From the NCBI GenBank assembly GCA_030683105.1, contig JAUXMZ010000025.1, positions 1 to 64,000 of the forward strand: a stretch of 64,000 nt of DNA. Reading direction: 5' to 3'. This stretch comes from Burkholderiales bacterium. Lineage in GTDB: Bacteria > Pseudomonadota > Gammaproteobacteria > Burkholderiales > SG8-41. Below are positions 1-64,000 of the stretch, one piece after another. Below the pieces are notes generated by a model, which was not told the origin of the DNA, ran no database searches, and worked only from the letters and a program-made list of their open reading frames with translations. How positions within the stretch are numbered: the first letter of the stretch is position 1; every line of letters begins with the position of its first letter. Both the position numbers and the translations under genes were made by a program.

Positions 1-76
1 TCCGGGTTCCGGGTTCCGGGTTCCGGGTTCCGGGTTCCGGGTTGAACCTTGAACTTTGAACTTTGAACCTTGAACA
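1..76. repeat. Heptamer array, left edge
   Basis: Six or more CCGGGTT units are followed by GAACCTT/GAACTTT units, all in a 7-base period. The first half reads GGTTCC-like and the second half GAACC-like, so the two halves are inverted relative to each other. The array runs off the window edge. Confidence 0.9.
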
Positions 77-159
77 GCAGTATCCACGGCATGCAATAAC
101 CGTTCCCGTATGAACGGTCGCACCCGCACGACAAGTGGCGCGCGGCGTGACATGCATCA

Positions 160-340
160 CGAAAGCCGTTGGCGGCAGTGTCGGAAAAATGACGCATCCG
201 TCGCAGCATCACCCGCACGCGCACCGCGGCGCTGCAGCCGTAGAGTCCTTGCACTTGCTCAACACCGCGGTGATCCGGCGCTCGACATAGCCCGCAGCCG
301 GCGTATTGTCGGGATCGAGCACCTGAAACGCACCCTGGAA
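160..340 (-). pseudogene. Relic of the 3' end of mshP
   Basis: The stretch 160-305 closely matches 1026-1170, the C-terminal codons of mshP plus about 50 bases downstream. The stretch from about 302 to 335 matches 1388-1420 further inside the same gene, so this copy lacks roughly 220 bases in between. It carries substitutions and has no pilin N-terminus, so it cannot encode a working protein. With the intact copy it brackets the hicAB pair. A short open frame here on the plus strand is not a gene. Confidence 0.7.
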
Positions 341-374
341 AGTCAAGAACTGGCCCCTTTGACGCGTGATTGAT

Positions 375-698
375 TCAAGCTGCCAGCTTTGCGGACACCA
401 AGCGGTTGATGCTTACTCCCTGTTCTGCTGCCTCGGTAGCAAGTGCGCGATGCACGAGCGAAGGGACACGAACCATGAAGCGCCCGCTGTATTGTCTTTC
501 AGACAGCGGATCGGGGATCGGCTCTCCCGCAGCCTGCATATCAACTGCCACCTCACCAACAACGCGGCGAATACCAGCGAGCGCCTTCTCTGGCGTAGGC
601 GCAAGCCAGGACAAAGACGGAAACTCTGCGCACAAGCCAATGTGCTCTCCGTCTTCTGGTGACCAAGTAACGCGATAGGTGTAATGATTGATGTTCAT
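375..698 (-). CDS. hicB: HicB-family antitoxin
   Basis: This 107-residue protein starts with the degraded RNase H-like fold of HicB: an N-terminal YTYRVTWSPEDGEHIGLCAE strand set, then the LSWLAPTPEKAL helix. It ends with a ribbon-helix-helix-type segment (RFMVRVPSLVHRAL...GVSINRLV) that would bind the operator. It would neutralise HicA by direct binding and repress the operon. The toxin gene is upstream and overlaps it by four bases (695-698), which implies translational coupling. Toxin-first order is usual for hicAB. Family assignment is firm; activity is inferred. Confidence 0.85.
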   Translation of the reverse strand: MNINHYTYRVTWSPEDGEHIGLCAEFPSLSWLAPTPEKALAGIRRVVGEVAVDMQAAGEPIPDPLSERQYSGRFMVRVPSLVHRALATEAAEQGVSINRLVSAKLAA

Positions 699-943
699 AG
701 TTTGACCCCCAGTCGTTCGATTGCCAATAACACTTGCTTCACCTGATAAGCCTTAGCCTTGCCTTTGTCGTTCTGAATGTTGATACGCGGGTCACCTTGC
801 CATGGCGTCTTGTATATCAAATGACTGCCACCGTGATGCCGAGGCTTGCCGAAATATGCCTCACAGACTTTTTGGAGATCGACAAATCGAACATTGACTG
901 GCTCGCGCTTCATCTGCTCAAGGATTTTATCGGCTCCGCTCAT
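695..943 (-). CDS. hicA: HicA-family mRNA interferase toxin
   Basis: This 82-residue protein has the dsRBD-like HicA fold. The GGSHLIYKTP segment near residues 38-47 holds the expected catalytic histidine, followed by the usual basic strand. In this family the protein cleaves mRNA independently of the ribosome. It is the first gene of a two-gene operon with hicB. The pair sits between a truncated and an intact copy of the mshP 3' end, so it looks like an insertion at the distal end of the pilus operon. Confidence 0.82.
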   Translation of the reverse strand: MSGADKILEQMKREPVNVRFVDLQKVCEAYFGKPRHHGGSHLIYKTPWQGDPRINIQNDKGKAKAYQVKQVLLAIERLGVKL

Positions 944-952
944 CTTGTGATG

Positions 953-968
953 GTATCAATAATGACAC
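953..968 (-). promoter_or_regulatory. Operator-like inverted repeat upstream of hicA
   Basis: Read on the minus strand, GTGTCA and TGATAC arms flank TTAT, with one mismatch. The site lies 9 bases upstream of the hicA start codon, where an autoregulatory HicB/HicAB site would be expected. This is inference from position and symmetry only. Confidence 0.35.
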
Positions 969-1074
969 TACACGTCAATCTCTTGCTGATCGGCTTTACT
1001 CACGTTTTCGACCACGGATCAAGAACGAAAGCCGTTGACGACGGTGTCGGCAGAATGACGCTTCCGTCGCCGCT

Positions 1075-1629
1075 TCACCCGCACGCGCACCGCGGCGGCG
1101 CCGCCGTCGGATCCTTGCACTTGCTCAACACCGCAGTGATCCGGCGCTCGACATAGCCCGCAGCCGGTATCGTGCCCAGACAGCTTCCCGCAGCAGGCTG
1201 GTTGCAGGCGGTGGCAACGATTTCATACGCCGCCACGTCTCGGTTGCCCTCGGTCGTGGTGGTGGCGGTGCACTGCACGCTGACGGTGAACGGCGACAAT
1301 GATCCCGCCAATCCGGTCAGATGCGTCGGGGTTGCCGGACAGGTGGGCATCACTATCGGCGAGCAGGTGCCCGGAAGGGGATTCAGCGTATTGTTGGGAT
1401 CGAGCACCTGAAACGCGCCCCATTCGATGCCGGCGCGCGCCGCCTGATAGGCGCGCACGCCCTGCACATCCAGAATCTGGCTGGACGATTGCAGGCCCGT
1501 CACCGAAATGACGAACACGCCGAGCATGGCGAGGATGACGATCAGAAAAATGGCCGTGGGCATGGTGAAGCCGCGCTGCGCGCAGTACATTTTCCGGAAT
1601 TGAGTTACGGATTTCGAGTCACGAGTCAC
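1075..1629 (-). CDS. mshP: MSHA biogenesis protein MshP-like minor pseudopilin
   Basis: This is a membrane-anchored minor component of the mannose-sensitive haemagglutinin type IV pilus. After a short basic start it has RGFTMPTAIFLIVILAMLG, a single N-terminal helix at about residues 22-43, then a DVQGVRAYQAARAGIEWG segment typical of MshP. It is the last recognisable gene of the operon. The first 13 residues are encoded by a TCAC-type heptamer array, so the real start may be the internal Met at 1590, although that one has only a very close GGA as ribosome site. The C-terminal end is proline/cysteine rich. Confidence 0.75.
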   Translation of the reverse strand: MTRDSKSVTQFRKMYCAQRGFTMPTAIFLIVILAMLGVFVISVTGLQSSSQILDVQGVRAYQAARAGIEWGAFQVLDPNNTLNPLPGTCSPIVMPTCPATPTHLTGLAGSLSPFTVSVQCTATTTTEGNRDVAAYEIVATACNQPAAGSCLGTIPAAGYVERRITAVLSKCKDPTAAPPRCACG

Positions 1630-1653
1630 GAATCACCAATCACCAATCACTGT
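1615..1653. repeat. TCAC-type heptamer array
   Basis: Units of the form GAGTCAC, GAATCAC and CAATCAC repeat with a 7-base period between mshO and mshP. They have the same unit length as the GAAC-type arrays but a different sequence. Confidence 0.8.
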
Positions 1654-1655
1654 TG

Positions 1656-2645
1656 TTAAGGCACATTATTGACATGAACCTGTTGAAACAGCCGCACCGA
1701 TTCGCCACCGCTTTCAAGCTGCAAGCGTAATGCCAGCACGCCGGTGCGCTGGCTCACCTCGGCATAGGAAAAGGCACAATCCCTGACGTTGCGCGCCAGC
1801 AGCGCGTTCACCGGGGCGGTCGACAAGGGAGCGGCGTTGATATTATTGGGCTGCGCGGCCTGTATGGCATAACCGCTGACCCGCCGCAGTTCGCCGGTGC
1901 CGCCGGGGAGCGGATCGCACGCATACGTCACGGGCGTCTGCACGACCTGGAAGCGTTTGCCGGGCGAGTTGAACGGGAACAATTTGGCGGCAGTCAGCGT
2001 TATAGTGGTTGCAGTGTTGCTCGAATAGCTTGCGCGGTTATCGCCCACGTACGCGTTGGAGGTCGTGGCAGGATCGGAACTCAGGTTGTAGACCACGATG
2101 GCATTGCCCGCAGCCAGCGCGGGCATGGGGCCTATGACATCGAACGTTGCGTCCGCTGCCGTGAAATCGAGGGGATCGCCCAATCCGCCGCTGTCCACTT
2201 CCGCCCGATAACGCCCGCCGCCGCTGGTTTGCAGATATTCGATGTATCTCACGTTACCGTTCGCGGTCACGCGCAGGCTGTTGGGCAGTGCGGTGCGCAC
2301 ATCGCGCGTCATCCGGCGCAGCGCGGTGTCCGCAATATCGGTCAGTTCGGCACGGCGCACGGCATCGACATACCCTTCCACCGGGCGCTGGATGAAAGTC
2401 GCGACTACGGCGGCCAGAATGCCGGTGACGGCGATCACCACGATCATTTCCACCAGCGATACGCCGCGCGCGCGAAGCTTAGCGTTCAAGGTTCCAGGTT
2501 CAAAGTTCAAGGTTCGAACCTGGGACTCGGGACTCGGGACTCGGGACTCGGAACCCGGAACATGGAACCCGGAACATGGAACCTGGAACATGGAACCTGG
2601 AACCTTGAACATGGAACATTTTTTAAGGTAAGGCATTGGGCGCAT
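1656..2645 (-). CDS. mshO: MSHA biogenesis protein MshO-like prepilin
   Basis: This is a large minor pseudopilin. A class III prepilin signal ARG|VSLVEMIVVIAVTGIL appears at about residues 59-75, with cleavage after G61 and the conserved Glu5 of the mature protein at E66. The segment RRAELTDIADTALRRMTRDV that follows is MshO-like. Everything between residue 12 and about 54 is translated heptamer array (FKVPGSM-like repeats), an implausible leader for a prepilin, so the start is unresolved. Met12 at 2612, just past the mshD stop, or a non-ATG start nearer the signal are both possible. The listed start overlaps mshD by 23 bases. Confidence 0.72.
   Translation of the reverse strand: MRPMPYLKKCSMFKVPGSMFQVPCSGFHVPGSESRVPSPESQVRTLNFEPGTLNAKLRARGVSLVEMIVVIAVTGILAAVVATFIQRPVEGYVDAVRRAELTDIADTALRRMTRDVRTALPNSLRVTANGNVRYIEYLQTSGGGRYRAEVDSGGLGDPLDFTAADATFDVIGPMPALAAGNAIVVYNLSSDPATTSNAYVGDNRASYSSNTATTITLTAAKLFPFNSPGKRFQVVQTPVTYACDPLPGGTGELRRVSGYAIQAAQPNNINAAPLSTAPVNALLARNVRDCAFSYAEVSQRTGVLALRLQLESGGESVRLFQQVHVNNVP
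2483..2618. repeat. Inverted heptamer arrays over the mshO 5' end
   Basis: The left arm has GGTTCAA/GGTTCCA-type units. The right arm has GACTCGG units followed by GGAACCN/GGAACAT units. All have a 7-base period, and the two arms face each other. The element overlaps the apparent N-terminal codons of mshO. Confidence 0.85.
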
Positions 2646-3348
2646 ACCTCACGCGGTAGCCCTGAAGCAGCACGGTATATTGCGCCGTGCCGGCGGCGGG
2701 CCAGGTGACAGTCACGGTAATCAGCTGGGCATCGCTGGCCGGAATCGCGCCCACCGCCTGCGCCGCGACGGTGACTTCAGCCTTGTAGTCGCCCAGGCCG
2801 GTAATGCCCGCACCCTCGATATTGGTGATGCCGCTCATGCTGTACCCGTGATAATCGTTGCCGTTGTCAAAAGGCGTGGTCCCGCTCACGCGGGTTTCGG
2901 GCCCGTAGGGCGCGGTGCCTTCCGCGCCTATTAACTCGACTGCAGCGGCTTCGGTGCAGCCGGTGGCGCCCACCGACGAGTCCAATGCGGTTTCGGCCTG
3001 CGGATCGTCCGGATCGCAGTAGGTGAAAGGCATGAGCTGCACTTCCTCCAGCACCGCCTCCGCGATGGCCAGCGCCTGCTTCTGGATCATCGGATCGGCG
3101 CTCGCGCGCGTCGCCATGTTGAGCGCACCCAGCACGCCGGCCACGGCGGCGCTGACCACGACGATAAACACGACCAGTTCAATCAACGAAAGTCCGAGGG
3201 ACTTTCGTCCGTTCCGGGTTCCGAGTTCCGGGTTCCAAGTTCCAGGTTCAAGGTTCCAGGTTCCACGTTCAATGTTCCAGGTTCCGGGTTCCGGGTTTGA
3301 CGTTGAACGTGGAACATTGAACCTTGAACGTTGTTTATGGATGGACAT
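2623..3348 (-). CDS. mshD: MSHA biogenesis protein MshD-like prepilin
   Basis: This minor pilin carries a type IV prepilin N-terminus: LGLSLIELVVFIVVVSAAV, with cleavage after Gly and Glu at mature position 5, followed by ASADPMIQKQALAIAEAVLE as in MshD. The chosen start at 3348 (MSIHKQRS) overlaps the mshC stop by 14 bases, which fits coupled translation. A longer open frame to 3447 is only mshC in another frame. Residues 10 to about 45 are again encoded by an inverted heptamer array (PGTWNLE-like repeats), giving an unusually long leader. Confidence 0.75.
   Translation of the reverse strand: MSIHKQRSRFNVPRSTSNPEPGTWNIERGTWNLEPGTWNPELGTRNGRKSLGLSLIELVVFIVVVSAAVAGVLGALNMATRASADPMIQKQALAIAEAVLEEVQLMPFTYCDPDDPQAETALDSSVGATGCTEAAAVELIGAEGTAPYGPETRVSGTTPFDNGNDYHGYSMSGITNIEGAGITGLGDYKAEVTVAAQAVGAIPASDAQLITVTVTWPAAGTAQYTVLLQGYRVRYAPNALP
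3211..3332. repeat. Inverted heptamer arrays over the mshD 5' end
   Basis: GGGTTCC/GGTTCCA units on the left face GAACGTG/GAACCTT units on the right, with a short TTTGACG core. The period is 7 throughout. The element is translated as the mshD leader. Confidence 0.85.
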
Positions 3349-3799
3349 AACCCGTCTCGGCTTCGACCACGATCTGGCGCGCCGGGTCGCCGGTGATCGT
3401 GCTGGTGAAGGTGATCGTCGTGCCGGCGCTGGGACGGCCGAGGGCATCGAAGGTGAAATTGCTGACGGGAGACAGTGTCACCCCGCTCGGAGCGGGGGCG
3501 TCAAGAAAGCCTCCGGAAGTGGGGTGCGGCAGCGGCGTCGCGCATCCGGCGGCGGTGCCGGCTTTGACGCGGGTCGCCGTCACGCAGACGTAAATCATCG
3601 TAGTCGTGGGCGAACTGCGCCAGGCGATGGCCGTCTTCTGCGCATAGCGCACCACGGCTTGCGCTTCATCATAGAACCCGCGGGACTCGAAGGAACTCGT
3701 CCCCACAAATCGCGGAATTGCCACCGCAGCCAGCACGCCGACGATCGAGATGGCGACCACAAGCTCCGTGATGGTGAAACCGTTTCGCTTCATATGCAA
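3335..3799 (-). CDS. mshC: MSHA pilin-like protein MshC
   Basis: This 154-residue prepilin has the short leader MHMKRNG followed by FTITELVVAISIVGVLAAVAIPRF, a canonical prepilin peptidase site with Glu5 and a long hydrophobic helix. The segment ESRGFYDEAQAVVRYAQKTAIA matches MshC. It would be an inner-membrane-assembled minor pilus subunit. It overlaps mshD by 14 bases, and order A-C-D-O-P is the usual MSHA order. The start is well supported by the short basic leader. Confidence 0.82.
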   Translation of the reverse strand: MHMKRNGFTITELVVAISIVGVLAAVAIPRFVGTSSFESRGFYDEAQAVVRYAQKTAIAWRSSPTTTMIYVCVTATRVKAGTAAGCATPLPHPTSGGFLDAPAPSGVTLSPVSNFTFDALGRPSAGTTITFTSTITGDPARQIVVEAETGYVHP

Positions 3800-3912
3800 C
3801 CCGTTGGGTAACGGGATGTTTATCCTTGAATGAAAAAGGGTGATGGCATGAACCGCCCATCACCCTTAAACCGGGACGAACTTGCGTTCATCCGCCCGAT
3901 GTCATGTTGCAA

Positions 3913-4350
3913 TTATGAGCAATTGCTCTTGTCCGCGACTACTGCACCCGTTGTGCCATTATATGTAGCTTGGCAGGTGGCGCTTCCACCACTGGGCCGG
4001 AAAGTCACTGCCGCAGAAGAGGCATAGTCAGCAGCAATGCCTTCGATTGAGCTCAAGGCCGAGCCGATACCGGCAGCCGTGCCCAACGGGATGCCCGTTG
4101 CCGCATTTACACCGACGGACGTGCCATTCATGTCAACCGTAACGGCAGCAGTGCTGCCAACGGCGACATATTTAGCCTGGGCGAGGGCCGACGCGGATCG
4201 GAGCGCACCGGCTACGCCATCGACAGCAGCGCCACGCGCTTCGGATGAAACATTAATGAAACGCGGCAATGCTGTTGCCGCCAGAATGCCGAGAATCACG
4301 ATCACCACGATCAACTCGACTAAAGTGAAACCCTTTTGCTGTCCGTTCAT
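3913..4350 (-). CDS. mshA: MSHA-type major pilin
   Basis: The 145-residue prepilin has a six-residue basic leader MNGQQKG and mature N-terminus [20 protein letters not shown], then NVSSEARGAAVDGVAGALRSASALA as in MshA. Two cysteines near the C-terminus (CQATYN, SNCS) would form the D-region disulfide loop. A strong ribosome site AGGAGG lies 7 bases before the start, and an extended -10 sequence lies further upstream, consistent with high expression. Its neighbour at 4454-4966 is a second MshA-like pilin, so which is the major subunit is an inference based on the ribosome site. Confidence 0.85.
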   Translation of the reverse strand: MNGQQKGFTLVELIVVIVILGILAATALPRFINVSSEARGAAVDGVAGALRSASALAQAKYVAVGSTAAVTVDMNGTSVGVNAATGIPLGTAAGIGSALSSIEGIAADYASSAAVTFRPSGGSATCQATYNGTTGAVVADKSNCS

Positions 4351-4377
4351 TTCATAACCTCCTGATTTAAGTGAGAA

Positions 4378-4404
4378 ATTATATCACCGGCCGTATCGAT
4401 CAAA
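4378..4404 (-). promoter_or_regulatory. Extended -10 promoter candidate for the pilin gene
   Basis: On the minus strand TGATATAAT is a perfect extended -10 hexamer, in an AT-rich gap between the two pilin genes. The only -35-like match (TTTGAT) is spaced too closely, so recognition would depend on the extended element. Confidence 0.45.
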
Positions 4405-4453
4405 CTGTGCATTTATTCCGCAAAATACAATATAAGCATATTACTATTTATAA

Positions 4454-4966
4454 TCAACACCCTGAAGTAGTGATCGCACTGAACCCCGGTGACTGATTCG
4501 CCCCCGGAGCGGTATACGTAAAGCTGCAGGTAGCAGGATTGTTACCCAGCACCATGATAGTCAGCACGCTGCCCGCCACGTTACCGCCACCTGCCACGTC
4601 ATAGCCATCGGGCGAACTTGGCCCGACGTTGAGCCCGGCCGCGACGATGATGCCCGCGGCATCGGCAGTTGGATATTGATTGACCATGGTCACATTGACG
4701 CCTTCCATCAGCAGCGTGCCCGCGCATTGCGGCACCGATGCCAGACAGGCGGCATGCGAAAGCGATGCGGCGCCTTTCACCGCACCCAGCGCGCCGTTGA
4801 GTTTGGCGATTCGCGCCTGAACCTGCAGGTTGGCGAAACGCGGCAACGCTGTCGCGGCGAGTATGCCGAGGATAATGATCACCACGATCAACTCGATCAG
4901 CGTAAAACCCCGCAGGCTACTGCCGCGGCACTGAGCGTGACTTTTTGCACTAAGTATTAATCGCAT
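4454..4966 (-). CDS. Second MshA-like pilin
   Basis: This 170-residue prepilin has signal [23 protein letters not shown], then [21 protein letters not shown] as in MSHA major pilins. Cysteines at the C-terminal end (TCSFTY, TSGC) could form a loop. The 20-residue leader contains a cysteine and is longer than that of the adjacent mshA. A perfect sigma-54 promoter consensus sits immediately upstream. The tandem pilin genes may give alternate or mixed fibres; that role is inferred. Confidence 0.82.
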
Positions 4967-4980
4967 GTTATTGATACTCC

Positions 4981-4996
4981 AGCAAAACTTGTGCCA
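4981..4996 (-). promoter_or_regulatory. Sigma-54 (-24/-12) promoter consensus
   Basis: The minus strand reads TGGCACAAGTTTTGCT, which matches TGGCAC-N5-TTGCW exactly. Type IV pilin genes are commonly RpoN dependent. Twelve bases after the -12 C falls only four bases before the annotated ATG at 4966, so a transcript from here would be almost leaderless and would lack the GGAG at -14. Either initiation is leaderless or the match is fortuitous. Confidence 0.55.
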
Positions 4997-5015
4997 GTAT
5001 AATATTGGTTTAAAA

Positions 5016-5519
5016 TTAAAGCCAGCGGTAGGGATAGACCGCCACTAGGCGTACGCCCTCGACGCTTTCCACCCGGCTTCCGTATATAACACTTTGATAT
5101 TTAATTAGTTTTACCTCGAATCGCAATTGCTTGACACCATCCTCCGCAGCCACTTCCAGATGATTGTTGTTGCGTGGAACATACACCAGTTGCCGCCTGG
5201 CTGAGTCGTAGTACCAGGCGCCCGGTTGCAGCGGCTTGCGATAATCGCCGGCATAATCTGTAGGCAATATCGACAGCCACTGTGTCGGATTCTCGACTTC
5301 CAGCCGCGCAGCCTCCTGCTGCCGATAAGTGATGATCAGTTCCGCGAGCCTGATCTGCAGGCCGGTCTTGACCGCCTGCAGCGTGGACTGCATGGCCACC
5401 TGCTCGGCCTTCTCCTGATAAAACCAGAGCCGGTTTAAAAGCACTGCAGCCAGCACGCCGATGATCGAGATCACGACCACCAGCTCGAACAAGGTAAAAC
5501 CGCGCGTGCGCGGTTTCAT
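5016..5519 (-). CDS. mshB: MshB-like prepilin
   Basis: This minor pilin has a short leader MKPRTRG and mature N-terminus [21 protein letters not shown] long helical stretch follows ([30 protein letters not shown]), then a [10 protein letters not shown]-terminus. The start is set at 5519, because the 16 residues before it in the longer open frame are pure heptamer-array translation (EPGTLNL). It lies between mshG and the pilin genes as expected for mshB, but is separated from mshG by a foreign four-helix-bundle gene. Confidence 0.7.
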
Positions 5520-5614
5520 GTTCAAGGTTCCGGGTTCCAAGTTCAATGTTCCGGGTTCCGGGTTCAATCCTACAAGTTCCAGGTTTCAGGTTCCAGGTTT
5601 CAGGCTCCGAGTTC
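5517..5614. repeat. Heptamer array, left arm around the S23 gene
   Basis: GGTTCCG, GGTTCCA, GTTTCAG-type units with a 7-base period begin exactly at the mshB start codon. The matching inverted arm (GGAACNT units) is not adjacent but lies at 6061-6089, beyond the four-helix-bundle gene. Confidence 0.8.
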
Positions 5615-5652
5615 CGATCTCTGCGGTTTTAGCGCAAACACTCCTGTCAGCG

Positions 5653-6042
5653 TCATTTGTATTTCGTGCCTTTCATTCCGGAGCTACGCAAATACGTCAT
5701 CAACGCGGCCAACTTCCTGCTAAGGTCTGTTGCCATAGCGTGAAGCTGTTCAAACTGCTCCTGATCAATGTATTGAAAATCGAGCGCGACATAAGTCTGC
5801 GCCCTGATTTCCCCAACCGACCCTTTCGCAATCGAGAGGAACTGTACGAATTCCGCGTTCCCGTCACGCTCAAATCCTTCGGCGATGTTTGACAACGCTG
5901 AAATTGAAGCGCGCCGCATCTGGTCGCGCAAGACAAAATCCTTGGCAAAATTTCCGTGTCCGGAGATAACAAAAATCTCGTTCGCGAGCCGCCGCGCGAT
6001 CTTCCAGCTTTCGATATCTTCAAAACTCTTGAACCCTGTCAT
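5653..6042 (-). CDS. Four-helix bundle protein (23S rRNA intervening-sequence protein family)
   Basis: The 129-residue protein matches the S23/IVP family: FEDIESWKIARRLANEIFVI at the N-terminus, FVLRDQMRRASISALSNIAE in the middle and SVGEIRAQTYVALDFQYI near the C-terminus. Members form small homopentameric helical bundles and occur inside rRNA intervening sequences or as scattered single genes; their function is unknown. Here the gene interrupts the msh operon in the same orientation and is bracketed by two inverted heptamer arms, as if carried as cargo. Confidence 0.82.
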   Translation of the reverse strand: MTGFKSFEDIESWKIARRLANEIFVISGHGNFAKDFVLRDQMRRASISALSNIAEGFERDGNAEFVQFLSIAKGSVGEIRAQTYVALDFQYIDQEQFEQLHAMATDLSRKLAALMTYLRSSGMKGTKYK

Positions 6043-6060
6043 ATCACTACCCCGGGCCGA

Positions 6061-6089
6061 TCAACCTGGAACATGGAACTTGGAACTAT
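6061..6089. repeat. Heptamer array, right arm around the S23 gene
   Basis: GGAACAT and GGAACTT units with a 7-base period are inverted relative to the arm at 5517-5614. The array ends at the mshG stop codon. Confidence 0.75.
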
Positions 6090-7315
6090 TTCTTACCGAG
6101 CGCGGCGCCGCCCAGATCCCATATCGGCAGGAATACGCCGAGCGCGAGGATCAGCACCAGCGCGCCGAGCGCGAGGATCAGTATCGGCTCGATCTGCGAA
6201 GACAGCGACTTCAGGTCATATTCGACTTCGCGCTGGTACATGTCGGCGATTTCCGCCATCAGATCGTCGAGCGAACCCGATTCCTCACCCACCGCCATCA
6301 TCTGCAGCACCGTGGGCGTGAAAATCTTGGCGGCAATGGCCGTGCGCAGCACGCTCTCGCCGCGCTCCACCCCTTCGCGCATGGCCGCGATGCGTCTGCC
6401 GATGTGCTCGTTGTCGGCGATATTCGCCACCATGGTGATGGCCTGCACCGCCGGCACGCCGCTGCGTATCGCAAGCGCAAAACTTCGCGCAAAACGCGCC
6501 AGGGTGGCTTTAAGTATGATGCCACCCGCGATCGGGATGCCGAGTTTGACCCTGTCCCAGCGCAGGCGTCCTTTATCAGTATTGATGTAGCGATAAAAAC
6601 CGAACGCAGCGGCAGCCAGCACCACCAGAATAACCGGCCAGTAGTTCACCGTGAAATTTGAAAACCCGATCAACGCCTTGGTCATTGCCGGCAACTCGGC
6701 CTTGAAACCCTGGTAGACCTTGGCAAAGGCCGGGATCACGAATATGTTGATGATAATGATCGCGACCGCCATGGTCGCCACCACAAACGCCGGATAACGG
6801 ATCGCGGACTTCACCTGGTCGTGCATGAACTTTTCGAATTCCAGGTGATTGAACAGGCGCAGGAACACTTCCTCCAGATTGCCGGTCTGCTCGCCCACGC
6901 CCACCATGTTGACGAAAAACGAATTGAATATCTTGGGATGACGAGCCAGGCAGACGGATAATTCGTGCCCGCTGTCCAGGCTCGAGCGCAAGTCCTGTAT
7001 GACATTGCGGAACGTCTGGTTGTCGGTCGAGTCATGCAGGCCTTTCAACGCACCGAGGATGGGCACGCCGGATTTGAGCAGCGTGTACATCTGGCGGCAA
7101 AACAGCAGCACCTCGGTATGCGTTATTTTCTGCTTGTTAAAGCTGCTCAGCAGCCCTGCACCTGGCTTGCCAGGCGCGCGGGTGGGCGTGATTTCGAGCG
7201 GTGAAACGCCGCTGGTGAGCAACTGCCCGGCAATCGCACCGCTGTCTGTGCCTTCGAGCACGCCCTCCACCAACTGGCCACGGCCGTCGCGACCCTTGTA
7301 AGCAAAGAAAGGCAT
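6086..7315 (-). CDS. mshG: MSHA inner-membrane platform protein MshG (GspF/PilC family)
   Basis: This is the polytopic platform on which pilus subunits are assembled. The 409-residue protein begins MPFFAYKGRDGRGQLVEGVL, the usual family start, and has two GspF domains (about residues 70-195 and 273-395). Each has the FxxxMVGVGEQTGNLEEV-type or MMAVGEESGSLDDLM-type signature. Transmembrane helices are predicted near 172-197, 222-242 and 378-400. It lies directly downstream of the mshE ATPase, separated only by a heptamer element. Confidence 0.88.
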   Translation of the reverse strand: MPFFAYKGRDGRGQLVEGVLEGTDSGAIAGQLLTSGVSPLEITPTRAPGKPGAGLLSSFNKQKITHTEVLLFCRQMYTLLKSGVPILGALKGLHDSTDNQTFRNVIQDLRSSLDSGHELSVCLARHPKIFNSFFVNMVGVGEQTGNLEEVFLRLFNHLEFEKFMHDQVKSAIRYPAFVVATMAVAIIIINIFVIPAFAKVYQGFKAELPAMTKALIGFSNFTVNYWPVILVVLAAAAFGFYRYINTDKGRLRWDRVKLGIPIAGGIILKATLARFARSFALAIRSGVPAVQAITMVANIADNEHIGRRIAAMREGVERGESVLRTAIAAKIFTPTVLQMMAVGEESGSLDDLMAEIADMYQREVEYDLKSLSSQIEPILILALGALVLILALGVFLPIWDLGGAALGKK

Positions 7316-7328
7316 GTCAGAAACCGGC

Positions 7329-7416
7329 TTCGGGTTCCGGGTTCAAGGTTCCGGGTTCAAGGTTCAAGGTTCCGGGTTCCGGGTTGAATGTTGAACTTTG
7401 AACATTGAACATTGAA
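7329..7416. repeat. Inverted heptamer arrays between mshE and mshG
   Basis: GGGTTCC/GGTTCAA units face GAACATT/GAACTTT units across a GGGTTGAATG centre, with a 7-base period. It fills the whole gap between the two genes. Confidence 0.85.
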
Positions 7417-7420
7417 GTAT

Positions 7421-9124
7421 TTAGTCTACGGTCTGGCTGCAAACGCGCATCGCCTCATCCACCGTGGTCCTGCCTTCGACCACCAACTGGGCCGCATGGC
7501 GCCGCAGTGTATTCCTGCCCATTTGTTCGCGGGCGGCGCGCACGAACTCGGCGGGATCATCCCGGTTCGCGGCCTCAACCACCGGCTGGGTCATTACCAG
7601 CATCTCGTAAATGCCGCTGCGCCCCAGATAACCGGTGCCATTGCAGTGCGTACACCCCCGACCGTGCCGGTAACGCAGCGTATCGACCTGGTCACCGTAA
7701 TCGAATTTCATCCATTCATGCTGATGCGGCATCAGCGTGTAATCCTCAGCGCAGCTTTCGCAGATCACGCGCACCAAGCGCTGGGCCAGCACCAGTTGCA
7801 GAGACAACGCCACCATGTAGCGCGGTGCGCCCATGTCGAGCAATCGTATCGGCGAGGTCACCGCGTCATTGGTATGCAGCGTGGAAAATACCATGTGGCC
7901 GGTAATCGCGGCGCGCAGGCCGGTTTCGACCGTCGGGCCGTCGCGCATCTCGCCGACGAGGATCACGTCGGGATCCTGGCGCAATGCCGACCGCAGCACG
8001 CGCTCGAAAGTGAGTTCGATCTTTTCATTGACCTGCACCTGATTGATCCCCGGCAGGCGATATTCAACCGGGTCTTCGACGGTGATAATCTTGCGCTCCA
8101 GCGTGTTGAGTTCGGACAGCGCCGCGTAAAGCGTGGTGGTCTTGCCGCTGCCGGTGGGTCCGGTGACCAGCACCATGCCGTTGGGGCGGTGGATCACTTC
8201 TTTCAGCTTTTTCAGCATCGCCGCCGGCATGCCTATTTTATCCAGGCCGAGGATGCCGCTGCTCTGGTTCAACAACCGCATCACCACGGATTCGCCGTAT
8301 TGCATCGGCAGGGTGGATATCCGCACATCGATCTGGACGTTGCGCACCTTGATGTTGAAACGGCCGTCCTGCGGCAGGCGCTTCTCCGAAATATCGAGTC
8401 CGGCCATGAGCTTCAGGCGCAACACCACCGCCGGGGAAATCTTGGAGTCAGCCTCCGTGGTCAGATGCAATACACCATCGACGCGGAACCGGATCTGCAG
8501 CCGCTTTTCCTGCGGCTCGATATGGATGTCGGACGCACGGGCCTGGGTCGCATCCTCGAACACTGTCTGCAGCAGCTTCACCACCGGGGCCTCTTCCAGT
8601 CCCGGAGTCATCACCAACGCACCAAAATCAACGACGGTGTCGCTGAACTCGGCCTCGAGTTCCTGCGCGAGTCCGGTGATCTGCTCGGTACGGCGGTAGA
8701 TGCGGTCGACGGTGGTGAGCAGCTCGCTCTCGGTGACCACCGCAATGGTGATATCACGCTTGAGGATGCGCGAGATCTCGTCAAACGCCATCAGGTCGGT
8801 GGGATCGGCCATGCCGACCTTGTAGGTCTCGCCGTTGTCCTCAAGCACCAGCGCGCGAAAACGCCGCACCTGAGTCTCGGCAAGTTTCAGCGTGACGTCG
8901 CGCTTGATGTTGTAGTATTTGAGATCGACATAGGGCACGCCGAGCTGGCGCGACAGCGCTTCCGAGATTTGTTGCTCGGTGGCATAGCCCTGTTCGATGA
9001 CCACGCGGCCAAGGCGGCGCCCGCTCTTCTTTTGATCAGCCAGCGCCAAGGCAAGCTGCTCTTCGGTGAGCAACTTCTGCTGCACCAGAATTTCGCCCAG
9101 GCGGATTTTCTGAGGCCGGCCCAT
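7421..9124 (-). CDS. mshE: MSHA pilus assembly ATPase MshE (GspE/PilB family)
   Basis: This cytoplasmic hexameric ATPase powers pilus extension. The 567 residues comprise an N-terminal GspE-N domain (IRLGEILVQQKLLTEEQL, also the c-di-GMP-binding region in known MshE proteins), Walker A GPTGSGKTT at about 321-329, an aspartate/histidine box with Walker B VILVGEMRD, and a CESC...CTHC zinc module near the C-terminus. It is the first gene of the msh cluster in this window. A long antisense open frame over it is a shadow. Confidence 0.9.
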   Translation of the reverse strand: MGRPQKIRLGEILVQQKLLTEEQLALALADQKKSGRRLGRVVIEQGYATEQQISEALSRQLGVPYVDLKYYNIKRDVTLKLAETQVRRFRALVLEDNGETYKVGMADPTDLMAFDEISRILKRDITIAVVTESELLTTVDRIYRRTEQITGLAQELEAEFSDTVVDFGALVMTPGLEEAPVVKLLQTVFEDATQARASDIHIEPQEKRLQIRFRVDGVLHLTTEADSKISPAVVLRLKLMAGLDISEKRLPQDGRFNIKVRNVQIDVRISTLPMQYGESVVMRLLNQSSGILGLDKIGMPAAMLKKLKEVIHRPNGMVLVTGPTGSGKTTTLYAALSELNTLERKIITVEDPVEYRLPGINQVQVNEKIELTFERVLRSALRQDPDVILVGEMRDGPTVETGLRAAITGHMVFSTLHTNDAVTSPIRLLDMGAPRYMVALSLQLVLAQRLVRVICESCAEDYTLMPHQHEWMKFDYGDQVDTLRYRHGRGCTHCNGTGYLGRSGIYEMLVMTQPVVEAANRDDPAEFVRAAREQMGRNTLRRHAAQLVVEGRTTVDEAMRVCSQTVD

Positions 9125-9223
9125 TTATGATCCTGATTTCATTTTATGTTATGTACTATAAATGTCCCGCATGCCATTGATCCGGAACGATATCTTGTTT
9201 AATCTAATAACACAAGCCTGACC

Positions 9224-9781
9224 ATGTTTGACGTCGTCCTCTACGAACCCGAAATCCCGCCCAATACCGGCAACGCCATACGCCTGTGCGCCAACACTGG
9301 CGCCCGGCTGCATCTGGTCAGGCCGCTGGGCTTTTCCCTGCGCGACAGTCAATTGCAGCGCGCCGGCCTCGATTATCACGCATTTGCCCAACCAACGCTG
9401 CATGCGGACTGGCCATCGTGCCTGGACTACTTCAAGGGGCGGCGCATTTTCGCCGTCACCTCTCGCAGCACTCAACGCCATGATCTGCCAGAGTATTCAG
9501 CACAGGACGTGTTCCTGTTCGGACCGGAAACACGGGGCTTGCCGGCTCCCGTGATCGATGCGTTCCCGGTTTCCCAGCGCATCCGCCTGCCGATGCGCGA
9601 CGGCAGCCGCAGCCTGAATCTCTCCAATGCAGTCGCCATCGTGGTGTTCGAGGCCTGGAGGCAGCTGGGGTTTCCTGAAGGAACATATTTCAAGGTTCCG
9701 GGTTCCATGTTCAATGTTCAAAGTACCGGGTTCAAGAGCGCAGTTGTGAGCAGCCGACAGGCTGCGAACCTTGAACCTTGA
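9224..9781 (+). CDS. trmL: tRNA (cytidine(34)-2'-O)-methyltransferase TrmL
   Basis: A SPOUT methyltransferase that 2'-O-methylates the wobble base of tRNA-Leu isoacceptors with SAM. It begins MFDVVLYEPEIPPNTGNAIR, and the SAM knot motifs FGPETRGLP (about 99-107) and LPMRDGSRSLNLSNAVAIV (122-140) are intact. The native fold should end near residue 153 (QLGFPEG). Residues 155-185 are translated heptamer array and core (YFKVPGSMFNVQ...), so the insertion has replaced the original stop and added about 30 residues. Activity is probably retained, since the extension follows the knot. Confidence 0.92.
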   Translation: MFDVVLYEPEIPPNTGNAIRLCANTGARLHLVRPLGFSLRDSQLQRAGLDYHAFAQPTLHADWPSCLDYFKGRRIFAVTSRSTQRHDLPEYSAQDVFLFGPETRGLPAPVIDAFPVSQRIRLPMRDGSRSLNLSNAVAIVVFEAWRQLGFPEGTYFKVPGSMFNVQSTGFKSAVVSSRQAANLEP

Positions 9782-9799
9782 ACTTGGAACTTGGAACTT
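9688..9799. repeat. Inverted heptamer element between trmL and gpsA
   Basis: A left arm of GGTTCCG/GGTTCCA units and a right arm of GAACCTT/GGAACTT units enclose a core with GAGCGCAGTTGTGAGCAG and CAGGCTGCGAACC. The same core, diverged, is in the element at 10793-10905. It lies between convergent genes, and the arms followed by TTGTTTT could act as a terminator. Confidence 0.85.
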
Positions 9800-9802
9800 G
9801 TT

Positions 9803-10789
9803 TTAATTCTCGGCCTTGGCATCGCGCTGCATCAAATCGCTGACGGCAGCGCTGGCGGTGCGCGGATCGTCCAGTACCCGGCAAACGGCGCTCGTGATCG
9901 GCATGTCGACGTTGAGTTCCTGCGCCAGCCGCGCGACTTCATGCGCGGTAAATACGCCCTCCGCAGTGTGTCCCAGTTCAGCCAATATGTCCTTGAGCGG
10001 CAGACCCTGAGCGAGCCTGAGCCCGACGCGGCGGTTTCGTGACAGATCGCCGGTACAGGTCAGGATCAGGTCGCCCGCGCCCGCCAGTCCCATGAAGGTT
10101 TCCGGACGCCCGCCGAGCCGCACGCCCAGCCGGGTAATTTCAGCCAGGCCGCGGGTGATCAGCGCCGCCCGCGCATTGAGCCCCAGCCGCAGTCCGTCGC
10201 AGATTCCGGCTGCGATCGCCATCACGTTCTTTACCGCACCCGCGACCTCGACGCCGACCACATCGCTGCTCGAATAGATGCGCAGCGTCGTGCTGTGCAG
10301 ACGCTGGGCGGTTTCGCGCGCGAATTCGGCATCGGCCGACGCCAGGGTCACCGCGGCCGGCAGCCCGCGCGCCACTTCCTCGGCAAAGCTTGGCCCCGAA
10401 AGTACACCGCAGCGCGCATCGGCTCCGAGTTCTTCGGCGCAGATCTGGTGCGGCAACTTCGCGTGCTGTTTTTCAAAGCCTTTGCACAACCAGACCACCG
10501 GTGACGCACAACGACCCGCTTTCAGTCGCCGCAGGGTCTCACGCAGACCGGCGGTGGTGACCGCCGCCAGCACCAGCGCGCAGCCTTTGACCGCGGCGGC
10601 AAAGTCATTTTCGATGACCAGATTGTCAGGGAGCGCAAGCCCCGGCAGATAGCGCTCGTTGCTGCGCGCCAGGCGCATTGCGGAATATTGCGCGGCGTCC
10701 CGCACCCACAGCGTCACCTCGTGGCGCGGAGCAAGGTTGATGCTGATCGCGCTGCCCCAGGCGCCTGCTCCCAATACCGCGATTTTCAT
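9803..10789 (-). CDS. gpsA: Glycerol-3-phosphate dehydrogenase [NAD(P)+]
   Basis: This enzyme reduces dihydroxyacetone phosphate to sn-glycerol 3-phosphate for phospholipid synthesis. The protein starts MKIAVLGAGAWGSAI with the Rossmann GxGxxG. The family's catalytic lysine lies in AGAVKNVMAIAAG, and the C-terminal helical domain has GLAGAGDLILTC. The start is placed at 10789; eleven further upstream codons (MELGTWNLERR) are heptamer array. Length is 328 residues, normal for the family. It lies downstream of secB-grxC as in many proteobacteria. Confidence 0.93.
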   Translation of the reverse strand: MKIAVLGAGAWGSAISINLAPRHEVTLWVRDAAQYSAMRLARSNERYLPGLALPDNLVIENDFAAAVKGCALVLAAVTTAGLRETLRRLKAGRCASPVVWLCKGFEKQHAKLPHQICAEELGADARCGVLSGPSFAEEVARGLPAAVTLASADAEFARETAQRLHSTTLRIYSSSDVVGVEVAGAVKNVMAIAAGICDGLRLGLNARAALITRGLAEITRLGVRLGGRPETFMGLAGAGDLILTCTGDLSRNRRVGLRLAQGLPLKDILAELGHTAEGVFTAHEVARLAQELNVDMPITSAVCRVLDDPRTASAAVSDLMQRDAKAEN

Positions 10790-10792
10790 GCG

Positions 10793-10905
10793 GCGTTCCA
10801 GGTTCCAAGTTCCAAGTTCCAAGTTTCGAGTTCAAAAGCACGACTGTGAGCATCCAACAGGCTGTCAACCTTGAACCTGGAACTTGGAACCTGGAACATC
10901 GAACT
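10793..10905. repeat. Inverted heptamer element upstream of gpsA
   Basis: GGTTCCA units and GGAACCT units enclose a core containing AGCACGACTGTGAGCATCC and CAGGCTGTCAACC, homologous to the core at 9688-9799. The right end reaches the stop codon of the SH3-domain gene. Confidence 0.85.
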
Positions 10906-11345
10906 TACGCTCCCCAGATCTGGCTGACCTTGATAAACCCGGTCTGCCCGTCACCATGCCTGACGCGCAGCCAGCCTCCGCTCGCGACCTCGAGCAAATC
11001 CAGTATCACATTCTGCTGCGCCTGAAATACGACGGGCGCATTGTCATCGGCGCTTTGCCTCACCTGTGCCTGTGGCACCTTGATCATCACCGTGCGCCGG
11101 TCTGACAGATGTTTGCTCTCTATCCATGTGAAATCGCCATTGACGTCACGCACCTTGACCCAGCCTTCGACCATGACCACGATTTCCACCGGATAACCGT
11201 GATTGACGATGTAGAGTTTTTTGGCCTTGGCCGAGGGCGCGTCGTAAAGCACTGCGGCATTCTCGGCGACCGAGCGGAACTCGAGCGCCGCCGCCGGCGC
11301 GATCATGCCCGCTGCGATCAGGACGGAAACGAGGGCGCGCAACAT
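10905..11345 (-). CDS. Secreted bacterial SH3-domain protein
   Basis: This 146-residue protein has an N-terminal signal peptide (about residues 1-21, ending AAA). Two SH3-like modules follow: one with VAENAAVLYDAPSAKAKKLY and GWVKVRDVNGDFTWI, the second with VRQSADDNAPVVF and GWLRVRHGDGQTGFI. Such periplasmic SH3 proteins are thought to bind cell wall or partner proteins. It sits between gpsA and secB, an arrangement seen in betaproteobacteria. The exact role is unknown. Confidence 0.75.
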   Translation of the reverse strand: MLRALVSVLIAAGMIAPAAALEFRSVAENAAVLYDAPSAKAKKLYIVNHGYPVEIVVMVEGWVKVRDVNGDFTWIESKHLSDRRTVMIKVPQAQVRQSADDNAPVVFQAQQNVILDLLEVASGGWLRVRHGDGQTGFIKVSQIWGA

Positions 11346-11350
11346 GAAAT

Positions 11351-11821
11351 TTAGTGGCTCTGGGGTGGAGTGTCGTTTTGCTGTGGCTGTTGCGTCTGTT
11401 GCTGCAGTCGTTGCTGGTACAGCGCTTCGAAGCTCATATGCTGCAGCACCACGGGCGGGAAACCGGCCCGCATCACCAGGCTGGAAACCGCCTCGCGAGC
11501 ATAAGGCAACAGCACGCCGGGACAGGTAACGGCGAGTACCGCATCCATGTTTTCAGCAGGTATGTTGAGGATCTGAAAAATTCCCGCCTGCGCAGCCTCG
11601 ACCAGAAACACCGTTTTGTCCTTGAGCTTTGCGGTAACCGTGACGGTCAGCACCACTTCGAACATGCCGGCATCGAGTGCCGCCGCCTGGCTGTGGAGAC
11701 TGACTTCGATTTGCGGCCCCTCGGTCTCGAGAAACACCTGCGGCGCATGGGGAATCTCCAGCGACGCATCCTTCAGATAAATTTTTTCCACTCCAAAAGT
11801 GGCTTCCTGCTGTTCGCTCAT
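11351..11821 (-). CDS. secB: Protein-export chaperone SecB
   Basis: This tetrameric cytoplasmic chaperone holds preproteins unfolded for SecA. It has the conserved IYLKDASLEIPHAPQVF N-terminal strand, AAQAGIFQI and the CPGVLLPYAREAVSSLVMRAGFPP segment. At 156 residues it is of normal length, with a Gln-rich C-terminal tail. It is five bases upstream of the SH3 gene and downstream of grxC, in the secB-grxC cluster typical of proteobacteria. Confidence 0.95.
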   Translation of the reverse strand: MSEQQEATFGVEKIYLKDASLEIPHAPQVFLETEGPQIEVSLHSQAAALDAGMFEVVLTVTVTAKLKDKTVFLVEAAQAGIFQILNIPAENMDAVLAVTCPGVLLPYAREAVSSLVMRAGFPPVVLQHMSFEALYQQRLQQQTQQPQQNDTPPQSH

Positions 11822-11850
11822 GGTGGTCCAGTATGGTTTGAGGGTAGTAA

Positions 11851-12117
11851 TTACTCTGCTGTGCGCGCCAGCAGCGGGGCAAGACCGCCAGCGTGGTCGA
11901 GCGCAGCAAGATCGTCATAACCGCCGACATGGGTTTCCCCAATATAAATCTGCGGCACGGTGCGGCGTCCGGTTCTTTCCATCATCTCGGCGCGCTTTTC
12001 CGGGTCGAGGTCGACGCGGATTTTATCGATCTGGTTCACGCCCTTGGTGGTCAACAACCGTTCAGCCATCTGGCAGAACGGGCACATTGCGGTGCAGTAC
12101 ATTTTGACGCTCTGCAT
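11851..12117 (-). CDS. grxC: Glutaredoxin 3
   Basis: An 88-residue dithiol glutaredoxin that reduces disulfides with glutathione. Active site C12-P-F-C15, cis-Pro loop TVP at 53-55 and GG at 65-66 are present. The start is at 12117 (MQSVKMYC), which lies inside a longer meaningless open frame. The gene begins 7 bases after the rhodanese stop, so the two are co-transcribed. Order rhodanese-grxC-secB-gpsA matches the yibN-grxC-secB-gpsA order of gammaproteobacteria. Confidence 0.93.
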   Translation of the reverse strand: MQSVKMYCTAMCPFCQMAERLLTTKGVNQIDKIRVDLDPEKRAEMMERTGRRTVPQIYIGETHVGGYDDLAALDHAGGLAPLLARTAE

Positions 12118-12124
12118 TGCGTCT

Positions 12125-12571
12125 CTATTTGCTTTTTTCCAGCGGCATGCTGGCCTGCGCCCATGCCAGGATGCCGCCGCGCAGCGTAAACACCTCGTTA
12201 AAACCGTTCTTGCGCAGGATGCCGACGGCGCCTGCCGCACGACTGCCGCTACGGCAATTGACGATGATGGGCCGCGTCTTGAATTTCTCGAGCGACTTGA
12301 GATGGTCCGCCAGTTGCGCCAGCGGAATATGCCGGGAATTGGCGATGTGTCCGGAGGCATACTCGCTGCTCTCGCGCACGTCGATCACCAGTGCATCGCG
12401 GCGATTGATCAGTTGCACCGTCTCCACCGTGCCGATTTCGTTGCTTTGCCCGGACAGGCGGCTGAATAGCGGCCAGATCAGCATGCCGCCGGTAATCACC
12501 GCGGTGCCGAACAACGCCAGATGCAGCGGGTTTTTCTGCAGGAAAATCATGAAATGATTCAAAGCTTCCAA
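12125..12571 (-). CDS. Membrane-anchored rhodanese-like protein (YibN-type)
   Basis: The 148-residue protein has an N-terminal membrane helix (about 16-36) and a cytoplasmic rhodanese domain with INRRDALVIDVRESSEYASG and catalytic Cys106 in IIVNCRSGSRA. Rhodaneses move sulfane sulfur to thiol acceptors. The position upstream of grxC and secB corresponds to yibN. The physiological acceptor is not known. Confidence 0.87.
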   Translation of the reverse strand: MEALNHFMIFLQKNPLHLALFGTAVITGGMLIWPLFSRLSGQSNEIGTVETVQLINRRDALVIDVRESSEYASGHIANSRHIPLAQLADHLKSLEKFKTRPIIVNCRSGSRAAGAVGILRKNGFNEVFTLRGGILAWAQASMPLEKSK

Positions 12572-12604
12572 AGCTCACTCCTGGTACGTGTGACAAACTG
12601 ATTG

Positions 12605-14398
12605 CTACCGTGCGGCGGGCGGATCCCGTGATTCGGCTGCTTTTGCAACCGCTGATTCTAACAGAGGCGTGAATTCCTCAGGGTATTTGACCACCAGTTC
12701 ACGCAAACTGGTGACTGCCCTTTGGATCCCCCCTGGATAAGCGCGCGCTGCACCCTTGAATTGACGCTGGGCAGCGTCCGGCTCGCCGTTCATCGCCAGC
12801 AACAGCGCCTGACGATAAACCACGGATTCATTTGGCGCAAAACGCATGACGCGGCTGTTTAGCTTAAGATTTTCCCTTAAGTTCTCGCGACCTGTGATGA
12901 TACCGAAGGACATCACAAGTTCGGCATAGGGCTCAAGCACGGGGTCGGCATGTGCCCGCGACAGGAGTGCGGCGAGCTGCTTTCCGCTGAGCGTTTTGGC
13001 CTCTTTTTTAAACAGGCGCTCGAAGTCGCGGTAGCCGTAAGCAAGGCTCAAGGCATTCAAAGCCCCGGCCACGATCACCAGCAGTGCGGCAAGACGGCCG
13101 ATACGCTGTAATTCGAGCGAGACGAACCGGTTCGCACCCAGGCCCAGCACCAGCGCCACAATACCCAGGAAATATGCGGACCAAAGCGGCAGTTCCAGCA
13201 TGCTGTGTACGCCGATGACGCCGAGTAGCGCAAGCAACCACCAATGCTCGAGCGCGAGCGTGGCCCGCCGCAACCCCCACAACCACCACAGCGCTCCGCC
13301 GGCGATGAGCAGTGCGCCCGCCACTCCGGTCTCGGCGAGCAGATGCAGCACGATATTGTGGGCATGGTTGAACGGGCCCAGGGGAGCGGCACCAGATTCA
13401 AGTGCCTGATACTCGAAGTGGTGCCACGGAAACTGGCCCCATCCCGCCCCCAGCAGCGGGTACTGGGTAAACATTCCCCACGCCTCACGCCATAGCTGCA
13501 ACCGGGCACTGAGACCGGGCGAGGTTTCAAACAACCGCTGAGCCGCCGTCGTCGTCAGGCCCTGATCCGGGGCAAACAGCGGCAGCATCACCAACGCCTG
13601 CGCCATTACGAAACCGGCAGTCAGCAAAATCGTGCAGCGCATCAGGCGCCGGCCAGCCGGATCCTGCAGGCGCCGGTAAAACCAGAACGCCAGGCCCAGC
13701 AGCACGACAAGATAAATCCAGATGCTGCGGGAGCCGGATAGCGCCAGCACCAGAAGCATGGGTATCCCGCATGCCGTAGCTGCGGCACGGGACAGGCTGC
13801 CACGCGCAAACAGAAACGTCAGAGAACCCAGCGCGAGCGTCACATAATCCGCAAAATGATTGGGTTGACCAAGGTTACCGAAAACGGCGGCATTGTTCTT
13901 GCGCGAAATTACCGCATCCAGCACAGTAGAAATCTGGTAATGCTGCAACCACGCGACCAGCGTACAGAGCAATCCTCCCGCCAGCACAAACCACGCCAGC
14001 ACCACACTGACGGCCGTCAGGCCCGGGGCTTGACGCAGGTGATGACCCAGCGTCATCAGCAACGCTGCCCACACCAGATAAATCGCGGCGAGCATGGTTG
14101 GCCCGGTATACGGCACGCGACCGATGACAAGCTGGACCAGCAGCAGGGCGATCAGCACCAGCGGCACCAGTGCAATGACCGGAACTGTCATGTCCTGCCA
14201 GACCTGTTTTCCCGCAAGCGGCGCGAGCGCGGCGATGCCCAGCGCAAAGGCCAGCCATTCGCTGTAAAACGAGGTCATGGGAAGATCGTGGATAGGCTGC
14301 AGGAACGGCAGCACAAACATGAGCCCGACTGCAGCCAGGCTGAAATGCCACGCGTCTGGAGTAAATGAGCGCGGCATCAGCAACTGATTCTGTGGCAT
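12605..14398 (-). CDS. PglL-family O-oligosaccharyltransferase / Wzy-type membrane protein
   Basis: A 597-residue polytopic membrane protein with about ten to twelve helices in residues 15-460. The PglL-type motif FGNLGQPNHFADY spans about 173-184, and the Wzy_C signature NHAHNIVLHLLAETG begins at residue 344 with His345 and His347. A soluble C-terminal tail follows (about 460-597). PglL enzymes transfer a lipid-linked glycan to serine/threonine of periplasmic proteins, classically pilin. With an MSHA operon a few kilobases away, pilin glycosylation is a reasonable inference; O-antigen ligase activity is the alternative. Confidence 0.78.
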   Translation of the reverse strand: MPQNQLLMPRSFTPDAWHFSLAAVGLMFVLPFLQPIHDLPMTSFYSEWLAFALGIAALAPLAGKQVWQDMTVPVIALVPLVLIALLLVQLVIGRVPYTGPTMLAAIYLVWAALLMTLGHHLRQAPGLTAVSVVLAWFVLAGGLLCTLVAWLQHYQISTVLDAVISRKNNAAVFGNLGQPNHFADYVTLALGSLTFLFARGSLSRAAATACGIPMLLVLALSGSRSIWIYLVVLLGLAFWFYRRLQDPAGRRLMRCTILLTAGFVMAQALVMLPLFAPDQGLTTTAAQRLFETSPGLSARLQLWREAWGMFTQYPLLGAGWGQFPWHHFEYQALESGAAPLGPFNHAHNIVLHLLAETGVAGALLIAGGALWWLWGLRRATLALEHWWLLALLGVIGVHSMLELPLWSAYFLGIVALVLGLGANRFVSLELQRIGRLAALLVIVAGALNALSLAYGYRDFERLFKKEAKTLSGKQLAALLSRAHADPVLEPYAELVMSFGIITGRENLRENLKLNSRVMRFAPNESVVYRQALLLAMNGEPDAAQRQFKGAARAYPGGIQRAVTSLRELVVKYPEEFTPLLESAVAKAAESRDPPAAR

Positions 14399-14476
14399 GA
14401 CCCACGGCAGGAGCGCCGGGGCAGACGATGCGGTTTAACCTGGGAAGGACGGGCTGGAAACACTGCCCGGGAAAAC

Positions 14477-14836
14477 CTATTCAGCGATACCGCAAAACAC
14501 TTCGCGCATCATGCCAATCAGATGAAGGGTGCGCTCGTCGCCGACACGGTAGTACACGCGGTTGGCGTCCTTGCGGGTACGCAGCACTCCTTTTTCCCGC
14601 AGAATGGCCAGATGTTGGGAGATATTGCTCTGGGAGGTGCCGACACACTCGACGATCTCTTGTACACTCACTTCCTGATTGCCGAGTATGCACAGGATTT
14701 TCAGCCGCAGCGGGTGAGACATCGCCTTGAGCGCGCGCGCCGCCTGTTCGATATGCTCTTCTTTCTCGATGAGCTGGTTGCGCAACGCCTTGGTGTCCGC
14801 CATCTTGTAAGTGTGAGATCCGAGTACCGTCGCCAT
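14477..14836 (-). CDS. ArsR-family winged-helix repressor
   Basis: The 119-residue regulator has the ArsR/SmtB winged helix: AMSHPLRLKILCILGNQEVSVQEI, recognition helix TSQSNISQHLAILREKGVL and wing RKDANRVYYRV. Cys49 and Cys115 sit where BigR/SqrR-type sulfur sensors keep their redox pair, with Cys64 in addition; this comparison is from memory. The start at 14836 is supported by AGAGGA nine bases upstream. It is divergent from gpmI across an AT-rich gap that may hold both promoters and its operator. Target and ligand are not known. Confidence 0.82.
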   Translation of the reverse strand: MATVLGSHTYKMADTKALRNQLIEKEEHIEQAARALKAMSHPLRLKILCILGNQEVSVQEIVECVGTSQSNISQHLAILREKGVLRTRKDANRVYYRVGDERTLHLIGMMREVFCGIAE

Positions 14837-14923
14837 GTAAGTGGTTCCTCTGAACTAGATATGAACTTTAAAATATACTGAAATTATACATTACCTCAAT
14901 CATTTATATAAACACCTGATTAC

Positions 14924-16456
14924 ATGAAGTTAACTCCAGTAATGCTGATCATTCTCGATGGTTTCGGCTATCGCGAAGCGTGCGACCACAATGCCATTTG
15001 CCAGGCCCGCAAGCCGCACTGGGACGAGATGTGGAAAACCAGCCCGCACACCACCATCGACGCCTCGGAGAAATGGGTGGGGCTGCCCAAGGACCAGATG
15101 GGCAATTCCGAAGTCGGCCACATGAACATCGGCGCCGGCCGCGTCATCTATCAGGATTACACCCGGATCGAGGCTGCGATCGAAAGCGGCGAATTCTTCG
15201 AAAACCCGGTGTTGGCCGAGGCGGTCGCGCGCGGGCGCGACAGCGCGCTGCACCTGCTGGGCTTGCTGTCGCCGGGTGGGGTCCACAGCCACGAATCCCA
15301 GATCCACGCCATGCTCGACATGGCCGCGCGCGGCGGTGCCCGGGACGTGTATCTTCACGTTTTCCTCGACGGGCGCGACACGCCCCCCAAAAGCGCGGAA
15401 GCTTCGCTGGCGGCACTGCAGGCGAAGTGCGATGCGCTCAAGGTCGGGCGTATCGCCACGGTCTGCGGTCGTTATTACGCGATGGACCGCGACAATCGCT
15501 GGGAACGCGTAGAGCCGGCGTACGACCTGATCACCCAGGGCAAAGCCGCGTTCATGGCGGCCACCGCGATCGATGGCTTGCGCGCGGCCTACGCGCGCGG
15601 CGAGACCGATGAATTCGTGAAAGCCACGGCCATCGTGCCTCCGGGCGCGTCGCCGGTGCACATGAAAGATGGCGACGCCGTGATATTCATGAATTTTCGC
15701 GCCGACCGCGCGCGCGAGATGACACGGGCGCTGACCGATCCCGGGTTCAGCGGATTTAAGCGCGCGCATGTGCCCAGACTCGGTTATTTCTGCACCCTCA
15801 CCGGCTACGGCAAGGAGTTCATTCAGCCGGCCGCGTTTACGCCCCAAACCATAGCCAACGGTTTCGGTGAATATCTTTCGCAACAGGGGCTCAAGCAACT
15901 GCGCATCGCCGAGACCGAGAAATACGCGCATGTCACCTACTTTTTCAATGGCGGCGTGGAAACGCCTTATCCCGGCGAAGACCGCATACTGGTGCCCTCG
16001 CCCAAGGTTGCGACTTACGATCTGAAACCGGAAATGAGCGCTTATGATGTCACGGACAAGCTGGTGGCCGCCATTCGCAGCGGCCACTACGATGCCATTG
16101 TCTGCAACTACGCCAACGGCGACATGGTCGGCCACACCGGCAACCTGCAGGCGGCCACGCGGGCCATCGAAGTGCTCGATGAATGCCTGGGCAAGGTCGT
16201 GGCGGCGATGCGGGATACCGGCGGCGAAGTGCTGATCACCTCCGATCACGGCAATGCCGAGACCATGCTCGATCCTCAAACCCGCCAGCCGCATACGGCA
16301 CATACGCTGAATCTGGTGCCGCTGCTGTATATCGGCCGTAAATCGCAGCTCGCCGACAGTGGCGCGCTGCAGGATGTGGCGCCGACGCTGCTTGCCATGA
16401 TGGGTCTGCCGCAGCCGCAGGAAATGAGCGGCAGGTCCCTGATCAGTTTCGCGTGA
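14924..16456 (+). CDS. gpmI: 2,3-bisphosphoglycerate-independent phosphoglycerate mutase
   Basis: The enzyme interconverts 3- and 2-phosphoglycerate using two manganese ions. The 510-residue protein has LIILDGFGYRE with the first metal-binding Asp, nucleophile Ser62 in QMGNSEVGHMNIG, MNFRADRARE, and the C-terminal metal ligands in VCNYANGDMVGHTG and ITSDHGNAE. Its TGA overlaps the GTG start of envC by four bases, so gpmI, envC and probably ctpA form an operon. Confidence 0.95.
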   Translation: MKLTPVMLIILDGFGYREACDHNAICQARKPHWDEMWKTSPHTTIDASEKWVGLPKDQMGNSEVGHMNIGAGRVIYQDYTRIEAAIESGEFFENPVLAEAVARGRDSALHLLGLLSPGGVHSHESQIHAMLDMAARGGARDVYLHVFLDGRDTPPKSAEASLAALQAKCDALKVGRIATVCGRYYAMDRDNRWERVEPAYDLITQGKAAFMAATAIDGLRAAYARGETDEFVKATAIVPPGASPVHMKDGDAVIFMNFRADRAREMTRALTDPGFSGFKRAHVPRLGYFCTLTGYGKEFIQPAAFTPQTIANGFGEYLSQQGLKQLRIAETEKYAHVTYFFNGGVETPYPGEDRILVPSPKVATYDLKPEMSAYDVTDKLVAAIRSGHYDAIVCNYANGDMVGHTGNLQAATRAIEVLDECLGKVVAAMRDTGGEVLITSDHGNAETMLDPQTRQPHTAHTLNLVPLLYIGRKSQLADSGALQDVAPTLLAMMGLPQPQEMSGRSLISFA

Positions 16457-17652
16457 GTCGCCGGCTGCTACGTTTTATCCTGCTTGCCATCCTGCTCGTA
16501 AGCGCAGGCGCCACGGTGGCGGCAACCTCTCCCGGCCGCGCCAAGGAAGACCTGCGCCAGTTGCGAGACAAGATCGAGGCGCTGCAAAAACGCCTGGCTG
16601 ATGCCGAGGAATCCAAAAACGAAGCCACCGACGCCCTGAAAGAATCAGAGGGCGCGATTTCGGACGCCAACCGCACTTTGCGCGACCTGGGACAGCAATC
16701 GCGCGAAGCCAACCGGCGGCTGGCCGAACTGCACACAGCCTCGCAGAACAGCGAATCCACGCTGGGCGCGCAGCAGACACTGCTTGCGCGGCTGCTTTAC
16801 CAGCAGTATCTCGGCGGCCAGTCGGAACCGCTCAAACTCCTGCTGAACCGCGAAGATCCGAATCAGATCGCGCGCCAGTTGCACTACTTCGGCTATATCT
16901 CGCGCGCCAGGGCCAGGCTGATCGAGGAATTGCGCAGCCATCTAACGGTAATCAAAGACCTCGCACAACAGGTCGAGCAGCAGGTTGCCGAACTGGCGGC
17001 CATTGCCGCCGAACAGACGGTGCAGAAAAAGCGCCTGGAACGCGAAAAACTTGCCCGCAGCCAGGTACTGGCCCGGATTTCGCGCAATATCCAGAAGCAA
17101 AAACACGAGATCGGCACCCTCAAACGCGACGAAAACCGGCTTACCCGGCTGATCGAGCAGCTGGCCCGTATCGTTGCACGCCCGCCGGCCCGCACACCCG
17201 CCGCGCCGCGCCTGAAAAACGAACGCCTGCCCGACCGCTCCGGCGACGACAGCCCGTTCCGGCAGCTCAAGGGGCGGCTCGCCCTGCCGGTGCGCGGGGA
17301 GCTAGGCAACCGCTTTGGCAGTCCACGTGCCGACAGCGGATTGGTGTGGAAGGGGCTGTTCATTGCGTCCAAAGCTGGCGAAGAAGTGCGCGCCATCGCC
17401 GCCGGCCGGGTGGTCTTCGCCGACTGGCTGAGGGGGTTCGGGAATCTGCTGATCATAGACCACGGCGACGGCTATATGAGCCTTTATGGCAACAACGAGA
17501 CCCTCTACAAACAGGTCGGCGACGCCCTGCGGGGCGGAGAAACCGTGGCCGCAGTGGGGAATAGCGGCGGCAATGCCGATTCGGGTTTATACTTCGAAAT
17601 CAGGCATCAAGGCCGACCGTTCGACCCGTTGTCATGGGTAAACACCAAATAA
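16453..17652 (+). CDS. envC: Murein hydrolase activator EnvC
   Basis: A 399-residue periplasmic protein that activates division amidases. It starts with GTG at 16453 and has a signal peptide (about 1-23), long coiled coils (about 27-115 and 165-250) and a C-terminal LytM/M23 domain (about 280-395). The zinc ligands are replaced (NRFGSPRADSGLVWKGLFI instead of an HxGxD pattern), as expected for a non-catalytic activator. It ends in YFEIRHQGRPFDPLSWV. It is translationally coupled to gpmI. Confidence 0.9.
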   Translation: MSRRLLRFILLAILLVSAGATVAATSPGRAKEDLRQLRDKIEALQKRLADAEESKNEATDALKESEGAISDANRTLRDLGQQSREANRRLAELHTASQNSESTLGAQQTLLARLLYQQYLGGQSEPLKLLLNREDPNQIARQLHYFGYISRARARLIEELRSHLTVIKDLAQQVEQQVAELAAIAAEQTVQKKRLEREKLARSQVLARISRNIQKQKHEIGTLKRDENRLTRLIEQLARIVARPPARTPAAPRLKNERLPDRSGDDSPFRQLKGRLALPVRGELGNRFGSPRADSGLVWKGLFIASKAGEEVRAIAAGRVVFADWLRGFGNLLIIDHGDGYMSLYGNNETLYKQVGDALRGGETVAAVGNSGGNADSGLYFEIRHQGRPFDPLSWVNTK

Positions 17653-17717
17653 GGCGAACGATGGAACGTTGTTGATCCGCGCCCTGTCTATGCCTCACGA
17701 TTTCTTAGGAGTGGTAC

Positions 17718-19130
17718 ATGCGTAACAAGCTGCAGCAAGCCGGGCTGATCGTCGTCGGCGTCCTGGTGGGCGTGATGATCAGTCTTAATTTTTCCGCCGT
17801 CGCACAGAAAGGCACCGCCGCGCTGCCGCTGCCGATCGAGGAACTGCGCGCGTTCACCGAGGTGTTCGGCCGCGTCAAGAGCGATTATGTCGAGCCGGTT
17901 GAAGACAAAAAACTCATCACCGAAGCCATCAACGGCATGCTGACCGGCCTCGATCCTCATTCCGCCTATCTCGATCAGGAAGCATTCAAGGAACTGCAGG
18001 TCGGCACCCAGGGCGAGTTCGGCGGACTCGGCATAGAAGTCGGCATGGAAGACGGCTTCGTCAAGGTGGTGTCACCGATAGACGATTCGCCGGCGTCGCG
18101 TGCCGGCGTCAAGCCGGGGGATCTCATCGTCAAGCTCGATGAAACCTCGATCAAGGGCATGACGCTCAACGATGCGGTAAAGCGCATGCGCGGCAAACCC
18201 AATACCCAGATCGTGCTCACCATCGTGCGCAAAGGCGAGCAACAGCCCATCGTCATCACGCTGACGCGCGCCGTGATCAAAATTCAAAGCGTCAAATTCA
18301 AGCTGCTCGAGCCGGGGTACGCCTATTTCCGCGTCACCCAGTTTCAGGAGCATACCGGCGAAACGCTGGCCAAAGCCATCGACAACCTGTTCAAACAAAA
18401 TCAGGGAAGCATGAAAGGCCTGGTGCTTGACCTGCGCAACGACCCGGGCGGATTGCTCAATGGCGCAGTCGCAGTCTCGGCAGCGTTTTTGCCGCAGAAT
18501 GCCCTGGTGGTTTATACCGACGGCCGCACCGAGGATTCGAAAATGCGCCTGAACGCCAGTTCAGAGAATTACCTGCGCGGCCGGGCCAAGGAAGATTTCC
18601 TGGCCAAACTGCCGCAGGGGGCGAAAACGGTGCCGATGGTGGTGCTGGTCAACGGCGGATCGGCTTCGGCTTCGGAGATCGTCGCCGGCGCGCTGCAGGA
18701 CCACAAGCGCGCGGTCATCATGGGGCAGCAGACCTTCGGCAAAGGCTCGGTGCAGACCATCCTGCCGCTGGGAAACAATACCGCGATCAAGCTCACCACG
18801 GCGCGCTATTACACGCCCAATGGCCGCTCGATCCAGGCCAAGGGCATCACCCCGGACATCCTGCTGGATGACGGGCAGTCGGAAAAAACCGCGGGGCTCA
18901 AGCTGCGCGAGTCCGATCTCACCAAGCATCTGACCGACAACAACAAGCCTGAAACCAAGCCCGAGGCTGTTGCAGCCAAGGAATACGGTTTCACGCCAGC
19001 GCCGCGGCCCAAGGATATCGACGAAAAACTGATGCGCCCGGAACCGGGCGAAGTCGTATCGAAGAACGACTACGAGCTAAATCAGGCCATCGAGTTCCTG
19101 AAAAGCCGGGGCAACACCAAGATCAACTAG
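17718..19130 (+). CDS. ctpA: C-terminal processing peptidase (S41 family)
   Basis: A 470-residue periplasmic serine protease that trims protein C-termini and cell-wall enzymes. It has an N-terminal signal/anchor (about 8-30), PDZ domain (about 95-175, GGLGIEVGMEDGFVKVVSPI) and S41 catalytic core. The serine/lysine dyad is Ser317 in NGGSASASEI and Lys342 in GQQTFGKGSVQTI. GAGTGG-type ribosome site precedes the ATG. A strong terminator follows, ending the gpmI-envC-ctpA unit. Confidence 0.93.
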   Translation: MRNKLQQAGLIVVGVLVGVMISLNFSAVAQKGTAALPLPIEELRAFTEVFGRVKSDYVEPVEDKKLITEAINGMLTGLDPHSAYLDQEAFKELQVGTQGEFGGLGIEVGMEDGFVKVVSPIDDSPASRAGVKPGDLIVKLDETSIKGMTLNDAVKRMRGKPNTQIVLTIVRKGEQQPIVITLTRAVIKIQSVKFKLLEPGYAYFRVTQFQEHTGETLAKAIDNLFKQNQGSMKGLVLDLRNDPGGLLNGAVAVSAAFLPQNALVVYTDGRTEDSKMRLNASSENYLRGRAKEDFLAKLPQGAKTVPMVVLVNGGSASASEIVAGALQDHKRAVIMGQQTFGKGSVQTILPLGNNTAIKLTTARYYTPNGRSIQAKGITPDILLDDGQSEKTAGLKLRESDLTKHLTDNNKPETKPEAVAAKEYGFTPAPRPKDIDEKLMRPEPGEVVSKNDYELNQAIEFLKSRGNTKIN

Positions 19131-19141
19131 AATCCTCCGCT

Positions 19142-19179
19142 CAACAAAAACGCCCGGCTGAGACCGGGCGTTTTTGTTG
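19142..19179 (+). terminator. Rho-independent terminator after ctpA
   Basis: A hairpin with arms CGCCCGG and CCGGGCG around CTGAGA, flanked by AACAAAAA on the left and TTTTTGTT on the right. The A/T flanks extend the stem and make it potentially bidirectional. Confidence 0.92.
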
Positions 19180-19256
19180 TACACTGCCTCATCTCGCCGT
19201 CTGATACAACGCCTTGCACAGTCAGGCGCATGGCGTGAAGCGGGCTGCTCCGGTTG

Positions 19257-19298
19257 TCACCCCTCACCCCTCACGCCTCACGCCTGACTCCTCACGCT
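19257..19298. repeat. TCAC-type heptamer array upstream of moeB
   Basis: Units TCACCCC, TCACGCC, TGACTCC and TCACGCT follow with a 7-base period right up to the moeB start codon, leaving no conventional ribosome site. Confidence 0.8.
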
Positions 19299-19299
19299 T

Positions 19300-20046
19300 A
19301 TGAACGATGATCAGTTGTTGCGCTACAGCCGCCACATCCTGCTGCCGCAGATCGGCATCGAGGGTCAGGAGAAAATCCTGAATTCGCATGCCCTGGTCAT
19401 CGGCGCAGGCGGCCTGGGTTCACCTATAGCGCTGTATCTCGCCTCAGCTGGTGTCGGCCGCATCACGCTGTGCGACGACGATGACGTCGATCTGACCAAT
19501 CTGCAGCGCCAGATCGTGCATCGCACGGAATTCATCGGCCGCAAGAAAGTCGAGTCCGCCAAGGCCGCGCTCGCTGCGATCAATCCCGAATCCACGGTCG
19601 TTGCCGTGGCAGAACGGGTCGCAGGCGAACGGCTGGAAACGCTGGTGGCACAAGCTGACGTGGTACTCGACGGCAGCGACAATTTTGCCACCCGTCATGC
19701 CGTCAACCGCGCCTGCGTCAAACTGCGCAAACCCCTGGTCTCAGGCGCGGGCGTGCAATTCGACGGCCAGCTTGCGGTGTTCGACATGCGCAACCGGGAG
19801 TCCCCGTGCTATCACTGCCTGTTCCCGGAGCACGGTGACAACGAAGACATGCGCTGCGCGGTGATGGGTGTGTTTGCACCACTGGTCGGCATCATCGGCT
19901 CCCTGCAGGCGGCGGAAGCACTGAAGCTGATCATCGGCACCGGTGAATCGCTAGCAGGCCGGCTGCTGCTGGTAGACGCGCTGACCATGCAGATCCGCAG
20001 CGTCAGACTGAAGAAAGATCCCGCCTGCGCCGTTTGCCGAAACTAG
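19300..20046 (+). CDS. moeB: Molybdopterin-synthase adenylyltransferase MoeB/ThiF family
   Basis: A 248-residue E1-like enzyme that adenylates the C-terminal glycine of a ubiquitin-like sulfur carrier (MoaD or ThiS). It has RYSRHILLPQIGIEGQEKI, Rossmann GAGGLGSP (36-42), DLTNLQRQ, zinc-binding C170xxC173 and C243xxC246, and a possible active-site Cys186 in RCAVMGVFAPL. MoeB versus ThiF/HesA cannot be separated by sequence alone. Position after ctpA is common in betaproteobacteria. The ATG is abutted by a TCAC heptamer array. Confidence 0.9.
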   Translation: MNDDQLLRYSRHILLPQIGIEGQEKILNSHALVIGAGGLGSPIALYLASAGVGRITLCDDDDVDLTNLQRQIVHRTEFIGRKKVESAKAALAAINPESTVVAVAERVAGERLETLVAQADVVLDGSDNFATRHAVNRACVKLRKPLVSGAGVQFDGQLAVFDMRNRESPCYHCLFPEHGDNEDMRCAVMGVFAPLVGIIGSLQAAEALKLIIGTGESLAGRLLLVDALTMQIRSVRLKKDPACAVCRN

Positions 20047-20284
20047 CGTTTCGGGTTCAAAGTTCCAGGTTCCAGGTTAGACCCACGACTTTGAACTTTG
20101 AACTTTGAACTTTGAACTTTGAACTTTGAACTTTGAACTTTGAACCTTGAACCTTGAACCTTGAACCTTGAACTTGGAACTTGGAACTTGGAACTTGGAA
20201 CTTGGAACTTGGAACTTGGAACTTGGAACTTGGAACTTGGAACTTGGAACTTGGAACTTGGAACTTGGAACTTGGAACTAGGAA
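20046..20284. repeat. Longest heptamer element of the window
   Basis: A left arm of GGTTCCA units (about 20052-20076), a short core with CCCACGAC, then a right arm of roughly 27 units: first GAACTTT, then GAACCTT, then about 17 consecutive GGAACTT. The long homogeneous run suggests recent slippage. It lies between convergent genes moeB and 20295-20618. Confidence 0.92.
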
Positions 20285-20294
20285 CCGAGCGTCA

Positions 20295-20618
20295 TCAGGT
20301 CATGTCGAGCGAGCCCACTTCAGGCGCTGCCGACATGTCCGGCGGCTTCGCCGAGAGCATTTCCTCCAGGTCGCGCACGACAAGCTCAATGTCGGGCCCG
20401 ACGCGTCCCTGGCACTGCAACAGCAGGCGGGCGGGGAGATCGGTCAGCGTAGCCACATGATTGGTGTTTCGCAGCTTCGCCGCGGCGTGCAATACCGGGG
20501 TCAGGTGCGTCATTTTGAACCCGGGCCTGGCGCTTTCAACAGCCTCGACGATCACCTGCTGCGCGCGCGCGATGCCGATCAGAAGTTCGGCGAGTTGTTT
20601 AGAACTGAAATTTTCCAT
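20295..20618 (-). CDS. Conserved hypothetical protein
   Basis: A 107-residue soluble, probably helical protein I do not recognise. It has LAELLIGIARAQQVIVEAVE, then TNHVATLTDLPARLLLQ and a C-terminal DIELVVRDLEEMLSAKPP. There is no signal peptide, membrane helix or cysteine-rich motif apart from one Cys. AGGAGATGAC precedes the ATG as a good ribosome site, supporting it as a real gene. It lies upstream of the converging moeB end and downstream of slmA on the same strand. Confidence 0.6.
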   Translation of the reverse strand: MENFSSKQLAELLIGIARAQQVIVEAVESARPGFKMTHLTPVLHAAAKLRNTNHVATLTDLPARLLLQCQGRVGPDIELVVRDLEEMLSAKPPDMSAAPEVGSLDMT

Positions 20619-20656
20619 GTGTCATCTCCTCTATCTTCCGGACCCCTGCCCCGCGT

Positions 20657-21244
20657 TCAGGCCACCACGCCTTCCATCAGTTGACGCCATTGCTTTGCCC
20701 ATAGTTCCACCGGGTCGCGCCGAAACCCGCTTTTTGCAAACTGATGCCAGCGGCCGGTGACGAAACTTATCAGCAGATTGGCCTGCGCCGCGACATCAAC
20801 GTCGGTGGCGATTTCCTGCAGTGTCACCCCGAAACGCAGCGCCTGCTTCAGCGCGGCTTCGAGCCTGTCATGCAGCTGATTGATCCGCGCCTGCAGCTTC
20901 ACGTCTTCATTGACCAGTGCATCGCCAATCAGCACCCGCGTCATGCCGCGGTTTTTCTGGGCAAAACCGAGCAGCACTCCGATGATCGCTTCGGCCTGGC
21001 GCACGCCGCTTTTTTCCTCGGTGCTGATTTTGTTGATCAACGCAAACAGCGTCTGCTCGATGAACTCTATCAGGCCCTCGAACATCTGGGCCTTGCCGCT
21101 GAAGTGCCGGTACAGCGCGGCCTCGGATACATCGAGCCTGGCGGCAAGTCCCGCAGTGGTAATCTTTTCCGCCGCAGGGTTTTCCAGCATCTGCGCCAGG
21201 GTCTGCAGAATCTGGGTTTTTCTTTCACCGCTTCTTGCAGCCAT
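20657..21244 (-). CDS. slmA: Nucleoid occlusion factor SlmA (TetR family)
   Basis: A 195-residue DNA-binding division inhibitor that prevents FtsZ ring formation over the nucleoid. The N-terminal HTH is TAGLAARLDVSEAALYRHFSGKAQMFEGLIEFIE (about 30-64); the helical C-terminal domain includes GFAQKNRGMTRVLIGDALVNED, characteristic of SlmA. Gene order argB, nucleotidase, slmA is conserved in betaproteobacteria. Confidence 0.92.
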   Translation of the reverse strand: MAARSGERKTQILQTLAQMLENPAAEKITTAGLAARLDVSEAALYRHFSGKAQMFEGLIEFIEQTLFALINKISTEEKSGVRQAEAIIGVLLGFAQKNRGMTRVLIGDALVNEDVKLQARINQLHDRLEAALKQALRFGVTLQEIATDVDVAAQANLLISFVTGRWHQFAKSGFRRDPVELWAKQWRQLMEGVVA

Positions 21245-21251
21245 AACTATC

Positions 21252-21896
21252 CTATTTCAAGCGGGATAACACCCGCGGCAATTGTGCAATAGACAGGATA
21301 TTCGCATCGACGTAGCCCGGCGCCCTGACGGCCGTCGTCACCCACACGGTCTTCATGCCCAGCCGCTTGGCTGTCCTCAGGTTCTCGGCCGTGTCCTCGA
21401 CCATGATACAGCGCTGCGGCCGAAGATGGTTGGCGCGGCACAATCTCAGGAAACCATGGCTGTCCGGCTTGGGACGGTAGCGGGTGCGCTCGATGGAAAA
21501 TACATCGTCGAACAGGTCGGCAATCGAGAGCGCACGCAGCACCGCGCGCGAATAGTGCACCGGGGCGTTCGAAAACATGAATTTTCTTCCCGGCAAACGC
21601 GTCAGTATCGCGCGCAGACGCGGGTCGCTCACCAGCATGTGCGCCAGACGGGGAAACTGATGGGTGTTCCACAAAAAATGCCGCGGGTCGGTATTGTGAT
21701 GGCGCATCAGGCCGAGCAGCGTCGCGCCGTAACGCTGCCAGTAGTGGCGCCGCAAATCGCCGGCCGCGGTTTCGTCCAGCCCGAGATGCGTTTGCAGATA
21801 CTCGGTCATAGACCGGCTGATGTGCGGGAAAATATGCGGCGTCGCGTTGTGGAGGGTGTTGTCCAAATCGAAAATCCAGCACTTCGACCAGGTCAT
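21252..21896 (-). CDS. HAD-family pyrimidine 5'-nucleotidase-like hydrolase
   Basis: A 214-residue HAD phosphatase. Motif I is FDLDNTLHNA with Asp10 and Asp12, motif II FMFSNAPVHYS, motif III RYRPKPDSHGF lysine, motif IV MVEDTAENLRTAKRLGMKTVWV. It resembles the Sdt1/pyrimidine 5'-nucleotidase subgroup that dephosphorylates UMP/CMP-type substrates. It lies between argB and slmA, 7 bases from slmA. The exact substrate is inferred. Confidence 0.85.
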   Translation of the reverse strand: MTWSKCWIFDLDNTLHNATPHIFPHISRSMTEYLQTHLGLDETAAGDLRRHYWQRYGATLLGLMRHHNTDPRHFLWNTHQFPRLAHMLVSDPRLRAILTRLPGRKFMFSNAPVHYSRAVLRALSIADLFDDVFSIERTRYRPKPDSHGFLRLCRANHLRPQRCIMVEDTAENLRTAKRLGMKTVWVTTAVRAPGYVDANILSIAQLPRVLSRLK

Positions 21897-21943
21897 CGCT
21901 TAGAGCCCGTTAACCATTACCACATGAGTGCGACGGAGGCGAA

Positions 21944-22837
<894 letters not shown>

Positions 22838-22882
22838 TTATCGAAAATTTATGGGCCTGTCTATTCTACATCAGCGCCCGCA

Positions 22883-22916
22883 ACAAAAAAGGCGGACGAC
22901 CTCACGATCATCCGCC
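22883..22916 (-). terminator. Rho-independent terminator of hsp20
   Basis: On the minus strand GGCGGATGA pairs with TCGTCCGCC (one G-U) around a short loop and is followed by TTTTTTGTTG. It is located 22 bases after the hsp20 stop. Confidence 0.85.
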
Positions 22917-22937
22917 CTGCTTGCCGTTGCCGGAGAC

Positions 22938-23363
22938 TTACTGAACGGAGATGCGCTTTGCCATAACCGCAGCCTTCTTCGGCAGTGTCAGTTCCAGCAC
23001 GCCGTCGGCGTATTTAGCGCTGGCGCCGGCTTCATCGACCGGCTGGCCGAGCGTAAACGCCCGGTAGACCTTGCCATAATAGCGTTCGCTGCGCAGCACA
23101 CGATCGCCGTCCTTGACGTCCTGCTCTTTTTTCACCTCGGCGCTGATCGCGACCTGATCGCCATCGACAGAGATGTTGATGTCGTCTTTCTTGACGCCCG
23201 GGATTTCGGCGCGCAGTTTATAGGTGCCGTTGCTTTCGGTCACATCGACGCGGATCTGCGCGGGGGCGCTGCCGCTCTCCAACCCAACCGGGCGCACGAA
23301 AAAACCGCGGAACAGGTCGTCGAACGCATCGTCGAGCGGATTGTAACGAGTGATGCTTGCCAT
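22938..23363 (-). CDS. Small heat shock protein, Hsp20/alpha-crystallin family
   Basis: A 141-residue ATP-independent holdase. The alpha-crystallin domain runs from about residue 37 (IRVDVTESNGTYKLRAEIPG) to 128, ending in the ADGVLELTLPKK signature. The N-terminus is a short DDLFRGFF-type arm, and the C-terminal tail is ISVQ. AAAGGAGAAC precedes the ATG. An upstream site matches the heat-shock sigma-32 consensus, and a terminator follows, so it is monocistronic and heat inducible by inference. Confidence 0.93.
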   Translation of the reverse strand: MASITRYNPLDDAFDDLFRGFFVRPVGLESGSAPAQIRVDVTESNGTYKLRAEIPGVKKDDINISVDGDQVAISAEVKKEQDVKDGDRVLRSERYYGKVYRAFTLGQPVDEAGASAKYADGVLELTLPKKAAVMAKRISVQ

Positions 23364-23409
23364 AATGTTCTCCTTTATGTCGGTTTGGCGTCAGCCGCCA
23401 ATGACTTTA

Positions 23410-23437
23410 ATATGGGAGCCGATAGCGAAGTTTCAAG
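23410..23437 (-). promoter_or_regulatory. Sigma-32 type heat-shock promoter for hsp20
   Basis: On the minus strand CTTGAAA (-35) and TCCCATAT (-10) are separated by 13 bases. The consensus is CTTGAAA-N13-17-CCCCATNT. It lies 47 bases upstream of the hsp20 start codon. Confidence 0.75.
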
Positions 23438-23489
23438 CCCTGCACAGGCAAAATCCGTGTCCAGGTCAGATCTTTTGCGCCTGAGCAGA

Positions 23490-23511
23490 AAAATCATAAC
23501 ATTATGATTTT
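23490..23511. promoter_or_regulatory. Perfect palindrome upstream of the sigma-factor gene
   Basis: Ten-base arms AAAATCATAA and TTATGATTTT are separated by CA, 25 bases before the sigma-factor start codon in an AT-rich gap. This is a good dimeric-repressor operator candidate; its binder is unknown. Confidence 0.6.
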
Positions 23512-23536
23512 ATTAACAATGTAACTCAGGTTCTCT

Positions 23537-24127
23537 ATGGCCGAGAATGCTCCCACCACCGCTCCAGATGGCACTGAGCTGGAACAGTTCCGCAGTTATC
23601 TGATGCGTTACGCATTGTTGCAGCTGCGCGACCGGGCCGCAGCCGAAGATGTGGTTCAGGAAACCCTGCTGGCCGCCGTCGAGGGCGGCGCGAGATTCTC
23701 CGGAAAATCATCGGTCAAGACTTGGCTCACTGGGATCCTCAAGCACAAAATCGTGGATCAGTTTCGGCGGGGGGCGCGCGAGCAGCCGCTGGCGCGAAAC
23801 AGCGAGGAGGCCGATCTTGGCGAGGCCGCGCTGGTTGACGCCCTGTTTGTCAAAAACGGCCACTGGGACCGCCCCCCCGCGAGCTGGGGCAGTCCCGAGC
23901 AGTCGTTCGAGAACAGGCAATTCTGGGAAGCCTTCGAAATGTGCTCAAAGCTGATGCCGGAAAAAACCGCGCGGGTATTCGTGATGCGCGAGGTCATGGA
24001 CCTCACCACCGAGGAAATCTGTAAGGAAATGAGCATCACCGCGACTCATTGCTGGGTAATGCTGCACCGGGCAAGACTCAGCCTCAAAGCCTGCCTGGAC
24101 ATAAAATGGTTCGGAACGCCCCAATGA
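23537..24127 (+). CDS. ECF-type sigma-70 family RNA polymerase sigma factor
   Basis: A 196-residue sigma factor. Region 2 is LMRYALLQLRDRAAAEDVVQETLLAAVEG (about 22-50) with TWLTGILKHKIVDQFRRG. Region 4 is LMPEKTARVFVMREVMDLTTEEICKEMSITATHCWVMLHRARLSL (about 139-183). An intervening segment of about 40 residues (about 87-128) is longer than in typical ECF factors. It overlaps by ATGA with a tiny cysteine/histidine protein that is probably its anti-sigma partner. Confidence 0.9.
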   Translation: MAENAPTTAPDGTELEQFRSYLMRYALLQLRDRAAAEDVVQETLLAAVEGGARFSGKSSVKTWLTGILKHKIVDQFRRGAREQPLARNSEEADLGEAALVDALFVKNGHWDRPPASWGSPEQSFENRQFWEAFEMCSKLMPEKTARVFVMREVMDLTTEEICKEMSITATHCWVMLHRARLSLKACLDIKWFGTPQ

Positions 24128-24309
24128 AAATCATGGCCACCTGCAAGGAAGTGTCGGAACTGCTGTCTCAGGGCCAGGATCGTCAGCTGGGGCGGGGTGA
24201 AAAATTGCGGCTCAACCTGCACCTGCTGGTATGCAAAGGCTGCCGCAATTTCGGCGATCAGATCGTCTTTATCCGCGCCGCGATGAAGCGCTACGTCGAG
24301 CGCGGCTAG
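24124..24309 (+). CDS. Small zinc-finger-type anti-sigma factor
   Basis: A 61-residue protein starting MKIMATCKEVSELLSQGQDR, with a later HLLVCKGCRNFGDQ. The spacing of Cys7 and the H-x3-C-x2-C cluster (HLLVCKGC) is that of the zinc-binding anti-sigma domain. There is no membrane segment. The ATG overlaps the sigma-factor stop (ATGA), so the two are translationally coupled. The zinc may make the pair responsive to oxidants, which is an inference. Confidence 0.78.
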   Translation: MKIMATCKEVSELLSQGQDRQLGRGEKLRLNLHLLVCKGCRNFGDQIVFIRAAMKRYVERG

Positions 24310-24318
24310 CGTCCGGTT

Positions 24319-24786
24319 TCAGTGGTCGGGGCCGTGCATGGCCGCGGCGCCCACGGACCTTACCTCGGCCTCTACCTTGATCGTCGTCAGCGCCGCACCG
24401 GCGCCGCGCACCGTCAGCGTCAGCGGCACCTTGTCCCCTGCTTTGAGCGGCTGTTTGATATCCATCAGCATGACGTGGAATCCGCCGGGGGCGAGTTTCA
24501 CCGTCTTGCGGGCGGGCAAATCGATTTTCTCCACCGCGCGCATCCGCATCACGCCGCCATCCATGTTCATGACGTGCAGTTCGGCTCTTGCCGCAACCGG
24601 CGTTTCGACCCCGATGAGAACAGCATCAGTGGGGCTGACCAGTTCCATATAGGCTCCCGCCGCGTTCTGTCCCGGCGCCGTGGCCCGCGCCCAGGCGTTG
24701 CCTACAGTTACTGCATCCGCGGCAAAAACGGGGACTGCGATCAGCGTGCCGAGAAGAACCGCTGCGTACGATTTGCCTATGAACAT
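24319..24786 (-). CDS. Periplasmic copper chaperone PCuAC
   Basis: A 155-residue secreted protein of the DUF461 family that delivers Cu(I) to cytochrome oxidase. Signal peptide is about residues 1-22 (ending VFAADA), followed by VGNAWARATAPGQNAAGAYMEL. The copper ligands lie in ELHVMNMDGGVMRMR and GGFHVMLM (the H(M)X10MX21HXM pattern). The start is set at 24786 in front of the signal peptide; a longer open frame adds 25 implausible residues. The His-containing C-terminus (HGPDH) is also typical. Confidence 0.88.
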   Translation of the reverse strand: MFIGKSYAAVLLGTLIAVPVFAADAVTVGNAWARATAPGQNAAGAYMELVSPTDAVLIGVETPVAARAELHVMNMDGGVMRMRAVEKIDLPARKTVKLAPGGFHVMLMDIKQPLKAGDKVPLTLTVRGAGAALTTIKVEAEVRSVGAAAMHGPDH

Positions 24787-24899
24787 CAATTCCCGCCCCC
24801 TGGTCACTGTGATGAATATCGAAAGCGCGCACATTGTTTCAGTTCCGGTCAGCAGGTGCAAGCGCGTGTGTTGTTATAATCAGACTTTTTCGGACGGCC

Positions 24900-26042
24900 A
24901 TGCGACATATTTTTGCCTTAGCAGTTCTGTTGTTCCCCCAATTGCTGTTTGCACAACCCGCCGCATCATCGATTCCTGCGGCACCGGCTCTGGCGGCCAA
25001 AGCTTATGTGCTGTTCGACTTCAACAGCGGGCAGCTGCTGGTGAGCCAGAATCCCGATCAACGCGTGGAGCCGGCATCACTCACCAAGCTGATGACCGCC
25101 TACCTCACGTTTTCCGCGCTCAAACAAAAAACGCTGAAGCCCGACCAGGCCGTGACGGTATCCGAACGCGCATGGCGCGCCGAAGGCTCGCGCATGTTCA
25201 TCGAGCCCCGGAAACCGGTCACGGTCGACGAACTCATCCGCGGCATGATCGTGCAGTCAGGCAACGATGCCTGCATCGCACTGGCCGAGGCCATCGCCGG
25301 CAGCGAGGAAGTGTTCGCACAGATGATGAACCGGGAAGCGCAGCGCCTGGGCATGAAAAACACCAGCTTCATGAATTCGACGGGACTCCCGCATCCCCAG
25401 CACTACTCGACAGCCCATGATCTCGCACTGCTGGCGGTCGCGATCATCCGCGACTTTCCCGAGCACTACCCGCTGTATTCACTCAAGGAATTCCGCTACA
25501 ACAACATTACCCAGGCCAATCGCAACCGGCTGCTATGGCAGGATCCCACGGTCGATGGCATGAAAACCGGTTACACGGAGAATGCCGGTTACTGCCTGGT
25601 GACCTCGGCCAAACGCGATGCGCATCGCCTGGTCTCGGTGGTCCTCGGCACCGCCTCCGAGTCGGCGCGCGCCGCCGAAAGCCAGAAACTATTGAACTAC
25701 GGCTTTCAGTTCTACGACAGCGTGCGGCTCTATGAAAAAAACCAGCCGGTCGCTACACTGCAAGTCTGGAAAGGCGGCGGCAACAGCGTCAAGGCCGGGT
25801 TCACGGGCGATCTTTATCTCAGCCTGCCCAAAGGCCAGGCCGACAAGGTCAAGGCGACCGTGGAAAGTGCGCAACCGTTGCTGGCGCCGATCAATGCCGG
25901 GCAGAAAGTGGGCGTGATGAAACTGACGCTGGATGGCAAACCCTACATAGAGTTGCCCGTCGTGGCGCTGGAGAGCGTGCCGCTCGCCGGCATTTTCGGC
26001 CGCGGCTGGGACAGCCTGCGGCTCCTGTTTAAACGGCTCTAG
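24900..26042 (+). CDS. dacC: D-alanyl-D-alanine carboxypeptidase (penicillin-binding protein 5/6 family)
   Basis: It removes the terminal D-Ala from peptidoglycan stem peptides. The 380-residue protein has a signal peptide (about 1-18), S60LTK63, S120GN122 and K222TG224 catalytic motifs, a PBP5 C-terminal domain (about 270-365) and an amphipathic C-terminal anchor ending RLLFKRL. The start is placed at 24900 directly before the signal peptide. TATAAT lies 20 bases upstream as a possible -10. The next gene makes or uses D-amino acids, a functional link. dacA and dacC are not distinguishable here. Confidence 0.92.
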   Translation: MRHIFALAVLLFPQLLFAQPAASSIPAAPALAAKAYVLFDFNSGQLLVSQNPDQRVEPASLTKLMTAYLTFSALKQKTLKPDQAVTVSERAWRAEGSRMFIEPRKPVTVDELIRGMIVQSGNDACIALAEAIAGSEEVFAQMMNREAQRLGMKNTSFMNSTGLPHPQHYSTAHDLALLAVAIIRDFPEHYPLYSLKEFRYNNITQANRNRLLWQDPTVDGMKTGYTENAGYCLVTSAKRDAHRLVSVVLGTASESARAAESQKLLNYGFQFYDSVRLYEKNQPVATLQVWKGGGNSVKAGFTGDLYLSLPKGQADKVKATVESAQPLLAPINAGQKVGVMKLTLDGKPYIELPVVALESVPLAGIFGRGWDSLRLLFKRL

Positions 26043-26051
26043 AAGGACATC

Positions 26052-26912
26052 ATGAACGATATCGTTTATCTCAACGGCGAATTCATGCCGCTCGAAAATG
26101 CCCGCGTTCCGGTGCTCGACCGCGGTTTCATTTTCGGCGACGGAGTCTACGAAGTGATTCCGGTCTATTCGCGCCACCCGTTCCGCCTCGCCGAGCACTT
26201 AAAACGCCTGCAGAACAGCCTCGACGGCATACGTCTTTCCAATCCCATGAGCAACTCCGAGTGGCAGGCGCTCATCGGAGAAATCATCGCGCGCAACGAC
26301 GGCGAGGACCAGTCCGTTTATTTTCAGGTCACCCGCGGCGTGGCCAAACGCGACCACGCGTTCCCGATAGGCGTGAAACCCACCGTGTTCATGATGAGCA
26401 CACCGCTCACCACTCCCGCGCAGGAATTGGTGGAAGGCGGCGTGCACGCGATCACCGCAACCGATTTCCGCTGGCTGAAGTGCGACGTCAAGTCCATTTC
26501 TCTGCTCGGCAACTGTCTGCTGCGCCAGGCGGCGGTCGAGGCCGACGCAACCGAAGCGGTGCTGTTCCGCGACGGCTACCTGACCGAAGCCTCGGCCAGC
26601 AACGTGTTCATCGTGCGCAACGGCACGCTGCTCGCACCCCCCAAAAACCATCTCGTGCTGCCCGGCATCACCTATGACGTGGTGCTGGAGCTGGCCGCGG
26701 CCAACGGCATGCCGGTGGAAACCCGCGAAATATCCGAACAGGAAGTAAAAACCGCGGACGAAATCTGGGTCACCTCCTCCACCAAGGAAGTGCTGGCGGT
26801 GACCACGCTGGACGAGCGCACCGTCGGCACCGGCAAGCCCGGTGCGGTGTTCCGGAAAATGCATCAGCTTTACCAGGACTACAAACGCACCGTGATGCGC
26901 CAGGCCGCCTGA
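26052..26912 (+). CDS. dat: D-amino-acid aminotransferase (PLP fold type IV)
   Basis: A 286-residue fold-IV transaminase interconverting D-alanine, D-glutamate and 2-oxo acids. The N-terminus is IVYLNGEFMPLENARVPVLDRGFIFGDGVYEVIPVY; PLP lysine is Lys147 in CDVKSISLLGN; TEASASNVFIV and SSTKEVLAVTTLD follow. It starts 9 bases after the carboxypeptidase gene, with AGAAGGACATC as ribosome site. A branched-chain aminotransferase is the alternative, but the betaproteobacterial dac-dat-ybeD-lipB order favours this call. Confidence 0.88.
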   Translation: MNDIVYLNGEFMPLENARVPVLDRGFIFGDGVYEVIPVYSRHPFRLAEHLKRLQNSLDGIRLSNPMSNSEWQALIGEIIARNDGEDQSVYFQVTRGVAKRDHAFPIGVKPTVFMMSTPLTTPAQELVEGGVHAITATDFRWLKCDVKSISLLGNCLLRQAAVEADATEAVLFRDGYLTEASASNVFIVRNGTLLAPPKNHLVLPGITYDVVLELAAANGMPVETREISEQEVKTADEIWVTSSTKEVLAVTTLDERTVGTGKPGAVFRKMHQLYQDYKRTVMRQAA

Positions 26913-26929
26913 CGCAGCCCAACGCCGCC

Positions 26930-27193
26930 ATGATTGAAGCTTCGCTGATCGAGTATCCGTGCGATTTCCCGATCAAGATCCTTGGCCATACCCGAGACGG
27001 ATATGCGCAGGCGGTCCTTGAAGTGGTGCAGCGTCACGCGCCCGATTTCGACGCGAAGGCCATGACGATGAAACCCAGCAAGCACGGCAAATACCTGAGC
27101 GTGACCTGCACCGTGCGCGCCACCTCGCGCGAACAACTCGACGCGCTCTACCGCGAACTGTGCGACCACCCTCTGGTGGTCATGGTGCTATAG
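26930..27193 (+). CDS. ybeD: YbeD/DUF493 family protein
   Basis: An 87-residue ACT-like protein: LIEYPCDFPIKILGHTRDGY, then KYLSVTCTVRATSREQLDALYREL and HPLVVMVL at the end. The family is almost always beside lipB, as here. Function is unknown; an allosteric or lipoate-related role has been proposed from context only. Confidence 0.9.
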   Translation: MIEASLIEYPCDFPIKILGHTRDGYAQAVLEVVQRHAPDFDAKAMTMKPSKHGKYLSVTCTVRATSREQLDALYRELCDHPLVVMVL

Positions 27194-27248
27194 CACGGCA
27201 TTCGCATAAACCGCAGCGCGCCCTCGCGCCGCCGCCGGCTTGGCAACG

Positions 27249-27449
27249 CTAGCCCGCACCTTTCGCGCTGCGCGGCCCCGCAACGAACCAGATGATAAAC
27301 CCGAGCACGGGCAACACCAGCACCATCACGATCCATAGCGCTTTGGCGCCGGGAGACGCCTGGCTTTGCGCGACATGGATGATGGCCCATATGTCGCCAA
27401 TCAGGATCAGCAGCCCGAATACACCTCCGACTTCCATACCCATGTCCAA
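27249..27449 (-). CDS. Small two-helix membrane protein, PLDc_N family
   Basis: A 66-residue protein with two membrane helices (about 8-27 and 37-57), a GDIWAIIHVAQSQASPGAKALW loop and PVLGFIIWFVAGPR, matching the phospholipase D nuclease N-terminal (PLDc_N) domain. It stands alone, without a nuclease domain. The function of such free-standing copies is unknown. Confidence 0.72.
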   Translation of the reverse strand: MDMGMEVGGVFGLLILIGDIWAIIHVAQSQASPGAKALWIVMVLVLPVLGFIIWFVAGPRSAKGAG

Positions 27450-27504
27450 TCTCCTTGGCTGTCATGTTTCTTCATACCGTCAACCAGTTTACTCGCATCA
27501 GCTA

Positions 27505-28155
27505 TTACACCATGCGGCCGGACGCACCACCAGCGGTCCGCGCCAGCTGGAAGTCATGCAGCCGGCTCAGCGTAAACTGCGCGAGGACCGCGCCGACGAG
27601 CGCGAGAAACATGTCCCACTGGGTGTCCCACACGTCACCCTGCGTGCCGAGGAACTCATGCGCACCCTGGCCGAACAGCAGCGCCGTCCACCATTCGATC
27701 AGCTCGTAAAAAGCGCTGATCGCCAGGCAGATGCTGATCACGAGGAAGAACAGGAATTTCCCGCGCCCGATCTGAAACACGCGCAGCAGCAGTTCACGCG
27801 CGATGATCGCTGGAATGAAGCCCTGCGCCAGGTGTCCGAGCCGGTCGTAAGGATTGCGGTCCAGATCCAGCCACTCCTGCACCCACAAACCCGGGGGGAC
27901 GCGGGCATAGGTATAGGCCCCGCCCAGGATCAGGATCAGGCCGTGAATGCAGATCAACAGGTAAACGAGCTGCGTCAACGGCAAGGTCGCCCGGGTGGCG
28001 ATCAGTATCGGCGCCGCAATGAGTACGGGCATCACCTCCAGAAACCAGGTCGGACGGTCATAGGGCGCGATGCCGGAAGCGACCAGCGCCAGCAACCATA
28101 TGGCGCTTACCGCGATGGGCGATTTATATCCGGTCGGCTGCGGCACTGTGCTCAT
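27505..28155 (-). CDS. DUF2238 (YjdF-type) inner-membrane protein
   Basis: A 216-residue protein with about six membrane helices. The family signatures NPYDRLGHLAQGFIPAI and FYELIEWWTALLFGQGAHEFLGTQGDVWDTQWDM are clear. Function is unknown. It lies between the PLDc_N gene and an unknown secreted protein, all on the minus strand, so this is a small cluster of envelope proteins opposite ybeD and lipB. Confidence 0.82.
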   Translation of the reverse strand: MSTVPQPTGYKSPIAVSAIWLLALVASGIAPYDRPTWFLEVMPVLIAAPILIATRATLPLTQLVYLLICIHGLILILGGAYTYARVPPGLWVQEWLDLDRNPYDRLGHLAQGFIPAIIARELLLRVFQIGRGKFLFFLVISICLAISAFYELIEWWTALLFGQGAHEFLGTQGDVWDTQWDMFLALVGAVLAQFTLSRLHDFQLARTAGGASGRMV

Positions 28156-28240
28156 GCTTCGCCCTGACAGTTAAAGCACCGGCGTTCGGACTGCGACACT
28201 CGACGGCTCTCCTCTGGCCAGAGCGCACGATCCCCGGTGC

Positions 28241-28735
28241 TCACTTTTTCCCGTAAACGGTCTTGAATTCATCCGGATACCTGGCGGGGATGTTCGAGTT
28301 CGCGCTTCTGAGGTAGCCCGGCAGCTCCTTGCATTGCCCGAGCAACTCGTCCCTGGGCAGCGCCAGCAGTTCATCTTTCTGCACCTGGCGCTGGCTCATG
28401 ACCGCCCCCTGGTATTTGCCGTACACACGCGCGAATTCATTTTCGTCACGTGAAACCTGTTTGACCATAGCCTGGAACCTTATGTCGAGGTCCTCGATCA
28501 GGTCTTCGTTCCGCTCCAGCCAGCCACCGTATGCTTTCTGCAATTCCGCGCGCGTTTTGGGCTGCACAAAGATGCACACGTCCTTCAGCACCTGGAGCGA
28601 ATAACGTTCGCCATACAACGTGCCGAGGTCGGCCGCATAACTGCGCGGCGCCGGCGCAACCGACTGCGGGTGCGCAGCAGCCGGCGCGAGACCGCATAAA
28701 ATGCTCAACATATAAACCAGCCACTGCCTGTTCAT
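28241..28735 (-). CDS. Hypothetical secreted protein
   Basis: A 164-residue protein with a signal peptide (about 1-21) and a charged helical remainder. It contains two cysteines (VCIFVQP, LGQCKELPG), and RNEDLIEDLDIRFQAMVKQVSRDENEFARVYGKYQGAVM looks like a helical hairpin. I do not recognise the family. It is transcribed away from lipB. Confidence 0.6.
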   Translation of the reverse strand: MNRQWLVYMLSILCGLAPAAAHPQSVAPAPRSYAADLGTLYGERYSLQVLKDVCIFVQPKTRAELQKAYGGWLERNEDLIEDLDIRFQAMVKQVSRDENEFARVYGKYQGAVMSQRQVQKDELLALPRDELLGQCKELPGYLRSANSNIPARYPDEFKTVYGKK

Positions 28736-28876
28736 TGTGCTGTTTCCACCCCGAGATTACCGCTTGCGCCCATTTTACCTGCTGCCGGGTTGCGGTATGG
28801 TGCCGCCATTCTTATCATCTCACAATGTCACATTGCAACCTCGCGTGTCGTTTGCGGATAAACTGTCCGCTCGACT

Positions 28877-29524
28877 ATGAACTCAATCCCACCCACCACC
28901 CTTGAGTTTTCCCACTCCGCACCCGTGATCCGCGAACTCGGCGTGGCCGAATACGAGCCGACATGGCGCGCGATGCAGGCGTTTACCGCCCAGCGCAGCG
29001 CCGATACGCCCGACGAAATCTGGGTGCTGCAACATCCGCCGGTCTATACGCTCGGCATCGCCGGCAAAGCGGAACATCTGCCGCGCACCGCCAACGGCAT
29101 ACCGGTGGTCAAAATCGATCGCGGCGGCCAGATCACCTACCACGGGCCCGGTCAGGTCGTGATCTACCTGCTGCTCGACATGCGGCGCCGTGCGCTCACC
29201 GTGCGGCCGCTGGTTAGAATGATGGAGCAGGCCGTGATAGACTTGCTCGCCGAATACGGCACTGCGGCGCAGGGGCGGATGGATGCGCCGGGCGTGTACG
29301 TCGGGGACGCCAAGATCGCCGCGCTCGGTTTGCGCATCAGCAAGGGCTGCTGCTACCACGGGCTGTCGCTCAACGTGGCCATGGACCTTGCCCCGTTTCA
29401 CGCCATCAACCCCTGCGGCTATCCCGGACTCGAGGTCACGCAGATGCGCGACCTTGGCATCACGGATGCCCCGGAAATTGTTGCCTCCCGGCTGACCCGG
29501 CACCTGTTACGAATATTGAAATGA
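28877..29524 (+). CDS. lipB: Octanoyl-[acyl-carrier-protein]-protein N-octanoyltransferase
   Basis: It transfers octanoate from ACP to lipoyl domains. The 215-residue protein has [14 protein letters not shown], catalytic Lys146 ([12 protein letters not shown]) and Cys180 (INPCGYPG). It is followed 40 bases later by lipA, which inserts sulfur, so both steps of lipoate assembly are together. A small hairpin repeat separates them. Confidence 0.95.
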
Positions 29525-29527
29525 GCC

Positions 29528-29561
29528 AGGAGTTAGTCGGACTTGTGTTCGACAAACTCCT
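29528..29561. repeat. GGAGTTTGTCG hairpin repeat, copy 1
   Basis: An inverted repeat of AGGAGTTAGTCG and CGACAAACTCCT around GACTTGTGTT, with one unpaired base. A more perfect copy is at 60517-60552. It lies between lipB and lipA. Confidence 0.7.
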
Positions 29562-29564
29562 TAA

Positions 29565-30554
29565 ATGAAAAGCACCAAAGTACGGAGTGAAAAGAACGCC
29601 ATGTCCGACAGGCTGCTGGGTGAAAAACAGAAAGGCGCGGCTAAAACCGCACGCATTCCGATCAAGGTCGTGCCGGCAGAGCGTTTGAAGAAGCCGGACT
29701 GGATCCGCGTGCGGCTGGGCGACGGCCAGCGCTTCAGCGAAATCAAGCAGATCCTGCGCGAGCATGCGTTGCACACGGTATGCGAGGAAGCGACCTGCCC
29801 CAACATCGGCGAATGCTTCGGCAAGGGCACCGCGACCTTCATGATCCTCGGCGCTCTGTGCACGCGGCGCTGCCCGTTTTGCGACGTCGCGCACGGCAAG
29901 CCGCTGCCGCCCGACGTCCATGAACCGGTCAATCTCGCCAAAACCATCGCGGCGCTCAAGCTGCGCTACGTGGTCATCACCAGCGTCGACCGCGACGATC
30001 TGCGGGATGGCGGCGCGCAGCATTTCAAGGACTGCATCCGCGCGGTGCGCGTCTACTCGCCGCACACCCGCATCGAAGTGCTGGTGCCGGATTTCCGCGG
30101 GCGGCTCGACATCGCGCTCGATATCCTGGCCCAATGCCCGCCTGACGTCATGAACCACAATCTCGAGACCGTGCCGCGCCTCTACAAACAGGCGCGCCCA
30201 GGCTCAGACTACAGTAACTCATTGAAATTATTAATGTATTTCAAGTCGCGGCTGCCCCAGATCCCCACCAAATCGGGACTGATGGTGGGATTGGGAGAGA
30301 CCGATGATGAAATCCTTTCGGTCATGCGCGACCTGCGCGACCACGATGTCAATATGCTGACCATAGGCCAGTACCTGCAGCCCAGCGCCCACCATCTGCC
30401 GGTGCTGCGCTACGTCGAGCCCGCGGTGTTCGAGATGTTCGCTGCCAAGGCCAAAGAAATGGGTTTCGCGCATGCCGCGAGCGGGCCCATGGTGCGCTCG
30501 AGCTATCACGCCGACCAGCAGGCCCACGAAGCCGGCGTCGGAGAACTTAAATGA
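29565..30554 (+). CDS. lipA: Lipoyl synthase
   Basis: A radical SAM enzyme inserting two sulfurs into octanoyl groups. The 329-residue protein has the auxiliary-cluster cysteines C73-x4-C78-x5-C84 and the radical SAM C99-x3-C103-x2-C106, and a C-terminal RSSYHA serine ligand. The start could also be Met13 at 29601; neither has a convincing ribosome site. It overlaps the following dehydrogenase gene by four bases. Confidence 0.95.
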
Positions 30555-31465
30555 AACCGGTCGTCGGCGTCATCGGCCTGGGCATCATGGGCGGCGCCAT
30601 GGCCGAAGCGCTGCTCGCCAACGGCTACCGCGTCACCGGCTACGACGTTCAGGCACCAGCGTGCCGCAGGCTCAACAAAGCGGGCGGGAAAGCGCTTGCC
30701 TCGGGCACGGCGGTGGCGAATAGCGCGGACGCCGTGATCGTATCGCTCGCCACGACGGCGGCGCTCGACGCGACGGTGGAAAAAATCGCCGCGGCAAAAC
30801 GCCCCAAAAACCGCCCCGGTCTCATCGTCGTCGAAACCAGCACGCTGCCGCTCGCGGACAAGGTGCGCGCGATGCGCGCGCTCAAGCGTGCCGGCATCGA
30901 GACGCTCGACTGCCCGATCAGCGGCACGGCCGTGCGCATGAAGGAAGGCGCCTGGACGATATTCGTCAGCGGCAAGAAAGCGGCCGCCAGACGCGTGCAG
31001 CCACTACTCAAAGTATTCACGCAAAAAGTGCCCTATGTCGGCGCCTACGGCAACGGCACCCGGATGAAATTCTCCGCCAACCACATGGTTGCGATCCTCA
31101 ACGTGGCCACCGCCGAGGCGATGACCTTTGCGCGCAAAATGGGGCTCGACCCGCAGCAGGTGTGGGATCTCTTTGCTGCAAGCCCGGTGATCGGCAACGG
31201 TGTTTACCGTCTGCGCGGCAAGCTCATGGTCGAGGAGCGTTACCTGCCGGCGACGATGAAAGTGGAAGTGTGGCAGAAGGACATGCAGGTGATCGGTGAA
31301 ATGGCCCGGGCGGTCGGCTGCCCGACGCCGCTGTTCAGCGCCTGCGAGCCGGTCTACAACGCCGCCATCGCGCAGGGCCTGAGCCAGAGCGACACCGCGT
31401 CGGTGTGCGAAGTGCTGGGCGCCATGGCGGGCATTAAGAGCCGTAACAAAATCAAAAAAATGTAA
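30551..31465 (+). CDS. NAD(P)-dependent beta-hydroxyacid dehydrogenase family protein
   Basis: A 304-residue oxidoreductase of the 3-hydroxyisobutyrate/tartronate semialdehyde family. It has Rossmann [20 protein letters not shown], the substrate loop [22 protein letters not shown], and the catalytic lysine region [20 protein letters not shown], where the usual Lys-x3-Asn is read as K-FSAN. It is translationally coupled to lipA, an unusual neighbour. The substrate is not predictable. Its stop codon abuts a repeat element. Confidence 0.8.
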
Positions 31466-31608
31466 GCCACAGAGGGCACAGAGATCACAGAGAGAATCCG
31501 CACATATTTTTTAAATAATTAGATACGAATCATATTGTCGATGTTTGTTTTTCCTCTGTGTACCCATCAAGTGGGTATTGAAAAGAATTCTCTGCGCTCT
31601 CTGTGGCT
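31466..31608. repeat. CACAGAG inverted-array element, copy 1
   Basis: Nine-base CACAGAGNN units on the left face CTCTGTG-containing units on the right. The core is AT rich and contains the 28-base hairpin sequence at 31560-31587 (minus orientation). The whole element is an inverted copy of 32228-32387. It begins at the stop codon of the dehydrogenase gene. Confidence 0.85.
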
Positions 31609-31634
31609 AATGTTCTTGGAGTTTGATCTTGTCT

Positions 31635-32078
31635 TCAGCGGCGCTTTCTTTTCACCGTTTTTTTCACGGTCTTCTTTGCCGCCCTTTCCGCGGCCTCTAT
31701 TTCCTGACGCGCATTCCTGACGGCGATAAACGCATCGAGCGAGGCCGGTCCGCCGCAATACAGAAACGAATGCAGGCACAGCTCGCGCACTTCCGTCCAG
31801 GTCACGCCGTTGCGGATGGCGCCGCGCAGGTGGATGCGGATTTCGTGGGGGCGGTTAAGCGCGATGCACTGCGCGAGCGTCACGAGGCTGCGGTCGCGCA
31901 GCGAGAGCCCGGGGCGCGTCCACACGCTGCCCCAGGCAAATTCGGTGGCGAGCTCCTGGAACGGCATGCTGAATTCGTCCGCATTCCTGAACGATTTCTC
32001 AACGTGATCCGGTCCCAGGACTTTCTTGCGCATGGCCAGGCCGGCCTTGTAGGCCTTGCTGCGTGTAGGTTTTTTCAT
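31635..32078 (-). CDS. Carboxymuconolactone decarboxylase family protein
   Basis: A 147-residue CMD-fold protein with FAWGSVWTRPGLSLRDRSLVTLAQCIALNRPHEIRIHLRGAI and GVTWTEVRELCLHSFLYCGGPASLDAF, close to 4-carboxymuconolactone decarboxylase (PcaC). The usual CxxC of AhpD is absent, so it is PcaC-like rather than peroxidase-like. The C-terminal tail is Lys/Arg rich. No other aromatic-degradation genes are nearby. It lies between two inverted copies of the CACAGAG element. Confidence 0.8.
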   Translation of the reverse strand: MKKPTRSKAYKAGLAMRKKVLGPDHVEKSFRNADEFSMPFQELATEFAWGSVWTRPGLSLRDRSLVTLAQCIALNRPHEIRIHLRGAIRNGVTWTEVRELCLHSFLYCGGPASLDAFIAVRNARQEIEAAERAAKKTVKKTVKRKRR

Positions 32079-32158
32079 GGTAAGCGCGCCCTTTCAATCT
32101 GTTTAGAATCCGTTACAAAATCAAATAAATTAGCCGCCGATGAATTCACTTTATTACC

Positions 32159-32186
32159 TTCTTTTCAATACCCGCCTGACGGGTGC
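32159..32186 (+). repeat. 28-base hairpin sequence, copy 2
   Basis: TTCTTTTCAATACCC, then a short CCTGA loop region, then GGGTGC. Other copies are at 31560-31587 (minus), 32248-32275 and 32938-32965. A second partial unit CGCTTGAC-GGTAC follows immediately. Confidence 0.8.
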
Positions 32187-32227
32187 GCTTGACAGGTACG
32201 CCGACAGGATCAAACCCAAAGGCTTTT

Positions 32228-32387
32228 GCCACAGAGTGCACAGAGAATTCTTTTCAATACCCACTTGATGGGTACACAGAGGAAAAACAAACAACGAAAC
32301 ATATTTCATATCTTATTGTTTTAAATAATTATTATTCTGTTTCTCTGTTTCTCTGTTTCTCTGTGATCTCTGTGTTCTCTGTGGCTA
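32228..32387. repeat. CACAGAG inverted-array element, copy 2
   Basis: A left arm GCCACAGAGTGCACAGAG, the 28-base hairpin at 32248-32275, an AT-rich core, and a right arm of repeated TTTCTCTG units ending GTGGCTAAAC. Its last bases supply the TAG stop of the thioredoxin-like gene. It is an inverted partner of 31466-31608. Confidence 0.85.
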
Positions 32388-32882
32388 AACTGCTTCTTTC
32401 AGTTTTGCCTCTATCAATTCGTGCAGCCTGGCGAAATCCGGCTCGCCGACTATCTTGCGCACGATGTTCCCGCGCCGGTCGATGACGAAAGCCGTCGGCG
32501 TCGCCCTCACCCCGCCGAACGCCTGCGCCAGCGCGCCCACGGGATCGAGCGCGACCGTGAACGGCAGTGCGTTTTTTTCGGCATAGTTAATCACGTAATT
32601 CGGCGGATCATGCTGCATCGCCACGGCGACGAACCCGAGACCCTGCGCATGATACTTATTGTAGGTCCTGACCAGTTCCGGCATTTCCTTGATGCAAATC
32701 GCGCAATCCGTGGCCCAGAAATTGACCACCACGACTTTCCCGCGCAGACTTTGCGTGGTGATCTGCTCGCCTGAGAGCGAGACAAACGTGGCCTGCGGCG
32801 CACTGGTTTCATGGAACAGCGCCGCAAACAGCGCGATACCGGCCGCAGCCACAGCGAGTATTACAATAGCGAGCTTCTTCAT
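32385..32882 (-). CDS. TlpA/ResA-type thiol-disulfide protein
   Basis: A 165-residue membrane-anchored thioredoxin-like protein. Signal/anchor about 4-24, then SLRGKVVVVNFWATDCAIC with Cys60 and Cys63, and cis-Pro loop GVRATPTAFVID. It would reduce or exchange thiols in the periplasm, for example for cytochrome maturation. The start is set at 32882 (MKKLAIVIL); the longer open frame adds 44 residues from a repeat element. The stop codon lies in a second repeat element. Confidence 0.87.
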   Translation of the reverse strand: MKKLAIVILAVAAAGIALFAALFHETSAPQATFVSLSGEQITTQSLRGKVVVVNFWATDCAICIKEMPELVRTYNKYHAQGLGFVAVAMQHDPPNYVINYAEKNALPFTVALDPVGALAQAFGGVRATPTAFVIDRRGNIVRKIVGEPDFARLHELIEAKLKEAV

Positions 32883-32914
32883 GCGCTGCTTAGAGCGCCA
32901 TAACAAAATAAAAT

Positions 32915-33111
32915 AGCCGCCGATGAACGCCGATACATTCTTTTCAATACCCGCTTGACGGGTACGCCGATAAACATCAAAAACTCCAAACACAGTATAG
33001 TGCGGCGATATCATGTAACATATTGTTTATAATAATTATTATCGACATTCTCTGAAGCAAAGGCCGTCGGTGTTGGTTCGATCGGCGTTCATCGGCGCTC
33101 ATCGGCGGTTA
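32915..33111. repeat. GCCGATGAAC inverted-array element
   Basis: Left arm GCCGCCGATGAACGCCGAT, the 28-base hairpin at 32938-32965, an AT-rich core with ACATATTGTTTATAATAATT, and a right arm of ATCGGCGTTC/ATCGGCGCTC units. The core resembles that of the CACAGAG elements although the arms are different. Confidence 0.8.
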
Positions 33112-33168
33112 CATCGGTCTTGGTCTTTTTGAAACGGGCTCTTCGTCGTCAAACCATAGAGGTCAATT

Positions 33169-33849
33169 ATGCGCCGCATTTTCATTTTTTTTGCAACTCT
33201 GCTCATCAGTTTTTCCGTGTCGGCCGCCGGCCTCGACGCCATCAGCAACCGGGACGCCGTCAGCGGTTTGAAACAGGCGCTGACCGACGGTTCGGCAGCG
33301 GCCGTTTCCCTGCTCGGCGCGGAAAACGGTTTCCTCGGCAACGCCAAGGTGAAAATCCCCCTGCCGCCTGCCATCCAGCAGGTCGAGGGCGTGCTGCGCC
33401 TGATGGGCAGGCAGCAGCAGGCCGATGAACTGGTGACCTCGATGAACCGCGCGGCCGAAGCGGCCGTGCCGCAGGCCAAGGCGCTGCTGGTCGATGCCGT
33501 GAAAAAAATGTCGGTGCAGGACGCCAAAGGCATACTCACCGGCGGCGATACCGCGGCCACGGACTACTTCCGCCGCACCACGGAAGGGCAACTCACGCAG
33601 CGCTTCCTGCCCATCGTCAAGAAAACCACCGATCGCGTCGGCCTGTCGCAGCAATACAATTCGCTCGCGGGACAGGGCGTCTCGTTCGGCCTGGTCAGCC
33701 AGGATGAGGCCACGGTCGAAAACTACGTCACCAAAAAAGCGCTCGACGGCCTCTACCTGATGATCGCCGAGCAGGAAAAGAAATTCCGCCAGAATCCGAT
33801 GGAAGCGGCGAGCGGCATCGTCCAAAAGGTATTCAGCGCACTGCGCTGA
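33169..33849 (+). CDS. DUF4197 family secreted protein
   Basis: A 226-residue protein with a signal peptide (about 1-19) and a helical DUF4197 domain: GLKQALTDGSAAAVSLLGAENGFLGN, KIPLPPAIQQVEGVLRLMG, ILTGGDTAATDYFRRTTEGQLTQRF and a C-terminal GLYLMIAEQEKKFRQNP. Function unknown. AGAGGTCAATT precedes the ATG. A 28-base stretch (33771-33798) recurs exactly at 42928-42955. Confidence 0.87.
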   Translation: MRRIFIFFATLLISFSVSAAGLDAISNRDAVSGLKQALTDGSAAAVSLLGAENGFLGNAKVKIPLPPAIQQVEGVLRLMGRQQQADELVTSMNRAAEAAVPQAKALLVDAVKKMSVQDAKGILTGGDTAATDYFRRTTEGQLTQRFLPIVKKTTDRVGLSQQYNSLAGQGVSFGLVSQDEATVENYVTKKALDGLYLMIAEQEKKFRQNPMEAASGIVQKVFSALR

Positions 33850-34119
33850 ATCGGTGACTGCTGGGATCACGCAGGCCGTATTCTCGCGTCCCCGTTTTGG
33901 GTGCGGCCTGTGGCTATTCGGGCCTTTCTCGATCCAAGCAGCCTGACACAAAAATGACGCAAAAACACCCGGCTTTGCCATTTTCGTGACACTGAGTCTC
34001 GGTTTTTTGACAAACCTGATAGGAATTGACGCCTAAGCGGGGCATAATAACGAAACGAAAAATCGACTTCTGGGTTTCACGCGTTTCCTCAAGATCCGGC
34101 AAGAAATTACCCACGGATA
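33850..34119. other. Intergenic region, no gene recognised
   Basis: About 270 bases. TTGACA (34007), TTGACG (34026) and CATAAT (34043) occur, but no pair has acceptable spacing. No repeat element of the classes seen elsewhere is present. Confidence 0.6.
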
Positions 34120-36696
34120 ATGGCTGTTCAGTCCCCCGAGCATCGCCCAAAACAATTCGTCTCAAGCGGCCTTCCCGGCCTGGATTCGATCCTCGAGGGA
34201 TTGCGCATCGGCGACAACGTGGTATGGCGTGTCGACAGCATCGACGATTATCGCGCCTTTGTCGCGCCCTATGTGGCGGCAGCAAGGGGCGCAGGTCGCC
34301 GCGTGGCGTATATCCGCTTCGCCTCCCACGCACCGGTGGTCGAGCCTGACGCGGTCAGCGCCGTATACAATCTTGACGCCCATCGCGGCTTCGAATCGTT
34401 CACTGTTCATTTGCACACCATTATCAGTAACGAAGGAGCGGAGGTCTTTTACGTATTCGATTGCCTCTCCGACCTGCTCGACGCCTGGGCCACCGACAGC
34501 ATGGTGGGAAATTTCTTCCGCGTAACCTGCCCGTATCTGTTCGACCTGCGCACCGTGGCCTACTTCGCGCTGGAGCGGCACGCGCATTCGTTTGCGACCA
34601 TCGACCGGATTCGGGCCACCACGCAACTGCTGCTTGACCTCTACAACAAGGAGGGAGTGCTCTACCTGCATCCACTCAAGGTCTGGCAGCGCTCCTCACC
34701 GACGATGTTTCTGCCGCACAGACATGCGGGCGGACAATTCACGCCGATCACAGTCAGTTGTGAGGCAACCAGCCTGTTCATGGGCTTGCGTGGCAGTGCC
34801 GCCGGCGACCTGGAGCGCCATCTGGATTCCTGGGAGCGTTTGTTCATTCATGCCGCCGATCTGGACGCTTCCGCCGCGCCGGCCGGCGAACGGCAGGCGA
34901 TGGTGGAGCAACTGTGCCGGCTGCTCATCGGGCGCGACGAGCGTATTCTCGCCTTGGCGCGCCGCCACTTTACGCTGGAGGATCTTCTCGAAATAAAGGA
35001 GCGCCTGATCGGCACCGGCTTCGTCGGGGGGAAGTCGGTCGGGATGCTGCTCGCCCGTGCGATCCTGCGTTCCGATGCGGATGGGCAGTGGGACGAAGTG
35101 CTGGAGCCGCATGATTCCTTTTTCATCGGCTCGGACCTGTTCCATTCCTTCATTGTCAACAACGGCTGGTGGCAGCTTTTCATGTGGCAGCGCAGCGAGG
35201 CCGGCTACCTTAACGGCGCCGAGCAGCTGCGCGAACTGTTCCTGCAGGGTAATTTTTCAGTCGAGATTCAACTCGAATTCCAGAAAATGCTGGAGTACTT
35301 TGGCCAGTGCCCGATCATCGTTCGTTCCTCCAGCCTGCTGGAAGACGGTTTCGGCAACGCTTTTGCCGGCAAGTACGACAGTTTTTTCTGCGTGAACCAG
35401 GGTTCCCCCGAGGAGCGGCTGGAACAGTTCATGCACGCGGTTAGGCAGGTCTATTCCAGCACTCTGAGCGAAGAAGCCTTGCAGTATCGGTTGCAGCGAG
35501 GTCTTGCTCGCCAGGAAGAGCAAATGGCGCTCCTGGTGCAACGCGTCTCGGGTGCTTACCACGGGAAGCTTTTCTTTCCTGCGCTCGCCGGCGTGGGGGT
35601 CTCTTACAACACCTTTGTGTGGCGCCACGACATCGACCCGGCCGCGGGGATGTTGCGTCTCGTAGTTGGTCTGGGGACCCGGGCCGTGGACAGAGTGGAG
35701 GGAGATTATCCGCGTATCGTCTCGCTCGACAAGCCGCTGCTGGTCCCGTATGCCGATTCGGAGGACAAACGCCGGTTTACGCAGCGCGATATCGATGTGC
35801 TCGACGTAGCGCAGAACGGCTGGGTGACCATTCCCATAAACCAACTGGAAGCGGAGGAACCGACGCTTCCGCTCGAGCTCTTTGCCGAATACAAGGACAG
35901 GAGCTGGCTGTTTACGTTCGAGCGCTTGCTTACGCAGACGAGTTTTACCGCCACCATGCGCCGCCTGCTGGCGACGCTGGAGCGGGCCTATGAATACCCT
36001 GTAGATGTGGAATTTACAGGCACGTACGCAAGCAATGGTCAGCTTTATCTCAACCTGATTCAATGCCGCCCGCTGCAGACCCGCGGGATACAGTCGAAGC
36101 GCGTCGAGATCCGCGAGAACTACGCCGCGGAAACGTTGTTTAGAAGCACCGGCAGCTTCATGGGAGGTAGTATCGCCCAGCCGATCGCCCGGGTGATCGC
36201 GGTCGATTCGCAGGCCTTCACGGGCCTGACACTCTCCGACAAATATGAACTCGCACGGATCATCGGCCGGCTTAATCGTTTCATCAAGGCGCGCGATCCG
36301 CTTCCGAGCCTGCTGCTGGGGCCGGGGCGCTGGGGCACCTCGACGCCGCGCCTGGGCGTGCCGGTTCGATTCGCCGAAATCGACGGCATGACCGCGATTG
36401 CGGAGGTGGCTTTTTCCGCTGGAGGGCTGCAGCCGGAGCTGTCATTCGGCACGCATTTTTTCCAGGATCTGGTGGAGACGGGTATTTTCTACGTCGCGCT
36501 CAATCCTGAAAAGCAGGGTTGCCTGATAAATACCGCAATGCTCATGGCGCTGCCGAACCGGCTGGCCGAACTGCTGCCGGACGACGCGCGCTTTGCCGAG
36601 ACGCTGAGGGTGGTCGATCTCCCGCCCGGATATCAGCTGCTGGCCGATATCATGAGCCAGCAGGTCGTCTGCGCCCGCGCCCCGGATTTGGCGTGA
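34120..36696 (+). CDS. KaiC-like/ATP-grasp fusion: PEP/pyruvate-binding domain protein
   Basis: An 858-residue protein with two parts. Residues 10-210 resemble a RecA/KaiC-type domain (FVSSGLPGLDSILEGLRIGD, FYVFDCLSDLLDAW), but no Walker A is present. Residues about 290-650 are the ATP-grasp domain of PEP synthase/PPDK: GGKSVGMLLARAIL, CPIIVRSSSLLEDGFGNAFAGKYDS, QVYSST. A C-terminal part includes LLLGPGRWGTSTPRLG. The mobile phosphohistidine domain and the TIM barrel are absent, so it cannot be a complete PEP synthase. It lies 60 bases upstream of gdhA. Role unknown. Confidence 0.75.
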   Translation: MAVQSPEHRPKQFVSSGLPGLDSILEGLRIGDNVVWRVDSIDDYRAFVAPYVAAARGAGRRVAYIRFASHAPVVEPDAVSAVYNLDAHRGFESFTVHLHTIISNEGAEVFYVFDCLSDLLDAWATDSMVGNFFRVTCPYLFDLRTVAYFALERHAHSFATIDRIRATTQLLLDLYNKEGVLYLHPLKVWQRSSPTMFLPHRHAGGQFTPITVSCEATSLFMGLRGSAAGDLERHLDSWERLFIHAADLDASAAPAGERQAMVEQLCRLLIGRDERILALARRHFTLEDLLEIKERLIGTGFVGGKSVGMLLARAILRSDADGQWDEVLEPHDSFFIGSDLFHSFIVNNGWWQLFMWQRSEAGYLNGAEQLRELFLQGNFSVEIQLEFQKMLEYFGQCPIIVRSSSLLEDGFGNAFAGKYDSFFCVNQGSPEERLEQFMHAVRQVYSSTLSEEALQYRLQRGLARQEEQMALLVQRVSGAYHGKLFFPALAGVGVSYNTFVWRHDIDPAAGMLRLVVGLGTRAVDRVEGDYPRIVSLDKPLLVPYADSEDKRRFTQRDIDVLDVAQNGWVTIPINQLEAEEPTLPLELFAEYKDRSWLFTFERLLTQTSFTATMRRLLATLERAYEYPVDVEFTGTYASNGQLYLNLIQCRPLQTRGIQSKRVEIRENYAAETLFRSTGSFMGGSIAQPIARVIAVDSQAFTGLTLSDKYELARIIGRLNRFIKARDPLPSLLLGPGRWGTSTPRLGVPVRFAEIDGMTAIAEVAFSAGGLQPELSFGTHFFQDLVETGIFYVALNPEKQGCLINTAMLMALPNRLAELLPDDARFAETLRVVDLPPGYQLLADIMSQQVVCARAPDLA

Positions 36697-38106
<1,410 letters not shown>

Positions 38107-38230
38107 GCTGTCGCATGTGCTTTTTCGCGGCATCCTCCGGCGTTCAGCCAGAAGGTGCCGCGATATCTTTCCCCGTCGATCCGGAAGTCAGAACAGGTTC
38201 GATCGGGCCGGCTACTTTAGAGGCAAAACC

Positions 38231-41200
38231 GTGAACGAGCCCGTCAATTCCAAATCACCGGGTCTGTATCATCCCAGGCACGAGCACGATGCGTGCGGGG
38301 TCGGCTTCATTGCCCACATGAAAGGCGTGAAGAGCCACGGCATCGTCGAGCAGGGGCTTTTGATTCTCAAGAACCTCAGTCATCGCGGGGCGGTAGGCGC
38401 CGATCCCAAGGCGAGCGACGGTGCGGGCGTACTGATCCAGATACCGGACCGGTTTTTACGGGAGGAAATGGCGAGGCAGGGCGTCGCGCTGCCGCGCTTC
38501 GGTCAATATGGCGTGGGCATGGTATTCCTGCCGCAGGAGCCGGCGTCGCGCTTTGCCTGCGAGTACGAGATCGAAAGAGCAATCAAGGACGAAGGACAGG
38601 TGCTGCTCGGCTGGCGCGATGTGCCGGTCGATAGCAGCGATCTCGGCGAATCAGTCAGGCAAATCGAGCCGGTGATTCGCCAGGTGTTCATCGGTCGCGG
38701 CAGCAGCATTACCGTTGTCGATGCGCTGGAGCGCAAACTTTACATCATACGCAAGTCTTCCGGACACGCGATTCAGGCGCTCAAACTCGCACACGGCAAG
38801 GAATTCTATGTGTCGTCCATGTCCGCGCGGACCATCGTCTACAAGGGCATGCTGGCCACCGATCAGGTCGCCCGCTACTACCTGGACTTGCGGGACCAGC
38901 GCGTCGTGTCCGCCCTGGCCTTGGTGCACCAGCGCTTCTCGACCAATACTTTCCCCACCTGGGACCTGGCGCACCCGTTTCGCCTGATCGCGCACAACGG
39001 GGAGATCAACACGCTGCGCGGAAATGTCAACTGGATGCGCGCGCGCCAGGGCGCAATTTCGAGCCCTATACTGAAGAGCGACCTGGGCAAGATCTGGCCG
39101 CTCATATACGAGGGTCAATCCGACTCGGCATCGTTCGACAACGCGCTGGAACTGCTGGTGATGGCGGGCTACCCGCTGGCGCACGCGGTGATGATGATGA
39201 TACCGGAGGCCTGGGAGGGAAACGCGCAGATGGACGCCGGCCGCCGCGCCTTTTACGAATACCATGCGGCAATGATGGAGCCATGGGACGGGCCTGCGGC
39301 GATCGCTTTTACCGACGGCAGGCGCATCGGCGCCACCCTCGATCGCAACGGCCTGCGGCCGGCGCGCTATATCGTGACCGATGACGATTTGGTGGTCATG
39401 GCGTCCGAGGTGGGCGTGTTGCCCATCCCCGAAGAGCGCATTGTCAAGAAATGGCGCCTGCAGCCGGGCAAGATGTTTTTAGTTGATCTGGAAAAAGGCC
39501 GCATCGTCGACGACAAGGAGTTGAAGGAGGCGCTTGCCCTAAGCCGGCCCTATGCCGAGTGGATAGATCGCATCCGTGTCAAGCTGGACGACGTCGAAAG
39601 CGATTCGCTGCATCCTCTGCCCTCAAGCCTGCCCTTGCTCGACCGACAGCAGGCTTTCGGCTACACGCAGGAAGACATCAAGCACATCCTGTTGCCAATG
39701 GCGACAACCGGAGAGGAGCCGGTGGGATCGATGGGCAACGATTCGCCGCTGGCGGTGCTGTCGGGCAAGAACAAGACGCTGTACCAATATTTCAAGCAGC
39801 TTTTTGCCCAGGTGACCAACCCGCCCATCGATCCGATACGCGAGGAGTTGGTGACTTCCCTGGTTTCGTTCATCGGGCCGAGGCCGAACCTGCTCGGCAT
39901 CAACGAGAGCAATCCGCCGCTGCGCCTTGAGATCGGACAACCGGTGCTGAATTTCGAGGAGATGGACAAAATCCGGCATATCGACCGCTATACCGACGGC
40001 AAGTTCAGTTCCTGCGAATTGGATATCTGTTTTCCGCTTGCTTGGGGGATGCAAGCGATCGAGGCGCGTCTGGCGAGTCTTTGCGCCCAGGCCGAGGACG
40101 CGGTGCGCTCGGGCTTGAGCATCCTCATCCTCTCCGACAGGCGCGTAGCCCCGGACACCGTGGCCATACCCGCGTTGCTGGCGCTCTCGGCGATACACCT
40201 GCACCTTGTCGGCAAGGGCTTGCGCACCTCGGCGGGCATCGTCGTGGAAACGGGATCGGCGCGCGAGGTGCACCACTTCGCCCTGCTCGGCGGCTTTGGC
40301 GCGGAAGCGGTCCATCCTTACCTTGCCCTGGAATCGCTGCTGGCGATCGAAGATCTGTTGCCCGCGCCGATATCGGGAAAACACGCAGTCAGGAATTTCG
40401 TCAAAGCCACCGGCAAGGGATTGAAGAAAGTCATGTCAAAAATGGGCATTTCGACCTACATGTCCTATACCGGTGCGCAGATTTTCGAGGCGGTGGGGCT
40501 GGCAAGAAGCCTGGTAGACAAGTATTTCACCGGCACACCCTCCAACATCGAAGGTATCGGGATCTTCGAGGTGGCGGAGGAAGCGATACGCGTGCATCGG
40601 GCCGCATTCGGCGGGGATCCGGTGCTTGCCAACGCTCTGGACGCCGGCGGGGAATATGCGTTTCGGGTGCGCGGCGAAGAGCACATGTGGACCCCCGACG
40701 CGATTGCCAGGCTGCAGCATTCGACGCGCACCAGCAGTTATGCGGCCTACAAGGAATTTGCGCTCATCATCAACGACCAGTCGCGGCGACACATGACCTT
40801 GCGCGGTCTGTTTGAATTTCGGTTCGATCCGGCCAGGTCGGTGCCGGTCGATGAAGTCGAGCCGGCCGCGCAGATCGTCAGGCGTTTCGTCACAGGTGCC
40901 ATGTCCCTCGGCTCCATCTCAACCGAGGCGCATACGACCCTTGCTCTCGCCATGAATCGCATTGGCGGCAAGTCCAATACCGGCGAGGGCGGCGAGGATC
41001 GCAGACGCTACGCGCCGGCGAAGGCGGGAGAAACGCTCGCGTCGCGCATCGGCGCAAACCGGATCGCGATCGACTTGCCGCTGCGGGAAGGGGATTCGCT
41101 CAAGTCCAAGATCAAACAGGTTGCGTCAGGCCGCTTCGGCGTCACCGCAGAGTATCTCGCAAGCGCCGAGCAGATCCAGATCAAAATGGCGCAGGGAGCG

Positions 41201-42883
41201 AAGCCGGGCGAGGGCGGCCAATTGCCCGGGCGCAAGGTATCGGAATATATCGCGGAGTTGCGCTATGCCACGCCGGGCGTGGAGTTGATCTCCCCGCCGC
41301 CTCATCACGACATCTATTCGATCGAGGATCTGGCGCAACTCATCCACGACTTGAAGAACGTCAATCCCGACGCTTCCATCAGCGTCAAGCTGGTTTCGGA
41401 GGTGGGCGTGGGCACGGTGGCTGCCGGCGTAGCCAAGGCGAAGGCGGATCACCTCACCATTTCAGGACATGATGGCGGCACCGGCGCTTCGCCCTGGGGC
41501 TCGATCAAACACGCGGGCACTCCGTGGGAATTGGGGTTGTCGGAGACCCAGCAGACACTGGTGCTCAATCGCCTGCGCGGCCGTGTCACGGTGCAGGTCG
41601 ACGGGCAGATCAAGACTGGACGGGACGTTGTGATCGGCGCGCTGCTCGGTGCAGATGAATTCGGTTTCGCCACTGCACCGCTGGTTGTCTCGGGCTGCAT
41701 CATGATGCGCAAGTGCCATTTGAACACTTGCCCGGTCGGGGTTGCCACGCAGGATCCGGCGCTGCGCAAGAAATTTTCAGGCACGCCGGAGCACGTCGTC
41801 AATTATTTCTTTTTCGTGGCGGAAGAAGTGCGCGAACTGATGTCCATGCTGGGCATCCGCACATTCAGCGAACTGATCGGCCGTTCCGACCTGCTGGAGA
41901 CCAGGAAAGGCATCGAGCACTGGAAAGCGCGGGGACTCGATTTCTCCCGTATTTTCCACATGCCGAATATGCCGCCCGACGTGGCGCGCAGTCATTGTGA
42001 AGCGCAAGACCACGGTCTGGACAAGGCGCTCGATGTGCGGCTGCTCGAACTTGCCAGGCCGGCGCTGGAGTGCGGCGAGAGGGTCGCGATCGACATGCTT
42101 ATCAGCAACGTCAACCGGACCGTGGGCACCATGCTTTCCGGCACTATCGCCAGGCGCTTCGGGCATGAAGGCCTTGCCGAGGACAGCATCCATGTGCGCC
42201 TGGCTGGGTCGGCGGGACAGAGTTTCGGCGCGTTTCTCGCCAAAGGTGTCTGCTTCGAACTGATAGGCGAGACCAATGACTATTGCGGCAAGGGGCTGTC
42301 TGGCGGGCGCATTTCGGTGCAGCCTTCGGCAAAGTTTCCTGGGCGGCCGCAAGAAAACGTCATCACCGGCAACGTGGTGCTCTATGGCGCCATCTCCGGC
42401 GAAGCGTATTTCTGCGGTGTCGCGGGCGAGCGTTTTGCGGTGCGAAATTCCGGCGCCGATGCCGTGGTCGAGGGCGTGGGTGATCACTGCTGCGAATACA
42501 TGACCGGAGGTACGGTAGTGGTATTGGGCAGGACCGGTCGCAATTTTGCCGCCGGAATGTCCGGCGGCATCGCGTATGTGCTGGACTTGGACGCCAGCTT
42601 CCCGCTGCGCTGCAATACCGCCATGGTGCGCCTGGAGCCGGTGCTCTCTGTCAGTGAGCAGAATGATCAAGTGGCGCGCGAATTCTGGCATAGGTGCGAG
42701 ACCGATGAGGTGATTTTGAAGACCTTGATCGAGAGGCATCTCGCCTATGCTGGCAGCAAGCAGGCGAAGCGCATCCTGGCTGATTGGAAGACAATGCGCG
42801 CAAAGTTCGTCAAAGTGTTTCCGAACGAATACCGGCGCGCGCTGGGCGAACTCGCCGCCGCGAGGCAGATGCCGACCTTGTGA
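38231..42883 (+). CDS. gltB: Glutamate synthase large subunit
   Basis: It transfers glutamine amide nitrogen to 2-oxoglutarate. From a GTG start at 38231 (AGAGG eight bases upstream) the protein has 1550 residues. A short propeptide ends before catalytic Cys22 (EHDACGVGF), followed by a class II amidotransferase domain, the central domain, the FMN barrel ([33 protein letters not shown]), 3Fe-4S cysteines in [15 protein letters not shown] and the C-terminal beta-helix with [14 protein letters not shown]. The small subunit gltD, normally next, is missing; an accessory island starts at the stop codon. Confidence 0.94.
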
Positions 42884-42940
42884 TCTCATAACCCCGAAAC
42901 CGTGACAGCCATGAAACCTGCGGGCCGGCAGGAAAAGAAA

Positions 42941-43065
42941 TTCCGCCAGAATCCGGCAGGCCGCCAAGCTACGGTCGCTGCCGGCGATGTACATGCATGG
43001 CTGGACAGCTGGGGCACCGAGGCCGAAATACCAGCGCCTGCGGCCGGGCTGCAGACCTCAGACTC
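42941..43065 (+). pseudogene. Antitoxin 3'-end relic, left direct repeat
   Basis: In one frame it reads AGRQATVAAGDVHAWLDSWG then TEAEIPAP, the typical C-terminus of RelB/CopG-like antitoxins. It is about 90% identical to 43884-44009, in the same orientation, on the other side of parDE. No start or N-terminal DNA-binding part is present. Confidence 0.6.
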
Positions 43066-43068
43066 AAC

Positions 43069-43161
43069 AGACCTCAGCAGACCTCAGGGTCAGACTCGCA
43101 GAGACCTCAGGGTCAGACTCGAATTTCTACAGAGACCTCAGGGTCAGACTCGAATTTCTAA
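43069..43161 (+). repeat. Tandem CCTCAGGGTCAGACTC repeats
   Basis: Three partial copies of a unit of about 33 bases containing ACCTCAGGGTCAGACTC, two of them followed by GAATTTCTA. The inverse form TCGAGTCTGACCCT occurs at 44047-44142. Confidence 0.75.
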
Positions 43162-43215
43162 ACGGCTGAGGGAAGACGGGTTTGCCGGGTTTTCAAGAGT
43201 ATGTTAAATTGCACC

Positions 43216-43230
43216 AATAGTATGACTATT
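43216..43230. promoter_or_regulatory. ParD operator candidate
   Basis: A perfect inverted repeat AATAGT-ATG-ACTATT lies 22 bases before the parD start codon, between it and the repeats, where ribbon-helix-helix antitoxins autoregulate. Confidence 0.5.
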
Positions 43231-43252
43231 CACAGCATATTGGAGACGAGCA

Positions 43253-43510
43253 ATGGCAACCACCCGTAAAACCATCACCCTTTCCGATCAGCAAGACGCA
43301 TGGGTCAAGGTGAGAATTGCCAGCGGCGATTACACCAATGACAGTGAATATTTTCGCGACCTGATCCGCCGTGACCAGGAACAAAACGCCAAGTTTCAGA
43401 CCCTCAAGGCCGCCATTCAGGAGGGATTGGACAGCGGCGAGAGTAATCGGACGGTGCCGCAGATCATGGAGGAAGTCGAACTCCGATTGAGATCGAATGG
43501 GCATCTATAG
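43253..43510 (+). CDS. parD: ParD-family antitoxin
   Basis: An 85-residue protein: an N-terminal ribbon-helix-helix (RKTITLSDQQDAWVKVRIASGDYTNDSEYFRDLIRRDQE) and a helical tail with IQEGLDSGES that wraps the toxin. TTGGAGACGAGC is a fair ribosome site. The stop overlaps the toxin start by 14 bases, a typical parDE arrangement. It binds ParE and represses the operon in known homologues. Confidence 0.88.
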   Translation: MATTRKTITLSDQQDAWVKVRIASGDYTNDSEYFRDLIRRDQEQNAKFQTLKAAIQEGLDSGESNRTVPQIMEEVELRLRSNGHL

Positions 43511-43787
43511 TCTTACTTCCAAAGCCGCTGCCGATCTCGATCAAATCCACGAATACACGATTCTCAATTTCGGACTCAAGCAGGCACGGGAGTATCTTTC
43601 GGGTTTGCACGAGCGATTCAAGACCCTTGCGGAAAACCCGATGCAAGGTCGCAGCGCAAGCGAACTCTCGCCGGGTTTAAGGCGGCTTGAGTATCAGTCG
43701 CACGTCGTGTTTTACGTGCCAACGGACAAAGACATTCGAATCGTGCGCGTCCTGCACCAAAGCATGGACGTCAAAAGGCACGTATAG
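43497..43787 (+). CDS. parE: ParE/RelE-superfamily toxin
   Basis: A 96-residue toxin with YSLTSKAAADLDQIHEYTI, a NFGLKQAREYLSGLHERFKTLAENPMQGR helix pair and SHVVFYVPTDKDIRIVRVLHQSMD. The pattern is ParE, whose members poison DNA gyrase; RelE-like catalytic residues are not evident. It overlaps parD by 14 bases. The pair lies between direct repeats of an antitoxin relic. Confidence 0.87.
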   Translation: MGIYSLTSKAAADLDQIHEYTILNFGLKQAREYLSGLHERFKTLAENPMQGRSASELSPGLRRLEYQSHVVFYVPTDKDIRIVRVLHQSMDVKRHV

Positions 43788-43814
43788 CAGGCTCAGGAGC
43801 GCAGCGGCAGCCAA

Positions 43815-44009
43815 TTGTTGCGAGAGTTTATGCGTGACTACGTGCAGCGTAACGCCGGCCAGGCACTTGCACATGACGACTGGTTCCGCCAGCATCAAAG
43901 CAGGCCGCCAAGCCACGGTCGCTGCCGACGATGTACATGCATGGCTGGACAGTTGGGGCACCGAGGCCGAAATGCCAGCGCCTGCGGCCGGGCTGCAGAC
44001 CTCAGACTC
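43815..44009 (+). pseudogene. Frameshifted antitoxin relic, right direct repeat
   Basis: One frame reads LREFMRDYVQRNAGQALAHD then DWFRQ, the middle of a RelB/CopG-type antitoxin. After about 43890 the antitoxin tail (RQATVAADDVHAWLDSWG) continues in a different frame. It therefore holds a deletion or frameshift and is not functional. Its 3' part is the right copy of the direct repeat around parDE. Confidence 0.6.
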
Positions 44010-44150
44010 GAATTTCTATACCGATAACGAAACGTTGTTCTGAACATCGAGTCTGACCCTGAGCGCACCTGGGCTGCAGACCTCAGACTCGAATTTCTAT
44101 ACCGATAACGAAATGTTTTTCTGAACAATCGAGTCTGACCCTAAGATCAC
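43990..44150 (+). repeat. 81-base tandem duplication with inverted ends
   Basis: Two consecutive copies (43990-44070 and 44071-44150) begin GGGCTGCAGACCTCAG. Inside each, AGACTCGAATTTC and TCGAGTCTGACCCT form inverted ends around CTATACCGATAACGAAA. This resembles REP-type palindromes of the RAYT class; no transposase is nearby. Confidence 0.75.
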
Positions 44151-44154
44151 CCCT

Positions 44155-44186
44155 CCGTAAGCCCGTCCCTATTTCGGGCTTATCGG
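44155..44186. terminator. Hairpin downstream of the small peptide gene
   Basis: Eight-base arms TAAGCCCG and CGGGCTTA, extended by CCG/CGG, lie about 100 bases downstream of the peptide gene on the minus strand. There is no U run, so it may be a transcript-end stabiliser or a REP rather than a true terminator. Confidence 0.45.
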
Positions 44187-44278
44187 AGGTTCAATCCGCA
44201 ATCGATGATGCTGGTTGTGATTGCGCCCATCACCTCACAGATAGACGTACTAAGGCGCACCCCAACTGCGCCACGGCA

Positions 44279-44440
44279 TCACTGAAACACGCAACCGCAG
44301 CATTGCTCATCACTTATGCAAACACATGAACAAGCGCCGTCCCCAATCTCAGAGTTGTCCGTGAATTTGAGATAAATATCATCGATGATTTCGTTGTCTT
44401 CCTCGATCACTACAACGTTCTGCTCCGTATCCATACTCAT
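44279..44440 (-). CDS. Cysteine-rich RiPP precursor peptide candidate
   Basis: A 53-codon gene. The best start is the second Met at 44434 (51 residues, MDTEQNVVVIEEDNE), eight bases after a perfect AGGAGG at 44443-44448. The first two thirds are acidic, like a leader (EEDNEIIDDIYLKFTDNSE). After IGDG come six cysteines in 14 residues: CSCVC, five residues, then CCGC, ending VFQ. It begins about 10 bases after the radical SAM/SPASM gene stop on the same strand, so the two are coupled. The class (thioether or other crosslinks) is not predictable. No protease or exporter is seen nearby. Confidence 0.72.
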   Translation of the reverse strand: MSMDTEQNVVVIEEDNEIIDDIYLKFTDNSEIGDGACSCVCISDEQCCGCVFQ

Positions 44441-44450
44441 CACCTCCTCT

Positions 44451-45731
44451 CTAGAGATTCATCTGTTGCACCAAATCGTCAAACAACAGCTCTCGATTAA
44501 ACTCGCAACGCGCCCATCCGATCCGTCGCAAGTCCGGGCAATCGCCTGCGCAGTTCCACTTTGCAAAGCAATCACTACACCCGGCTGGCATGTCGCTACG
44601 CGAACGGATCTCATCCCGTTTTTCCGAGCAGAGCTCGATTGCACCGCTCATTTTGTCAATCTGCCCGTAACTGTAGTCTTTACCGTCTTGGTCGCGGTGA
44701 CAGGCGGTAATCACTCCGTCCACGCATACAGAAAAGGATGGAATTGCCATTGCTCCACAGAATCGCGCAATGAGACGCGAGAGCGACGGGCCGGAGGACG
44801 TCACATTGACACCTAAACTGCGCCCGCGCGTCCGGGCATCGAGGAACGAGCGGGTGAAACTCTCTACGGTTGGTGAACTAGCAGACTCGTCCATTAGAGC
44901 ACGGCCAAGGGGTGCAAGGGGTTCGAAGGCTACCGTTATTCCTGGCCCGAATTCCTTAGCGAAGAATTCAACCGTTGCAGGTAATTGCTTGACGGTCTGA
45001 CCAGATACGGTGGACCGAATTCCGACATGAAGGCGAGGGCGCCTGGAAAGAAAATAGCGTATTGACTGCGAAACAACCTCATAAGTCGGTTTACCGCGCC
45101 GGCTTGGTCGTTGCCAATCTTGAATTTCCGGTGGCCCATCGCAGGAGACAGTTAAATGATCAAAGTTGTCTGCAATAAATGTCCGCTTTCTGTCGTCGTA
45201 GAACCCATTGGTAGTCATTGACAAAAAAACTTGGGCTACGCCGAAGCGTTCCGCGCGCTCACGATCGCGGAGGTAATTGACGGTGCGAATGAACTGACGC
45301 CAAGGTAGTGTTGGTTCTCCACCAACAGCAAAGGAAACGGCGAGAGTGCGCCTTGGCGTTTCCGCAGCAGCCGAGAAGGCATGATCAAGGGCTGGTTTTA
45401 GTGTTGCCCAATCTGCATAAATCGCCTTGTTTGCATCGGCATGGCAATAGATGCAGCTAAGCGTACAGTCCTGAGTGAGGCCGATTCCGAGGTGAAAGGC
45501 ATTCTGCGGCGGAACAGCGGGGGTAATGGCGTGTGACTGCTTTTGTTTTAGGTTAGCAGCGATTTTGGAAGGAATTTCGCGACGCCTAAGTTGCGTGTAT
45601 GCCCGCTCAGAAACCACCAATGCTGTGCGAAGGGTCGGTGCGTAGAGAACAAAGGGAGCACTTCCCTTTGCCGACAAAGCCCAAAGGTCATGACCCTCAA
45701 AGTAGATGTGGTCTGAACTAATGCGATCCAC
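44451..45731 (-). CDS. Radical SAM/SPASM peptide maturase candidate
   Basis: A 426-residue radical SAM protein. The 4Fe-4S motif is C89-x3-C93-x2-C96 (LTQDCTLSCIYCHADA). VGGEPTLPW is the SAM glycine motif, and the barrel runs to about 300. A SPASM region binds auxiliary clusters: FCGAMAIPSFSVCVDGVITACH, then C385-x2-C388-x5-C394-x3-C398 and C409. Residues 1-75 form an N-terminal domain that could be the leader-binding part. It starts with GTG after AAGGAGG. Such enzymes crosslink Cys or other side chains in peptides, and a Cys-rich peptide gene follows immediately. GC is lower than in flanking core genes, suggesting transfer. Confidence 0.85.
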   Translation of the reverse strand: MDRISSDHIYFEGHDLWALSAKGSAPFVLYAPTLRTALVVSERAYTQLRRREIPSKIAANLKQKQSHAITPAVPPQNAFHLGIGLTQDCTLSCIYCHADANKAIYADWATLKPALDHAFSAAAETPRRTLAVSFAVGGEPTLPWRQFIRTVNYLRDRERAERFGVAQVFLSMTTNGFYDDRKRTFIADNFDHLTVSCDGPPEIQDWQRPSRRGKPTYEVVSQSIRYFLSRRPRLHVGIRSTVSGQTVKQLPATVEFFAKEFGPGITVAFEPLAPLGRALMDESASSPTVESFTRSFLDARTRGRSLGVNVTSSGPSLSRLIARFCGAMAIPSFSVCVDGVITACHRDQDGKDYSYGQIDKMSGAIELCSEKRDEIRSRSDMPAGCSDCFAKWNCAGDCPDLRRIGWARCEFNRELLFDDLVQQMNL

Positions 45732-46132
45732 AAATCCTCCTTCTTACCTATCGCAAGGTACCTAATAATATGTATCTGGAGATGGGAGCATTTGATCTAA
45801 ATCAACCGAACGTGGTAGGGCAGTTAATGACATGGGGACGGAGCCCAATTAATTTTTTCGCTGGCGGAAATTGGGCTCCGTCCCTATTTAACCCCGGCTC
45901 GGCGACTCTCAGGGGCCCCAAAATCAACGGCATATCCGAGTCGGACCAAAGCATGTGTGGTCCAGGGCGCCGGTTGTCGGGAGCCCGTTTCCGCTTACAC
46001 GGCCAATTTCGAGCCCAAAAAATAGCGCTCTAAGGCTGGAAAACAGCGTTTACCGAGATGATAATGGCGAAACGACAACGACTTGGCGTGGTCCGACCTG
46101 TGCAACGCCCTTCAATACTTTAGGCCCTACAA
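45732..46132. other. 400-base gap with a palindromic element
   Basis: It contains the 62-base palindrome at 45829-45890, the divergent promoter area of the radical SAM gene and, at about 46025-46126, a degenerate site that could be an attC (CTCTAAGG ... CTTTAGGCC, nine bases before the next start codon). An open frame at 45770-46033 is not coding. Confidence 0.5.
45829..45890 (-). repeat. 62-base palindromic element, copy 1
   Basis: Arms GGGACGGAGCCCAATT and AATTGGGCTCCGTCCC flank an asymmetric loop; the outer bases are GACATG and TATTTA. The loop is inverted relative to copies at 47376-47437 and 49097-49158. All three are exactly 62 bases. Confidence 0.88.
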
Positions 46133-46819
46133 ATGGAGAACTCTGTGTCACTCTGGGATGTTATTGGCTCGGTTCTGGCGTCAATTGGTGGTGCAACACT
46201 AATTGTTGGTGCATTCGCCCATTTTCTTGGCAAAGTTTGGGCTGATCGAATAGCTAAGCAAACGGTAGCAAGGTATGACCAAGAGCTTGAAACAACGAAA
46301 GCGCAAAATACATTGGCTCTTGAAGAGTTCAAACGAAAATCAAACACCGAGCTAAAGGATCGCGAGCAGTTCGGCGGAATTTCCTCTCAGGTGTATCAAG
46401 ATTTCTTCAAAAATAGAGTAGCAACCTACATAAAGCTTCTCGAAATCAAAAACGAATACATTTCCGGAATGCACGAAGACGCAGTTACAGAAGAAACCGA
46501 ACGATGGGGTGATGTCTACTATTCTTCATACGTAAAGTTCAGAAAAATTCTCGTTGAAAAACAACTATACATTTCTACGGAACTGGAAAAGGTCTTTCAT
46601 GATCTGCGGTTGGAGGCTGCCAAATATATTAAAGAGGCAGATTTGGCTGAAGGGTATGCAATTGGAGCCGGCGCCGAACCATGGGAGGCCGATGAACAGA
46701 GGTCACCAGTGCATGACAAACTTGCCCAAGGCACTCATAAGCTAATGAGTAACGTAATTCGCCAAATCGATACTGATGTGTCTAAATTGCGGGCCAGAAT
46801 TGATCTCGATAAGGTCTAA
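46133..46819 (+). CDS. Hypothetical membrane-anchored coiled-coil protein
   Basis: A 228-residue protein with an N-terminal membrane helix (about 8-33, VIGSVLASIGGATLIVGAFAHFLG), a charged coiled coil (about 38-75, RYDQELETTKAQNTLALEEF) and a helical soluble domain with tyrosine-rich YYSSYVKFRKI. I do not recognise a family. It is AT rich relative to the core genome. Its stop TAA lies inside a GTCTAAC core of an attC-like site, as for integron cassette genes. Confidence 0.62.
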   Translation: MENSVSLWDVIGSVLASIGGATLIVGAFAHFLGKVWADRIAKQTVARYDQELETTKAQNTLALEEFKRKSNTELKDREQFGGISSQVYQDFFKNRVATYIKLLEIKNEYISGMHEDAVTEETERWGDVYYSSYVKFRKILVEKQLYISTELEKVFHDLRLEAAKYIKEADLAEGYAIGAGAEPWEADEQRSPVHDKLAQGTHKLMSNVIRQIDTDVSKLRARIDLDKV

Positions 46820-46882
46820 CCCATCATTCCACCGGATCTTGCGCATAAAGCCGCGCATGACCGGTGAATTCATACGCTAGAC
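46814..46882 (+). other. attC-like recombination site
   Basis: GTCTAAC at the left and GCTAGAC at the right (consensus RYYYAAC and GTTRRRY, one deviation) bound a 69-base imperfect inverted repeat. The inner arms pair as TTCCACCGGATC with GACCGGTGAA, and TTGCGC with GCGCAT, with a mismatched five-base spacer and single extra bases as in integron attC sites. It joins the stop of one gene to the start of the next, 10 bases later. No integrase is in the window. Confidence 0.6.
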
Positions 46883-46891
46883 GACTAAACA

Positions 46892-47361
46892 ATGAATGCG
46901 CATTCCGAACTTGATCATCTCGCGTTCGCGTTCTTTCGCGAGTTTGCTCGTTGCGAGTACTGTCTTAAAGCCGTGGGCTTGTGCGAGGCGAGCCGCCGCG
47001 ATCCCACGGCAGACTGGGGAACCTTCGCGGAGCAGGTTCGAAAAACATTCGAGGCGCCACCGTCTGAACAGGTCGCCGAGGCAATTCACTATTACACGGA
47101 CCCCCCCCGAAGAAGCAAGTCCTTCGTGGATCGTTTCTCGACTGGGACTATGTGCAACCCGACCACAAGAGCCAAGCAGAGCTAGTGCTGCGCTTGGTTT
47201 GTCGGGTTCGGAACAATCTATTCCATGGTGGAAAGTTCAACGGGCATTGGTTCGAACCACAACGGAGCGGGGAGCTTCTTCGTCATGCACTGTGCATCCT
47301 CGAGGCGGTCGTGGCCGCACACCCGCAAGTAAGGGAAGCGTATGCACAGAAAGCCGTCTAA
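46892..47361 (+). pseudogene. Frameshifted HEPN-like gene
   Basis: Two open frames, 46892-47185 and the tail to 47361, join if one C is added to the C8 run at 47101-47108. The restored protein of about 156 residues is helical, starts MNAHSELDHLAFAFFREFAR and has RNNLFHGGK near residue 108, an R-x4-H motif as in HEPN ribonuclease-type domains. It may be an inactivated gene, a phase-variable tract or a sequencing error. It ends GTCTAAC, like the preceding gene. Confidence 0.6.
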
Positions 47362-47375
47362 CCTGTCGTTCTAAT

Positions 47376-47437
47376 GACGTAGGGACGGAGCCCAATTTCT
47401 GTCCGCGACAAAATTAATTGGGCACCGTCCCCATTTA
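47376..47437 (+). repeat. 62-base palindromic element, copy 2
   Basis: Arms GGGACGGAGCCCAATT and AATTGGGCACCGTCCC around a CTGTCCGCGACAAAATT-type loop. It follows the HEPN-like gene by 14 bases, inside the remains of a possible attC site. Confidence 0.88.
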
Positions 47438-47475
47438 TCCTGCTCTTAGCGCGGTTCGTCCCGTCAACGTATAGG

Positions 47476-48201
47476 CTACGCGAACGCCACAGCGGCCGGA
47501 TATTCGCGGACACGCAGAGTGGCGGGAAAAGTTCCAATATCCTTATAGTCCGACCAATTCGCGCTAGACCCCTGTTTCATAAAGAAGCTGACGCCGGCAG
47601 ATCTGCACTGGCGTCGGATGTCATGTGCCCAAGTTCTAAGCATCGGCCGGGCATACGGACCAGACTCACCCCCGACAATCGCCCAATGAATACCCTTCAG
47701 GTTGAGCGAGGGCAGCCCCCCGAGCAACGGTTCGAATGATACAAACCGGACTCTGGCTGGCACCTCGCGTAAGTGATCAATTCGCGATGTCACCAGGCTA
47801 TTTTCTACAGAAACACCCATCCATACATTCGGCGTCCAAGGAAGAGCAGCGGCAAGTGACAGAAGGCGGTCACTCCGCTTTGTGAGCACTTGGAAGATGT
47901 GTTGCGGGCAGGCAGTCATCACTTCAAACACACGGTTGATAAACTCTTCAGGGACATCTTCGTGAAACAAGTCGCTCATCGAGTTTACGAATATTTTCGT
48001 CGGGCGTCTGAGCAATCTCGGCTGGTCCAAGCGGTCAGAGTGGACCATAACTTCGGTGAAGGCGCGCGTGCCCCAAAAACGGTTAGCGAGACGCTCAGCG
48101 TAGCAATTCTTGCAGCCTTGGGATACCTTGGAGCAGCCAGTTACCGGGTTCCAGGTGCGTTCGGTCCACTCGATCTTTGTGACAGTAGCCATATGTGGCA
48201 T
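47476..48201 (-). CDS. DUF5131 / phage Gp37-Gp68 family protein (three-Cys motif)
   Basis: A 241-residue protein with the family start TKIEWTERTWNPVTGCSKVS and cysteines C23, C30 and C33 (C-x6-C-x2-C), which may hold a radical-SAM-like iron-sulfur cluster. Other motifs are KIFVNSMSDLFHEDVP, FQVLTKRSDRL, VWMGVSVEN and HWAIVGGESGPYARP. It lies four bases after tcmP, its typical partner. The biochemical function is unknown; phage and defence-like contexts are common for this family. Confidence 0.85.
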   Translation of the reverse strand: MPHMATVTKIEWTERTWNPVTGCSKVSQGCKNCYAERLANRFWGTRAFTEVMVHSDRLDQPRLLRRPTKIFVNSMSDLFHEDVPEEFINRVFEVMTACPQHIFQVLTKRSDRLLSLAAALPWTPNVWMGVSVENSLVTSRIDHLREVPARVRFVSFEPLLGGLPSLNLKGIHWAIVGGESGPYARPMLRTWAHDIRRQCRSAGVSFFMKQGSSANWSDYKDIGTFPATLRVREYPAAVAFA

Positions 48202-48205
48202 CGTA

Positions 48206-49030
48206 TCAGAAACCGAAACTACCCTGCGGGCTCTTATCGGCTACGGAATTCCAAATATTGGCGGCCAAGGGATGTCGCGAGAGAAGCACAAGCCAGTAGA
48301 GAGGCTGGCGGGTCCCGCCCCGAATCAGTGGCGCTTCCTTGGCGATCTGAAAGCCGTGCTTTTCAAATAACGAAACCCAATACCAAAATGTCGTTCCTCG
48401 CATCTGATCGCGAGCGCGCATCGTTACATGCGCGCGCCAACCAGGAACGAAGTCGTCCATAATAGAAGTTTCCTCTGCGAGGAAGCTGTCTAGATTACGC
48501 TGCAGATCATTCGCGCTGAAATGAACAATAAAATCTACGTGGCGAAGATCTCGCTCAAAAAAAGCCTCGAACACGCTGAACGGCAATGCCTTAAGATTGT
48601 ACGGGTCGAGGAATACAAGGTGCAGGCCGAATCTATCCAGTTCTGCGGCGGCTTTTCGCGAGGTTTCTCGCGCCTCGCCGACGAGGGTCCTTGGCATACA
48701 GCCCGCCCTCTTTAACCGAGTGTCGCAAGCCTCGGTTGATTCACGATCCGAATCTGCGACGATTACTGAAGTATAGGGCGCTTTGCTACCGGCTGACGCT
48801 CGCCAGGCAATCAGAGAACTGCCGTCGACAATTTGCCCGGTGGTCTTGACCTCGACACGGCCCGGACCGCTAAAAAGGTCAACATAGCCTCGGTGTTGAT
48901 ACTTAGAGCGGACGCCCCAGGTTGCATCGACATATTCGCGAAGGAGGCGGTGCTTCAACTCGACGGACCATTCGCCGACCTCTGCTACTGGCAAACCGTC
49001 AGAAGTATCAATCCGCGCGGGTTTCTTCAC
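48206..49030 (-). CDS. tcmP: Three-Cys-motif partner protein TcmP
   Basis: A 274-residue protein with GEWSVELKHRLLREYVDATWG, RGYVDLFSGPGRVE (a methyltransferase-like loop), VIVADSDRESTEACDTRLKRAG and VFLDPYNLKALPF. These match TcmP, found next to DUF5131 proteins. The fold suggests a SAM-dependent methyltransferase-like core, but activity is not established. It is the first gene of the pair, and a palindromic element lies upstream. Confidence 0.82.
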   Translation of the reverse strand: MKKPARIDTSDGLPVAEVGEWSVELKHRLLREYVDATWGVRSKYQHRGYVDLFSGPGRVEVKTTGQIVDGSSLIAWRASAGSKAPYTSVIVADSDRESTEACDTRLKRAGCMPRTLVGEARETSRKAAAELDRFGLHLVFLDPYNLKALPFSVFEAFFERDLRHVDFIVHFSANDLQRNLDSFLAEETSIMDDFVPGWRAHVTMRARDQMRGTTFWYWVSLFEKHGFQIAKEAPLIRGGTRQPLYWLVLLSRHPLAANIWNSVADKSPQGSFGF

Positions 49031-49096
49031 GACCTGATTCCCCTCCTATGCGCGCTGGCCGAGAAGCCAGGGCAAACTATTCTAGCCCAAAGCAAT

Positions 49097-49158
49097 GACA
49101 TGGGGACGAACCGCAATTTCCGTCCGCGACTAAATTAATTAGGCTCCGTCCCCATTTA
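49097..49158 (+). repeat. 62-base palindromic element, copy 3
   Basis: GGGGACGAACCGCAATT and AATTAGGCTCCGTCCCC arms, diverged from copies 1 and 2, with the same loop orientation as copy 2. It lies five bases from the stop codon of the next minus-strand gene. Confidence 0.85.
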
Positions 49159-49162
49159 ACTC

Positions 49163-50356
49163 TTAGGGCACCCGCATCGTCCTTACAATCTCCCCCAACA
49201 GAAGGTCAATCGGTGAGCGAAATTCAACCTGCTCACGATTTGGCAAGCTTTCCGACGCGCGAATTGGCATATGCAGGTAGCTGTCCGCTATCTTTCGCAC
49301 CGAGTTTTGCAGATGCTGCATGGCATCCTTAAATGATTTCCCGCTCCCGCTATAGTTGCTTGCCACCTCTTGGAACGTGCCGCACCCAAAGATTGGCGGG
49401 ACATGGTCAAGCACTGCACGTACTAGAAAGATGCACGACAAATACGACCCAGTTGCATAGGCGCGATTCAGCTCGAGTAGAAGAGAAGACAGCTTGGCCG
49501 TATCGTATTTGACTTTGGGTAACTCCTGAATTTCCTTGATCCGATGTGGATTCACAAACAACTCTTGCGGTACTGCCGCCTCGGGATAATGCTTGCGCGT
49601 CCTTATTCGAAAAGGTCGACCCTGAGAATCGAAGTCTTCTTCCTCGCTGTTCATCGACTCATGACAGAAGCTTACCGTGCCGCAACCAGCACACTTGATC
49701 GTCAAATAGTGGTGCCTGAAGTGAATTAAGCCGTCATCTGACCAATCTTCCCGGTTCACAATTGCCAAGATCGCGTGCGTCGTGTCTACCCGGCACGTAG
49801 GACATGGATACGCCTTGGTCATGCCGGCCGGGTCCTGTGCAGTAATGGAATTGTCCTGGCCGGGAATCTCCCGCTCCTTTCGATTCTGTAGAACGGCATA
49901 TATGGGACATTCGGTATAGTGCAGCGGTGTGCAGGACGACCAGCTCCACCGTGGATCCTCGCGTGAAGCGCCTTCCTTGCTTAACTGCTCGTGAGCGAGT
50001 CCCACGTCGATCTCGTCGGCGTACCTAGTCAGCCCCGAGGCAAAATATCCGAATCGATCGAACATCACTTCGGGACAAAAACGCGAGAAGATGCTGATCT
50101 TTTCCTCCGACCCAAAGATCGCGGACGCTTGCTCATCCGTGCGCGGCCACAAATCCGACTTCTCCCATTTTTCTTTCAGTCGATTGTCTTCAGCCTCTGG
50201 AATCTTGGTGCTGCCGGCGCTCCCCATCAATGAGAGACTTTGGTAGTACCGTGGACAGGCCTCGACAGTCCCAAAAGGGCAACGGACCGGGCTGCCACGC
50301 TCCTTGCTAATGGCTGCGACCCACTTTAGGTCGGGTATGTCGTCGGTTTTACCCAT
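49163..50356 (-). CDS. Hypothetical protein with zinc-ribbon and DUF4145-like C-terminus
   Basis: A 397-residue protein from the start at 50356. The middle has CPTC ... CAGC (about 193-196 and 232-235), a likely zinc ribbon. The C-terminal helical part (ELNRAYATGSYLSCIFLVRAVLDHVPPIFG) resembles DUF4145/HEPN-like domains. The N-terminal half, with CPFGTVEACPRYY and CTPLHYTECPIY cysteines, is unfamiliar. The start overlaps the upstream small gene by eight bases, so the two are coupled. Possibly a defence or stress pair, by inference. Confidence 0.55.
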   Translation of the reverse strand: MGKTDDIPDLKWVAAISKERGSPVRCPFGTVEACPRYYQSLSLMGSAGSTKIPEAEDNRLKEKWEKSDLWPRTDEQASAIFGSEEKISIFSRFCPEVMFDRFGYFASGLTRYADEIDVGLAHEQLSKEGASREDPRWSWSSCTPLHYTECPIYAVLQNRKEREIPGQDNSITAQDPAGMTKAYPCPTCRVDTTHAILAIVNREDWSDDGLIHFRHHYLTIKCAGCGTVSFCHESMNSEEEDFDSQGRPFRIRTRKHYPEAAVPQELFVNPHRIKEIQELPKVKYDTAKLSSLLLELNRAYATGSYLSCIFLVRAVLDHVPPIFGCGTFQEVASNYSGSGKSFKDAMQHLQNSVRKIADSYLHMPIRASESLPNREQVEFRSPIDLLLGEIVRTMRVP

Positions 50357-50624
50357 GAGCGTACACGCCGCCCGCCTCGGCAAGGACCAGTTCGTAAAAC
50401 GCTGCTATGTCCGTAGGAGCATCGTGAAGCGCCTCCAAATCGTCCTCAACCTCACGGAGATGTCGGTAAAGAAACATCGTGCAGTCTTTTGCAATGGTGA
50501 GCATCGGTATATTCATTTGTTCCAGATCGTCCAGGTGAGCGACAAACTTGTCCCGATACGTAACCATTGCCGTCCTGCACGCATCATATAGCGGCCAAGC
50601 TGGCCGCGCGCTCGCAACCACCAT
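50349..50624 (-). CDS. Small HEPN-like protein, possibly truncated
   Basis: A 91-residue helical protein with MVTYRDKFVAHLDDLEQMNI and ILTIAKDC-type helices (read as MLTIAKDCTMFLYRHLREVE). RDKFVAH gives an R-x5-H arrangement close to AbiU2-type HEPN proteins. Upstream, another frame reads HELRKALKWWLRARGQLGR, which could be its lost N-terminus after a frameshift. It overlaps the zinc-ribbon gene by eight bases. The assignment is tentative. Confidence 0.5.
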   Translation of the reverse strand: MVVASARPAWPLYDACRTAMVTYRDKFVAHLDDLEQMNIPMLTIAKDCTMFLYRHLREVEDDLEALHDAPTDIAAFYELVLAEAGGVYAHG

Positions 50625-51145
50625 TTTAAGGCTTTACGCAACTCGTGGTGCGGCCCTACGCTACTGTTCTCGGGGGTTAAGATAGCACTTATGATAGGAA
50701 TTTCAACGCGAAATAGCGAACCAACTCCTCGAGCGCGGCGCTGTTTAGTTAAGCCGGCTTGTGACGGTGCAAAACGGCATCAAAAGTCTTCCGCAGCCGG
50801 CTGCGGCCTGCTATTTGCACACGGCGTTCTTCTACGGGTCGGATTCTGCCGTAATGCGCAAGAGCAATGGCCCCGTCGGGGATCTATCACGCTGATCGTC
50901 CGGTTTTGAATCCAGATCGGACGTAATGGTATCGTTCAATCAACGACAGCTTTGGCCGAACAGCAGACGCTGATGCATGCATCGGCGAGCATCTCTTGTG
51001 GGGGTTTCCAGAATTGGGATTCGGAACCACCCATCAGATTGAGCCGCGACTACAGTTGAGGACCCCGCGCTGAGCCCGTCCCTCATTAAACGATAAGTAT
51101 CTTTTAGGACACCCTTCACTCTTCACCCTTCACTCTTCACTGTTC
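50625..51145. other. 520-base gap, right end of the island
   Basis: No convincing gene. It contains a perfect 16-base palindrome CCGCAGCCGGCTGCGG (about 50794-50809), GTTAAGC at 50748 (an isolated match to an attC core) and a TTCAC heptamer array next to polA. Confidence 0.6.
51109..51144. repeat. TTCAC-type heptamer array at the polA 3' end
   Basis: TTCACTC, TTCACCC, TTCACTC and TTCACTG follow with a 7-base period immediately beyond the polA stop codon. Confidence 0.8.
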
Positions 51146-53881
51146 CTAATGCGCTTTGTCCCAGTTCGCCCCCACCCCAACTTCCACCAGCAACGGCACT
51201 GACAGCTTCGCCACCCCGGTCATCAGCCCGGGCAGTGTCTGCCTGACGCTGTCGAGTTCATCGTCGGGCACTTCCAGCACCAGCTCGTCGTGCACCTGCA
51301 TGATGAGCCGCGTCTTGAGTCTGTCGCTTTCGAGCCAGCCCTGCACCGCGATCATCGCCAGCTTGATCAGATCGGCGGCGGTGCCCTGCATCGGCGCGTT
51401 GATCGCCGCGCGTTCCGCGCCCTGGCGCCGCATGCCGTTGCTGCTTCTGATTTCGGCGAGCCACAGCCGGCGCCCGAACACGGTCTCGACAAAACCCCGT
51501 TCGCGCGCCTGTTCACGCGTGGTCCGCATGTATTCCGCCACGCCCGGATAGCGCGCGAAATAGCGGTCCATGTACTGCTGGGCGGCGCCCCGCTCCAGCC
51601 CCAGCTGGCGCGCCAGCCCGAACGCCGACATGCCGTAGATCAGGCCGAAGTTGATCACCTTGGCGTAGCGCCGCTGCTCGGCATCGACGGCTGCCAGTTC
51701 CACGCCGAAGATCTCCGCAGCGGTGGCGCGGTGGATGTCCTCGCCGGCGGCGAACGCCTTGAGCAGGCTCGCGTCCTGCGAGATATGCGCCATGATCCGC
51801 AGCTCGATCTGCGAGTAGTCCGCCGACACGATGTGGCAGCCCTGATCGGCGATGAAAGCCTCGCGGATGCGCCGGCCCTCCGCGGTGCGGATGGGGATAT
51901 TCTGCAGGTTGGGTTCGTTGCTCGCGAGCCGCCCGGTCACCGCCACCGCCTGCGCATAATTGGTGTGTACCCTCCCGGTACCCGGATCAACCATCAACGG
52001 CAGCTTGTCGCTATAAGTCGACTTGAGCTTGGCCAGCCCGCGGTATTCCAGTATCAGCTTCGGCAGCGGATGATCGAGCGCCAGCTGCGCCAGCGAGTCT
52101 TCGTCCGTGGACGGCGTGCCCGAAGGCGTTTTCTTGACCGGCGTCAGACCATGCTTGTCGAACAGGATCTCCTGGATCTGTTTCGGCGAGTTGAGATTGA
52201 ACGGCTGCCCCGCCTGCTCGTGCGCCTTCGTTTCGAGCGCCATCATTTTTTCGCCGAACTCGCGCGACAGTTGCGCCAGCAGGCGGGTGTCGAGCAGCAC
52301 GCCATGGCGTTCCATGGTCTGCAGTATCTGCATCACCGGCATTTCGAGATCGCGATAAATATGCAGCAGCTTGGCGTCCGCCTCGATTTGCGGATACAGC
52401 GCCTGATGCAGCTGCAGCGTGATGTCGGCGTCCTCCGCCGCATAGTCGGTGGCGTGCTCGATCGCGACCTGCTCGAAACCGATGCGGCTCGCGCCCTTGC
52501 CGGTGACTTCATCGTAACTAATTGTTTTTATTGATAAATGTCTTTCTGCCAGGCTGTCCATGTCATGGGATTTGTGGCTTTCCAGTACATACGACTGCAG
52601 CAGGGTGTCGTGCTGAATGCCGCCCAGCCGCACACCGTGGTTGGCCAGCACGTGCGCATCGTACTTGAGGTGCTGGCCGAGCTTTGCGTATTGATCGCCC
52701 TCGAGCCACGACCTGAGCTTGTCGAGCACGTGCTCGAGCCCCAGCTGATCGGGCGCCCCCGCATAGCGATGGGCAAGCGGAATATAGGCCGCATGCCCGG
52801 GCTCGATGGCGAGCGAGATGCCGACCAGCCGCGCCTTGAACGGATCGAGACTGGTGGTTTCGGTGTCGACTGCAACAAGATCGGCCTTGCCGATCTTGTT
52901 AATCCAGGTATCCAGTTGCGTGTCAGTAAGGATTGTTTCGTAGTTTCGGTCAGGCGCGAGTTGGGGGGCGCGCGTCTCAGAGCCTGCCATGGCGTCGCCG
53001 GCGGCTGACTGCTGCAGTTGTTCCGTCTCGGCTGGCGCGCCCTCCAACTCGCGCCTCCAGGTCTTGAATTCGAAACGGTCGTACAGTTCGGCGAGCTTGT
53101 CCTTGTCCTGCGGCCGCGGGGCCAGATCCTCGACCTGCTGCGGCAATTCGACGTCGCATTTGATGGTCAGCAGTGCGCGCGCCTGGGGCAGCCAGGCGAG
53201 CGCTTCGCGCAGATTGTTGCCGACCACGCCGCCGATGTCGGGAGCATGCTGCACCACGGCGTCCAGCGTGCCGTACTGGGTCAGCCATTTCACCGCGGTC
53301 TTGGGCCCGACCTTGGCCACGCCCGGCACATTGTCGACGCTGTCGCCCACCAGCGTCAGATAATCGATCATGCGCCCGGCTTTGACGCCGAATTTCTGCT
53401 CGACGCCGGCTTCGTCCAGCGTTTCGTTGGACATGGTATTGACCAGCGTGATACTGGGGCTGACGAGTTGCGTGATGTCCTTGTCCCCGGTCGAGATCAC
53501 CACCCGCATGCCGGCGCGCTCGGCCTGCCGGGCGAGCGTGCCGATCACATCGTCGGCCTCCACGCCTTCGATGCACAGCAGCGGCCAGCCCATGGCGGCG
53601 ATGGCCTCGTGCAGCGGCACGATCTGCGCTGCCAGATCGTCGGGCATCGGCGGCCGGTTGGCCTTGTATTCGGGGTAAAGATCGTCGCGAAAAGTCTTGC
53701 CTTTGGCGTCGAAAACGCAGGCGCTATAATCGGCGTGGACATCCTTGTGCAGCCGGCGCAGCATGTTGAGCACGCCGTAAATCGCGCCGGTCGGCTCGTT
53801 ATTCCGGCTGCGCAGGTCCGGCATCGCATGGAATGCGCGGTATAGATACGACGATCCGTCAACCAGCAGCAGTGTCTTCAT
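51146..53881 (-). CDS. polA: DNA polymerase I
   Basis: A 911-residue enzyme with all three domains: the 5'-3' exonuclease (LLLVDGSSYLYRAFHA, VSTGDKDITQLVSP, GDSVDNVPGVAKVGPKTA), the 3'-5' exonuclease (VAVDTETTSLDPFKARLVG) and the family A polymerase (DYSQIELRIMAHISQD, KVINFGLIYGMSAFGLA, MQVHDELVLEVP). The DxE of the proofreading site is present (DTETTS), so it should proofread. It is flanked by TCAC-type heptamer arrays on both sides. Confidence 0.96.
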   Translation of the reverse strand: MKTLLLVDGSSYLYRAFHAMPDLRSRNNEPTGAIYGVLNMLRRLHKDVHADYSACVFDAKGKTFRDDLYPEYKANRPPMPDDLAAQIVPLHEAIAAMGWPLLCIEGVEADDVIGTLARQAERAGMRVVISTGDKDITQLVSPSITLVNTMSNETLDEAGVEQKFGVKAGRMIDYLTLVGDSVDNVPGVAKVGPKTAVKWLTQYGTLDAVVQHAPDIGGVVGNNLREALAWLPQARALLTIKCDVELPQQVEDLAPRPQDKDKLAELYDRFEFKTWRRELEGAPAETEQLQQSAAGDAMAGSETRAPQLAPDRNYETILTDTQLDTWINKIGKADLVAVDTETTSLDPFKARLVGISLAIEPGHAAYIPLAHRYAGAPDQLGLEHVLDKLRSWLEGDQYAKLGQHLKYDAHVLANHGVRLGGIQHDTLLQSYVLESHKSHDMDSLAERHLSIKTISYDEVTGKGASRIGFEQVAIEHATDYAAEDADITLQLHQALYPQIEADAKLLHIYRDLEMPVMQILQTMERHGVLLDTRLLAQLSREFGEKMMALETKAHEQAGQPFNLNSPKQIQEILFDKHGLTPVKKTPSGTPSTDEDSLAQLALDHPLPKLILEYRGLAKLKSTYSDKLPLMVDPGTGRVHTNYAQAVAVTGRLASNEPNLQNIPIRTAEGRRIREAFIADQGCHIVSADYSQIELRIMAHISQDASLLKAFAAGEDIHRATAAEIFGVELAAVDAEQRRYAKVINFGLIYGMSAFGLARQLGLERGAAQQYMDRYFARYPGVAEYMRTTREQARERGFVETVFGRRLWLAEIRSSNGMRRQGAERAAINAPMQGTAADLIKLAMIAVQGWLESDRLKTRLIMQVHDELVLEVPDDELDSVRQTLPGLMTGVAKLSVPLLVEVGVGANWDKAH

Positions 53882-53887
53882 TGCCTT

Positions 53888-53985
53888 CGGGGGTGAGTGG
53901 TCAAGGGTGAGAAGTGCGGGGAAGAATCAACCATCAGCAACGCTGATACGCCCTACACCCTTCACGCATTCACCCTTCACAAAAG
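53888..53985. repeat. GGGTGA/TCACCC inverted array element
   Basis: A left arm GGGTGAGTGGTCAAGGGTGA and a right arm with CACCCTTCACGCATTCACCC surround a core of about 45 bases, between the divergent polA and LOG genes. It has the same architecture as the GAAC-type elements. Confidence 0.7.
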
Positions 53986-53993
53986 GAACCAAT

Positions 53994-54722
53994 ATGAGTC
54001 TCAAAGTAAAGCTTCCGCCCCCGCTGTCATCCGAACTTGCCGAAAAAACCTGGTCGGCGCGGGAGTCGTGGCGGGTCTTCGGCATTATGTCAGAATTTGT
54101 CGAGGCGACGGAACGGCTGAGCACGATCCGCCCCGCGGTGAGCATATTCGGCAGCGCGCGCGTGTCCGCCGCCCATCCCTACTATCTGCTCGCAGAAAAA
54201 ATCGCCCGTTGTTTATCCGATGCCGGCTTCAGCGTGATCTCGGGCGGCGGCCCGGGCGTGATGGAAGCCGCCAACAAGGGCGCCTTCCACGGCCGCAGCC
54301 CGAGCATCGGCCTCAACATCCAGTTGCCGCACGAGCAAAAGGCCAACCCCTACCAGGACATCAGCCAGACTTTCCGCCATTTCTTTGCGCGCAAAGTGAT
54401 GTTCGTCAAGTTCGCCACCGCCTACGTCGTGATGCCGGGCGGTTTCGGCACGCTGGACGAAATCCTGGAGGCGCTGACGCTGGTGCAAACCGGAAAGACC
54501 CGCAAAATGCCTATCATCCTGGTGCATGAGCCGTACTGGCGCGGCCTGCTCGACTGGTTCCGCAGCACGCTGGTGGCCGAGGGCATGATAGGCGCGGAGG
54601 ATATGGATCTGATCCAGGTCATCAACGAACCTCAGGCGGTGGTCGACGCGATATTCCACTACTACGAGAAACGCGGCTTCGAGCCGTCGGCGGCCGAACG
54701 CGAAATTCTGCTCAATCTGTAA
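53994..54722 (+). CDS. LOG family protein (TIGR00730, cytokinin riboside monophosphate phosphoribohydrolase-like)
   Basis: A 242-residue Rossmann-like protein. SIFGSARVSAAHPYYLLAEK, SGGGPGVMEAANKGAF and the signature PGGFGTLDE define the LOG family, which hydrolyses nucleoside 5'-monophosphates to base plus ribose 5-phosphate. The start is at 53994 after AAAAGGAACC; the longer frame adds array-encoded residues. The physiological substrate in bacteria is uncertain. Confidence 0.9.
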   Translation: MSLKVKLPPPLSSELAEKTWSARESWRVFGIMSEFVEATERLSTIRPAVSIFGSARVSAAHPYYLLAEKIARCLSDAGFSVISGGGPGVMEAANKGAFHGRSPSIGLNIQLPHEQKANPYQDISQTFRHFFARKVMFVKFATAYVVMPGGFGTLDEILEALTLVQTGKTRKMPIILVHEPYWRGLLDWFRSTLVAEGMIGAEDMDLIQVINEPQAVVDAIFHYYEKRGFEPSAAEREILLNL

Positions 54723-54848
54723 CGGTTGCCTCCAGGCCGGGCTGGATTCAGGCTTCAGCCTGATGCCGGCGCAGCGATATCCGCCATCGGCCGCTTCAAA
54801 AAAGCCCGCAGAGAGCCCATAATAGGCGTCATAGACAAGGATACGTTC

Positions 54849-55187
54849 ATGCGCTCACTCATTGCCGCCCTCATACTGTGTATCGCGCTGCCGGTTGCCG
54901 CACAGAGCCAGTCGAAACCGGCTCTGCAGCCGATACCCGAGCCGCCACCGCCACCGCCGGGAATGGAACTCGATCCCGCTCTCGAGCCCCAGGTGACCAT
55001 CATCAAGCGCGGCGCCGATACCGTCGAGGAGTACCGCATCAGCGGCAAGCTCTACATGATCAAGGTCACGCCGCCGGGCGGAACACCGTACTATCTGATC
55101 GATGAAAGAGGCGACGGCAAGTTCAGCCGCCAGGACAGCCACGATACCGGCATCCGTCCGCCGATGTGGGTCATTCATACCTTTTGA
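54849..55187 (+). CDS. DUF2782 family secreted protein
   Basis: A 112-residue protein with a signal peptide (about 1-19), a proline-rich stretch (IPEPPPPPPGM) and the DUF2782 core: EPQVTIIKRGADTVEEYRIS, LYMIKVTPPGGTPYYLIDERG, ending PPMWVIHTF. The family usually sits between polA and thrB in betaproteobacteria, as here. Function unknown. Confidence 0.87.
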   Translation: MRSLIAALILCIALPVAAQSQSKPALQPIPEPPPPPPGMELDPALEPQVTIIKRGADTVEEYRISGKLYMIKVTPPGGTPYYLIDERGDGKFSRQDSHDTGIRPPMWVIHTF

Positions 55188-55194
55188 CGGCCGT

Positions 55195-55313
55195 AAATGG
55201 TAAATAGTAAATAGTGAATAACCTCGAAGGGACATCGAAAAGAATCAAGAGAACTTGGCGCGTTTACCCGTAGTTCGGGGTTTCACCAATCACTGTTCAC
55301 TGCTCACTCGCCG
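55195..55313. repeat. Inverted array element upstream of thrB
   Basis: GTAAATA/GTGAATA heptamers on the left and TCACCAA/TCACTGT/TCACTGC heptamers on the right enclose a core of about 60 bases. It is again the inverted-arm architecture with a 7-base period. Confidence 0.65.
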
Positions 55314-55318
55314 TAAAA

Positions 55319-56269
55319 ATGTCCGTATACACTGTCGTCTCCCCCGAACATCTCGGCGCCTGGCTCAAAGATTACTCGATAGGCACGCTGGTCAGCCTCG
55401 AGGGCATCAGCGCCGGCATCGAAAACACCAACTACCGCGTTACGACGACCGGGGGCCGCTACATCCTCACGCTGTTCGAGAAACTCAAGGCCCACGAACT
55501 GCCTTTCTATCTGCGCCTGATGGACCATCTCTCGGATCGCGGCATCCCGTGTCCCAAACCGATAGTCAACCGCAACCACGAGTTTCTGGGGACGCTGAAC
55601 GGAAAACCCGCCAGCCTGGTGAGCTTTCTTTCCGGCAAGGACATCGGACGCCCGGGCGCCGCGCAATGCGCCCAGGTGGGCGCGATGCTCGCCAGCATGC
55701 ATCTGGCCGGACAATCTTACCCGCTGGCCATGGAAAATCCGCGGGGCCCCAAATGGTGGAAGGCGGCGCTGCCCGAGATCGTGCCCTTCATGCCGGCGCC
55801 GGAGGTGGTACTGCTGCGCGAGGAAGTGCGTTTCCAGTCGCTCTACCGTTTTTCCGACCTGCCGCGCGGCGTTATCCATGGCGATCTGTTCCTCGACAAC
55901 GTGTTGTTTGACAACGATCGCATCGCCGGGGTGATCGATTTTTATTTCGCCTGCACCGATGCGCTGCTCTATGATCTTGCCATCACCGTCAACGACTGGT
56001 GTGTGGATGCGGGCGGGAAACTCGATGCAGAGCGCTGCGCTGCGCTGCTTGACGCCTACCGCAGGATACGCCCGTGCACCGCGATCGAGCGCGGCGCCTG
56101 GCCGGTCATGCTGCGGGCGGCGGCGCTGCGCTTCTGGGTGTCCCGGCTGTATGATCTGCACCTGCCCCGCCCCGGAGAAATCACCCACGCCAAGGACCCG
56201 GGGCATTTCCGCGAGATCCTGCAGCAGCACATCGCCCACGAGCACGAACTGCCGCAACTCGTGACATAA
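55319..56269 (+). CDS. thrB: Homoserine kinase, choline-kinase-like (ThrB type II)
   Basis: It phosphorylates homoserine for threonine synthesis. The 316-residue protein has MSVYTVVSPEHLGAWLKDYS, LEGISAGIENTNYRV, the catalytic loop VIHGDLFLDNVLFD and the metal-binding IDFYFACTD. It belongs to the aminoglycoside phosphotransferase/choline kinase fold, not the GHMP kinases. It is bordered by DUF2782 and BPSS1780-type genes as is usual. Confidence 0.92.
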   Translation: MSVYTVVSPEHLGAWLKDYSIGTLVSLEGISAGIENTNYRVTTTGGRYILTLFEKLKAHELPFYLRLMDHLSDRGIPCPKPIVNRNHEFLGTLNGKPASLVSFLSGKDIGRPGAAQCAQVGAMLASMHLAGQSYPLAMENPRGPKWWKAALPEIVPFMPAPEVVLLREEVRFQSLYRFSDLPRGVIHGDLFLDNVLFDNDRIAGVIDFYFACTDALLYDLAITVNDWCVDAGGKLDAERCAALLDAYRRIRPCTAIERGAWPVMLRAAALRFWVSRLYDLHLPRPGEITHAKDPGHFREILQQHIAHEHELPQLVT

Positions 56270-56322
56270 TTGGCGGGCAGGCGGACCGCTGTGTCCGCGA
56301 ATCAACGGGAAGGATCACCTAT

Positions 56323-57069
56323 ATGGACGCGCGCATCGTCGAAGCAGGCCGGGGCTGGCAATGGATCGTCGACGGGTTTGCATTGTTCCGCAAGAATCCG
56401 CTGGTATGGATTTCGCTGACGGTCATCCTGGTGCTGCTGTGGATGGTCTCACTGACCATCCCGATGATCGGCCCCCTGCTGTTCAACCTGTTCTCTCCCG
56501 CGCTGTTCGCGGGGCTGATGGTGGGCTGCAAAGCACTGGAGTCAGGCGGCCAGCTTGAACTGGCTCACCTGTTTGCAGGTTTCAGGAAAAACGCTTCCCC
56601 GCTGGTGACCATAGGCGGCGTCTACCTGGTTGGCACCATCGTCGTCGTCGGCATCGTGTTCGTGAGCGCAGGCGGTTCGATGCTGCCCACCATGATGTCC
56701 AAATCACAGCCCGATATAGAAGCCCTGGCGGCGGCGCTGCGCAGCATGGCGCTGGGATTGACGATCGGGCTCGCGTTCTATATGCCGCTGCTCATGATGA
56801 TCTGGTTTGCGCCGCTGCTGATCGTGTTTCACGACCAGACCCCGGTGGCGGCGATGAAGCTTTCCTTCAGGGCGTGCTGGATCAACATGATGCCGTTCCT
56901 GGTCTACGGGCTGGCGATCCTGGTGCTGTGGTTCATCGCCTCCATACCGTTGCTGCTGGGACTGGTGGTATTGCTGCCGGTGTTGATCTGCTCGGTCTAC
57001 ACCAGCTACAAGGACGTTTTCAGCCCCGGCGCGGCACCGGCAGCCGACGGTAATCCGCTGCTGAAATAA
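56323..57069 (+). CDS. BPSS1780-type membrane protein
   Basis: A 248-residue integral membrane protein with about five to six helices. VEAGRGWQWIVDGFALFRKNPLVWI at the N-terminus and FAPLLIVFHDQTPVAAMKLSFRACW identify the family. Function is unknown. It converges with the helicase gene, with only four bases between the two stop codons. Confidence 0.85.
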   Translation: MDARIVEAGRGWQWIVDGFALFRKNPLVWISLTVILVLLWMVSLTIPMIGPLLFNLFSPALFAGLMVGCKALESGGQLELAHLFAGFRKNASPLVTIGGVYLVGTIVVVGIVFVSAGGSMLPTMMSKSQPDIEALAAALRSMALGLTIGLAFYMPLLMMIWFAPLLIVFHDQTPVAAMKLSFRACWINMMPFLVYGLAILVLWFIASIPLLLGLVVLLPVLICSVYTSYKDVFSPGAAPAADGNPLLK

Positions 57070-57073
57070 TCAG

Positions 57074-60000
57074 TCACGCCGCCGCGAGATTCGCGTACTC
57101 CAGCATCAGCCACTTCAGCCCCGAGTCGCGGAAATTCACCTGCACGCGGGCTTCAGCGCCGCGCCCTTCGGCGCTGACGATCACCCCGGCGCCGAATTTG
57201 GGGTGAGTGACGCTCTGGCCGATGCGCCACGGGCTGGCAGAATCAGAGTTCAGTGTTGAGGGTTTAGTATTGAGAGCGCCAAGGCCCGCAGTCTGCGCTC
57301 CGACCCCTGAATCCCGAATCCCGAATCCCGAATCCTGAGTCCTGAATCTGGGATTCATGCGCTGCATCAGGTTTTCCGGTATTTCCCGGAAAAACCGCGA
57401 CGCGACGTTGTAACGGGTCTGGCCGTGCAGCATGCGGCTTTGCGCCAGCGACATATAAAGACGGCGCCGCGCGCGGGTGAGCGCAACGTACATCAGGCGC
57501 CGCTCTTCGTCGATGCCGTCGGCTTCATTCAGGCTGTTGTCGTGCGGAAACAGCCCCTCCTCCATACCGCTGATGAACACGCTGTGAAATTCCAGGCCCT
57601 TGGCTGAATGCACGGTCATCAACTGCAGCGCATCGTCACCCGCCAGCGCCTGGCGCTCGCCAGCTTCCAGCGCGGCGTGCGCCAAAAATGCCGTGAGTTC
57701 GTCCGGTTCATCGATGCCCACGCCTTCGCCCGCCGGCTGGATATCGCGCTCGGCCACGAAGGCAGCGGCGGCGTTGACCAGTTCGGCGAGGTTTTCCAGG
57801 CGGTCCGCGCCTTCCTTCGCTGCCTTGTAATGCTGCTGCAATCCGCTGGCCTCGATCACATGCTCGATGATTTCCGGCAACGGCAGCCCCGCGGTGGCCG
57901 CACCCATGGACTCGATCAGCGCGACGAACGCCGGGATTCCCTTGAGGGATGAGGGGTCTGCGGCGGGTTGGGGTTTGGGTTTTCCCTCCTCCCTCCTCCC
58001 TCCTCTCTCCTCCCTAAACTTCGCAGCCGCCCACAGGTTGCCGCCGTTCACGCGCGCATTCTCCTGAAGCTGTTCCAGACTGCGGCTGCCGATGCCGCGC
58101 GCCGGAAAATTGATAATGCGCAGCAACGCGCCATCGTCATCATGGTTCGCTATCAACCGCAGATAGGCCAGCGCATGCTTGACTTCCTGGCGTTCAAAAA
58201 AACGCAGTCCACCGTAGACCCGATACGCCAGCGCGGCGCTGAACAGTGCGTGTTCCAGCACCCGCGACTGGGCGTTGGAACGGTACAGCACGGCGATCTC
58301 GGCCAGCGCGACGCCATTGCCATGCAGCGACTTCACTTCGTCGACAATGAAACCCGCCTCCTCAATGTCGGTCAGCGCCTCGTAGACACGCAGCGGCTCG
58401 CCCTTGCCTTCCGCTGTCCACAGGTTCTTGCCCAGGCGTTTCCGATTGTGGCTGATCAGCGCGTTGGCCGCATCGAGGATGTGGCCGTGAGAGCGGTAGT
58501 TCTGCTCGAGCTTGATGACCTTTTCTATGCGGAAATCGCGCTGCAGGTCCTGCATGTTGGCGCTGTGGGCGCCGCGAAACGCGTAGATTGAGTTGTGTGT
58601 AACCAGCCCGTTGGCAACAAAGTTGTGGGCTGGCGGCACATTCAGATCAAACACGGCCGTTGCCCGGACCGGATGCGAGGTTACCTGTTTGACGACATCG
58701 AGCTTTCCATCTTCTCCAACCATGACCATCCCGGGCCGCACGCTGCGCGCGTGGACGAACGGCAAAGAAGTCGAATGGAAACCGGCCTTGGCAAGAATGT
58801 TACCTCCAAGCCGGTTCCGGATCTTTTGCGCCAGCGATGACAACACTCCGAAATCCTTGCTGGCTGTCTCGAACCGCCAGCTTTGCGACCCTTGCTTAGC
58901 CGGCCTGACGCTTATCCCCATATCCTGCAGCTTCCGCCGGCCCTCCGGGTCGTTCCCCATGATGCAAATACGATGCAGGACGCTGCGGCCGCGATTGTCT
59001 CCGCAAAGCGTGAGCGTGATATTTCTGCGATTGGAGTTACGCGAGCGTGGAACATGATGCGGATGTCCGGGATCGATATCGAAGTCCGCCATCAATCGCA
59101 AGGCGGCACCATGCGTATCCACCTCGCGGAAAAGGCGGGAAATGTATTTGGCGTCATGCACCAGTCCATTGACTGCCTTGCCTTTACGCGGCACGAAAGG
59201 CAGCGTGGGCAGACCATAACGCAAAGACAGCAAAATCTCCTGCAACCGGGCTTCGTTTTCAGACGAGTGAGCGCCTACTATCCACAGCGAATCCGCATGT
59301 TCCTGCAGTGCGCGCTGCCTGAAACCCAGCATGGGCTTGCGCTGGCCGCGGGTATAGACCTGCGAGGTGCCCAGCCGGTAACCCACTCCGCGCTTGTGCA
59401 TAAGATAGGTAAAGTAGGTTTGCGGCGTCTCTCCGAGCAGGTAGCCGGCAAAATGAGTGTGCTCCGGCGTGCTGGTGATTTTCCGTCCAGCCCGGGTGAC
59501 GATGGTGACGAGCGCCTGTTTACGCTGCTTTTTGAACACGGCGTCGACTTCAGCGGGTCGAAAATCCCGTTTCCCGAAGCATGACAATACCCTGTCGCCC
59601 TTGCGGATCTTTTCGACGGGTTTTTTCGATCCGTCCGCCATTGTGATCTGCGTGCCCTTCACGAGACATTGATCGTCGTCGCCCACCGCGAAGATGGCAT
59701 TGCCCGAGCCCGCGAGCAGCTGCAGCCAGCGGTACTGCAGGCGGTTGGTGTCCTGGAATTCATCGACCAGGATGTGGCGGAAGCGGCTTTGGTAGTGCTC
59801 GCGCAGCACCTCGTTGCGCGACAGCAGCTCATACGAGCGCAGCAGCAGCTCGGCAAAGTCGACCGCGCCTTCGCGCTGGCATTGCTCGTCGTAGGCAGCG
59901 TAGACCTCCCGCATGCGGCGCGTGAATTCGTCATGGGTCTCGACCTGCGCCGCGCGCAGCCCCTCGTCCTTGCTGGCGTTGATGAACCACTGCGCCTGGC

Positions 60001-60415
60001 GCGGCGGATAGCGCTCCTCGTCGAGGTTCATGCTTTTCATCAGCCGCTTGACGAGCGAGAGCTGGTCCTGGCTGTCGAGAATCTGAAACAGCTGCGGCAG
60101 CCCGGCTTCGCGGTGATGGATGCGCAGCAGCCGGTTGCACAGGCCGTGGAAGGTGCCCACCCACATGCCGCGGATGTTGACCGGCAGCATCGCCGAGATG
60201 CGCGACAGCATCTCCTTGGCCGCCTTGTTGGTGAAGGTGACGGCGATCAGCCCCTGCGGGCTCGCCTGCCCGGTCTGGATCAGCCAGGCAATGCGCGTGG
60301 TGAGCACGCGCGTCTTGCCGCTGCCGGCCCCGGCGAGAACCAGCGCGGATTGCTGCGGCAGGGTGACTGCTTCGAGCTGCTGCTCGTTAAGCCCGGTGAG
60401 AAAGCCTGGAGACAT
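57074..60415 (-). CDS. uvrD: UvrD/Rep-type DNA helicase with an intein
   Basis: A 1113-residue precursor of a superfamily 1A 3'-5' helicase for mismatch and excision repair. Walker A is GAGSGKTRVL (29-38), motif II DEFQDTN (218-224), and motif III GDDDQ/SIYAFRGA is split by an intein at residues 250-608. Removal leaves a 754-residue helicase. C-terminal motifs include MTVHSAKGLEF and VALTRARRRLYM. Two heptamer-derived insertions are in frame: one coding REERGGRREE (about residue 805) and one coding RTQDSGFGIRDSG plus about 25 residues just before the C-terminal RIGQSVTHPKFGAGVIV domain. UvrD rather than Rep is inferred from the C-terminal domain. Confidence 0.92.
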   Translation of the reverse strand: MSPGFLTGLNEQQLEAVTLPQQSALVLAGAGSGKTRVLTTRIAWLIQTGQASPQGLIAVTFTNKAAKEMLSRISAMLPVNIRGMWVGTFHGLCNRLLRIHHREAGLPQLFQILDSQDQLSLVKRLMKSMNLDEERYPPRQAQWFINASKDEGLRAAQVETHDEFTRRMREVYAAYDEQCQREGAVDFAELLLRSYELLSRNEVLREHYQSRFRHILVDEFQDTNRLQYRWLQLLAGSGNAIFAVGDDDQCLVKGTQITMADGSKKPVEKIRKGDRVLSCFGKRDFRPAEVDAVFKKQRKQALVTIVTRAGRKITSTPEHTHFAGYLLGETPQTYFTYLMHKRGVGYRLGTSQVYTRGQRKPMLGFRQRALQEHADSLWIVGAHSSENEARLQEILLSLRYGLPTLPFVPRKGKAVNGLVHDAKYISRLFREVDTHGAALRLMADFDIDPGHPHHVPRSRNSNRRNITLTLCGDNRGRSVLHRICIMGNDPEGRRKLQDMGISVRPAKQGSQSWRFETASKDFGVLSSLAQKIRNRLGGNILAKAGFHSTSLPFVHARSVRPGMVMVGEDGKLDVVKQVTSHPVRATAVFDLNVPPAHNFVANGLVTHNSIYAFRGAHSANMQDLQRDFRIEKVIKLEQNYRSHGHILDAANALISHNRKRLGKNLWTAEGKGEPLRVYEALTDIEEAGFIVDEVKSLHGNGVALAEIAVLYRSNAQSRVLEHALFSAALAYRVYGGLRFFERQEVKHALAYLRLIANHDDDGALLRIINFPARGIGSRSLEQLQENARVNGGNLWAAAKFREERGGRREEGKPKPQPAADPSSLKGIPAFVALIESMGAATAGLPLPEIIEHVIEASGLQQHYKAAKEGADRLENLAELVNAAAAFVAERDIQPAGEGVGIDEPDELTAFLAHAALEAGERQALAGDDALQLMTVHSAKGLEFHSVFISGMEEGLFPHDNSLNEADGIDEERRLMYVALTRARRRLYMSLAQSRMLHGQTRYNVASRFFREIPENLMQRMNPRFRTQDSGFGIRDSGVGAQTAGLGALNTKPSTLNSDSASPWRIGQSVTHPKFGAGVIVSAEGRGAEARVQVNFRDSGLKWLMLEYANLAAA
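57245..57352. repeat. In-frame heptamer element in the helicase gene
   Basis: GTTGAGG/GTTTAGT-type units and six CCCGAAT/CCTGAAT units, with a 7-base period, are inverted around a core. The element is translated as a linker of about 36 residues before the C-terminal domain. Its length keeps the reading frame open. Confidence 0.75.
57984..58015. repeat. CTCCCTC heptamer array in the helicase gene
   Basis: About four and a half CTCCCTC units are translated as a Glu/Arg/Gly-rich loop (EERGGRREEG) in the region between helicase subdomains. The period is 7. Confidence 0.75.
58592..59668 (-). mobile_element. Intein in the UvrD-type helicase
   Basis: A 359-residue protein insert. It starts at Cys250 (CLVKGTQITMADGSKKPVEK, block A), has block B TSTPEHTHF, and ends with block F/G FDLNVPPAHNFVANGLVTHN just before the extein Ser609. 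The catalytic Cys1, block B T-x2-H, penultimate His and terminal Asn are all present, so splicing should work with Ser as +1 nucleophile. The central 200 residues (FVPRKGKAVNGLVHDAK, ADFDIDPGHPHHVPRSR) look like a degenerate LAGLIDADG-type homing endonuclease domain. Confidence 0.92.
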
Positions 60416-60504
60416 TCAAAAATGCATAATATTTCGCGCTAATTATAAGGCACGCGCTGCCTGCCGTCTTATTAATCAAGGCGTTCTTTTCGCTCCGTTC
60501 TTGA

Positions 60505-63168
<2,664 letters not shown>

Positions 63169-63225
63169 ATGAGGTAAGATTACGGCGAGACCGGAGTCGC
63201 ATTTGTCCATCATTGATTAAATGAA

Positions 63226-63726
63226 ATGTATCCTTTAGGGCGTTCATCGTTCATCATGCTGACAGCAGCGCTGCTGCTGTCAGCATGCGGCTTTCACCTG
63301 CGCGGCCCGGCAGATTTGCCCTTTGATACGCTCTACGTGCAGGCGCCGCCAACGTCTCTGTTCGCGACGCAGTTGAAGCGTGCGGTGAGCGCCGGCAGCC
63401 AGACCAGGATCGCGGACAGCGCCAAAAGTGCAGCGGCCACGCTGCAGATCCTGAACGAAGTTCGGGAAAAACAGATTCTTTCGCTTTCCACCGGCGGCCG
63501 TGTCAGCGAGTTCCGGTTGCTCTACCGGGTGTCCTACCGTCTGCTCGACAGCAAGAACATAGACCAAATACCGCCAAGCCAAATCGAGCTGCAGCGCGAT
63601 TTCGCATACAACGACCAGCAGGTGCTGGCCAAGGAAGCAGAGGAAGCGCTGCTGTACCGTGACATGCAGACCGATGCCGTGCACCAGCTCGTGCGCCGTC
63701 TGCAGGCAGCCAAACTGAAGTCTTAA
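63226..63726 (+). CDS. lptE: LPS-assembly lipoprotein LptE
   Basis: A 166-residue outer membrane lipoprotein that plugs LptD. The lipobox is LLLSACGFHLRG (Cys about 24). The remainder has the LptE pattern of DTLYVQAPPTSLFATQLKRAV and EFRLLYRVSYRLLD, ending with YRDMQTDAVHQLVRRLQA. It follows leuS as usual; holA, the usual third gene, is replaced by lemA. Confidence 0.9.
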   Translation: MYPLGRSSFIMLTAALLLSACGFHLRGPADLPFDTLYVQAPPTSLFATQLKRAVSAGSQTRIADSAKSAAATLQILNEVREKQILSLSTGGRVSEFRLLYRVSYRLLDSKNIDQIPPSQIELQRDFAYNDQQVLAKEAEEALLYRDMQTDAVHQLVRRLQAAKLKS

Positions 63727-63742
63727 CAGGCCCTGCCAGGCC

Positions 63743-64000
63743 ATGGACGCCGGCACCATGATCGCATCTGCCATTGCCGGTGTAGTCGTGGCCTACGTCA
63801 TCCTCGCCTACAACCGCCTGGTGGCGCGCCGCAATCATGTGCTCGAGGCCTGGAGCGGCATCGATGTGCAGCTCAAGCGCCGTCATGACCTGCTGCCCAA
63901 GCTGGTCGACGCGGTCAAGGCCTATACCCGCTATGAGGAAAAGGCGCTGCAGGACATCACCCGGCTGCGGACGGCCACACAGTCTACGGGAAGCGCACGC
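63743..64000 (+). CDS. lemA: LemA family protein, partial (3' end beyond the window)
   Basis: The first 86 codons: an N-terminal membrane helix (MIASAIAGVVVAYVILAYNRLV), then ARRNHVLEAWSGIDVQLKRR, HDLLPKLVDAVKAYTRYEEK and ALQDITRLR, the LemA coiled-coil core. LemA proteins are membrane anchored and of unclear function. The gene is cut by the window end. An antisense open frame here is spurious. Confidence 0.88.
   Translation, partial: MDAGTMIASAIAGVVVAYVILAYNRLVARRNHVLEAWSGIDVQLKRRHDLLPKLVDAVKAYTRYEEKALQDITRLRTATQSTGSAR

Follow-up and report, generated by a model that had tools for sequence, protein, structure and literature searches.

The window analysed here is a stretch of 64,000 nt from a Burkholderiales bacterium (GCA_030683105.1, contig JAUXMZ010000025.1, positions 1–64,000). 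Within it, a gene for a radical SAM/SPASM peptide maturase is followed, after a gap of 10 nt and on the same strand, by a short gene for a cysteine-rich peptide (Table 1). The original prediction had described this arrangement correctly, as a 426-residue protein with a 51–53-codon gene about 10 bases downstream and a perfect AGGAGG, leaving the strand unstated; both genes lie on the minus strand. The pair sits in a low-GC island that is bordered by gltB and polA.

Table 1. Coordinates of the maturase–peptide pair and of the features around it in the window.
Feature	Position	Strand	Basis or description
Low-GC island carrying the pair	43000..51100	.	GC ~0.47–0.58 versus ~0.60–0.64 in the flanking DNA
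Radical SAM/SPASM peptide maturase, 426 aa	44451..45731	(-)	ORF and translation; GTG start, AAGGAGG 4 nt upstream
N-terminal 80 residues, RRE/PqqD-like candidate domain	45492..45731	(-)	Family motif, predicted topology and weak structural match
CX3CX2C radical SAM motif (C89, C93, C96)	45444..45467	(-)	Sequence and alignment
SPASM domain, seven Cys (C325, C344, C385, C388, C394, C398, C409)	44505..44759	(-)	
Shine-Dalgarno AGGAGG of the peptide gene	44443..44448	(-)	
Candidate precursor/substrate peptide gene, 53 codons (51 if ATG 44434 is used)	44279..44440	(-)	Acidic leader-like half and CSCVC-CCGC core
Peptide core CSCVCISDEQCCGC	44291..44332	(-)	Six Cys in 14 residues, three CxC units
Stable hairpin	44152..44189	(-)	~90 nt downstream of the peptide stop; fold z -6.5
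ParD/ParE toxin-antitoxin pair	43253-43787		Adjoins the maturase locus
110-nt duplication and cluster of CAGACCTCAGGGTCAGACTCGAATTTCTA repeats	42956-44151		Around the ParDE genes; duplicate copies 96% identical, 944 nt apart
Palindromic GGGACGGAGCCCAATT repeats	45832-45886 and 47380-47434		91% complementary, flanking integron-like ORFs
attC-like site	46812-46886		Directly after ORF 46133-46819(+)
DUF5131 (Gp37/Gp68-like) and TcmP gene pair	47476-49030		Matches PADLOC candidate defence models PDC-M41/M30

Maturase and peptide genes

Cysteines occupy positions 89, 93, 96, 197, 325, 336, 344, 368, 385, 388, 394, 398 and 409 of the maturase, and the first three form the CX3CX2C motif that had been predicted. 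For the SPASM domain, the five cysteines originally listed (C385 to C409) are all present, but the set has seven members, C325 and C344 having been left out. The spacing C325-x13-G339-x4-C344, C385-x2-C388-x5-C394-x3-C398 and C409 agrees with the pattern CX9-15GX4C-CX2CX5CX3C-C, and neither the radical SAM nor the SPASM cysteines vary across 30 aligned rows of relatives. The protein scores above the gathering score of PF04055 (Radical_SAM; 35.8 versus 29.5 bits) and above the cut-off of NCBIfam TIGR04085 (SPASM; 28.4 versus 27 bits), and no curated equivalog in NCBIfam covers it. Its scores lie below the cut-offs of the nif11-type radical SAM model TIGR04064 (99.3 versus 518.7 bits), PapB NF047865 (93.5 versus 340 bits, the second-best NCBIfam match), QhpD TIGR03906 (77 versus 453 bits) and SCIFF/CteB TIGR03974 (74.9 versus 425 bits).

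An AF2 model of the maturase, built from 26 aligned sequences, has a mean pLDDT of 86.9. Its best structural neighbour is CteB (5why_B), with a Z of 30.4 over 380 aligned residues (model residues 13–425), and TigE also aligns, from residue 11. Residues 1–80, which contain the motif ..ILYAPLR..AF..N conserved in relatives, are predicted to adopt a beta-beta-beta-beta-alpha-alpha arrangement whose topology fits a PqqD-like RRE. When this N-terminal domain was searched in isolation, Foldseek returned no significant match and the top VIA match was CteB residues 1–73. With a Z of only 4.1 for that weak match, the assignment of the domain as a leader-binding RRE is likely but short of proof, the predicted features being suggestive rather than decisive.

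The peptide (MSMDTEQNVVVIEEDNEIIDDIYLKFTDNSEIGDGACSCVCISDEQCCGCVFQ) contains 13 acidic residues and 1 basic residue, in keeping with the acidic leader-like half first described, and its six cysteines lie at positions 37, 39, 41, 47, 48 and 50. The window has 882 segments between stop codons that measure 40 aa or more, and 4 of them reach such a density of six cysteines in 14 residues. Since the AGGAGG stands 8 nt from the second ATG (44434) and two bases from the first, the 51-codon start is the likelier one. There is a single CX3E in the peptide (C41-E45), without repeated CX3D/E motifs, and the Asp-Cys dipeptide is absent. Neither NCBIfam nor Pfam holds a family match, as expected from the earlier remark that the cysteine pattern belongs to no named family, and shuffled local alignment gave no significant similarity between the leader and those of other short precursors. 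By eye, a [VI]xF[IL] strand can be seen ahead of the core in several short precursors, an observation to which we attach no claim. The hairpin 3' of the gene has no T-run and hence is no canonical terminator; a promoter and terminator scan gave nothing above chance, and no terminator was called.

The maturase is single-copy in its own genome, and no second copy of the peptide occurs in plasmids or in the rest of that genome. Beyond the window's own genome, the maturase was found in none of 300 sampled genomes of the order and none of ~400 of the phylum, while ~370 genomes of the class yielded two remote matches of 29–30% identity; across the more than 1,000 sampled genomes of order, class and phylum, the pair has no close relatives. 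We consider that its island was probably acquired horizontally. As a single-protein query in a viral scan, the maturase gave no match. Among the ORFs neighbouring the pair no protease or transporter gene was recognised, in agreement with the original prediction, nor was a metal regulator or metal transporter recognised beside the pair or an amine dehydrogenase gene seen at the locus.

CxC proteins beside related maturases

A scan of a genome collection with a six-row profile returned 80 loci. The closest maturase relatives are 24–32% identical to the window protein, the best reaching only 31–32%, and they come from about a dozen phyla. Their hosts are Verrucomicrobiota, Nitrospirae, Actinomycetota, Coriobacteriaceae, Clostridiales, Acidobacteria and Bacteroidales, with further members in Armatimonadetes, Chloroflexi, Planctomycetia, Desulfocapsaceae, Spirulina, Dojkabacteria and others. 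Maturase homologues consistently lacking a downstream Cys-rich gene had been named as the outcome that would speak against the pairing; this is not the case, as most have an adjacent one. A precursor directly downstream of the maturase is moreover the usual order in this group, so that its position in the window is not the oddity it had been taken for.

One type of neighbour consists of peptides of ~50–185 aa with CxC repeats, directly downstream of the maturase and often ending in CxC-[VA]PVH (loci L007-L009, L012-L014, L017-L019, L023, L025, L026, L028 and L034). A second is a WD40-repeat protein of ~440–490 aa that has a twin-arginine-like signal and ends in a CxC tail, for example CTCNCVPG...CTCNQVCTCVPV (L010, L015, L016, L020, L021, L024, L029 and L033, and L038 with the protein upstream). 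The third kind comprises singular cases: a Caballeronia locus (L005) has a Tat-like neighbour protein with CSC-CAC-CVC, and a Methylocystis locus (L002) has an Asp/Cys-rich CxC peptide with a recombinase nearby. On a viral contig (L089, 3294–6334), a CxC-repeat protein lies upstream of the maturase and a Baseplate_J gene downstream; this CxC-repeat protein is possibly a phage structural protein modified by the radical SAM enzyme, and the maturase of this contig had no counterpart in phage records. Among relatives the commonest CxC unit, C[ST]C, is followed by N, V, D or E, and V or I often comes after the final copy. The window peptide carries the same element, as CSCV and CGCV, but without the six-residue repeat of the relatives. 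The proposed group of CxC-substrate maturases is marked by an adjoining ORF with at least two CxC units; the window peptide has three.

Relatives from enterobacteria (L004, L006 and L030; two on plasmids, of Salmonella and Edwardsiella, and one in Erwinia) also place the maturase before a peptide, here a glycine-rich one with FEFLCCRGG and a CCRGG core. We did not count these peptides as support because their core lacks CxC; rather, they indicate that the substrate core varies within the wider maturase group. Several relatives nearest the base similarly have Cys-rich neighbours without the CxC pattern, namely these CCRGG peptides and L087. An annotated ABC transporter and S8 proteases lie downstream on the two plasmids (L004, L006) and a transporter-like ORF lies downstream in Erwinia, and these loci resemble full RiPP clusters for which there is no curated name. 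A separate observation concerns the coriobacterial loci, where a Tat/lipoprotein-like protein upstream of the maturase (in L012 at 5241-5711) has a weak PqqD (RRE) match; proteins of similar appearance follow the maturase gene at L210 and L211.

We counted CxC neighbours at the relatives scoring above 260 bits (34 without the window and 35 with it), loci that are not all independent, eight Coriobacteriaceae-type rows being close kin. A strict rule counted any ORF on the same strand, no more than 700 nt away, that follows an RBS and has two or more CxC within a span of 60 residues. It found such a neighbour at 22/34 relatives (23/35 including the window), compared with 2/52 more distant maturases and 38/614 other long ORFs. 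Addition of L002, L005 and L026, whose plain CxC ORFs were lost to the RBS filter, brings the count to 25/34. A tighter rule (immediately downstream at -60 to +150 nt, RBS-preceded, at least four Cys and two CxC) retained 15/34 relatives without the window versus 0/52 distant maturases and 3/608 unrelated long ORFs, and the chance rate of such a downstream ORF is ~0.5%.

For replication, ~300 genomes each of Acidobacteria and Verrucomicrobiota were sampled, giving 13 maturase loci, of which L205 was set aside because its tail is identical to that of L038. A CxC neighbour is present at 9 of the remaining 12, six being found at once (L192, L193, L195, L199, L202 and L203) and three more with longer flanks and a looser distance of 1,200 nt (L206, L209 and L211). 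The WD40 neighbour at L208 has one CxC and an S74 endosialidase-chaperone tail. L206, L208 and L211 add to the Tat-signal WD40 proteins ending in a CxC tail, whose genes adjoin that of the maturase in many phyla. In a quick tree, 33 rows including the window split with full support from four SCIFF/Ruegeria outgroup rows, a split that carries a long-branch warning; the window maturase is itself a long branch in this tree, without a supported sister.

Proposed modification and alternative explanations

We propose that the pair is most likely a two-gene RiPP-type unit in which a CteB-like maturase cross-links the cysteines of its downstream peptide. This proposal starts from what was observed directly: the genes, their domains and the recurrence of CxC proteins beside related maturases. 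From these we infer the substrate role of the peptide, the modification of its cysteines, the type of bond and the use of the product. The maturase would bind the acidic half of the adjoining peptide, probably via its N-terminal RRE-like domain as in CteB. Its CX3CX2C cluster would then cleave SAM so that a substrate radical forms, and, with electron transfer through the auxiliary SPASM clusters, the Cys-dense C-terminus would be oxidised. The most probable outcome is a set of thioethers that join Cys sulfur to carbons in nearby residues, because members of the structural neighbourhood form thioethers, Cys-Thr in the case of CteB (PMC11002830) and Cys-Asp/Glu in that of PapB, which accepts CX3E spacing (PMC9413430). 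The C[ST]C unit puts Thr/Ser, Asn, Asp, Glu or Val by each Cys and indicates no single partner. Related maturases are likewise paired with CxC units, borne by short peptides in some cases and by the tails of larger exported proteins in others.

The minimal RiPP locus originally proposed therefore stands in part. Its enzyme–substrate pairing is well backed by the adjacency in relatives, but instead of a trimmed and exported natural product the window peptide may be a small modified protein, given that the neighbour in many relatives is a full-length WD40 protein with a Tat signal and a CxC tail; for the same reason, a secreted antibiotic should not be assumed. Without a dedicated protease or transporter, the product could be trimmed by housekeeping enzymes or remain as it is, and the modification may have a permanent role in a working protein. 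More tentatively, the pair could be a pared-down outlying member of a class not yet described, whose SPASM radical SAM enzymes put one conserved modification on CxC units and whose CxC tail acts as a portable tag on free peptides, Tat-exported WD40 propellers and phage-like structural proteins, the modification being a lasting part of a functional protein. We regard this wider view as possible, with the balance somewhat against it.

The cysteines might instead stay free, the peptide being a small metal-binding (metallothionein-like) protein and the maturase acting on a residue other than Cys or on a different protein. Clusters of the CxC and CC kinds are classic ligands of metals, but in about a dozen phyla the CxC proteins occur together with a SPASM peptide maturase, and the surroundings of the pair offer no recognisable metal regulator or metal transporter. 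The missing leader protease and transporter would suit such a protein, as would the fact that in relatives the CxC tails belong to large Tat-signal proteins, whose export could take place with the metal already bound; CteB, the closest match of known structure, on the other hand, forms Cys thioethers (PMC11002830). Taken together, we find a metal-binding role distinctly unlikely. It is more improbable still that the maturase is an orphan with its substrate elsewhere, next to a small ORF that arose by chance: position, perfect Shine-Dalgarno sequence, the same arrangement in relatives and the ~0.5% chance of the downstream ORF outweigh the lack of a second peptide copy in the genome or plasmids and the 4/882 window segments that equal its Cys density.

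It is also rather unlikely that the pair is a conventional ranthipeptide or sactipeptide bacteriocin locus (of the PapB, SCIFF or sactipeptide type) from which the protease and exporter have disappeared. The weak matches of the maturase to the nif11 radical SAM, PapB, QhpD and SCIFF models lean this way, but all fall far under the cut-offs (best two 99/519 and 93/340 bits). Similarly, the C41-E45 pair in the core has a spacing accepted by PapB (PMC9413430), but the core is no CX3D/E repeat. The two enterobacterial plasmids share the gene order and have the ABC transporter and S8 protease downstream, whereas the tree parts the group from SCIFF-type rows, albeit with only four outgroup rows and long branches that meet.

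Comparison with known systems and neighbouring features

The ranthipeptide maturase CteB (SCIFF; PDB 5WGG, 5WHY; TIGR03974) resembles the window system in combining radical SAM and SPASM domains with a Cys-rich precursor, and the structural match extends to the CteB N-terminal domain; the window maturase, however, is 18% identical to it, and the peptide matches no SCIFF model. PapB (NF047865) likewise adjoins a Cys-rich acidic peptide, PapA, but the window core is of the CxC type rather than a CX3D/E repeat. QhpD (TIGR03906), the maturase of quinohemoprotein amine dehydrogenase, is a weakly matching radical SAM/SPASM enzyme that cross-links a protein subunit instead of a small natural product; no dehydrogenase genes were seen at the window locus.

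Two-gene SPASM–peptide loci have been described, and this kind of locus is thus already known: minimal radical SAM–peptide loci were reported by Kostenko et al. 2022 (PMC9062424) and are common in that literature, and the window pair is not unusual on this count, contrary to the original prediction. Cluster 59 of that study comprises a recombinase, a radical SAM enzyme and an Asp-Cys peptide and is, by description, similar to the Methylocystis locus with its nearby recombinase and Asp/Cys-rich CxC peptide, but repeated Asp-Cys rather than CxC is described for it, and the window peptide has no Asp-Cys. Neither NCBIfam 20 nor Pfam contains a CxC partner class that includes WD40 and phage-like proteins, and the literature searched (including CxC, WD40 or Tat with radical SAM) describes none; the main ranthipeptide and radical SAM atlas papers fall outside this coverage, so that an earlier mention is possible.

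Our comparison ties an isolated two-gene locus to a pattern seen in about a dozen phyla, in which one SPASM maturase group has diverse partners that share CxC. If the CxC units are modified, they would provide a new precursor signature for genome mining, and the Tat-signal WD40 partners would represent radical SAM cross-linking of large exported proteins, of which little is known. The window locus, with one enzyme and one 51-codon peptide, is the smallest test case.

Against defence-system models the maturase gave only weak generic viperin matches, expected of any radical SAM domain. The island also holds the DUF5131–TcmP pair with its candidate defence models and, next to the maturase locus, the ParD/ParE pair with its surrounding duplication and repeats. 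The attC-like site gives an attC-type hairpin on its bottom strand (z -4.1), and an integron integrase over the cut-off is encoded on another contig of the same genome.
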